Made by a program: the position numbers and the translations under genes. From NCBI RefSeq assembly GCF_027595985.1, contig NC_073304.1, positions 213,744,500-213,808,499 on the forward strand: a DNA stretch of 64,000 nucleotides, written 5' to 3'. Source of the DNA: Sorex araneus. Lineage: Eukaryota; Chordata; Mammalia; Eulipotyphla; Soricidae. Positions 1 through 64,000 of this stretch are shown here, piece by piece (within the stretch, counting starts at the first letter, position 1; every line of letters starts with the position of its first letter). The notes below the pieces were generated by a model. That model was not told the DNA's origin, ran no database searches, and saw only the letters and a list, made by a program, of their open reading frames with translations.

Positions 1-2
1 CC

Positions 3-16487
<16,485 letters not shown>

Positions 16488-17230
16488 GGCCGGGGGCTGG
16501 CGGGGGGCGGGCTGGGGGTGTGCGTGGGGGGGGACCTGTTCACCTGCTCCCCGCCTCGCCCGCTCCCGCTCCGCTTCTGCCACGGGGGGACGCGCTCCGA
16601 TTCGCCCTCCCGGACCCGGCGGGTGTCCACCGCCTGCCCCGACGCCCGCCCGCACCCGACTCGGGCACCCGCCCCGCGCGCTCCGCCCCGCCCGCCCCGC
16701 CGCGGCCGCGCCCCCTCGGCCGCGCGAGCGCCGCGCACCGGCCTGGGCGGCCGCTCGGCACCGGCGGGACGAGAGGGAGGGTCCCGGGCCGCGCGCCCCG
16801 CCTCCCCGCGCCCTGCCCCGCACCTCCCCACCTTGCGCGCCCGGACCCGGCTCCGCTTTCCTTCCGGGGAAGGAGAAAAGGTCCCCGCGCCCGCCGCCGC
16901 CTCTTAAAGGCGCAGCGCGGCCCCGCCCGCCTCATCCTTCCCGACCCGGCTCCGCCCTACACCCCCCTAAACACCTGTCCGCGGCCCCCACCGCCTCGGA
17001 CGGCCCCTCGCGGCCCCTCGCTTCTCCTCCGGGCGGCAGAGGGGGTCCGGGCGGGACCGGGGGTCGGGTCGGGGTGTATTCCTGCCGCTGCGCCCGGAGA
17101 GGCCGCCCTGCCCGGCGCAGCCACCCTGCCCGCCCTGGCACGGAGCGCCCTGGCGCTTGGCGCATCTGGGCATCGACGTCCGCGCGCACACCCCAGCGAC
17201 ACCCGATTGGTCCCCAGACAGGCTGTGAGA
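16488..17230 (-). promoter_or_regulatory. ITGA3: ITGA3 promoter and 5' leader in a CpG-rich block
   Basis: Very GC-rich sequence with dense CpG upstream of the ITGA3 start; the CpG-rich zone also covers exon 1 down to about 16150. No TATA box is apparent near the likely start region. Visible elements are G-rich Sp1-type boxes just upstream of the ATG, an Ets core reading CCGGAAG on the minus strand (16861-16867), and an inverted CCAAT reading CCAAT on the minus strand (17206-17210). Ets control of alpha-3 has been reported in mouse as I recall. The exact transcription start cannot be placed. Confidence 0.75.
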
Positions 17231-17925
17231 CCGGGAAGGACGGCTTTGATGTCTCCGTTTTTGTTTTGTTTTGTTTTTTTCCCCCCTACTCCTTCGCATT
17301 CAGCCTCTGCGCGCTGGAGATTTATTTCTCTCTCCCTGCCCAGCCGCTCCACCCACCCTGATCCTAGCTGGGAGCAGTCTCTCCGGAGGGCCCCCCCACC
17401 CCGACCCCAGATATTTAGCGGTGGGAATAAGGAGCGAGGCATGGCTAAAGTCACTAGCGTCGTTGGTGGCGCTTTCTTGCAAGGGACGTGAAAGAGAGTC
17501 CTTTCTCCTAGGAGGGCGGACACCGCGTGGCCTGGAAGCCGGCCCCTGGAGTCTGGCTCATTCAGCCCAGCCTCCAGGGCCCCGAGCCAGCGGAACCCGC
17601 GTCTCCTCCTCCCACTCCTCCCATTCCCAGAGACTTTTGAAGACTGGGCGGAACGCAGGTGTGCAATGGGTGGTGCCAGGTAGAGGCAGGTGGGCGGGTC
17701 GCCAAGGGCTGCCTCTGCGCGGAAGAATCTAAACTGAAAGGAAAATTCAGGCGGTCACTGTCCACTTTCCTGGCTGGCACTTAGATTTCCCTTATCGCCG
17801 CAGAAGAACCCGATTTCTCTGGGCTCAAGCGAGCCTTCTTCCTTTTGGCCGGGGAGTTGCCGTGCTCACGGCTCACTCCCTTGAAGTTTCCGTTTGGAGC
17901 ACTTATCTTCAAGGGCTTATAATGA
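17231..17925. other. Upstream flank of ITGA3
   Basis: Single-copy DNA after the CpG-rich block. A T-rich run at 17257-17280; no gene recognised. Confidence 0.5.
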
Positions 17926-17929
17926 GAAA

Positions 17930-18120
17930 ACAACAAACGTGTGGAAAACCCTTCTGCTAAGCGCTTTACAGATATTAATACATTAAATCCTCCAAGCCAC
18001 CTTTGAGGTGTTATCTCTATTTTGAGAAGAGGAAATTGAGCCCCTGGGGAGGTTAAGCAAGGTGGGGAAGGTCACACAGCTGGGACTGTAATCCTGTGCT
18101 GTTTGACCCCAGAGCCCTTC
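17930..18120 (-). repeat. MIR element, minus
   Basis: Long match in order: GCTAAGCGCTTTACAGATAT, TAAATCCTCCAAGCCACC, GAGAAGAGGAAATTGAG, GGTTAAGCAAGG, GGTCACACAGCTGGGACTG, CCAGAGCCC. A well-preserved ancient MIR. Confidence 0.85.
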
Positions 18121-18229
18121 TTGGCTGCTCATGCTAATAATTAACGTTTGTACAATACTTGGGCCAGACCCAGCTTTGGCAGAGCCTGAGCCTTGTGTAA
18201 CTGGGAGACCTTTCTAAGGTGAAGAATCA

Positions 18230-18398
18230 AGGGCCAGAGAGATAGCACAGCCGGCAGGGCGCTTACCTTGCACATATCCGACCCGGGTTCAATCCCCAGC
18301 ACCCCATATGGCCTCGTACGCTCTTCCAGGAGTGATTCCTGAGCTCAGAGCCAGAAGTTAGCCCAGAGCACCATTGAATGTAGCCCCCAAACAACCAC
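18230..18398 (+). mobile_element. SOR-type SINE, plus
   Basis: Older variant: GGGCCAGAGAGATAGCACAG, B box GGTTCAATCCC, end GTAGCCCCCAAAC with no long A tail. First SINE after about 10.6 kb free of them. Confidence 0.9.
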
Positions 18399-18399
18399 C

Positions 18400-19300
18400 G
18401 CCCCCAAAGGAGAAGAATTTGAAATCAGGGGTCCACAGTGAGATGTGGAGCCAGTGAAGGGACTTGAGTGATACGTTTATCCTCAGGGTTCACTTCTCAT
18501 CAGACTGACAGGGGAACCTGGGCATTCCAGCCCCTCACCTGCTAGGTGCAGAGGCAGGCCTCGACTGACCAACGCTGTATCTTTAAGAAGCAAACTCCAG
18601 ACAGATGTTGGTCAGCAGATACACATGCTTAAACAGAAGCAGCTGTGATAACAGCTTTAGCTGCAGAGCTGGGGGAGAGGACACTTGTCCCTGCCTGCCC
18701 TTGAAACGACATTTGTTCCTGAGCTGCGCCTCCCAGAGCCACCAGCCTCTCCACATCCCGCCTGACGGAGGGGACCTCTAGGGGTCAGGAGACATCTGGG
18801 GTCAAGCAACAGGAAGCTGACCCAAAAGGAAGCCCAACAGTTGTCTTGCTCTCCAGGCCAGCAGCTGACCCCTCATCCCCCCCCCACCACCACCACCCTG
18901 TCCCTTCAAGAGGGCAGGGACTAGGGTAGACCGTAGTGTCGGCAGAGGTCCCCCCTGGAAACCACTCTGAGACCCGTGGGATGCCAGGCGGGCTCTGTGC
19001 CAGGCGTTATCTCTGGCCATCCCAAACAGGAATGACCAGCATGTCCGATCCCAGGGCTGGGAGCAGGAAAGGGATGAGGGATGGTTTTTCCACTCGAGGG
19101 GAGTGTCCGGAGGGAATGTGGGAGCAGGAGCAGGGTCGCCTGGCAGGGGGAGGGCTGGAGCTAAGGAATGTAGGGGAGTGTCGCACAGAACTGGGGGAGA
19201 TGGGGAAGAGTGGAGGGAGAGAAGGAGACGGAGAGGGTCTCCGGACAGCAGAGGCAGAAGGAGAAGCCCCCAAGTGTAGGCTGACAGTCTGAAATCTACA
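18400..19300. other. Intergenic single-copy stretch
   Basis: No gene seen. 18570-18690 has clustered CAGCTGTGATAACAGC (E-box and GATA words) and may be regulatory. 19040-19260 is purine-rich. Confidence 0.45.
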
Positions 19301-19306
19301 AGTTTC

Positions 19307-19471
19307 GGGGGCTGGAGCAATAGCACTGCGGCACGCGGCCGGCCCCGGCTCGATTCCCAGCATCCCATATGGTCCCTTGAGCACCACCAGGTGTGATTCC
19401 TGAGTTCAGAGCCAGGAGTAACCCCTGTGCATTGCCGGGTGTGACCCAAAAAGCAAAAAAAAAAAAAAAGA
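19307..19471 (+). mobile_element. SOR-type SINE, plus, head deletion
   Basis: About 20 bases between the A-box region and CACGCGGCC are missing (GCACTGCGGCACGCGG). Duplication GAAATCTACRAGTTTC on both sides (19291-19306; 19473-19488). Confidence 0.93.
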
Positions 19472-19567
19472 TGAAATCTACGAGTTTCTGGGGCTTTATT
19501 ATTCGCAGCCTCCTCTCCTCCTCCTTGTGCTTTGTCAAGTCAGCCCCTCCCAGAGGAGAAGGGACCA

Positions 19568-19690
19568 GGGCCTGAGAGAGAGTACAGCCTTGCACGTGGC
19601 CGACTCGGGTTCGATCCCCAGCACCCCATAGGGTCCCCCGAGCACGGAGCCAGGAATAAGTCTTGCGCACCGCTCGCTGTGGTCCAAGCA
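19568..19690 (+). mobile_element. SOR-type SINE, plus, shortened
   Basis: GGGCCTGAGAGAGAGTACAG jumps to CTTGCACGTGGCC; a central body segment is also missing (CCGAGCACGGAGCCAGGAAT). Confidence 0.85.
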
Positions 19691-20050
19691 GTCCCCCACG
19701 GCAGACTCACTTTCACATCTGTACAACCCTCAGAGCGAGTATCCCTCTCTGCCCCATGCCCACACCTGGACAGGACCAGAGGAAAGCCCTGGAACCACCC
19801 TCTGGGACCACAGAGATTTGGAACGTGCCGGCCCCTGGGAGAGCTAATATTCGCCCTGGCCTCACTCCCTATCCCTCAGAAAAGCTCCAAGCCAATCATC
19901 CCTCCTGGCTCTCCTCAGAAACCTCAGCTATGTAAATAATAAACTTGGTCGTACCCTGGATGCGTGCATGGCGTCACATGTCCTGACAGAAAACCTTGCT
20001 GGGGGCCCGCATTTACCTCTGCGGAGGTCCTGACAAGCCAAAAGCACGCT
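19691..20050. other. Intergenic single-copy stretch
   Basis: Nothing recognised. Confidence 0.4.
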
Positions 20051-20051
20051 T

Positions 20052-20081
20052 TGTGTGTGTGTGTATGTGTGTATGTGTGCG

Positions 20082-20159
<78 letters not shown>

Positions 20160-20172
20160 TATGTGTGTGTAT
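20052..20172. repeat. Compound (GT)n-(GA)n-(GT)n microsatellite
   Basis: GT-rich 20052-20083, pure GA 20084-20157, then GT-rich again. The GA part is about 37 units. Confidence 0.95.
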
Positions 20173-20174
20173 TT

Positions 20175-20870
20175 CTGCTGTCAGTCACCATGGCTTCCTG
20201 GAGGAGGATGTCTGGACTCAGAAAGACTGGCCAGCCAGAGGGAGAGAAGAAAACATCGAAGTGAGGGTCTGGTTTGGGGAGACGCTTTCCGGTGGCAGCA
20301 GGGACACCACCTCTTCAAGCCCCCGGGGGGGGGGGGGGGGCGGGCAGAGCCGAGTGGGTGGTCAAGGAGAGCAAGAGCCTAAGGCAGCGAAGTTGCCTGT
20401 GTAGGCGCCTGCCCTGATTCTCTATGTGGGTTGCAGGAGGGAGGAAATCAGATAAACCATTCACACCGCAAGCTCCTCCCCGACCTTCCCTGGTGATTTG
20501 CATTTGCAGTTCAGGTCAGTTAGAGACCTGGCCCCTGCCGAGAGAGGAAACCTGGTCTGCTCAGCTCAAGAACCGCTGGGGGCAGGCGGGGGAAGAAAAA
20601 GAACAGCTCGGGAACCTTGGCACCCATGGGCAGCTGGTGGAGGAATCAAGAGGGAGGTCAAAATAGGGAAACTGAGGCAAGAAAGTAACGTGCCCAAAGT
20701 GTGCACGGGCAGTAGACAGCCACTGAATACCGTGGTCCCACTTCTGCCTCTTTCTCCAGCAGCTGCCCCTGTGCTCCCTGATGCCAACGGGCTAAACCCA
20801 CAGCGCAGTGTGGGGGCCAGGGAGGGCTGGGCCATGGGGGGGGGGGGGCAGGGAGGCTGCTAAAAAGGAC
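20175..20870. other. Intergenic stretch with MIR trace
   Basis: Mostly single-copy. A 14-16 base G run at 20325-20340. GGGAAACTGAGGCAAGAAAG (20668 onward) is a reversed MIR core trace. Confidence 0.45.
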
Positions 20871-20876
20871 TGTTTA

Positions 20877-21043
20877 GGGGCTGGAGCAATAGTACAGTGA
20901 GGTAAGGCGCAATGGATATGGGATCCCCAGCATCCCGTATGGTCCCCTGAGCACCACCAGGAGTAACTCCTAAGTGCAGAGCCAGGAGTAACCCGTGAGC
21001 ACTGCCAGGTGTGTTCTAAAAACAAACAATAAAACAAAACAAA
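20877..21043 (+). mobile_element. SOR-type SINE, plus, head damaged
   Basis: Head GGGGCTGGAGCAATAGTACA is followed by a shortened B-box area (ATATGGGATCCCCAGC), then normal body and an AAAC-rich tail. Confidence 0.88.
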
Positions 21044-21044
21044 G

Positions 21045-21350
21045 ACTTTTTTGGCTACTGCGCAAGTTGGTGGCGTTGCCAGGGGAGACTGTGAGGGGTG
21101 GGGCAGGAGCAGGTACTTTGATCACTTGGGCAAGGGGTAGAACAGCTGCCCAGGGCTGGGTGGAAAGAGGGAGGGGAGAGAGAGCTGGGAGGTGAGGGAG
21201 ACGCAGGGCTCTTGCAGGACTTGAACTTGGGGAAGAGATGTGTGGGGCATGCCGCAGGGAGGGGAGGGCCAGAGCAGAGGGGTCTAAGGATAGAGGGGCG
21301 AGGACCCCCAGGGCTGTCTGATGAGCGGGCCCAAAACATCATGAAACTCC
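21045..21350. other. Intergenic single-copy stretch
   Basis: G-rich plus strand; nothing recognised. Confidence 0.4.
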
Positions 21351-21352
21351 CA

Positions 21353-21485
21353 GGCTAGAGAGGAGATAGTACAACAGGCCAGGCACTTGCCTTGCTTGAG
21401 GCTGACTCGGGTTCAATCCCTGGCACCACAGACAGTTCCCCGGACTCTACCAGGAGTGACCCCTGAGCACAGAGGCAGGAGGAAG
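21353..21485 (+). mobile_element. Old SOR-type SINE, plus, 3' truncated
   Basis: GAGATAGTACAACAGGCCAG, B box GGTTCAATCCC, stops at AGAGGCAGGAGG. Confidence 0.75.
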
Positions 21486-21829
21486 CATCCTGCTAGCTCC
21501 TTCCTCCACAGGGTCCCCTCCACTGCCCAGGCCTGGCCTGATGCCTGTGTCCCACCCCCCCTTTCCTGGTTAGGGGGTCTCCATTTTTCTCTATTTCATG
21601 CTAAGGTGAGTTTGGGGGCCATAGGGACCCACGGGGAATCAGAGCGGAGAGACCAGCCCCCAGAGCCTTGCATTTCTCCGGGGAGAAAGAAGAGCTGGTG
21701 CAAAGTGGGGAGAGAGGCGGGAACTTCATCCCCACCCCCCAATAATCCTGCGAGCACCCTTAAATATGTTTCTGAGGGTGGAGGGCTCTGGCTGGATCTG
21801 TGCACTGGGGAATTTCCTTTTTTCAATCA

Positions 21830-21995
21830 TTTTTATTTTATTGGGGGAGCTTGGGGGGCACCCTAGTAGTGTGAAGGAATCATTTCTGGCTCTGTGCTCT
21901 GGGAACATACCTAGCAGTACTCAGGAGACTGCATGTAGTGTGAAGAATCGAACCCGGACAACCACATGCAAGGCACGCAGCTTAACCTCTGGATG
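21830..21995 (-). mobile_element. Old SOR-type SINE, minus
   Basis: CATTTCTGGCTCTGTGCTCT then GAATCGAACCCGGACAACCA, a reversed B box and body. Confidence 0.75.
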
Positions 21996-22335
21996 GTTTG
22001 AATTACTTCCCCCTTTTCCCTCAATGTGGTTATGCTATTGATTTGAAATTAGTTGATTTTGAATTGCCTTTGGTTTTTAGCCTTCCCTACCAGTCTCACT
22101 GATTTTCACTTTGGGGAACTGCCAGATCACTCTGCTTCCAAATATCAAGAAATAGACCAAAGGGAATAAATAGGCAAATGTCATTCTTCCCCTCCCACAC
22201 ACTTGTAGGTAAGTAAACCAACGTTGCTTCCTGGTTCATTCTTTTGCACATGTGTTTTGTTAAGGTAAGCAGGATATTTCTGTTTCCCTATTTCTTCTTT
22301 CTTACAAAAGGTCACACATAATTTATGTGTACTTC
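21996..22335. other. AT-rich intergenic stretch
   Basis: No repeat family recognised; could be an old L1 or single-copy. Confidence 0.35.
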
Positions 22336-22337
22336 TT

Positions 22338-22527
22338 TTCTTTTTTTTTTTCTGGGGGAGGCACACCCAGCAATTTTCAGGGGTAATATTTCTGGCTCTG
22401 CACTCAGAGGTCACATCTGGCATTTGATCGGGTTGGGGAGCGGGGGGCATATAGGATGCTGAAGATCGAATCGCGGTTGGCCACATGCAAGGTAAGTGCC
22501 CTACCTGCTGTACTATCTCTCTAGCCC
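22338..22527 (-). mobile_element. SOR-type SINE, minus
   Basis: Poly-T start, AGGCACACCCAGCAATTTTC, an insertion of about 20 bases around GGTTGGGGAGCGGGG, reversed head CTATCTCTCTAGCCCC. Confidence 0.85.
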
Positions 22528-22604
22528 CTTCTTTGCTTTAATAAATAAAAAATGTGCTTAGTTTTCAATAACGACGCAAAAATGTATCTAGGTTTTGAGT
22601 CCTT

Positions 22605-22700
22605 GAGTGACAGTGCTCAGGGGACCATAGGAGGTGCTGGGATTGAATCAGGGTCTGCCGAAAGCGAAGCAAGTGAGCACCTTGACCCCTGCCTGAACTG
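22605..22700 (-). mobile_element. Very old SINE fragment, minus
   Basis: GTGCTCAGGGGACCATAGG and GGGATTGAATCAGGGTCTG survive. Confidence 0.55.
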
Positions 22701-22739
22701 TCTCTATGGACCTCCCTCATGGACGTTTTTAAGAAATAA

Positions 22740-22845
22740 TTTTTGCTTTTGTTAATCGTGGGGGTCACTCTCGGTGGTGCTGGAGATGGAGCCCAGGACC
22801 CCTGCAAGGAATGTGCTCTACCCCTCAGTCTCAGCCCCACCCCCC
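22740..22845 (-). mobile_element. tRNA-Ala-like SINE, minus
   Basis: Reverse complement GGGGCTGAGACTGAGGGGTA then GAGCACATTCCTTGCAGG: the second tRNA-like head type. Confidence 0.55.
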
Positions 22846-22964
22846 ATACACCGGTCCTTGGTTACCGGAGACAGCGTGTCTCTGTTTTCACGTGCCTGTG
22901 AAGGCAGAAGGAGAGCGAGTGTTTGCCGAGTGCCTGCTGTCGCTAGCCCTGTACGTGTGCTATT

Positions 22965-23118
22965 TTATTTTTGTTTTGTTTGGGGCCCACACCCTGCATT
23001 GCTCAGGGCTTACTCCTGGCATGGTCTGGGGTACCATACCTGGTGCAGAGAACTGAACCTGGGTTGGCTGCATGTAAGACCAACGCCCTGTCCCTTCTGC
23101 CATCTCTCTGGCTGGGTA
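22965..23118 (-). mobile_element. SOR-type SINE, minus
   Basis: CCCACACCCTGCATTGCTCA to CCATCTCTCTGGC, moderately diverged. Confidence 0.8.
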
Positions 23119-23187
23119 TGCTCTCTTCTGACAGCCCACTAGGGGCCGAGTGATGTCTCCACTTGACAAAGAAAAAGATGCAGAGGT

Positions 23188-23371
23188 GGGGCTGGAGCTA
23201 TAGCACCTCGGGTAGGGCATTTGCCTTGCAAGCGGCCGACTGGGTTCGATTCCCAGCATCCCATATGGTTTCCTGAGCACCGCCAGGAGTAATTCCTGGG
23301 TGTAGAGCCAGGAGTAACCCCTGTGCATAGTCAGGTATGACCCAAAAAGCAAAAAAAAAAAAAAAAAAAAA
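23188..23371 (+). mobile_element. SOR-type SINE, plus
   Basis: Complete with long A tail; near-perfect duplication AAAAAGATGCAGAGGTG on both sides. Confidence 0.95.
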
Positions 23372-23374
23372 GAT

Positions 23375-24070
23375 GCAGAGGTGCAGGAGGGCTGAGTGAG
23401 CCACCCTGCCCAATTCGTCCCCCTCGTCCCCCTCCCCTCCCCTCTCCTCCCCTCCCCTCCCCATCACGGGCCCTCACGCTTTCTCTCCCTCCTCACCTCC
23501 CCTTGATCAGAATCCAGAATCCCATCTGCTCTCCCTGCCGGAGGGGCCCAGCCCTGGGTTACCACAGCTCCCGGCCCCTCCAGCTCACGGAACCCTCCTC
23601 TGATTGGGAGCCGGCCCCCTCGGAAGGGCAAGCCCAGGGGCTGACTTTGGTTCTGGGTGTCGGCTGACTGCACTCCGTGTTCTAACTCCTCTCCGCCTTC
23701 TCCCCGCCACTTCCACCCTCCCAGCAGGCCCCTGTGAAGAGAGCCCTCAGCCCACCTCCCCCCTGCCACCCCTAAGTCTTTCTCCTCCATGCTGGCCCCC
23801 TGTCCCCATGCTCAGCTCTCCCGGGCCTCCTCCAGCTCCAGGCCACAGCTCCTGAGATCCAGAGCATCGCCGACAGGCTCAGAATCTCCCCCTCATCCCC
23901 ACAGCTACACCCCTGTAACTGCCTGCGTCACAGGGTCTCATCTCTGCTCCCGTAAGTCTGCAGTCACCCCCAACTGGTTCAGACCCCTTGACCCACTGCC
24001 CAGAATGCCCTCTGCCCTTTGCCCCTTTTACTCAGAAAACAGCCACATGTCTTCGAAAACTTCCATGAGC
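23375..24070. other. Pyrimidine-rich intergenic stretch
   Basis: 23400-23465 is a CCCCT-type low-complexity tract; the rest is C-rich single-copy with no gene seen. Confidence 0.5.

Positions 24071-24074
<4 letters not shown>

Positions 24075-24115
<41 letters not shown>
24075..24115. repeat. (GT)n microsatellite
   Basis: About 20 GT units directly joined to the tail side of a minus-strand SINE. Confidence 0.95.
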
Positions 24116-24118
<3 letters not shown>

Positions 24119-24250
24119 GGTCACACCGAGATGCTCAGGAATTACTCCTGGCAATGATGTTCAGGGGACCATATGGGAAACTGGGGATTGAACTTGGGTC
24201 AGCCACAGGCAAGGCAAATGCCCTCCCCTCTGTACGATCGCTCCGGCCCC
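24116..24250 (-). mobile_element. SOR-type SINE, minus
   Basis: TTTGGGTCACACCGAGATGC to CGATCGCTCCGGCCCC; where the A tail should be there is the GT array. Confidence 0.85.
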
Positions 24251-24257
24251 ATTCGTG

Positions 24258-24355
24258 ACCACACCTGGCTGTGTCAGGGAGCACTCTTGGCTGGCTCCGG
24301 GGAACCTACAAGGTGCAAGGCAAGTGCCCCACCCGTTGTGCTCTCTCTGGCCCCA
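24258..24355 (-). mobile_element. Old SINE fragment, minus
   Basis: ACCACACCTGGCTGTGTCAG, CAAGGTGCAAGGCAAGTGCC, TCTCTCTGGCCCC; strongly shortened. Confidence 0.6.
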
Positions 24356-24494
24356 CCTCTCATGAGTCTCCACTTTCTTTCCTCGCCCTGCCCCTTTCCT
24401 GTACTACCTTCCCCCACCCTCCCGCCCTCCCCTACAATCACTCTTGGTTCTTGCAGGCCTTCTACTGACTTCTAGCCTGGACTTGCAGTGCGAG

Positions 24495-24560
24495 TGTGAA
24501 ATGCCTGGATCACCTTCACCTCTCTCAGCCTCAGTTTTTCCCACTGTAACTTGGACATAA
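24495..24560 (+). repeat. MIR fragment, plus
   Basis: CTCTCAGCCTCAGTTTTTCC then CACTGTAACTTGGACATAA is the MIR core. Confidence 0.55.
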
Positions 24561-24572
24561 AGATACCAGACT

Positions 24573-24730
24573 TGGAGCAGGAGAGAGAGATAGTACGGGG
24601 GTTAGGGTGCACGCCTGGGCACGTGGCCGACCCTGGCTCTGTGGTACCACATGACCCCAGAACTCTCCCAGTGTGGCCCTGGAGGCCCTCGAGAACTGCC
24701 AGTGTGACCTGGGTGAACCCTACTACCACA
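24573..24730 (+). mobile_element. Old SINE, plus
   Basis: GGAGAGAGAGATAGTACGGG and CACGTGGCCGACCCTGGCTC; B box lost. Confidence 0.6.
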
Positions 24731-24883
24731 GCACCGAGAAGCCCCTCAACCTTGGGCCTTAGGATTGGACCACTGGCCTGATTGACCAAGAACTGCCAGG
24801 AGAGGCCCCAGTGGCCCCTGAGCACTGCTTGGGAGGTGCATGCCCTCCTCCACCCCAATAAAACAGTTAACAGAGTCTAGGGC

Positions 24884-25045
24884 CTCGATGTGGCTCAGTA
24901 GTAGAACACTTGCCTTGCATACATGAGACACTGAATTCAATTCAATTCAATTCAATTCAACTCAGTTCAATTCCTGGTACCACCTTTGTCTCCCAAGCAC
25001 TGTTTGGGGTGACCACCAAGCATCTCTAGGTGTGGTCCATGAAAA
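24884..25045 (+). mobile_element. tRNA-Ala-like SINE, plus, with TTCAA array
   Basis: CGATGTGGCTCAGTAGTAGA then CACTTGCCTTGCATACATGA; the B box (TTCAATTCC) has expanded into a (TTCAA)n array at 24934-24973; end GGTGTGGTCC. Confidence 0.7.
24934..24973. repeat. (TTCAA)n microsatellite
   Basis: About six to seven units inside the SINE, at the place of its B box. Confidence 0.9.
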
Positions 25046-27825
25046 AAACCCAACTGGGCTCACAACTGCTAAAAAGGGCCGCCGTGGCCGAGAGAACTGG
25101 GGCCCGATGGGGCCCTTTTGCGAACTCTTGTCCTTCCGGCCCCATGATGGTCTCTCATGCTCGTAGGTCTTCAACCACTGTGGGTCAAGTCACATACTAT
25201 TTATGTCCCTGGGCGGGGACTATGTGGAGGTGACTTGGGGCGGCCCTGCTCGGCTCCGAAGAGCCTCCTGGCTGGTCCCCTCCCCCGCCCGTCTTGGCTC
25301 AGATGGCTGAAAAGGAAAGTCAGGCCCCAGGCATGAGCAGCGGTGCCCACTGACTCACTTCCTCTCACCCCGCTCCCCGCCAGGCCTGACTGAGTAACAC
25401 AGGTTGTCCTCCACCCGGTCCCCATCCTGTCCCCACATGCCCCCCGCCCCTCGCAGCAGCCAGCACTCCTGGGGGACAGAAGTGGGGAGAGGAGGCATAG
25501 GTCTACTGCCGCCCACCCAGGACCCCCGGCCGGGGGCCCAGAGCCCAGGAGCAGCCCGGAGTAGCGCACCCCACCCGGCCAGCAGAGACTTTCCCCGGGA
25601 GCCAGCCCGGCCTTTGATGTCACTGACCTCGAGAGGGCTCCAGGCAGTCGGAGGGGCCCACAGGAAACACCCAAAATAGCTCTCGGGGGGCCCCCACCCA
25701 GCTCCCACGGGCCAGCTCCACCATCCACCTCAGCCCAGCCTCTCCCCCCGCAGCCCCTGGGTTATCCGTCTGTGTTCTCCCAGAGACTCCAGAGGAAGAT
25801 CCCAGGGGACTGTCGCCCCACCCCCTTGCTGCCGTGCCCCTAGGGGCTGACCCCTGGCCGTGACTTCGGGGTCCCCCAGTTCAAGTTGCTAACTTGCCTC
25901 TCGTCCTCTTGTGGCTTCTTTGTCTGTGGAGAGGTCACGCTCCTCTGCCAAGTCAGGGGAGCCGGGAGCCGGGCACAGGCCCCATGCCCCCCACGCGAAG
26001 CTGCCCCCTTCCCCACCCGTGCTGGGGGCGGATATGGGAGCGCTCAGAGGCCTCACGGGCGAGCCTGGCGTGCACACATTCGAGGGCCCATCCCCAGTGG
26101 CAGGGTGCCCTGGGTGCTGGCAGGAGTGACCCCCAAGCACTGAACTGGGAGTAGCCCCCTGGGAGGTCTTTCAGTACCCAACCCAGAGCCTGCCTTCTGG
26201 CCTGGGTTCAAGGCCTCCTCCAGCACCTACTCACTCCAGCCCTGGCCCTTCACTTCCTCCCTGCTTCCCTACAGAGCCCTGGGGGTGACCTCCAGCTCCC
26301 CAGACGACTCCCCTTCTCAAGGGGTGGCCCGCCATCCGGGCTCTGTCTCTCTCTGAGTGGCGTTGGGCACAGCTGCCTAAGCTCTCTGTGCCTTTGTTTC
26401 CCTAAACGGGAGTGGTTGCCCCAGTTATGGTGTCGTGGAGAGAAAAGGGAGTGCGTATGGCAGTAGCCACCCAGGAGCACGGGGCGTGGTGGTGGGTGGC
26501 AGTGAGCTCCCCAAACAGCGGTGACCCCCACCCCCGGCAAAAAGCAGCTTGGATGCTCCCCTCACCATCCTTCCAGCAGCTTCTGCCACAGTGCTCTCCT
26601 CAGAGCCACAGTCCGTGATGTCCAGTTGCCCCCGTGGGACTCCGAGGCCAGTGGGATGCGGCTGTTTCTATGTCAGGGGGGCAGAACCCCAAAGCTGCCA
26701 GAGCAGTCCGCAATGGGGAACCCACCAGGGCACCCCTTCTCGGAGGGGCTCAGTTGACTGTCCCCAAGAGCCTTGCCTGAGACACCCCCCCACCCAGTCC
26801 ACTAAAATGGGAAGATGGGAAGAACGGGCAAGAGAGGGTACCCGGAAAGATTTCCTGGAGGAGGAAGAAATCAGGGAGAATTAAGGCTGAGAAAAGGTGC
26901 TGTCAAGGTGCTAAGGCCTCTCTGTGTGTTCCGTTCCTTGGCTCTCCAAAGGAGCCTGGGAGGGCAGACACACTTTCCCCTCCTCCAAGAGGGAAAGCAA
27001 AAAAACAACCCCAAAACAACAGCTCCGACTGGCAGAGTGACATGGGCACTATCACGCGGCTAAATTCGATCCCACGTCTGCTGGGATCAGAGCGGAGGGC
27101 AGAGCAGAGGCTGGGCGCTGAGGCGGGTGAGAGAATTCCAAGCCCAGGCCAGCTGCCTACTCGGCCAGGGAGGCAGTGGGCGGGGCGGAAACGGTCACCA
27201 GAAAGCAGGGGCACGCGGCAAACAAGGGGGTCAGGAAATGAACTGGACTCAGGGTCCTTCCTCCCGGCCCGCCCTGTGCCCCGGGCCGCTGGCCGTCTCC
27301 TGTTGAGGCTCTGTCTCAGGGAACAGGGGCAGCTGGGCGGGAGCCCAGGCCGCGGCCCTGCCCCGGGAGGAGCCAGGAGGGACCAGCCGGACCTAGGCCT
27401 CCAAGGCCTGTGGTGGGGAGGGGCAGGGCAGAGCGCCAGGGGTCCGGCCCAGGGGGCCTCTGAGGGGGCTTGGCTGAGGACTGAAGGCCCGGCAGGCCTG
27501 GGGGCCCAACTCAGCAGGACACGAGAGGCCTGGCCCTGCCTGGCCTCCGGCCCTACCGGGTGACCCCGATCGAGCTGCGGAGCCTCCACCCCCCCATCAG
27601 ACCAAGCTGCAGTGCTGGAATGTTCGCCACCGCTTGGGCCCCTTCCAGCTCTGACGATGCAGTTCTATTAATTCTTTTACTCGCTCGCTGACTTGTTATT
27701 TCAGCGTACTACATAGTGGAGCTCAGTAAATCATAAGTGGGCAGAGTTTCGGGAATAAGCCACGGTGGATGGGGGGGCAGGGAAGAGCAGGGGTTTTCGA
27801 ATCAGGTTCCCACTCCCCTCCCCCT
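25046..27825. other. SINE-poor GC-rich intergenic block
   Basis: Mostly single-copy. 26085-26165 holds a degraded plus-strand SINE end (GCAGGAGTGACCCCCAAGCA). 26340-26410 looks like a plus-strand MIR trace. The 173-codon plus-strand open frame at 27042-27563 is GC-rich and has no recognisable domain. No gene is supportable. Confidence 0.5.
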
Positions 27826-27829
27826 TCCT

Positions 27830-27970
27830 TTTGCCCTCACTGTGCAACCTCGGGCAAGTTACTGAACCATGCTGAGCTTCCGTCTCCTCATCTGCAAAGT
27901 GGGGAGAACTGGTAGATTCCATCGGGCCCAAGCAAGGATTAAATGAGGTCATCTAAATGTAAGGCTTGGG
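27830..27970 (+). repeat. MIR element, plus
   Basis: TGTGCAACCTCGGGCAAGTT, ACTGAACCATGCTGAGCTTC, CTCATCTGCAAAGTGGGGAG, GGATTAAATGAGGTCA: MIR words in order. Confidence 0.85.
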
Positions 27971-28344
27971 GAAATGTCGGCCTGTGGTGAGGCCCAGCAA
28001 ACATTAGCTGTTAATGTTCTTTGCAGGTAAGGCTGCGTTGGGAGACAAGGGTTAGGGATGAAGTATCAGAACAACATATTCTATGGCAAGAGAGGCAGAA
28101 AGAACCAGTGCAAGACGAAGGAATACCCCCTAGCACTTCTGGGGGGCCCACAGATGGAACCCCCAGCAAGGCTGGCCTGGCTCCAGAGCCCTCCACCTTT
28201 GCTGGGCCTAAGTGCCCTGGATCTTGGGTCCCAGTGTCGAACCCTGTTGGCCAAGAATCTCTAGGAGTGGCCCCTGTTCCCCAGCCAGGCCTGCTTGGAA
28301 GGGGCCTCCTCTGAAAAAGAAAACAAACAATTAAGAAAGAGATG

Positions 28345-28492
28345 AGGGACCAAAGAGATAGTACAGCGGGTAAGGGGCTTGCCTGGCATGTGGCCAGCCC
28401 AGTTTGATCCCCAGTATCCCATGTGGAGCCCTGCCACATGGGAATTCTGAGTGCAGAGCCAGGAGTAAGCCCTGAGCACCACTGGGTGTGAC
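28345..28492 (+). mobile_element. SOR-type SINE, plus
   Basis: GGGACCAAAGAGATAGTACA head and normal end GGGTGTGACG; passes straight into a GAAA/GGAA array. Confidence 0.9.
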
Positions 28493-28494
28493 GA

Positions 28495-28578
<84 letters not shown>

Positions 28579-28779
28579 AGAAGGAAGGAAGGAAGGAAGG
28601 AAGGAAGGAAGGAAGGAAGGAAGGAAGGAAGGAAGGAAGGAAGGAAGGGAGAGAGAGAGGGAGGGAGGGAGGGAGGGAGGGAGGAAGGAAGGAAGGAAGG
28701 AAGGAAGGAAGGAAGGAAGGAAGGAAGGAAGGAAGGAAGGAAGGAAGGAAGGAAGGAAGGAAGGAAGGAAGAAGAGAAA
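28493..28779. repeat. (GAAA)n-(GGAA)n-(GGGA)n-(GGAA)n array
   Basis: About 285 bases of pure purine tetranucleotides with block structure: GAAA to about 28580, GGAA to about 28648, GGGA to about 28681, GGAA to about 28770. It takes the place of the SINE A tail. Confidence 0.95.
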
Positions 28780-29044
28780 GATTTAAACAGATATCTCACC
28801 AAAGATTATGTAGGCTGCGAACAAACGCGGCACTCAGCATTGCATAGCATCAGGGAGACGCAGATGAGACAGCGTGCGACGCTCCAGAAGGCTGAGACCC
28901 AGCAGGCTGACAGCACAAGGTGCTGGCAAGGTGTCCAGCAGCAGGAACTCTCGTTCACTGCCGGTGGGAATGCAAACAGTCTGGCCACTTTCTGTGCGCT
29001 CACAGCAAACTTAGGCGCTGACCAAAGCTTCCTTTTCCGCTTAT

Positions 29045-29348
29045 GTGGCTGTCCTAGCCGCTAGATTGCTAACTCCTCCAGAACGAGGATTGTGTCCTAC
29101 TGACCTCTTTATGTCCAGCATCTTCGGCTGTTTGTTTGGGGGTCACACCTGGCAGTGTCAGGGCGCTTTCCTGACTCTAGGCTCAGGCGTGACCCCTGGA
29201 GGTGCCCAGGGGACTGTGAGGGGTGCCAGGGAGCCAAGCCTGGTCTCAGCCATTGTGGGCGCCTGGAAGACAGCTCTCCGGCCCTGTGTTGCATACCCTC
29301 CAAGGAGGGGTTCAATAAAATGCCTGGTGAATGAACAAAAAAGGAAAG
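29045..29348 (+). repeat. L2-type 3' end, plus, split by a SINE
   Basis: GCTAACTCCTCCAGAACGAG then TGTGTCCTACTGACCTC before, and TTCAATAAAATGCCTGGTGA after, an old minus-strand SINE (29127-29286). The order matches the ancient L2 3' end. Confidence 0.6.
29127..29286 (-). mobile_element. Old SOR-type SINE, minus
   Basis: TTTGGGGGTCACACCTGGCA to GACAGCTCTCCGGCCC; diverged, inside the L2 remnant. Confidence 0.65.
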
Positions 29349-29349
29349 A

Positions 29350-29740
29350 GTTAGGTCCAGCCAGGGCCGGTGGAGGTCAGTGGCGGGGCAGATGATGTGA
29401 GGTGGGCCTGCAAAACCCGGACGTGTCTTGTGGGTTGATTTTTCTCTTTGGTGCTCCCTGGCACCCCAGAGGCCCAGATGCAACTGGGTGTTTTGTGAAC
29501 ATTCAAGGTGTGTGGGAAGAGGAGCAGGGGGAGGGCTGATTCCCACATGCAAAAGAGCACAGCCAGGCACCTGCCTCAGACCCTGTGCTGAGGCGAGCTC
29601 TAAAGGACCTTTGGATACAAGATTCAAGTCTGCCAGTTTCCAAGAGGACAATGTAGGGGGAATCGTGATTCTGGAACTGGCAATAGAGCACCAGCTCTAA
29701 ACACCCTCTCCCCCCAAATACAAGCAGCAGTAGGAAAGGG
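29350..29740. other. Intergenic single-copy stretch
   Basis: Nothing recognised. Confidence 0.4.
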
Positions 29741-29745
29741 AGATC

Positions 29746-29928
29746 AGGGCTGGAGCCATAGGACAGCAGGGTGGGCGCTGGCCTTGCACACAACGGACCC
29801 GGGATCAATTCCTGACATCTCATATGGTCCCCAAGCCCCACCTGGAGCCATCCCTGAGCACTGTGCCAGGAGTAAGCCCTGAGGATAGCTGGGTGTGGCC
29901 CCCAAACTAACAAAACCAAAAAGAAAGA
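29746..29928 (+). mobile_element. SOR-type SINE, plus
   Basis: GGGCTGGAGCCATAGGACAG head, older GTGTGGCCCCCAAACTAAC end; tail continues as a GGAA/GAAA array. Confidence 0.88.
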
Positions 29929-29957
29929 AGAGAGAGAGGAAGGAAGGAAGGAAGGAA

Positions 29958-30027
<70 letters not shown>

Positions 30028-30094
30028 AAAAAAGAAAGAAAGAAAGAAAGAAAGAAGAAAGAAGGAAAGAAATAAAGAAAGAAAGAGAGAGAGA
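29929..30094. repeat. (GGAA)n-(GAAA)n array
   Basis: Purine tetranucleotides between two plus-strand SINEs; a few AAAT units near 30068. Confidence 0.95.
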
Positions 30095-30275
30095 GGGGCC
30101 GGAGTGATAGCACAGCGGGTAGGGCGTTTGCCTTGCACGCGGCCGACCCGGGTTCAATCCCCGGCATCCCATATGGTCCCCCAAGCACCGCCAGGAGTAA
30201 TTCCTGAGTGAAAAGCCAGGAGTAACCCCTGAGCATCGCTGGGTGTGACCCAAAAAGCAAAAAAAAAAAAAAAAA
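30095..30275 (+). mobile_element. SOR-type SINE, plus
   Basis: Young-looking: GGGGCCGGAGTGATAGCACA, CACGCGGCCGACCCGGGTTC, A tail. It sits within the purine array, which continues on its far side. Confidence 0.95.
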
Positions 30276-30359
30276 GAAAGAAAGAAGGAAGGAAAGAAAG
30301 AAAGGAAGGAAGGAAGAAAGAGAAAAAAGAAGGAAGGAAATAAAGAAAGAAAGAGAGAG

Positions 30360-30406
<47 letters not shown>

Positions 30407-30491
30407 GAAGAGAGAAGGAAGGAAATAAAGAAAGAAAGAGAGAAAGGAAGAAAGAAAGAAAGAGAGAGAGAGAGAAAGGAAGAGAAAGGAA
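30276..30491. repeat. GAAA/GGAA/GA-rich array
   Basis: Continuation of the purine array with mixed GAAA, GGAA, GAGA and AAAT units, more degraded than the left part. Confidence 0.95.
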
Positions 30492-30734
30492 GCCAAGGTT
30501 AGTGGGTGACTCTGGGAATCCCAGAACCCCAATAAAGTATCTTGAGCCACAGCCACTAACTGTGCAAGAGCCAAGAGCACCACACTAAACGCTTCCACCC
30601 CCAACTCCGGCAGACACACAACAAAGCAGCACGGGCAAGCCTTGCTACCAACAGCATAGACAGGGAAGGAGAAGAAGGAAAAGAACCTGGAAAGATAACC
30701 TGTAGAAAGAACAACAAGGAATTTGTTTGCTTTG

Positions 30735-30902
30735 GTTTGCTTGTTTGTTTGGGCGTCACCCAGCAGTGCTCAGGGCTTCCTTCCAGTTCTGGCTCAGGTG
30801 TCACTTCCGGTGGTGCTCCCAGTACCATACGTGATACTGGGGATGGAACGCAGGTCAACCACGTACAAGGCAAGTGCCTTAACACCTGTACTATCTCTGG
30901 AA
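30735..30902 (-). mobile_element. SOR-type SINE, minus
   Basis: GGCGTCACCCAGCAGTGCTC to CTGTACTATCTCTGG; the last head bases are missing where it meets an L1 remnant. Confidence 0.8.
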
Positions 30903-30903
30903 G

Positions 30904-31480
30904 AGAATATTTGTGAGTCTGACAAGGGATTTGTATCTAGAAGAAATTCTTCCACCTCAATGGTAAAAAGGCAACCCACTTACAAGCGGGCAAAGGGTCC
31001 GACGAGGTATTTCCCCAAAGGCAGACAAGTGGCTGACAAGAAAGCCAAGGGCCCCGAGTCAGTAATCACCCACAAAGTGCACATCAAACCCACATGGAGC
31101 TACATCTTCACACCCGCAGGGGTGGCTCGGAGGAAAACTCAGGTGTGTGCTGAAGATGGGAAGGAGTTGCAGGTGCGTTCGTTGTGTGGGAATGCAGGGT
31201 GATGCAATGGCTTGGAAAGCAGCCGAGCACTTCCTCCAGTGGTTCTACACACACTTGCTATTGGAGCCAGCTGTTTGGCTCAGGTATGTGCCCTGGAGAA
31301 ATGACACACACTTTCACACAGATGTCTATCACAGAGCTGGTCCTGAGATCCCCAAGGAAACCATGATCCTCCGGATGATGGGTCGTAGCTGTGCACGTGA
31401 ACAAGAGGACGCGTATCCATGACTCTATGGATAAACCTGCCCAACAAAAGTCACTTAGCCATAAAGACAGTTTGCCTAAA
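30904..31480 (+). mobile_element. L1 remnant (ORF2 3' end region), plus
   Basis: GGGATTTGTATCTAGAAGAA, CAAGCGGGCAAAGGGTCC, ATTTCCCCAAAGGCAGACAA, GTGGCTGACAAG, CCAGCTGTTTGGCT, CTATGGATAAACCTGC and CACTTAGCCATAAAGACAG appear in the order of the mammalian L1 3' part. Shortened and full of stops. Confidence 0.8.
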
Positions 31481-31606
31481 TTCTGGTCCCACCTTCTCAA
31501 GAAGCCCAGAGCAGAAAGCCAGCGATCTAATTCCAGAGTTGGGAGGGAGGGGCAAGTTGTCTAGTGAGAGGCAAAGGGTAGGGAGTTTCTTTCTCTGTGT
31601 GTTCCT

Positions 31607-31755
31607 TTGGGGGAGAGGGGTCACACCAGTGATGTGCAAGGGTTACTCCTGGCTCTGCACTCAGGAATTATTCTTGGTAGTGCTCAGGAGACCATATGGG
31701 ATGCCAGGGATTAAACTTGGGTCAGCTTCCCACTATACTATCTCTCCAGCCTTGT
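31607..31755 (-). mobile_element. SOR-type SINE, minus
   Basis: GGGTCACACCAGTGATGTGC to TATACTATCTCTCCAGCC; part of the head between GTCAGC and CACTATAC is missing. Confidence 0.85.
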
Positions 31756-31871
31756 ATGGGGTTTCTTTTGGGGGTGAGGAAAATGTTGCAGAATTGGTGG
31801 TGATGGTCGTACAGCTTTGGTTCTATATCCGGTCCTGGAATCTCACACTTTATATGCATAAGCGAGGGTAG

Positions 31872-32010
31872 AGAACAACTTACAGGCATTAAGGCGCTTG
31901 CCTTGCAGGCGGCTAACCCCAGCTTGATCCCTGGTACAGAGTCAGGGCGAGCCTGACCACAGCTGGGTATGGCCCACAAACCAAAATAAATAAATAAATA
32001 AATAAATGTA
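31872..32010 (+). mobile_element. Old SINE, plus, with AAAT tail
   Basis: GGCGCTTGCCTTGCAGGCGG, GATCCCTGGTACAGAGTCAG, GGGTATGGCCCACAAACC; then (AAAT)n at 31986-32008. Confidence 0.7.
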
Positions 32011-32085
32011 CAAGCTGTATAACATGTAGGTAGTATCTCAATAAAGCCACACACCCCAAAATGTTGGGGGGGGAGAGAGATAGTA

Positions 32086-32246
32086 GGGGGCTGGAGAGAT
32101 AGTACGGCATTTGCCTTGCACATGGCTGACCCACATTTGATCCCTGGCATCTCATTATGGTCCCTGAACACTTTCTAGAATGATCCCCTTAGCACAGAAT
32201 CAGGAATCACCGTTGAGCACTATTGGGCATGGCTCCCAAACCAAAG
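32086..32246 (+). mobile_element. SOR-type SINE, plus
   Basis: GGGGGCTGGAGAGATAGTAC joined to GGCATTTGCCTTGCAC (short head deletion); end GGGCATGGCTCCCAAACC. Confidence 0.85.
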
Positions 32247-32347
32247 CCTGAAGGAGAAAAGAAAGAAGATAAGGACAGGCAGGAACCCAGCACTACATTC
32301 CCTGGGGAGAGTTTTAAAAATTTAAAAAAAAAAAAATTAAATTTTAA

Positions 32348-32497
32348 AACTTGGTGATGCTCAGGGGTTTCTCCTGGCTCTGCACTCAGGAATTACTCCT
32401 GGCGGTGCTCAGAGGACCTTATGGGATGCTGGGGATTGAACCTGGGTCGGCTGCGTGTAAGGCAAACGCCCTCCCCGCTGTGCAGTCGCTCCCGTGC
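32348..32497 (-). mobile_element. SOR-type SINE, minus
   Basis: GGTGATGCTCAGGGGTTTCT to TGTGCAGTCGCTCCC; lies next to an A/T run (32313-32341). Confidence 0.88.
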
Positions 32498-35400
32498 TGA
32501 CCCCTGGAAGATGTGTGTGCGGGAGAGTGTCACTGGCCTGGGCTGTCTCGGTGGCATCAGCAGACACTTAGGGGGCTCAGAGGATGCCCCACTGCCCCTG
32601 CTCTGACCACAGGCCGCCCGAGGGAGCGTCTCTGACGACCCTCTCTTCACCGCTCACGCATCAGACTGGCTCAGGGTGCCGCCAGCTGCGGTGCCACCGG
32701 ATGTCCCAGCAAGGCCGGGCTGACGGGGCTGGTGGAAGGAGGGCAGCTGCTCTACACGGAGCAGAGCGGGGGAGGGCAGCCCGGGGGCAGCGCCAGCCAG
32801 GTCCCCAAAAGGCATCTGAAAGACATCTGAACCCATGTTTATCCAAAGACAGACAAATGGCCAGTGAGCGTTTCACATTCTCCGTCCTCAGGGAACGAGG
32901 GCTCAGTCACAGGGCTGCCCAGTTCACTCCCCCTGAGGTGGGCAAGGAAGGGGGGCAGGGACCTGGACACAGCCGGGGGGGGGGGGACCACCCTGGCCTG
33001 GCCCTCAGGCACCCTCGCTCTTCCTGGAAGGGGAGCTCTGCCCGCTCTCCTGGCTCCCGGCAGTCCTAGGAATTTCCAGACCCTCCACGACCCAGACAGA
33101 CGCCCCGACCACCCCAATGTTTCCGGAGCGGATGCTGGGGGGGGTCTCCACATCCACCCCAGCTGTGTTTATGTCCCTTTTCCTGGAAGTGAGACGGGCA
33201 CCGGCCGGGCAGGGCAGGGTGGTGGGAGGGCACCGGATCTGGGGGACCGTGAGAGCCAGAGGGTGGGAAGGGAGCTGGGCTGGCGGGGGACACAGTCTGT
33301 GGCTCTCAAAGTACGTTTTTCCCACATGGCCATTTGCTTCCCGCCCGTCCCCCCTCCCCCCACAGATGCCTGCTATGACCCCGGGCTGAGAGAGCAGGGC
33401 CACTGGCCGGGTCTGGAGTCTTCATCTCCCGTCCGAGTGGCTGTTGGCCTCGCCCCCAGGCTCAGGCCCGCGTGCCCGATCTCATCTGACCCACAGCTCT
33501 TACTCCGCCACTGCACAGGCCAGGAAGCCGAGCCCAGAGGGTCCACTGGCTGGCCTGTCCCCCTTCCCCGTCCTGAGCACAGCCCAGCCAGCCCGCACCC
33601 ACAGCTCCTGCCCAGGCTGTGGGAAGGCGGGAGGGGGTCCCCCAAGACTCTCCCAGCGCCCCTGTCACCAGCAGCCAGAGTGACGGCTGACTCCCACCTG
33701 CCTGCACCAGATGCTGCCCCCAAGGTCAGGGACAGCTGAGGACTGTGACCCCTCGCTCCCAAACAGGGGGACCCCAAGAAGCAGCTCCCCCTCCCAGCTC
33801 TGAACCCTGGCAGGACTCAGCAGACAGACTGAGAGCAGACAGATGGACAACCGTGCTGGAGGGGGTCCCCGGGAACAAGAGGAGCGGGGGAGGGGCCGAA
33901 GGCTGTATCCCCCTTTCCGAGATACCCCCAAACGTGCACCAAAGGGAGGAGTAGGTGCTGGAGTATAGCCGTCAGCAAGGGCCTCTGTGCCCCGGAAAAA
34001 AGGGGCATCTGGAGGGCCCGGACCAGGACTCCCCCTTAGGGACTCCGGCCGGACCCCCGCTCAGAGGCAGAGGCGGACGCTGCAGCCTCCGTCCCCCCAC
34101 GAGCTTCTGTGGCTGCAGGAAGGGGCTGGCGGAGAGGGGCGGGCACTGCTCACTCCCCAAATATTTACGGACCGTGTTCCCGGCACTGGGCGCCGGGCCA
34201 GAGCTCCGGGTCAGCCCCGCTGCGGCCATTACTCTTGTCTCACTTGGCTGAGCAGGTTCTGGACACGGGTGGGTGGGAGCGGGGCGCCCGAGGGCCGGGC
34301 CATGGGCGAGGCCCAGTAGCGCCTGCTGGGCGCTCCCGGGGTGCGCTGGCCCTGGCTGCCACCTGGCAGTGCCCCAAAGGCTCTAGCGGAGGGTGAGGGT
34401 GCGGGGAGGTCCGGAGGGGCCCGCCCAGGCCCCCAGGAGGAGAAGGGAAGCGCTGAGATGGTGGGGGAGGCAGGGACGAGGCCCCCAGGGCCAGGCTGGG
34501 TCAGACGAGCCGCTGCCTGCCGTACATCCTGGGCAGGAGGCCGGGCCTGCCGCCGAGCCCACAGGAAAAAATAATCAAGGAGCTGACAGGGCCGGCTGGG
34601 GGGGCGAGAGGGCGCGGGCATTGCCCAGGGCCTGTCCCCGACTCCAGCCGAGGCCCAGAGAGAGCCACGGGCCGCCCGCCCCCCCTGGAAGCTTAGCTAC
34701 AGTGTCAGGGGTCCGGCCTGTGCCGCCCCCTCCTGACTGACTGGCTGCCCCTCTCCTCCCCGCTGAGGACCTTCTGGAACCTTCTTCCTCACCCCCTTTT
34801 CCAGCCGCCAGGGCTGTCTCCCTCTGTCCCCATGCCCCTCTGGGACAGGGACTGAGGTGTCACCCGACTCAGAACGGGCTGGTGGAGGGTGCGGGCCAGG
34901 AGAAAGGGCCTTGGGTGCCCTTGGGGGCCGAGGGCCCAGCCCCGGCTGCTCTCCGCCCCTTCCTGCCCCCACTGGACTCAGGACAGTCAGCCCGAGGGAG
35001 GGGCCACGCCTCTCAGACCCAGAGTGCCCCTGTGGACAGTGGGGTGGGGGCTGGACCCGCTAGCCCCCCTCCTGCATTGGCGGGTGAGGGGAGGGACTGT
35101 CTGGCAGGGGGGGTGTCCGGGTCTCTTTGCGGAAAGTGCTGAGTCAGGACAGTGCCCCCCGGGGAGGGGGCGGGAGGCGGGGGGCGGGGGGGGGGGGTCC
35201 TGGCCCCACTGGCCTCCCCACCTTCTCCCCGGGCTCTGAAGCCCCTTCTGCTGCTCTGCTCTCCCTCGGGAGTTGGGGGACCAAGTCCATACTGGACACC
35301 TGGGGGCAGAGAGCAGGGCCTCCTACAGTCAGCACCAGGGGTGCGGGGGGGGGGGGGGCGGGGGGGAGCAGACAGCCTCTCTTCCACTGCGGCTGTGTTC

Positions 35401-35810
35401 TGGAGCGTGGATGCGACTCGGCTCGGCTCTCTGTGTGGAAATCTGGGAAGGCTTGCTGGAGGAGGCGACCTTGGGGTTGGGCCTTGATACAGAGGAGACT
35501 CAGATATGCCTGCTATGCCCCCCTCCAGCTCTGTCCCCCCCACCCCACCCCCCAGGCTGCCTCTCAGCTCCACATGGACCTGGAGCCTCCTTAGCACAGA
35601 CCACAGCGGTTCCTGCCTTGCTATTAACCCCCTCCCGCCCCCCAGGCTGCTTCAGTGTGGGTCCTCCCAGGGCACGGAGGACAGAGAAGGGGGGAGGCGC
35701 CATCCATCCCCGAGCTCAGGGCTGATGGGTGGGGGCCTCGAGTCACCCTGGGGCTCTGTCTTCCCCCGCCCCTCCTCCTCTCCATTCTGCCCCAGAAACT
35801 CAGGCTCCCC
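32498..35810. other. SINE-free GC-rich intergenic block
   Basis: Single-copy, G/C-rich, CpG content raised around 33960-34640. 33490-33545 and 34160-34200 carry faint MIR/L2 words. G runs near 35159-35200 and 35343-35367. No gene is supported by codon pattern or homology; it could contain regulatory or lncRNA sequence. Confidence 0.45.
35159..35367 (+). repeat. G-run cluster (quadruplex potential)
   Basis: Several runs of four or more G within 35161-35198 and again 35343-35367, separated by one to a few bases: classic G-quadruplex spacing. Confidence 0.7.
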
Positions 35811-35819
35811 TCAGGAGAG

Positions 35820-36007
35820 ACCCTGTCCCCCAGCCCCGCTCCTCCCCCCTCTCCCCTCTCCCCCTCCCCCTCTTTCCCTTCCCCTCGCTCCCCTCCCCTC
35901 TCTCCCTTTCCGTCTCCCCCTCTCCACTCTCCCTCTCTTCCCCCTCCCCTCCCCTCTCTCTCCCTCCCTCCTCTCCCCCCCCCCTCTCTCCCTCCCCTTC
36001 TCCCCCC
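35820..36007. repeat. Polypyrimidine tract
   Basis: CT-only or nearly so for about 190 bases; 35913-36007 has no purine at all. Not organised as one short unit. Confidence 0.9.
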
Positions 36008-36009
36008 AC

Positions 36010-37320
36010 CCAGTCTCTGAGCCAGGAACTCTGCCCACCCCTCTCAAAGCTAATTTGCTTTCTTTCCCACCCCACCTAACAGAGCAAACTGAGCACCCCC
36101 CCACCCCCACCCCTGTCCCCAGACAAAGCGACTTTCCACTTTGCAGGACCATTGCAGACTGAGGGCCAGCAGAAGAAAGAACAAAGTCTTTGAACCGCCC
36201 CCACTCGGAGCTGTGTGGTTTGTGGGGAGTTGCTGAGGCTCTCTGTTCCTCCTCTTTGTTTCCCAGACCTGCAGACTGAAAAGCCAGTGCGTCTTCTTAC
36301 AAGCACACCCTAAGTAACCTGAGCCCAGAGAAGCTGATCTGAGCATCGCCCCCTCCAGCTGCCTGGTCCCCCCACCCCCCACCTCTACCAGACTAGTTTT
36401 GCCTGTTTTTGAACTCTGTAGACAGAACGAACGTGTAGTCCGTGAATGAACGAATGGACAGAATCACCCAGGTCTCCGCGCAGCTTTTTCCCTTCTGCTT
36501 TTTAAAAAATTTCTTCTCAGGGTTAAGCTCGATCAAGGTTGTCCTAGTTCGGTGTGGTTCTCGCCTTCTTATCTCTGGGTGGAACAGCCGCCACGTGGGG
36601 CTGAGCCACAGCAGGCCAGCAGGGCTCCTGCCTTGGCCAGGCCAACCCGGACCCAACCCCGGACACTGCGCACAGGCCCGCGCGCCCACCCAGAAGTGAC
36701 GTCTGAGCCAGCCCTGAGCACCGCCAAGTGTGGCCCCAATTCCAAGTACTTCCACACAACACCGGCACCTGGTCCTTCCTTCCCGCTTTGGTTTCAGCTT
36801 GAAATTGTCAGGTGGCTCTGAGCACTGCGTGGGGGGCTACCCCAAAGTGGAGAACAGACCCCCCACGACTCGAAAGGGGACACCCCAGTGCAACTCGGCT
36901 CCATGGCCTTCATGGAACCCTTCATGGTCCGAAGTATGGAACACGAGACTGCCCCCCCCCCCCCGCTTTGTCCATTCCTGCCCTCCCTTGGGGAATCAGG
37001 CGAGAGCACTGACTAGCCCCGGGTCCCAGAGCGGGTTGACCCAAGGAGGAATCAGAACTTGAGGTTCTTGGATCCCAGCCCTCACCAACTCTCTCTGTGA
37101 TCAGGACATGGAGTAGCCAGAGGGCAGAGGCGTGCATCTGTCTTTGGAGAACAGCATACCTGCTCAGGTATGGGGTCCAGTAACCAGATGTTCCGTGTGT
37201 AGCTGGGCAGGAACACTCCCCCCACCCCCCACCCCCATCTGGAGCAAGAGACCAAGGGTCTCCAGGGCTGGGGGGAGGGGGAGGCCAATGGAGGAACTGT
37301 CCAGTGCCATTTGGGGGACG
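36010..37320. other. Intergenic single-copy stretch
   Basis: 36040-36200 mixes AAAGCTAATTTGC with ACAAAG words and may be conserved. 36600-36740 ends like a degraded plus-strand SINE (GAGCACCGCCAAGTGTGGCC). 36990-37080 has a MIR-like trace. Confidence 0.4.
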
Positions 37321-37324
37321 GGCA

Positions 37325-37455
37325 CAGGCCAGACGTGGCAATGCACAGGGGTCACTCCTGGCTCTGCACTCGGGAATCCCTTCTGGCGGTGCTTGGGGGA
37401 CCCCGTGGGTGGCCAGGATTGAGCCCAGTGTGGCTGCGTATCGCTCGGCCCTGCC
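37325..37455 (-). mobile_element. SOR-type SINE, minus, partial
   Basis: GTGGCAATGCACAGGGGTCA to GTATCGCTCGGCCC; central head shortened. Confidence 0.75.
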
Positions 37456-39830
37456 CAGTGCTGTTTGGAGGGAGGTCTGGGGGTGGGGACTCTCTCCTGG
37501 ACATACCTGGGAGAGTGGACTGAGACCCCAAGGACATGAAGCCCAGGACTCTGGAGCTCCAGGGAGCCCAGTGCCAGGAAGAGCAAGTCCTGGACCCTGG
37601 GAGATGGGGAGAGCAGGGGGGGGGGCCGGGGCAGAGCACCCCGAGTTCCCAGGTGAGAGAGACCGTGAGGGGAACTCCAGACGCGTCCCCCACTTCCTAC
37701 CCCAGACTCTGGGGATGGCAGAAGAGAGAAGAGAAATGGACAGAAAGGAAGAACAGGACAGGAAAAGCATCAGGAGCTAGTCATGGGGCCATGGTGGAAG
37801 GTTCTGGAAAGCCCCCGGGGAACCCAAGCTCCAGGTCTGGGGGAGAGGGAGGGATTGGAGGTTCGCAGACTTCAGAGAGTGAAGCCGGGCAGCATTCTCA
37901 ACTGCCCCCTCCCTGCCCACGGGGAATGATCGGAATGTGATGAGCTGATAAGCCTGGGACTCCCCCCCCCCACCTGGCAGAGTGGGGGTCAGGGGGCTTT
38001 GCCACCCCCACTTCTCAAAGAGGATTTCTGGGGGGTGGGGCAGGTCTTAATGGCCGCAGGCACAGAGGGTGCGTGTGTGGGGCGTGGGGGGAGGGGCAGG
38101 TCCTGGGGGCACTGTTGGCAAGGCCCCTGGGCCCAATGCCAAGGCCATGGGCATGGCTAGATGCCTTGCAGCTGAGCTGAGCTGTGACTCAGAGGGTACA
38201 GTCAGTACCCGCTGAGCAAGGGGCTTCCCAGCAGCTGGGCGAACTGGGTAGGAGGAGAGAGGAGAGGAGAACCAGGCCCACCTGCCCAGGGTCTGCTTCC
38301 CAGGGGAGGCCCACGGCTGACCACTCCCGGGGGGACCCCCAGGGAGTCACCCCACCCTCTCCAGAGCCCCAGAGCTCAGGAAGCGGCCAGGACCCGAGCT
38401 CCTCACGTTTAGCTCTGGGCACTTGGACCCTCGGCAGAGTCCTCAGCACCCCAAACCCAGGAGTGCACCCCCTGTGGCTCCCACTGAGCCGGTTCTGCCA
38501 ACCAACAGCTGCAGCTCAGGGGAGACCCAGATCAAGGCTGGAGCACCCCCAAGGGGCCAGGAGAGGAGCCAAGCACGAGGAAAGGAGGAAGGCGCTGGAA
38601 GCTCCCTGGACGCCCGCCCGCTCCCTGACCCCCACCCCGGGGTGCTCCAGGCACCCACTGCCTGCTCTCAGGGTGCGCCTTGCTAGGAGGAAGGACCAGA
38701 GCCCAGCAGAGGGAAGGGAGGGAGAGAGAGGGAACAGGAGAGAGGGAGAGAGGCTCTGCGACGAGTCAGGCCTGCTTGGAGGAACCCCGATGGAGCAAAC
38801 CCCAAACCCTGGACGCGGCTGCACCTCAGCCGCCCTGCAGGGGTGGGAGAACAGGGCTCCTGGTGGCCGTGCAAGCCCGCTCAGGCCCCCTGCGCGATGC
38901 ATGGCTCCCACCGAAGGACGCGGACTGCCAGGGGACTGCTCCAGGCAACAGGCTGACCCCAGACACCGCCACCACCATCGGGGACCTTGGGGACCCCCTG
39001 GGCGGGGAGCGTGGTGACGCTGCGCAGGACCTGGGCTCGGGGTCCGGAACGCAGACCTCCTGCCGGCCACTCCTGCCTCCTCCTCACACCCAGCCCAATG
39101 CCTGCTGGCACATGTCAGGGCTCCAGAGCGCTTGGGCAATAAAAAGCATGAATGAATGAATGAATGACCCAGTCAGCAATCCCTCCGCCAATCCCAAATC
39201 CCCGCTCTGTGGAGTGGGCGAGCCTGCCACCTGGTGACGGTGCAGCTCACTGCAGCCCACGGATGGGGCTGGAGGGCTGACCAAGGTCCGGGCTGGAACC
39301 AGAGAGACTGCTGGCGGGCACGAGTTGGGTAGGGGGCAGAGAAATATGCCGGCATGAGGATGGCCCTGTTCGAACCCCGGAACCATGTGGTGCCCTGTCC
39401 ATGGCTGGGTGCAACCCCGAAGGCGCCTGAGCACTCACTGCAGGAGCCCGGTAGGAGGCCAGAATAGAACTGCATTCTCTGCCCTTTGCAACGCTTGCTG
39501 CCAACTCCCCCGGGGCCCCATGCAGAACTAGGAGCCTTTTTCTGACACCCCTTTTCCTTCCCCATAAAGAAGGGGGCAAGTGTAATAGGTGTGGTTCACA
39601 GGCGTCCATTCTCCCTGCCTCCTTAGTCATGGAACCCCTCTTTGACTTGGGGCAGCCTGTGAATGACCACAAGCCTGCCTCTTAGCTGCGGCAGCTGGGC
39701 ACAGCCAGGCCTCACTGTCCATCTGCCCAGCCCCCAGCTCAGTGTTTGGGCCATCAGGACACACCAAGGCCCTTGGCAGGCCTTTGACTCCACCCGGTGT
39801 ACCAACCCACTTTGGACACCCCCACCTCCT
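37456..39830. other. Intergenic stretch
   Basis: Single-copy. 39150-39172 is an (ATGA)n run typical of L2/MIR tails. 39260-39440 may be a degraded plus SINE. No gene recognised. Confidence 0.4.
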
Positions 39831-39831
39831 T

Positions 39832-40003
39832 GGGCTGGAGAGACAGTTCAGGGGTTAAGTCACTCACTTTGCACACGGTCCTCCCCTGTTCTATCCCCAA
39901 CATCCCACAAGGCCACCTGAGCACCACCAGGAGTGATCCCTGAGCACAGGGCCAGGAGTAAGCCCCCGAGCACTGCTGAGTGGGACAACCCCCCCCACAC
40001 ACA
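39832..40003 (+). mobile_element. SOR-type SINE, plus
   Basis: Diverged: GGGCTGGAGAGACAGTTCAG, GAGCACCACCAGGAGTGATC, end GAGTGGGACAACCCCC. Confidence 0.8.
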
Positions 40004-41690
40004 CACAAGTTCAACCCCCCTTAGCCTTGGGCTCAGAAGCTCCACTGAAATCCCTCACATAACAGTGTCGCCACTGCGCCCCTCAGCCCCCAGGATCTCC
40101 CAGCTGGGCCATGAGGCTGGGCAGGGCAGGGGCCTTGGCCCACTGTACCCCTCACCCCCCCTCCCATCCTGAACTGGCTCTCCCAGGGCCCCCGCCCCAT
40201 CTCCCTGGGAAGCTGTCCTGTAGAGGGACAGGGCAGGAGCCAAGCCCCAGAGAGAAGGCCTAGCGGGGTACGGGGCAACAGGACAGGGGGACAAGACAGC
40301 AAACCCCCTTTGCAAACCAAAGCATGCGCATGCTCCTCTCATCCCTGGGTGATGGGACAGGGGGGTTGAGGGGGGGAGGGCTCCAGTGGGAGGGGCTGGG
40401 AATCGGAGTCGGGAACCAGAAAGGGTGGGGGAGATCCTCATGTATGGAGCACGGGAAGGTGCTTGGGTAGGGCCGGAAGTAGGAGGGGGTTCTCGGAGTG
40501 CTGGTGGCCATGCTGCACTCCCGCGGCCTACGGGCCGGCCAGGCCACTAGGTAAGGCCACTCGGGCACCTGGTTTTGCCGAGAGTTCTGCGCGTGACTGT
40601 CTGGGACAGCTTTCCCCGGCACGCAGCATAGACTGGTGCTCTTGCAAAGTGAGCACCGAGCAGGTCCAGATTCAGTCACTCACCTGACGGCTGAGGCACT
40701 CCTGGGCTGGGGATAAACGCCCCAGAGTCCCGGAGACGGCCTCACCCCCTGCCACGGGTGCTCACGCCCGGAACCACGTCTCTCCACCCAGCCACGCCGA
40801 CTCAGTCCTGCACCTGATGGCTGAGGCACATCTGGGACACACTGGGCTGGGTCTGGGGGGCCCGGATTCTGGAGATGCCGGGCTCACGCCCCGAGCTGCG
40901 TCTCTCGGCCCCTGCCTCCCTCGTTTCCTCCCGCTGGCTCCTCCTGCCCTGCTAATTGGCCCCCTAGTTGTGTGTCCTGGCCTTCGATAGACGTGATTTT
41001 TCACCTGTGCCCCTCGGAACATCCCGGGGGACCTGAGGGGGTCGTCAGGCCACCAGCTGGGTAGTGCTGATCTCTAGGGAGAGACCCACCGGCCGACCAC
41101 CCACAGCGGCCAGATTGCTGCCACAGTGAAGGAGGCAAGGACGAAGGAAGCCAAGTGTGCGTGAATGGACACCAGGGGCCAGAAGGTAGAGAGAAGGAGG
41201 AGCAGGACTGGAAGATTCTAGGGAAGGGCTCTCAGCTTGGGGGACTCGGGTGTGTATCCTGGAGGGCTTCTTGGAGAGAGCTGACACCTGATGCTGGAGG
41301 CAGACACAGGCCATCTGGAGCCCAGCAGTGAGTGACTGTGGTGTCAGTCGAGAAGGGGCGGGTGGGGGGGGTCTGGGTTGAGCCGCGCTGTGGGGTTAGC
41401 AGTGTTGGGGAGACAGGAGGAGGAAGTCACTGGTTGGCCACGGCGGCTAACAGCCTTTCACTCTTTCACTCAGTGAAGGGTCTGGGGACACTTGGGGATG
41501 AGGACAGTGAGCGGGGTTTGAGTCCCCTCATCCAAGAATCTGGGAGGCGGTAGGTAGAGTCCATGTGCCCGGCCCGGGTTAGGGCTGGGGCTGTGACTCT
41601 GGAGAGTGCAGAGGAAGAGAGAGTGGAAGGAACACTGAGAACGCAGCAGCCCCCGGCCTGGCTGAGGTGATCCATGTCCCCAGAGCCTCC
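40004..41690. other. Intergenic single-copy stretch
   Basis: GC-rich; the word CTGATGGCTGAGGCACAYCTGG recurs near 40684 and 40812 in shortened form, a local imperfect duplication of about 130 bases. No gene recognised. Confidence 0.4.
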
Positions 41691-41697
41691 CGGTCCA

Positions 41698-41874
41698 GGG
41701 GCTGGAGTGACAGCACAGCGGGCAGGGCGTTTGCCTTGCACATGGCCAACCCGAGTTCGATTCCCAGCATCCCATATGGTCCCCCAGCACTGCCAGGAGT
41801 AATTCCTGAGTGCAGAGTCAGGAGTAACCCCTGTGCATCGCCCAGTGTGACCCAAAATGGAAAAAAAAAAAAAG
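41698..41874 (+). mobile_element. SOR-type SINE, plus
   Basis: Complete; duplication CCTCCCGGTCCA on both sides (ending 41697; 41877-41888). Confidence 0.95.
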
Positions 41875-42339
41875 AACCTCCCGGTCCAGTCAGTGAGAGA
41901 CGCATCACAGACCGCTCAAGCCAGTCAGGCAGGCGATCAAATGGAAGCATGTCTATTTGGCTCCAGGGATCTGGCCCAAAGTGATTTAGCGGAAAGCCCT
42001 TGGCTGGCCGCCTGCCTGCGGGGTAATGGCCAGGGAGAATGCTTTTGCCGGGGGCGCCGGCTCCTCTCTCTTCTGGTAAGAGCCTCGGGGTCTTTAGGGA
42101 ACCACTCCTCCCTGCTCCGGGCCTGGGCTGGAGGCGGGCAGCGCCCTGGGGCACAGACCAAGGGCACCGGCAGAGGCGCAACTGCAGGATGAGGGGCCCG
42201 AGAGGGCATCCCAGCCAGGACTGCTGGGTGAGGCTGCTGGAAGCACACGGGAGGCAGGCCCCCCTCCCCCTGTGCCCCAGACCACCCTGCTGACGGCTGG
42301 GAGCGCCAATCTGGGACACAGCCCCGGCAGAGAGAGGAG

Positions 42340-42600
42340 AAAACCAAAACCGCATCATCTATAATATATGCATGCTTTAGGACTGCCACCGAAAGTTATT
42401 GAAATGGGTATTTAATTGAAATTATGTTATTCTCTATTATTTACCTCCCAGGCCCATAAATATGACTTAAATAAAACAACAACAGAACCAGTTAAAAGAA
42501 GCTGCCCGTGCTAATTCTTCGTAGAGCCCATTGAAAACTAAGGCACAAGACAAAGAAAACAGTTTTATCACGTTTCTCTCTGTCCTTGGGTAGAGGAAAA
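42340..42600. promoter_or_regulatory. Candidate noncoding regulatory element, AT-rich homeodomain-site cluster
   Basis: A single-copy AT-rich island in GC-rich surroundings, between a SINE at 41874 and one at 42623. It carries TTTAATTG (42411-42418), a CCATAAATATG stretch (near 42452), CTAATTC (42511-42517) and a TTTTATCACG (near 42563), typical homeodomain/HOX-CDX words. It is unlike any repeat I recognise. Enhancer function is inference. Confidence 0.4.
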
Positions 42601-42622
42601 TGCATCTTAACTGTTTCTCTCT

Positions 42623-42810
42623 GGTTTTTTGTTTGTTTGTTTGTTTGTTTTTTGGTTCACACCCGACGATGCACAGGGGTTACTCCTGTCTCTGCACTCA
42701 GGAATTACTCCTGGCGGTGCTCAGGGGACCATATGGGATGCTGGGAATCAAACCCAGCTCGGCCGTGTGCAAGGCAAACGCCCTACCCACTGTGCTATCA
42801 CTCCAGCCCC
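42623..42810 (-). mobile_element. SOR-type SINE, minus
   Basis: Tail side is (GTTT)n, then GGTTCACACCCGACGATGCA to CTATCACTCCAGCCCC. Confidence 0.93.
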
Positions 42811-42837
42811 ATCTTTATTTTTTTTTAAAAAGGTGAT

Positions 42838-43041
42838 TTTATTTTATTTATTTTTTTTTTGTTTTGTCTTGTCTTTTTTTTTTTCTTTTGAGGGTGGGGG
42901 AGCATGCCTGATGGTTCTCAGAGGTTACTCCCAGCTCTGCACTCAGGAATTACTCCTGGTGGTGCTCAGAGGTTAATACGGGATGCCCAGGTCGGCTGCA
43001 TGCAAGGCGAATGCCCTACTCGCTGTACTATCGCTCCAGCC
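42838..43041 (-). mobile_element. SOR-type SINE, minus
   Basis: Long T-rich tail side, GAGCATGCCTGATGGTTCTC, B-box region deleted (GGGATGCCCAGGTCGG), head CTATCGCTCCAGCC. Confidence 0.88.
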
Positions 43042-43167
43042 TCTGTTTCTCATTCTTTATTGAATAAATTCTGAGAGCTATATTATTGCGTATTCTAGAA
43101 TAACATTTTCAGAAGAGCATAAATGTATTTGGGAAAATTAAATAAACATTACCCATATTTCTCCTCC

Positions 43168-43293
43168 GCCTCTTTGGTCCTCACGTGGTAGTGTTCAGGG
43201 GCGACTCCTGACTCTGTGCTTGGAAATTATTTCAAGGTGCTCAGGGGACCATGTAGTACCAGGAATCAAAGGCGGACCCTTGTACTCCAGCCC
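43168..43293 (-). mobile_element. Old SOR-type SINE, minus
   Basis: GTGTTCAGGGGCGACTCCTG to TGTACTCCAGCCC; about a third of the head is missing. Confidence 0.75.
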
Positions 43294-43329
43294 TAATTTG
43301 TGGGACGTTGGTGGTGGGGTGGCGGGGGG

Positions 43330-43497
43330 TGGGGGGCATTGGGATATATCCAGTGATGCTCAAGATTTACTCCTGGCTCTGCGCTCAGGGATCACTGCCA
43401 GTGGTGGTGCTCAGAGGACCATAAGTGATGCTAAGGATTGAACCCGGGTCAGCTCCATGCGTGGAAAGCTCCTGACCCCGGTACTCACTCTAGCCCC
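43330..43497 (-). mobile_element. SOR-type SINE, minus
   Basis: ATATCCAGTGATGCTCAAGA to GGTACTCACTCTAGCCCC. Confidence 0.8.
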
Positions 43498-43499
43498 TG

Positions 43500-43888
43500 G
43501 GTGATTCATTTCATGCAGGGAACGGGAGTGGGGTGGGTTCTGGGTGGCCCGTCTCCAGCAAAGCAGGATTCTGGACTGTCCGTTGATGCTTTCTGGGATT
43601 TGCACTTGGATCGGGAGGCTGAGAAAGGCAGTTTGCACTCCCAGAGTGGGGTCCCTCGCCCAACCGAGGACTGAGGGAGCCCGAGGGGTCAGCGAGCGAG
43701 ACACCTGCTCTGCTGTAGCTGCCCCGGCACGGGGTCTCGGCTGCCTCTGATTCCCTTGGGAACCTTCCCACACCGCTGCCCTGGGCTGGGGGCTGCTCCT
43801 GGGCGGTGGGAACAGAGCATCACGTCCACTGGCCCTGATGGTGAGCAGGGCCTCTCGGGGGTCTGCAGCTCCGGCACCAATTCCCACC

Positions 43889-43923
<35 letters not shown>

Positions 43924-44015
43924 GGAGAGCAGCCTGTGAGCTCTGTTCCTCAGGAGCAGCCCGACTCAGACAGATGCCGAGTCCCGTTTTAGTAAAGAAA
44001 TGAAGAAAACCTGCA
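43500..44015. other. Intergenic stretch with (ACAG)n
   Basis: Single-copy apart from an ACAG tetranucleotide run at 43888-43923. Confidence 0.5.
43888..43923. repeat. (ACAG)n microsatellite
   Basis: About nine ACAG units. Confidence 0.95.
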
Positions 44016-44017
44016 TT

Positions 44018-44247
44018 TGGGGTGTGGCTCAGCGGCAGCCCTCGGGCTGTGCATCCGTGAGGCCCTGGGCTCAGAACTGGCATGGCGACAAGAGAACAGA
44101 AAGTCCGGGGTGGGAGGGAAGGTACAGCAGGTAAGGCGCTCGCCTGGAATGTGGCCAGCCGCAGCTCAAAACCCAGCAGCACGTGTGGCCCCTGAGCACC
44201 TCCAGGGATCGTTCCTGAGCACGGGACCGAGGAGAGCCCCTGGCAAA
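44018..44247 (+). mobile_element. Two old SINE fragments, plus (tRNA-Ala-like, then SOR-type)
   Basis: GGGGTGTGGCTCAGCGGCAG with GTGAGGCCCTGGGCTCAG (to about 44090), then GGTACAGCAGGTAAGGCGCT with GAGCACGGGACCGAGGAGAG. Confidence 0.55.
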
Positions 44248-44270
44248 ACTACTTTCTAGGAAGAAGAACG

Positions 44271-44459
44271 AGGTGCTGGAGCGAGAGTGCAGTGGGGAAG
44301 GCACTTGCCTTGCACGCTGTCAACCAGAGCCAGGACCCAGGGCCATGTATGGTCCCCTCCCCCCCAACCCCACCAGGAGAGATTCCTGAATACAGAGCCG
44401 GGAGTAACCCCTGAGCCCTGAGCATCACTTGGGTGTGACCCCAAAACCAAAAAAAAAAA
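44271..44459 (+). mobile_element. SOR-type SINE, plus
   Basis: GGTGCTGGAGCGAGAGTGCA; B box degraded; a C run in the middle; end GGTGTGACCCCAAAACC with A tail. Confidence 0.88.
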
Positions 44460-44649
44460 GGAAGCAGGAAGACCATTGGAAACTCCATTTTTCAAATCTA
44501 AGAACCTAAGACCTCAGGGGAACATTTTTTTTTGTTGTTGCCTTGATGTGGTCTTGCCTTGCTGTAAATAGCCTTAATGTGGGTAAGAGCTGATAAAATT
44601 AGCTCTCTGCTGTCAGAGCTCAAGGCATCTGTGATCAAAATTTCTCTTT

Positions 44650-44794
44650 CTGCGGGTGGAGAGATAGTAGAGTCGGTAGGGCCCTTGCCTTGCGTGCCCT
44701 AATGATCCCTGAGCACGGAGCCAGGAGTGATCCCTGAGCACAGAGCCAGGAGTAAGCCCTGAGCACCACCGGCTGAGGCCCAAAAACCAAAAGC
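44650..44794 (+). mobile_element. SOR-type SINE, plus, rearranged
   Basis: Head GGTGGAGAGATAGTAGAGTC, then the block GATCCCTGAGCACRGAGCCA is present twice in tandem while the B-box segment is missing. Confidence 0.82.
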
Positions 44795-44972
44795 AGGGGC
44801 TGGAGCGATAGATAGCACAGTGGGTAGGGCATTTGCCTTGCACGCGGCCGACCTGGGTTTCCTTTCCCAGCATCCCATATGGTCCCCTGAGCACTGCCAG
44901 GAGTAATTCCTGAGTGCAGAGCCAGGAGTAACCCCTGTGCATCGCCAGGTGTGACCCAAAAAGAAAAAAAAA
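44795..44972 (+). mobile_element. SOR-type SINE, plus
   Basis: Follows the previous copy directly. GATAGATAGCACAG shows a 4-base duplication in the A-box area. Confidence 0.92.
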
Positions 44973-45384
44973 GAGCAAAATTTCCCCCTCAGCTATCCCC
45001 CCGTCCCCCCTCCCGTCCGTGCACCCCCCTCCCCCCCTTATGGACTTGTGAGTCAGGAAATAGAAGTTGCCGTGTTTCACAGAGCAATCCGGGCAAGCTT
45101 GGGTCCGAGGGTGCCGGCAAAGCACTGGGGTGACAGGACCGTCCCTGCTTTACAAGCACTCGCCTACCGAGGAGGTCCCACCCGCGCAGTTCACGGTGCA
45201 GGGGGAGGGGGGAACGTCTCCCCGCCCCTTCTGCATCGGGGTCCGCCTGCATTCCTTTCTGCACCGTGCACAGGCCTTGCTTTTGCCGATCGACCTCCTC
45301 ACTCCTGTTATGTGTCTCCTCCCATCTCTCATGGAAACAACAGCCGTGGAGCCATCCCCCCTCGCCCCCCTCCTGAAGCCACTG
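44973..45384. other. Intergenic single-copy stretch
   Basis: C-rich; no gene recognised. Confidence 0.4.
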
Positions 45385-45500
45385 GCGCTGTATCCTAATG
45401 GAATTATTCTCATTCTCATTATCTGAGCTCTGAGGAAATGTGGCCGCAAGAATCACATGGTTAAAGCTAGAACAGTGAGGCCGAGTCAAAGGCAGCGGGG
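45385..45500. promoter_or_regulatory. Candidate noncoding regulatory element
   Basis: Single-copy stretch with CTAATGGAATTATT (45395-45408), a TGTGGC RUNX-type core and a TCAAAG TCF/LEF-type word in about 110 bases, ending about 0.2 kb before an L1 remnant. No repeat similarity seen. Confidence 0.35.
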
Positions 45501-45720
45501 GAAGGCCCAGGTGATGGCCCACTGGGATACGCACTTAAGCCACATCTCTGTGGGAGGCAGCATGGGGCTCCCTTAGTCCGAGCCACATGCTGGGGCCGGT
45601 GTCCGTCCTGCACATGTTTGATTAGATTTACGCTTATTTCCCCCAAACTTGAGCAATTGCAGGGGGCACTGTGTTTTTATTTCTATTTCCATGCTCCTTT
45701 GTAGAAGCACAATTGATTTT

Positions 45721-45890
45721 TTTTTTTGCTTTTTGGGTCACACCTGGCGATGCACAGGGGTTACTCCTGGCTCTGCACTCAGTAATCACCCCTGGCGGTG
45801 CTCAGGGGACCATATGGGATGCTGGGAATCGAACCCGAGTCAACCGCATGTAAGGCAAATGCCCTACCCACTGTGCTATCGCTCCAGCCC
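45721..45890 (-). mobile_element. SOR-type SINE inside L1, minus
   Basis: Complete, with perfect 15-bp duplication AGCACAATTGATTTT at 45706-45720 and 45891-45905. Confidence 0.97.
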
Positions 45891-46214
45891 AGCACAATTG
45901 ATTTTGTGTGTTGATTTTGTATCCCGAGACCTTGCTGAGCACGCTTATTAGTTCTAGGTTTTTCCTTTTTCATGTTTTGCAGATTCCTTGAAATTTTTTT
46001 TAAGGGTAGAATATCACATCATCTGTAAATTAGAATAGCTTCATCTCCTCCCTTCAGATCTGTACTTATTTTATTGTTTATTTTTTAAAATATGACTTCC
46101 TTGTAATTTGTAAGAGTCATTCAGATTTAATTGGCAAATGAATAATGCTTAGATAAATAACAATATTGGAAAGGACCCTTTACTAGGTATCTGGAGAGGG
46201 GTCCTTTACTAGAA

Positions 46215-46385
46215 ATATGTGCTCTTTTTTTTAATTAATTAAATTTTTTTACAAAGCCATTCATGGCTAGAGTTCAGTCATATGGTATTCCAACACCCAT
46301 CCCTCCACCAGTGTACATTTCCCAGCACCAGTGTCCCCAGGTTCCCTCCCATCACACACCCCCTCCCCACCCCGTACTTATTTTA
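46215..46385 (-). mobile_element. Shrew retroposon 3' end (probably L1), minus
   Basis: T-rich start (reversed tail), TTACAAAGCCATTCATGGCT, GGTATTCCAACACCCATCCC, CACCAGTGTACATTTCCCAG, then C-rich. I recognise this as a frequent Sorex repeat, probably the 3' end of a shrew L1. Only one copy here. Confidence 0.6.
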
Positions 46386-46804
46386 ATTGCTTGCCTCGCC
46401 TTCTGAGCTGGGGAGCAGATCCAGAGCTCTGACCTGAGGGGAAGGCATTTAGCCGCTCACCGTTAAGTAGGCTGTTCGATGTTCACTGCCAAGGGTGGGT
46501 AGTCCTCTCTTCCCAATTTCCTGAGCGTTTCCATCCTGAATGGGTGTTGAATTTTGTCACATGTTTTCCCTGCATCAATTGCTATCATAATGTGCTTTTG
46601 CTTCCTTAACCTTTGAATGTAGGTGATTATCATGGAATCATTTTCAGATATTGAGTTATCTTTATAATCCCTGGAATAAATTTCTCTTTGGTCATGACGT
46701 ATAATATTCTCACATCAATGCTGTAATGTTGAATCTCCTTGCTAATGGTTAAAGATATTTGTATCTATAATCTTTAGGGGTAGCTGTGTAGTAGGTAAGC
46801 ATTC

Positions 46805-46883
<79 letters not shown>

Positions 46884-46884
46884 T
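46805..46884. repeat. (CTTT)n microsatellite
   Basis: About 20 units. It lies between a SINE body and that SINE's target-site duplication, so it is the grown tail. Confidence 0.95.
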
Positions 46885-47022
46885 TTGGGTGACACCCAAT
46901 GATGCTCAGGAATTACTCTTGGCTGTGCTGGAGGGACTATATGGGATGCTGGGGATCGAAGAACCTTGGTCCGTCGCATGCAAGGCAAACACCCTACCCG
47001 CTGTACTGTTACTGTGGATCAG
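46809..47022 (-). mobile_element. SOR-type SINE with expanded tail, minus
   Basis: CTTTTTGGGTGACACCCAAT to CTGTACTGTTACTGTGG. Duplication GCATTCCTTT at 46799-46808 and 47023-47032 encloses both array and SINE. Confidence 0.9.
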
Positions 47023-47137
47023 GCATTCCTTTTTAATTTAATGATTTATCCTCTCATTGTTTGGAGGCAAATATATATATCTGCTTTTCTAAGATGACTG
47101 AGAGCAAATTTACACAAAATATTTTTTGTTTTGTTTT

Positions 47138-47305
47138 GTTTTAATTTGGGGGCCACACCTGCCAATGCTCAGGGCTTACTCCCGGCCCTGTGCTCAGGGA
47201 TCATTCTTGGCAGGCTCAGGGGACCATATGGGGTCCCAGGAGTTGAACCTGGGTGACCTGTGTGCAAGGCAAGCGTCCTGGCCACTATACTCTCATTCCA
47301 ACCCC
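47138..47305 (-). mobile_element. SOR-type SINE, minus
   Basis: GGGGGCCACACCTGCCAATG to CTCTCATTCCAACCCC. Confidence 0.85.
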
Positions 47306-47469
47306 TATACATATTCTTTCCACCTTGATTTATTATTTTTTTTTGAAGGCCTACTCGGTGCTAAGCCGGGAGCCAGGTGTGAGGTGGGAGAGGGCCCCGG
47401 GCCTCCTGCCTGCAGAGCACGTCTCCAGCCCTTTGCGCTCTCTCCCCATTCCGTATCTTGATACTTTTT

Positions 47470-47562
47470 CAATTTTTTTTTTTTTTTTTTTGGTGCTCAG
47501 GGCTTATTTCTGAATCTGCACTCAAGGGTCACTCCTGGTGGGCTCGGGGGACCATACATATA
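47470..47562 (-). mobile_element. SOR-type SINE, minus, head missing
   Basis: T run, TGGTGCTCAGGGCTTATTTC, CTGGTGGGCTCGGGGGACCA, then stops. Confidence 0.75.
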
Positions 47563-47611
47563 TGGTGTCTTAATTTTTTCACCTGGCAATACATCTCACT
47601 GAGAGTGAACC

Positions 47612-47715
47612 TTAGGAACGAAGCACACCAGGGGAATTACTCCAGTGACTAGTGTGCATTCCCTGCATGCCAGAGACCGGGTTCCACCCCTGGCACCGCC
47701 AGAAGTAACCTCCCC
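47612..47715 (+). mobile_element. Old SINE fragment, plus
   Basis: GTGTGCATTCCCTGCATGCC, GGGTTCCACCCCTGGCACC; only the head region. Confidence 0.5.
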
Positions 47716-47852
47716 CCGACTCCCTCACAGAGCTGCAAAGAGCTTCTTTGTACCTACAGGTATGCCCTCGAAACCAAAATAGAAATAAGTAATGGGAAAT
47801 GGTGTTGTTGGAATATTTAAGAATCACTTCTTACACTGAAATAACCATTAAG

Positions 47853-48016
47853 GGGCTGGCAAGATAGCACAGCGGGTAGGGCGTTTGCCTTGCACGTGGC
47901 CGACCCGGGTTTGATTCCCAGCATCCCATATGGTCCCCTGAGCACCGCCAGGAGTAATTCCTGAGTGCAGGGCCAGGAGTAACCCCTGTGCATCGCCAGG
48001 TGTGACCCAAAAGCAA

Positions 48017-48054
<38 letters not shown>
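47853..48054 (+). mobile_element. SOR-type SINE with (AAT)n tail, plus
   Basis: Complete; the tail is a (TAA)n array (48017-48059) instead of poly-A. Perfect duplication AATAACCATTAAG at 47840-47852 and 48055-48067. Confidence 0.96.

Positions 48055-48059
<5 letters not shown>
48017..48059. repeat. (TAA)n microsatellite in SINE tail
   Basis: About 14 units between the SINE end (GTGTGACCCAAAAGCAAG) and its duplication. Confidence 0.95.
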
Positions 48060-48060
<1 letters not shown>

Positions 48061-48091
48061 CATTAAGTTGGCAATAGACAATGACTTCTGT

Positions 48092-48279
48092 GTTTTTTTT
48101 TTTTTTTTTTTTTTTGCTTTTTGGGTCACACCTGGCAATGCACAAGGGTCACTCCTGGCTCTGCACTCAGGAATCACCCCTGGCGGTGCTCAGGGGACCA
48201 TATGGGATGCTGGGATTAGAACCCGGGTCGGCCGCGTGCAAGGCAAACGCCCTACCCGCTGTGCTATCGCTCCAGCCCC
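48092..48279 (-). mobile_element. SOR-type SINE, minus
   Basis: Complete, head sequence close to consensus. Duplication ATGACTTCTGT at 48081-48091 and 48280-48290. Faces the previous SINE to form an inverted repeat. Confidence 0.96.
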
Positions 48280-48317
48280 ATGACTTCTGTTTTTTAAAGT
48301 CGATTTTTATTTATTTA

Positions 48318-48476
48318 TGTTTTGATTTGGGGGCTACACCTGGCAGTCCTCAGGGTTACTCCTAGATATGTACTCAGAGACCACTCCAGGCAGGGTTTTG
48401 AGTGACCGGAGATGGAACCCAGGTCGGACATGTGCAAAGCAAGTACCCTTCCTGAAGTCCTATTGCTCTGACCCCA
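48318..48476 (-). mobile_element. Old SOR-type SINE, minus
   Basis: GGGGGCTACACCTGGCAGTC to CCTATTGCTCTGACCCC. Confidence 0.8.
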
Positions 48477-48506
48477 AAAATGACCTTTTTGAAATCTGAA
48501 ATCTAA

Positions 48507-48672
48507 TTTCATTAATTTATTTATGTTGGTGTTTGAGTCATACCTGGCGATGCTCAGGGATTACTCCTGGCTCTGCACTCAGGGACTATTCCTGGCAGTG
48601 CTAGGGGACCACGTGGGATGTCAGAGATCAAACCTGGGTTGGCCTACGCACTGTACTATTACTTTGGCCCCT
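48507..48672 (-). mobile_element. SOR-type SINE, minus
   Basis: GAGTCATACCTGGCGATGCT to ACTATTACTTTGGCCCC. Perfect 16-bp duplication GAAATCTGAAATCTAA at 48491-48506 and 48673-48688. Confidence 0.92.
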
Positions 48673-48710
48673 GAAATCTGAAATCTAACTAAAACAACAA
48701 CAACAACAAA

Positions 48711-48958
48711 ACACTGTCACTGTCACTGTGATCCCGTTGCTCATCGATTTTGTTCGAGCGGACACCAGTAATGTTTCTCATTGAGAGACTTATTGTTACT
48801 GTTTTTGGCATATCCAATACGCACGAGTAGCTTGCCAGGCTCTGCCTCGCGGGCTCAATACTCTCAGTAGCATGCCGGGCTCTCTGAGAGGGGTGAAGGA
48901 ATCGAACCCGGGTTGACCGTGTACAAACACCTTCCTTGCTATGTTATCGCTCCAGCCC
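48711..48958 (-). mobile_element. Long composite SINE variant, minus
   Basis: On the minus strand the first 60-65 bases are the SOR-type head (GGGCTGGAGCGATAACATAG to GGGTTCGATTCCTTCACCC), but the body is unrelated: CTCAGAGAGCCCGGCATGCT, GAGGCAGAGCCTGGCAAGCT, TGGATATGCCAAAAACAGTA, AAATCGATGAGCAACGGGAT. It ends in (ACAGTG)3 rather than poly-A. No clear target duplication. Confidence 0.88.
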
Positions 48959-49096
48959 GTTATCAATATTATAAATCATAAAATCATAGTACCTAAAAAA
49001 ATAAACAAAACCTAACAGTTTCCAGAAGAGTGCATAATGAGGAGAGGAGCTTTAAAATTTGGAATCACTATTGATGGCTCAGATAATAAAGCGGCT

Positions 49097-49275
49097 TTGG
49101 AGTTGGAGTGATAGTACAATAAGGGTTTTCTTTTGCACTCAGCCAACCTGGTTTGACCCCTGGCATCCCATATGGTCCCCCAAGCCCACCAGAAGTGATT
49201 CCTGAGTGCAGAGCCAGGAATAACCCCTGAGCACCCCCGGCTGTGGTCCAAAATACAAAAATAAAATAAATTAGA
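49097..49275 (+). mobile_element. SOR-type SINE, plus
   Basis: GGAGTTGGAGTGATAGTACA; middle of the head changed to a T-rich GGGTTTTCTTTTGCAC; AAAAT-rich tail. Confidence 0.88.
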
Positions 49276-49446
49276 GCAGCTTTGGCCCCACACGACAGAA
49301 ATACACCAAGCTTTGCAAAGCTACTGCAAAAAAGTGACTTAGCAAATAAGTCGCTATATTCTTTAGCAAGACAATAACCCTGGGTGAAGCAAAAAATTCT
49401 AATTCCCGTTATCATATTACAGAATTTTAAATGCTCGTCTTTTGGG

Positions 49447-49580
49447 ATCAGGAGATAGCGCAGTGTCAGAGGGCATGCCTTTCACGTGGCCAGCCTGGGT
49501 CCAATTCCTGGCATCAGACAGTCCCCCAAGAATTGTGGGGTACAGCTCTGGAGCCCCGTGAGCACTGCTGGGGTGACCCT
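49447..49580 (+). mobile_element. Old SINE, plus
   Basis: GATCAGGAGATAGCGCAGTG, CCAATTCCTGGCATCAGACA; body barely recognisable. Confidence 0.6.
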
Positions 49581-49654
49581 AGTATCCCCAACCCGAAGGG
49601 CCTGAGTAATACCACATCTTCAGGAGGTGTCTGAACAAATATAGAATATAAATA

Positions 49655-49833
49655 GAAACCAGAGTGATAGCACAGCGGGTAGGGTGTTTGCCTTGCACAC
49701 GGCCAACCAGAGTTTGATCCCCGGCCTCCCATATGGTCCCCCAAGGAACGCCAGGAGTAATTTCTGAGTATAGAGCCAGGAGTAACCCCTAAACATCACC
49801 AGGTGTGACCCAAAAAGAAAAACAAAAAGAATA
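49655..49833 (+). mobile_element. SOR-type SINE, plus
   Basis: AACCAGAGTGATAGCACAGC; complete otherwise, A-rich tail. Confidence 0.92.
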
Positions 49834-49864
49834 TATATAAAGAGACAGAAAATTTTTGAAAGAA

Positions 49865-50040
49865 GGGGCCAGCGCAATAGCTCAGTGAGTAGGACGCTTG
49901 TCTTGCTCGTGGCTGATCAGCTTTGATCCCTGGTATCCCAGATGGTCCCCTAAGCCATGCCGGGAGTGATCCCTGAAAGCAGAGCTAGGACTAAACCCTG
50001 AGCACTGCCAGGTGTGGCCTCCAAAAACAAAAAAGAAAAA
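49865..50040 (+). mobile_element. SOR-type SINE, plus
   Basis: GGGGCCAGCGCAATAGCTCA, GATCAGCTTTGATCCC (B box mutated), end GTGTGGCCTCCAAAAAC. Confidence 0.88.
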
Positions 50041-50073
50041 TTGGAAAGAAATCAAAGCAACGTTTTCGAGGAA

Positions 50074-50212
50074 GGGGCAGGAGAGATAGTACAGTGGGTA
50101 AGGCTCTCCGTGTGTCCCCTGTGCACCACAGGAGTGATTCCTAAGTGCAGAGCCAGGGTAACCCCTGAGCATCGCCAGGTGTGGCCCCCAAACAAAATAA
50201 AACCAAACAGAC
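50074..50212 (+). mobile_element. SOR-type SINE, plus, internal deletion
   Basis: GGGGCAGGAGAGATAGTACA then TAAGGCTCTCCGTGTGTCCC: B-box region missing; end GTGTGGCCCCCAAAC. Confidence 0.85.
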
Positions 50213-50213
50213 A

Positions 50214-50397
50214 GGGGCTGGAGCGATAGCACAGCGGGTAGGGTGTTTGCCTTGCACACAGCAGACCTGGGTTCGATTCCCAGCATCCCATATGGTCCCC
50301 TGAGCACTGCCAGGGGTAATTCCTGAGTGCAGAGCCAGGAGTGACCCCTGAGCATTGCCGGGTGTGGCCCAAAAAGCAAAAAAAAAAAAAAAAAAAC
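50214..50397 (+). mobile_element. SOR-type SINE inserted at the tail of the previous one, plus
   Basis: Complete. The AAC-rich tail of the previous SINE supplied the target: MCCAAACAGACA repeats before (50201-50213) and after (about 50396-50407). Confidence 0.94.
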
Positions 50398-50404
50398 CCA
50401 AACA

Positions 50405-50990
50405 GACAAGCAAAAGACCCTCTGGAGTAAATATTGCAGTCGCTGAAATGAAAAAAGTCACTGAATGAGGCTTGGCAATAGATAACAGCAAACAAAAGAG
50501 TCATGAACAAAAAGAAAGTTGATGGAAACGATCCTGCCTAGAGAATAAAAAGGGAAAAAATGATAAAAAATAAACAGAACCTAAAAGATCTGTGAAATAC
50601 CCACACCTGAACTAAGCAAGTCCCAGGAGAAGGGGCTCAGAAATAATATTTCAAGAAACAATGTTTAAAAACACCCCGGATTTCATAAGGCACAAATCTA
50701 CACACCTGAGAAGCTTAAAAACTCCCGTCTTGGGGCTGGAGTGATAGCACAGCGGGTAGGGCGTTTGTCTTGCACGCGGCCGACCCGGGTTCAATTCCCA
50801 GCATCCCATATGGTCCCCTGAGCACCACCAGGGGTGATTCCTGAGTGCAGAGCCAGGAATAACCCCTGAGCATCGCTGGGTGTGACCCAAAAAGAAAAAA
50901 AGAAAAACAAACAAAAAACTCTCACCTGATGCACTTGAAAAGACCCGTACAGAGGCCGTCTCCTTGAAAGGGGAAGAGTCGGGCTCTGAC
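50405..50990 (+). mobile_element. L1 remnant (5' part), plus, split by a SINE
   Basis: GCAGTCGCTGAAATGAAAAA, AAACAGAACCTAAAAGATCT, TCCCAGGAGAAGGGGCTCAG, ATTTCAAGAAACAATG and GCACAAATCTACACACCTGA follow the order of an old mammalian L1 5'/ORF1 region. Interrupted at 50732-50920. Confidence 0.65.
50732..50920 (+). mobile_element. SOR-type SINE, plus
   Basis: Complete; AAAAACTC repeats at both sides of the insertion in the L1 remnant. Confidence 0.93.
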
Positions 50991-51400
50991 GCTCCTCGGC
51001 TCAAAATTCTGAACAGTCCCTCATTTCACAGTTTGAAGTCCTGGCAACCGCCCACACTCTTCCCAGCCCCCTGATGGTATCTCCAGGCATGCTCCCCAAC
51101 TCTCTGGTCAGTAACGCTGGCCTTCTTCTCAGCCTTCAAAACCATCAGGCATGTCCCCTGCCCCTCACCCCAGTTCAGGACCTTTGTACCAGCCCTTCCT
51201 CCCACCTGCCGTCTCCATGGATGCCCCTCCACTCACTCCCTCACCTCCTCCTGCCTCTGTTCATGGGTCACCTCCGTAAAGTGCCGTTTTTGGGGGGTGG
51301 CAGGGTGGGAGTCATGCAGTGAGGGGCAGGGAGAGCTCTTTGAACCATCTTCTCAGCTCTGTACTTGACTCAGCCACTTTACCTCCACCCATCCCTTCTT
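50991..51400. other. Intergenic single-copy stretch
   Basis: C-rich, no gene recognised. Confidence 0.4.
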
Positions 51401-51439
51401 TAATGTTCTTCCTTCCTTTCTTTGCATAAAATTGACCTT

Positions 51440-51597
51440 TGACCTATAATGTATTTTTTTTTTCTCACTGGAGAACTAAGCATTTCTTCCCAGGCAGCTT
51501 TATGGAAAACAAATTCCCCCCAGTCTTGATCTGAGGAGGGGCTTTATTCTTGTTCACTTTTGAAGGATCATTTCACTGGATGCAGAATATCCTGAAC
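51440..51597. mobile_element. Possible L1 fragment
   Basis: TTCACTTTTGAAGGATCATT then TCACTGGATGCAGAATATCC resembles a common L1-derived stretch. Orientation uncertain. Confidence 0.35.
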
Positions 51598-51884
51598 AGG
51601 GGTCGGAGCGATAGAACAGTGGGTACGGCAAAGTTTGCCTTGCACACGGCAGACGGGGTTCAATCCCCGGCATCCCATATGGTCCCCCATGCATTGACAG
51701 GAATAATTCCTGAGTGGAAAGCCAGGAGCATCCTTTATTTTTGGATGTGATCAGAAAAAAAAAAAAGAAAAGAAAGGAAGGAAGGAAGGAAGGAAGGAAG
51801 GAAGGAAGGAAGGGAGGAAGGAAGGAAGAAAGGAAGGAAAGAAAGAAGGAAAGAAAGAGAGAAAGGAAGGAAGGAAGGAAGGAA

Positions 51885-51977
<93 letters not shown>

Positions 51978-51994
51978 GAAGAAAGAAAGAAAAG
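51598..51994 (+). mobile_element. SOR-type SINE with expanded purine tail, plus
   Basis: GGTCGGAGCGATAGAACAGT body to about 51765, then GGAA/GAAA array to 51994. Imperfect duplication GAAYATCCTRAACA flanks body plus array. Confidence 0.9.
51766..51994. repeat. (GGAA)n-(GAAA)n array
   Basis: Pure purine, mixed GGAA blocks left and GAAA blocks right, the tail of the SINE before it. Confidence 0.95.
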
Positions 51995-52036
51995 AACATC
52001 CTAAACATCTTTCCTGTTTTGTTTTGCTTTTTGTTT

Positions 52037-52216
52037 GTATTTTGGCTTTTTGGGTCATACCTGGCGATGCTCCAGGGATCACGGGGTTACTTCTGGCTCT
52101 GCACTCAGGGATCACTCCTGGCAGTGCTCCCGTGACCATATGGGATGACACGGATAGAACCCGGCTCAGCTGTGTGCAAGGCAAACGCCCTCCCTGCTGT
52201 GCTGTGGTTCCGGCCC
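52037..52216 (-). mobile_element. SOR-type SINE, minus
   Basis: TTTTTGGGTCATACCTGGCG, a small insertion (GGATCACGGGGTTAC), to GTGCTGTGGTTCCGGCCCC. Confidence 0.88.
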
Positions 52217-52609
52217 CACCCGAACACCTTTCCAGTCTGAAATGTTTGGTACATGAGGGAAAGGACTGGAAGGTGGGTGGTGCCAAACCCACAAGTATCT
52301 GGTACCTTCTGACCCGGAAACTGGAAGTGCTGCCCGCAGAGAGCTGACGCTGGGAGGGGGGGGCCTGATTCTGTGCCTCAGTTTCTCCCTCTGTCTTAAG
52401 AGGGCCATAGGAGTGCCGTCTCAGGGGACAGGGACACGGGGTGACCTCGTTCCTGGCCTGACGGTGAGGGCTCCTGGGAAGCCTGGGCTTATCGCTCATC
52501 TTCCCTCTCGTCTCAACCAAGCTGTTGTCAGGCTCCCGGTGGGCAGAGTTCCAGCTCCTACCCTGCCCCCCCACACACACACACCCCGACTCTGGGCTTC
52601 CACTCCTGA
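52217..52609. other. Intergenic stretch with MIR trace
   Basis: TGTGCCTCAGTTTCTCCCTC at 52373 is a MIR core word; otherwise single-copy. Confidence 0.45.
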
Positions 52610-52790
52610 TTAACCCCGCAGGCCTGGCTGCTATAATTAACATTAAACAGGCTTGCGCCCATTTACAACACCCTCACACGCTCCCTCCTGCCTCTCCCAG
52701 CCCAACTGCAAAGTTGCCTCCACTGGCTCCTTTCATTTCCTCCCCTCCCACTCACCTCGGCTGCTGCGGCTGTAAACAGCCTCCCCGCTT
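52610..52790. promoter_or_regulatory. Candidate noncoding regulatory element with homeodomain and forkhead words
   Basis: TATAATTAACATTAAA (52632-52647) followed by C/T-rich single-copy DNA and a consensus forkhead word TGTAAACA (52771-52778). It lies about 6 kb upstream of DLX3, between two SINEs. Confidence 0.35.
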
Positions 52791-52910
52791 CCCCTCTCCT
52801 GAACCCGCTCTTCCTGATACTGCCAACACCCCCCCCCAACGTCATTCAGCGGGCACATCTGCATGCTCAACCCGTTTGGGCTGGGTGAGCCTGGCAGAAC
52901 CCCGGGTTGC

Positions 52911-53100
52911 GGGGGCTGGAGTGATAGTACAGCAGGTAGGTGTTTGCCTTGCACAAGGCTGACGTGGGTTCGATCCCCAGCACTTCTTCTGCATAGGTCC
53001 CCTGAGCCCACCAGGAGTGATTCCCGGGTACAGAGCCAGGGATAAGCGCTGAGCACTGCTGAGTGTGGCCCCCGAACCAAACCAAACCAACAACAACAAA
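52911..53100 (+). mobile_element. SOR-type SINE, plus
   Basis: GGGGGCTGGAGTGATAGTAC; older end GTGTGGCCCCCGAACC with AACC/AAC tail. Confidence 0.9.
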
Positions 53101-53226
53101 AAAACAAGTTGCAGGCTGTTTCCTTCTCCTGACAGTCCCCTCTCCCCCCAACCTGCCCGCCTTCGAGTCCCAGGACCACAGCACCTACTACACTGCCAAC
53201 ACCTGGGTACCCTCCTCCACTCCCCC

Positions 53227-53400
53227 CCCTTTTTTTTGCTTTTAGGGTCACACCCAGCAATGCACAGGGGTTATTCCTGGCTCATGCACTCAGGAATTAC
53301 CCCTGGCAGTGCTCAGGGAACCATATGGGATGCTGGGAATCGAACCCGGATCGGCCACGTGCAAGGCAAGCGCCCTACCTGCTGTGCTATCGCTCCAGTC
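53227..53400 (-). mobile_element. SOR-type SINE, minus
   Basis: T run, TAGGGTCACACCCAGCAATG to TGCTATCGCTCCAG; young-looking. Confidence 0.93.
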
Positions 53401-53830
53401 TTGGCTCCCTCTCTTTCTGCACTGGCTAACCGCTGCCCCCAACTCTGACCATGGGCTCCCAAGATGCACCTCCAGTCCCTGCCTCCCTCACACCCTCCTT
53501 CACACCCTGCTGGACAGCCCCCTTCCACCAGCTCGACACTCCAGCTGAACAAGATCAAAGCAATGCTAATGGCGCTGGCTCTGTGGAGAGCTGTTCATAG
53601 CAGCACGCATGTCCAGCAGGACACTGTCCCGCTTTGGGGGACCCAACAGCAAAGTGAGCATCGAGAGAAGTGGCCGAATGCATGCAGCAGCTCTGCTCAA
53701 GAGCGCCCCCTACCGAAACCATCTGCAAGCCCATGGGCGGTAGAACAGCCGCATCAAGGACAGAATAAACCACGGTGGCAACAATCTGGATGCAGCGCAC
53801 ACACTCTAGACCTCTCTGTTCAACGCAAGT
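53401..53830. other. Intergenic diverged stretch
   Basis: May contain an old L1 trace (GTTCATAGCAGCAC); holds the minus-oriented CTCF-like motif. Confidence 0.35.
53702..53716 (-). promoter_or_regulatory. CTCF-like motif, minus orientation
   Basis: On the minus strand this reads TCGGTAGGGGGCGCT. The TAGGGGGCGCT half is an excellent CTCF match and the 5' half is weaker. It lies in diverged sequence between SINEs, in opposite orientation to the motif at 54993. Confidence 0.45.
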
Positions 53831-53833
53831 CAA

Positions 53834-53982
53834 AAGCAAGGGCTGAAAAACAATGCAGCAGGCAAAGCACTTACCTCGCAGGAGGTCACGAGCCTTGTTC
53901 AAATCCCTGGCGGTGCATATAGCATCGAGTCAGGAATAACCCGAGTATGGCCAGGTGTGGCCCAACCCCCCCCCCCCCCCAG
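53834..53982 (+). mobile_element. Old SINE, plus
   Basis: GGGCTGAAAAACAATGCAGC, CACGAGCCTTGTTCAAATCC; end GTGTGGCCCAACC with C run. Confidence 0.7.
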
Positions 53983-55720
53983 AGAAGAAGCAAAACTCTG
54001 GAGCTTGGAGTTAAGACACACAGACCCAGGAGGGAGCGAGTGCTGAATGTGGGGACACAGGCTGTGAACATTTCCTGCAGGTGTGTTATGCTCCAGGGAA
54101 CGTTTAGAAACCAAAAACAAAGGAATATCTCTTCCCTACCAGAACCCCTGAGCCCTGTCTCTCTCAGAGAAAGAAGCCCCACTTACTGCTCAGGGGCCCC
54201 CCTGCTGTCTCCCTCCTTGCCACTCACATTCAATCACTGCGAACTTTCTCTTCTCCCTCTCTCTCAGATGCGCACACGCAGCCACTTCCTAATGCAGGAA
54301 TGTGAGCTCCCCTCTGCCTCGACTTCCCCTCTATCTCCCTCCCTGACGCTGGCCTTACCCTTCTTCCTTCTGATTTGTCACCAGCAGCAGCCAGAAGGGC
54401 CCTTCCAGCAGGGGTTCCCTCAGTGCTAGGTCAAGTCTCTGCTCTCCACTGGGGCCTCTCCCCGGCCTCCACCTCGTACCCCCACCATCCATGGCCTCCT
54501 GGGCCTCTCCCTGGCCCTCAGGCCTCCGGTCAAGCATCTTTCTGCCTTCACAAGGGGGCTTGAGGCAGCACGAGGATAGGGCCTCGGCTGCACAGCTCAG
54601 GTTGCGGGCTTGCATAAAGACTCGGAGAAGGTAGAAACAGAACATGAGAGCCTGGACACCACTCAGAGGCCTTCTCCCAGTCCACCTTCTGATGATTTAC
54701 AAAGGAGAGAATGGACACCTATGGGCGGAGAAGGGTGCAAGTCAGAAAAGGTGATGAATGAAAGAGAGATGAACAGACTGAGCACATAGTGACCCTCAGG
54801 TACAGAGCCAGGAGTAGCCAAGAGTAACTTACAGTTACCACCCAGGTGTGGCCCTAATGCCCGCCCCCTCCCAGCTCCTCACCCACCCCCAACCCCTCGC
54901 CCCCAGTAACTATGTAGCACTAATACGCTCCTGAAATAACGATGTTTCTGAGGGCGATGATGGTGCAGGTCCTGCGAGGCTCCTCACTTTGGCCACTAGA
55001 TGGCGCCAGCTACCCAGGCAGCAGAAACAGACCTGCTGGCCAGCCTCCCGCCTGATTTCTCCCCACACCTGGCACTCCGTGAGCCCAGGTGCATGATGCA
55101 CAGGAAGCCGCTTCCTTCAACAGGTACCTTCTCTCTCTCGGTGCCAGGACAAGAGGGGGCGATGGGATCTGGGTATTGCCTGGCACTGCCCTTCTCCCTT
55201 ACGCCCAACTCACAGAGGCCCTGATGCAGGGGCCTGTGTCAGCCCTCCGCTCCGCCAGGGGCAGTACTGGGGCCTGGCTAGCACCTGCTCATCTTGTTGG
55301 CCCAGGCGAGGTAGAGTGGGCGGTGCTGGTCCCACGGCATCCTTTGGTGACCTGGCCACCAGAGCTGGCAGCTGCCCGCCCTGCAGCCAGTGGCTCTTGT
55401 CCTGCTGGCCTGGCAGGCCCCTGGGAAGGCACTCCTGGCAATAGCCTGAAGGGGGGCAGCTCGGCGCTGGTGCTGGCTCCGTGCGTGCCCTTCCCTAGCC
55501 CTGGGAGGCGTCTCAGGTGACCCAGCTTTTCTCCAGTACAGAGGGAATTGGCTATTCATTCAGGAAACATCCAGGGCCAGAGAGAGAGAGCAAGAGCATG
55601 GGTGGGGGGAGCACTTGCTGGATGGAACCCACCCCACCCCCTATCAAAGTGAGCATTGGGAGGTAGCAGTGGACAGACACGGCCTGGTGACTCGGAGCTG
55701 ACCATGTGTGCAGCGGGGAT
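53983..55720. other. Intergenic single-copy stretch
   Basis: No gene recognised. 54795-54860 ends like a degraded plus SINE (GTACAGAGCCAGGAGTAGCC). Contains the CTCF-like motif at 54993. Confidence 0.45.
54993..55006 (+). promoter_or_regulatory. CTCF-like motif, plus orientation
   Basis: CCACTAGATGGCGC inside GGCCACTAGATGGCGCCAGC closely fits the CTCF core (CCACNAGRKGGCRC). It sits in single-copy DNA about 3.9 kb upstream of the DLX3 start. Occupancy cannot be judged from sequence. Confidence 0.65.
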
Positions 55721-55736
55721 CCTAACTAGTCTTTTT

Positions 55737-55927
55737 GTTTGTTTGTTTTCTTTTTGGGTCACACCCAGCAATGCACAGGGGTCACTTCACTCCTGGCTCA
55801 TGCACTCAGGAATCACCCCTGGCGGTGCTCAGGGGACCATATGGGATGCTGGGAATCAAACCCGGGTCGGCCGCGTGCAAGGCAAACGCCCTACCCGCCC
55901 TACCCGCTGTGCTATTGCTCCAGCCCC
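55737..55927 (-). mobile_element. SOR-type SINE, minus (first of three)
   Basis: Complete, with small repeats (CACTTCACTCC; CCCGCCCTACCCGC). Duplication CCTAACTAGTCTTTT at 55721-55735 and 55928-55942. Confidence 0.96.
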
Positions 55928-55954
55928 CCTAACTAGTCTTTTAGGGTCAATTCT

Positions 55955-56142
55955 CTTCTTTTTTTTTTTTTTTTTTTTTGCTTTTTGGGTCACACCTGGC
56001 AATGCACAGGGGTTACTCCTGGCTGTGCACTCAGGAATCACCCCTGGCAGTGCTCAGAGGACCATATGGGATGCTGGGAATCAACTGGGGTTGACTGCAT
56101 GCAAGGCAAACGCTCTACACCTTGTGCTATTGCTCCAGCCCC
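55955..56142 (-). mobile_element. SOR-type SINE, minus (second of three)
   Basis: Complete with long T run. TAGGGTCAATTCT before (55942-55954) and after (56143-56155). Confidence 0.96.
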
Positions 56143-56155
56143 TAGGGTCAATTCT

Positions 56156-56349
56156 TTTTTTTTTTTTTTTTGGTTTTTTTTTTTTTTTTGGGTCACACCT
56201 GGCGATGCACAGGGGTTACTCCTGGCTCTGCACTCAGGAATTACTCCTGGCGGTGCTCAGGGGACCATATGGGATGCTGGGATTTGAACCTGGGTCGGCC
56301 GCGTGCAAGGCAAACGCCCTACCCGCTATGCTATCACTCCAGCCCCCCC
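56156..56349 (-). mobile_element. SOR-type SINE, minus (third of three)
   Basis: Complete, T run broken by GG. TAGGGTCAATTCT before (56143-56155) and after (56350-56362). Last SINE before DLX3. Confidence 0.96.
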
Positions 56350-56599
56350 TAGGGTCAATTCTTTAATAGCTCTCTTGAGCCTCTTGGTGCTGCCTTGCTG
56401 GCCTATTTCTAAAAACTCGGACTTTCAGAGTTAAATGAGCACAGAAACTATCCAAACGGATGGACCGGCCACGTTCAGGAGGTCAGATCCCCGTTCAGCG
56501 GTTACTCGAGTGAACTGCAGCTCTGGGGTGAGGAGGGAAAAGGAGAAAGCCAGGAGGAGACCCCAGGGGGAGGAGACTCCTCATTTTTCAGAGGATGAA

Positions 56600-57390
56600 G
56601 CCCAGAGAAAGGTCTTGGCAACGCGCTGACCTTTCTGGGTGCGGAACTGGGGGTTCCAAGACCGGCCCTGCCCGCCTCCCCCGCTCTCGTCCAGGGAGGG
56701 GGAGCCGGCCCGCCCAATGCCCTTCCTGTCCCAGCGCCCCGGGCTCTGGAGCCCTCTTGGCAACAGAACAGAGGGCACCCAGAGCGGGTGGCAACTCGCC
56801 CCGCCACGGGCTCGGAGCGGCGCGCGATAGGCGCTGGGGGGACGCGGAGATAGACAGACAGATAGCGCTCCCCTCGCCCGGCCCCCGCCCCCACCTTTCC
56901 CACGCCGCGGCCGCCCCCAGCGCTCAGGCCACGCGGGCACTGCCGCCCCACTCTGGCCAGCGGACTGTGACCCTCGGTCGCCATCAGCGGGATCTCTCCA
57001 AGTCCCTCGAGGTCCCGGAGCGGGCACCCCAGGGGTCTGAACTTGGAAGGGAACCCGGAGCCCCCAGTACACACGCTCTGCCGCGGGGACGGAGGAAGGG
57101 GAGCGCCGTCGGGCGGGCTGCGGAGACGCCGGAGGCTGCAGGTCCCGAGGGCGACCACGAGGTGGCGCGCGGGCACCGCGTGTCCTGGGACGCGTGGGCA
57201 GGCAGGGGAAGGGGCCGGACAGACGCGGCGGCGGCGCGGCCTGAAGGGTGGATGCGGCGGCTAACGACTGAGACGTGGAGGGGCGCCCCTCCCGGCAAGA
57301 ATGCACTGGAAAAACGGACTCCGCGGCCAGAGACACGCTCAGAGGAGCCGGAGAAGGACGCGGAGCTGGGGGGAAGGGGTCCCTAGGAAA
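56600..57390. promoter_or_regulatory. GC- and CpG-rich block upstream of DLX3
   Basis: About 0.8 kb of CpG-dense single-copy DNA ending about 1.5 kb before the DLX3 start and separated from the promoter island by ordinary sequence and the purine tract. It starts soon after the last SINE (56346) and includes a strong CTCF-like motif at 57155-57168. It may be a separate CpG island or enhancer. No convincing coding exon was found in it. Confidence 0.6.
57155..57168 (+). promoter_or_regulatory. CTCF-like motif, plus orientation
   Basis: CCACGAGGTGGCGC within GCGACCACGAGGTGGCGCGC matches the CTCF core at all the strongly constrained positions I know. It lies in the CpG-rich block 1.75 kb upstream of DLX3 and contains methylatable CpGs. 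Confidence 0.65.
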
Positions 57391-57941
57391 GGGAATCTCT
57401 TCGTGTCCTAGGGGGACTGAGTTCAGTGGCGCTTTGCGGCAGGGGGGGGGGAGGATCAGGAAGGTGCTGAGGCTCGTGTCCACATGGGCACAGAACCCCA
57501 CAGCCTCACTCAGACAGGGCGCCCCCCGCCTCTGGGCATACTGATCCCACACAGCACCCCCCACACACACACACACACAAACCCCCACACACATGCATGC
57601 ACGCTGGGAGTTCTGGAGGAGGAGGACTCCCACACACATCTGAGGGGCCCCCTCCCCAAATGCACGAAACCTGGCCCAAGTCTACTGTAGCATGCGAACC
57701 AGCCTGTGTCCCAGTATACCTTAAGGGAGCTCCTGATCCCTGCAACAGTCGGGGCACCTCAGGATCAGACCCCCACGGACCCCCGTTGGTGAAATAGCAG
57801 CACTCAGCCACTGGCTACACCCACCCAGCTGGACGCCCCTAAATGCACATCCCTGCCCTCAGGCCCACCCCATCAGGGCCCTCCCCCCCAGGTTTATGAC
57901 CCTGGGAGGCCCAGGGCACTTCTGCCTGATGACCCCTGACT
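57391..57941. other. DLX3 upstream stretch
   Basis: Single-copy with a CA-rich patch at 57562-57600; nothing else recognised. Confidence 0.45.
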
Positions 57942-58060
57942 CCATAAAAATTGTTTAAATCCCAGCTTATGACTGCATTGCTATAAAGACTGTGTTTGCA
58001 TCACAGATCCAACATTTCCTCCAAACTTAATTTTCCCTCCTTCTTCTTTGGATTTGAAAA
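57942..58060. promoter_or_regulatory. AT-rich island 0.9 kb upstream of DLX3
   Basis: Local AT-rich stretch with CCATAAAAATTGTTTAAAT, a TATAAA (57982-57987) and an octamer-like TTTGCAT (58004-58010 region), between the GC-rich block and the purine tract. Could be a proximal enhancer or an alternative start. No transcript evidence. Confidence 0.35.
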
Positions 58061-58394
58061 CATGTTCATGAGTGTTCATGAGCTCTGGGTCCTCCCCTCT
58101 TGGGGGACAGTTGTGTGTTTGCATTCTCACATACACACACACATACCTACTAGGACCAGCTCCCCTCTCAAATTCCCAATGGGCACATTCCCTAGCTTTG
58201 CCATCACCTGAGCCCCCCTCCCAGCCCTGGCCAGGGACAGACAGACTGACAGATCCTTAGGGCTCAGCCAAAGCACCCTCCCCCACCCGGTCCTGCTGGG
58301 TGCTTGGGGGGGGTTATCTTGGCTGGGGGAGGGGGTGAAGGGAGGAGGAATGGGGTGGGGGGCTGTGCGTGTGTTTTGGGTAACAACAAAGAAT

Positions 58395-62628
<4,234 letters not shown>

Positions 62629-63945
62629 GCACCCGGCGGGCCTGAACCTCCCACGAAGGACCCCCAGGACCAGGCAGAAGGCGCCTCTGTCCTTGCCGAC
62701 ACTCAGGAATCTCGGAGGAGCACCGGGGGAAGGGCACCCCCTTCTCCCCAGCCCTGCCCCTTCTTCCAGGGACCCAAGAGCTGCCAGATGAATTCTGCAT
62801 GGGCCGAGGATGGCCCTGCACCTCCTTCTCCCTGCCTAGACACTGGGGTCCCCCTCCAGGTGTTGGCGTTCTGCTCCTGCTGGGACAGCTGACCCCCGTC
62901 TGTGCCAGGAGCCCGGACTGGCCGTCCCAGGCCCAACACTCACCTCCATCGTCCAGCTTCTGACGTTAGTCCTCATTCATTCTGCAGCCGGGCGACGCGG
63001 GGGTGGGCGGCTGGAGTGACACCTGTCTCCTCCTTCCTGAGCACCCCCCCTGCCAGAGAGACATTGGACCATGACTGGGACTTGGGGGAGGGGGGGCGGA
63101 GAGGTGGCCCCCACCCTGCACTTCTAACCCTCTTTTTCTTTTTAAGCTTTGAGGGTCAAACCAAAGAACCTGTCCCCTTGAGTGTAGGAGCCTTGACCTG
63201 TGGCTCTAGAGAAAAGAACTGTGGCAGGGCGTGGGCACGCCGCGGGGGGCCCCCTCCCCAAAGGTCTGCCTTCCTTGGACAGGACTTTGCACAACTTTGG
63301 TTTTAAAAGCTGTTGAAAAAAAAAAAAAGGAGGAAAACAAAGGGCATTGATTACAGATAGGACCAATCCCTGCCCCTGCGCAGACACCTCGGCCCCCACC
63401 CCACCCCCTCCTCTCCTCCAGTAAGTTGGCAGTTTGGGCGCCAAACCTCAAATCTCCAAGGAGACGTGCCAGGCAAGCCTAACCCCCAAACGCCCCCTTT
63501 CCGGTGGCCTTGGAAACAGATTGCTCCAGCAGCCCGGAGTGGGCCTGGAGGAGAAGGTCCAGGGAGCGGCCAGGAGTGGGGGGCGGTGGCACTCCCGGCC
63601 TTGAGGGGTGAGGAGGTGGCCCCCCCAGCTCTCTCCTTCCCCCCTGCCGCGTGGCCCGGGTGAGGCCGTGGTAGCTATAGAAATGCGGGATGCAGTTTCT
63701 TCTGTTGTTTAGAGAGCAGCAGCCAGCGTCCCAGGACACTCTCCTATTTATGTGGTCCTCTCCTCCTGGACCAGTCGGCCAGGGAGCGGGGAGAGACAGG
63801 GGTTTGTGGGGGTGCCGGAGCGAGGAGCTCCAAGAATCCCACCCCATGGGTCAGGCATGAAGCCAGCCCCACTCCCACCTTCTCATTTCTGCTTTCTTAC
63901 TGGACCGTCTTTATATATAACGTTAATAAAAAAGCAGTGCAGAAC
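62629..63945 (+). other. DLX3: DLX3 3' untranslated region
   Basis: Runs from the stop codon to just past the poly(A) signal. SINE-free and moderately GC-rich, with a 12-13 base A run around 63316-63328 that could misprime oligo-dT cDNA. The extent is inferred from the poly(A) signal only. Confidence 0.75.
63925..63930 (+). terminator. DLX3: DLX3 polyadenylation signal
   Basis: AATAAA preceded by an AT-rich stretch (TTTATATATAACG). Cleavage is expected roughly 10-25 bases downstream, where a CA occurs near 63940. I noticed no other good signal in the 3' UTR. Confidence 0.85.
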
Positions 63946-64000
63946 CACCGAGCTCTTTGAACTCCAGGCCAGAGGCAGCCAGCCGGCGCTCAGGGGCGGA
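63946..64000. other. DLX3 3' flank
   Basis: Short end of window; nothing recognised. Confidence 0.4.

Follow-up and report, generated by a model that had tools for sequence, protein, structure and literature searches.

Tandem insertions of Alu elements were reportedly described by El-Sawy and Deininger in 2005. Direct Alu pairs with spacers of no more than 24 bp are far more numerous than inverted pairs according to PMC3215922, whose authors propose that an Alu can insert inside the duplication of a copy already present. PMC3415434 reports that de novo Alu inserts favour the vicinity of other SINEs, that tandem Alu inserts are common, and that Alu targets fit the L1 endonuclease site. Precise parallel SINE insertions are put at 0.18-0.29% in toothed whales in PMC10531181. 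Sor is named as a shrew SINE in PMC11240701, and Table 1 of PMC8608897 is the source of the shrew SINE primers used below.

The DNA analysed here is a 64,000-nt stretch of the Sorex araneus genome (contig NC_073304.1, positions 213,744,500 to 213,808,499), hereafter the window. At 55721-56364, three minus-strand SINEs (S1, S2, and S3, in order of position) lie head to tail, as found by reading 55400-56700 and by repeat finding. We estimate a probability of about 0.83 that the locus was built by three separate L1-type target-primed insertions, S2 and then S3 at one nick, and S1 at a nearby nick. Feature coordinates are summarized in Table 1.

Table 1. Features of the three-SINE locus; positions refer to the window and sense refers to the SINE strand.
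Feature	Position	Strand	Description
S1	55736-55927	-	SINE body and A-rich tail; 9-nt internal duplication, two small insertions (1 nt, 5 nt)
S2	55957-56142	-	SINE with tail; GGGG head at 56139-56142; highest divergence among the three
S3	56158-56346	-	SINE with A-tail; near the young-subfamily consensus
S1 duplication, 3' copy (sense)	55721-55735	-	Reads AAAAGACTAGTTAGG in sense
S1 duplication, 5' copy (sense)	55928-55942	-	Nick CCCT/AAAAGA
S2 duplication, 3' copy (R)	55942-55956	-	15 nt, one substitution relative to the other two copies
S3 duplication, 3' copy (M)	56139-56157	-	19 nt; last 3-4 G (sense) are the S2 head
Stretch of M	56143-56157	-	Doubles as the 5' duplication of S2
S3 duplication, 5' copy (L)	56346-56364	-	Nick TATT/AAAGAA; with the S3 head gives a run of 7 G

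A profile built from S1-S3 and iterated gave 75 matches, which make up 17.7% of the window. The primer SorexSINE-164F has 11 exact matches in the window (15 at up to one mismatch), the reverse primer 235rmod has six (one and five for its two letters), and a published shrew SINE probe has one (three at up to one mismatch). ARAGORN recognizes a tRNA-Ala-like head at 56269-56341, in S3 only (one of the three copies). Because the published primers match and a tRNA-Ala head is present, assignment of the trio to the shrew Sor SINE is well supported, the comparison of sequence having been made through published primers.

The trio lies approximately 2.8 kb upstream of the ATG of a distal-less-type homeobox gene on the plus strand (59156-59500 and 60470-60680; Pfam DLL_N, E 3.4e-25), the homeodomain fragment of which scores 22.7 bits, just under the 22.9 cut-off; we take this gene to be DLX3. 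At the other end of the window, an integrin alpha exon (2822-3445, minus strand) matched 17 distinct PDB sequences, all of them integrin alpha (best E 7.3e-09), and had no Pfam match. It is presumably ITGA3, which would fit the mammalian ITGA3-DLX3 neighbourhood.

The S1 duplication is a perfect 15-nt repeat of CCTAACTAGTCTTTT, which is found twice in the window when up to two mismatches are allowed (0.09 expected; two reached in none of 100 shuffles). TAGGGTCAATTCT occurs at 55942-55954, 56143-56155, and 56350-56362 and nowhere else in the window, with three matches at up to one mismatch (0.09 expected; three reached in none of 100 shuffles). Its second and third copies are included in a perfect 19-nt repeat, CCCCTAGGGTCAATTCTTT (M and L in Table 1; found twice window-wide with two mismatches allowed), while the copy at 55942 is without the longer repeat and has TTCTCT in place of the TTCTTT of the other two. 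Base 55942 is common to the S1 and S2 duplications. In sense-strand order the locus reads GAGCTATT, AAAGAATTGACCCTAGGG, S3 and its tail, AAAGAATTGACCCTA, S2 and its tail, AGAGAATTGACCCTA-AAAGACTAGTTAGG, S1 and its tail, AAAAGACTAGTTAGG, and ATCCCC; the empty site is GCTATTAAAGAATTGACCCTAAAAGACTAGTTAGGATCC. The internal duplication in the S1 head is GCGGGTAGG, and the 5-nt insertion is also in S1. Reading, repeat finding, and shuffle controls thereby confirm the three complete minus-strand SINEs and the duplications that an earlier, sequence-only reading had described.

Target-site duplications score 10.4 for S1, 9.8 for S2, and 14.4 for S3, compared with a null maximum of 9.35 over 2056 mismatched pairings. 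The sequence-only reading had the same 13 bases duplicated twice, which does not hold: the S2 duplication spans 13-15 nt, and that of S3 spans 18-19 nt and reaches 3-4 G into the GGGG head of S2. The 19-nt form, GGGG included, was picked by the automatic duplication finder without a prior.

The S3 head, a run of seven G, is unique among 55 heads, of which two have six G and 27 have four, GGGG being the family head. If its duplication ended at CCCTA, S3 would carry seven head G outside the duplication, compared with at most four in the other 17 of the 18 SINEs with a duplication score of at least 7; one SINE below that cut-off (1625-1781, score 6.1) has five G outside its best duplication. The extra G of S3 do not come from the original target, because in the empty site CCCTA is followed by AAAG, not GGG. 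Replaying the insertions with duplications of 15, 15, and 18 nt, with S3 last and either order for S1 and S2, reproduces the observed 900 bp apart from a single mismatch, which lies in R, the 3' copy of the S2 duplication, while placing S3 before S2 leaves the product three bases too short; since the replayed elements were taken from the observed sequence, the junctions alone are tested. S2 was probably inserted before S3, because the S3 duplication includes head G of S2, an order that depends on three G within a G-run, a context in which slippage or misassembly may give a false picture. The idea that insertion order can be read from the locus thus stands for S2 and S3, through the seven-G head and the 19-nt duplication, and fails for S1, which its own duplication leaves unordered.

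Relative to a young consensus drawn from 11 other young copies, non-CpG differences number 10/138 in S2, 4/138 in S1, and 2/138 in S3 (S2 versus S3, one-sided P 0.019). With subfamily-variable positions excluded and the general consensus as reference, the counts are 7/132, 1/132, and 2/132, respectively (S2 versus S3, one-sided P of about 0.09, calculated by hand). Divergence would therefore also put S2 first, more weakly, and, on divergence only, S1 appears younger than S2; aligning the copies to rank their ages makes S2 the oldest by both counts and leaves S1 and S3 unrankable. The S2 tail keeps a pure run of approximately 21 A, a feature seen more often in young copies, and this counts against an S2-first order.

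Close same-strand neighbours are a general feature of the window. Within 60 bp there are 16 same-strand and no opposite-strand neighbours, with 3.1 of each expected, and 16 same-strand neighbours were reached in none of 2000 placements and none of 5000 strand shuffles, although one of the 16 pairs (31882/31925) represents one SINE recovered as two separate matches. Within 100 bp there are 23 same-strand and five opposite-strand neighbours, the latter not depleted (4.9 expected). Clustering of this kind has previously been described for Alu (PMC3215922). Head-to-tail SINE arrays are many (e.g. 4738-5502, 48103-48671, and 49660-50391). A minus-strand SINE at 48517-48671, with a perfect 17-nt duplication (TTAGATTTCAGATTTCA), lies 5' of a more diverged copy at 48311-48475 and forms a further younger-upstream pair, but with a different nick.

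The alternative that survives best, which we consider quite unlikely, reverses the order of the pair, in a picture near to that of the sequence-only reading: S3 would have come first, and S2 would then have entered the junction between the S3 A-tail and its duplication, recutting at CCCTA, with the three extra G untemplated or produced by slippage. Entry into an older tail does occur in the window: the pair 50074/50214 shows a scored duplication within the tail of the older copy, and only 3 nt separate the abutting pair 44655/44796. Among the ten datable close same-strand pairs (six of the 16 pairs are undatable), the 3' member has the lower divergence in seven. The 5' placement of S3 is accordingly the less common arrangement here, because the 5' member is the less diverged one in only three of the ten, S3/S2 among them. 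Such an order would nevertheless need three untemplated G as well as a repeat cut at the identical base, and would turn S2, the more diverged copy, into the younger one.

Independent insertion of S2 and S3 on two different chromosomes, each into the one empty site, followed by crossing-over within the duplication or by gene conversion of a SINE body, is a far less probable history; it can appeal to the precise parallel insertions known from toothed whales (frequency as above; PMC10531181), yet it requires an additional recombination within 13-15 bp and leaves the three extra G unexplained.

Comparison of the SINE bodies bears on whether S2 and S3 arrived separately at all. The refuting test named in the sequence-only reading, private mutations common to two SINE bodies, was run, and S2 and S3 proved to have no rare state in common (six in S2 and two in S3), a result that is weak alone since the same was seen in the majority of unrelated pairs (795 of 1035). 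Each body is independent, with its own duplication and distinct duplication ends. Among the 1035 pairs ranked by closeness, S1-S3 is 17th, S1-S2 is 42nd, and S2-S3 is 104th, so that S2 and S3 are each nearer to S1 than to one another, and at the family-variable positions 102, 105, and 143, S2 differs from S3 and agrees with S1. Because absence of shared states is so commonplace, the case for separate insertions rests on all of these comparisons jointly. Tandem segmental duplication of one SINE and its flank with later divergence, although the alternation of target copies and SINEs (T-S-T-S-T) is what unequal exchange between 13-15-nt duplications would give and the pair ranks 104th closest of 1035, is the least credible history of all, disfavoured by the unshared rare states, by bodies that differ at 21/159 sites while the duplications are near-identical, by the closer kinship of each with S1, by the unlike subfamily states, and by the very unequal divergence (10 versus 2). 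These sequence comparisons favour reuse of one site over tandem duplication, and the proposal that one site was used twice very probably stands, with S2 and S3 sharing a nick.

The L1 endonuclease site is TT/AAAA. Both nicks of the trio resemble it and A-rich tails are also present, which suggests an L1-type enzyme. On a site matrix derived from the window, 1.1% of positions score higher than TATT/AAAGAA (S2 and S3) and 5.2% higher than CCCT/AAAAGA (S1), both sites belonging to the training set. The S1 nick falls one base short of where the S2 duplication ends, and a nearby second A-run may account for this. For 55 insertions in the window, 0.012 same-nick pairs are expected under uniform placement and 1.4 under the site matrix, the latter probably too high, given that 17 sites from the same window, that of S3 included, served to train the matrix. 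Since the matrix was trained on its own sites, no strong conclusion is drawn from the nick coincidence.

Under the preferred reading, in which S2 preceded S3 at a shared nick, members of one tRNA-type shrew SINE family would have entered approximately 30 bp of unique sequence by three target-primed insertions. S2, the first of the S2/S3 pair, would have inserted at sense TATT/AAAGAATTGACCCTA and duplicated 13-15 nt. Target-primed insertion keeps the upstream flank and the full duplication intact on the 5' side of the copy it adds; because the target is duplicated in this way, the nick site TATT/AAAG would survive intact at the S2 5' end. S3 would later have cut the same TATT/AAAG nick, with a second-strand cut displaced by 3-4 nt into the GGGG head of S2, giving an 18-19-nt duplication that holds those G and, as a result, an S3 that starts with seven G. 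S1 would have entered at CCCT/AAAAG with its own 15-nt duplication. The surviving original site may thus be the cause of reuse.

This differs from the proposal of entry by the new copy at the T-rich junction of its predecessor, for S3 adjoins the head (5') end of S2, opposite the S2 A-tail. The T-run/A-tail junction was rejected as the S3 target, the nick being the original genomic TATT/AAAG beside unique flank, and nothing at the locus shows the suggested target preference for a junction made by the previous copy. A wider possibility, which we hold to be unlikely, is that each insertion leaves a complete, cuttable site at its own 5' end, such that a strong site could act as a renewable hotspot that stacks SINEs upstream, with second cuts into the older head leaving countable G-runs that record their order across shrew genomes.

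In its tRNA-type head, A-rich tail, and primer sequences the trio is like the Sor SINE of the Soricidae, with no difference found in a comparison made by primers only. With tandem Alu insertions and with the direct Alu pairs of PMC3215922, it shares close head-to-tail SINEs on the same strand; it differs in belonging to a shrew family and in that its second duplication enters the older head, which would fix the order. Like the precise parallel insertions of PMC10531181, the trio would involve two independent insertions at a single endonuclease site; those occurred in separate lineages, whereas here both are on one chromosome and successive. The practical gain is a way of ordering stacked SINEs from a single genome, in which a duplication holding the first bases of the older copy marks the second arrival, together with the reminder that SINE presence at one site in two species need not mean one event; otherwise this is routine genome history. 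Because tandem Alu inserts, close Alu pairs, and parallel insertions have been described, we count the locus as an ordinary new instance of known SINE clustering, with a clean internal marker of order.
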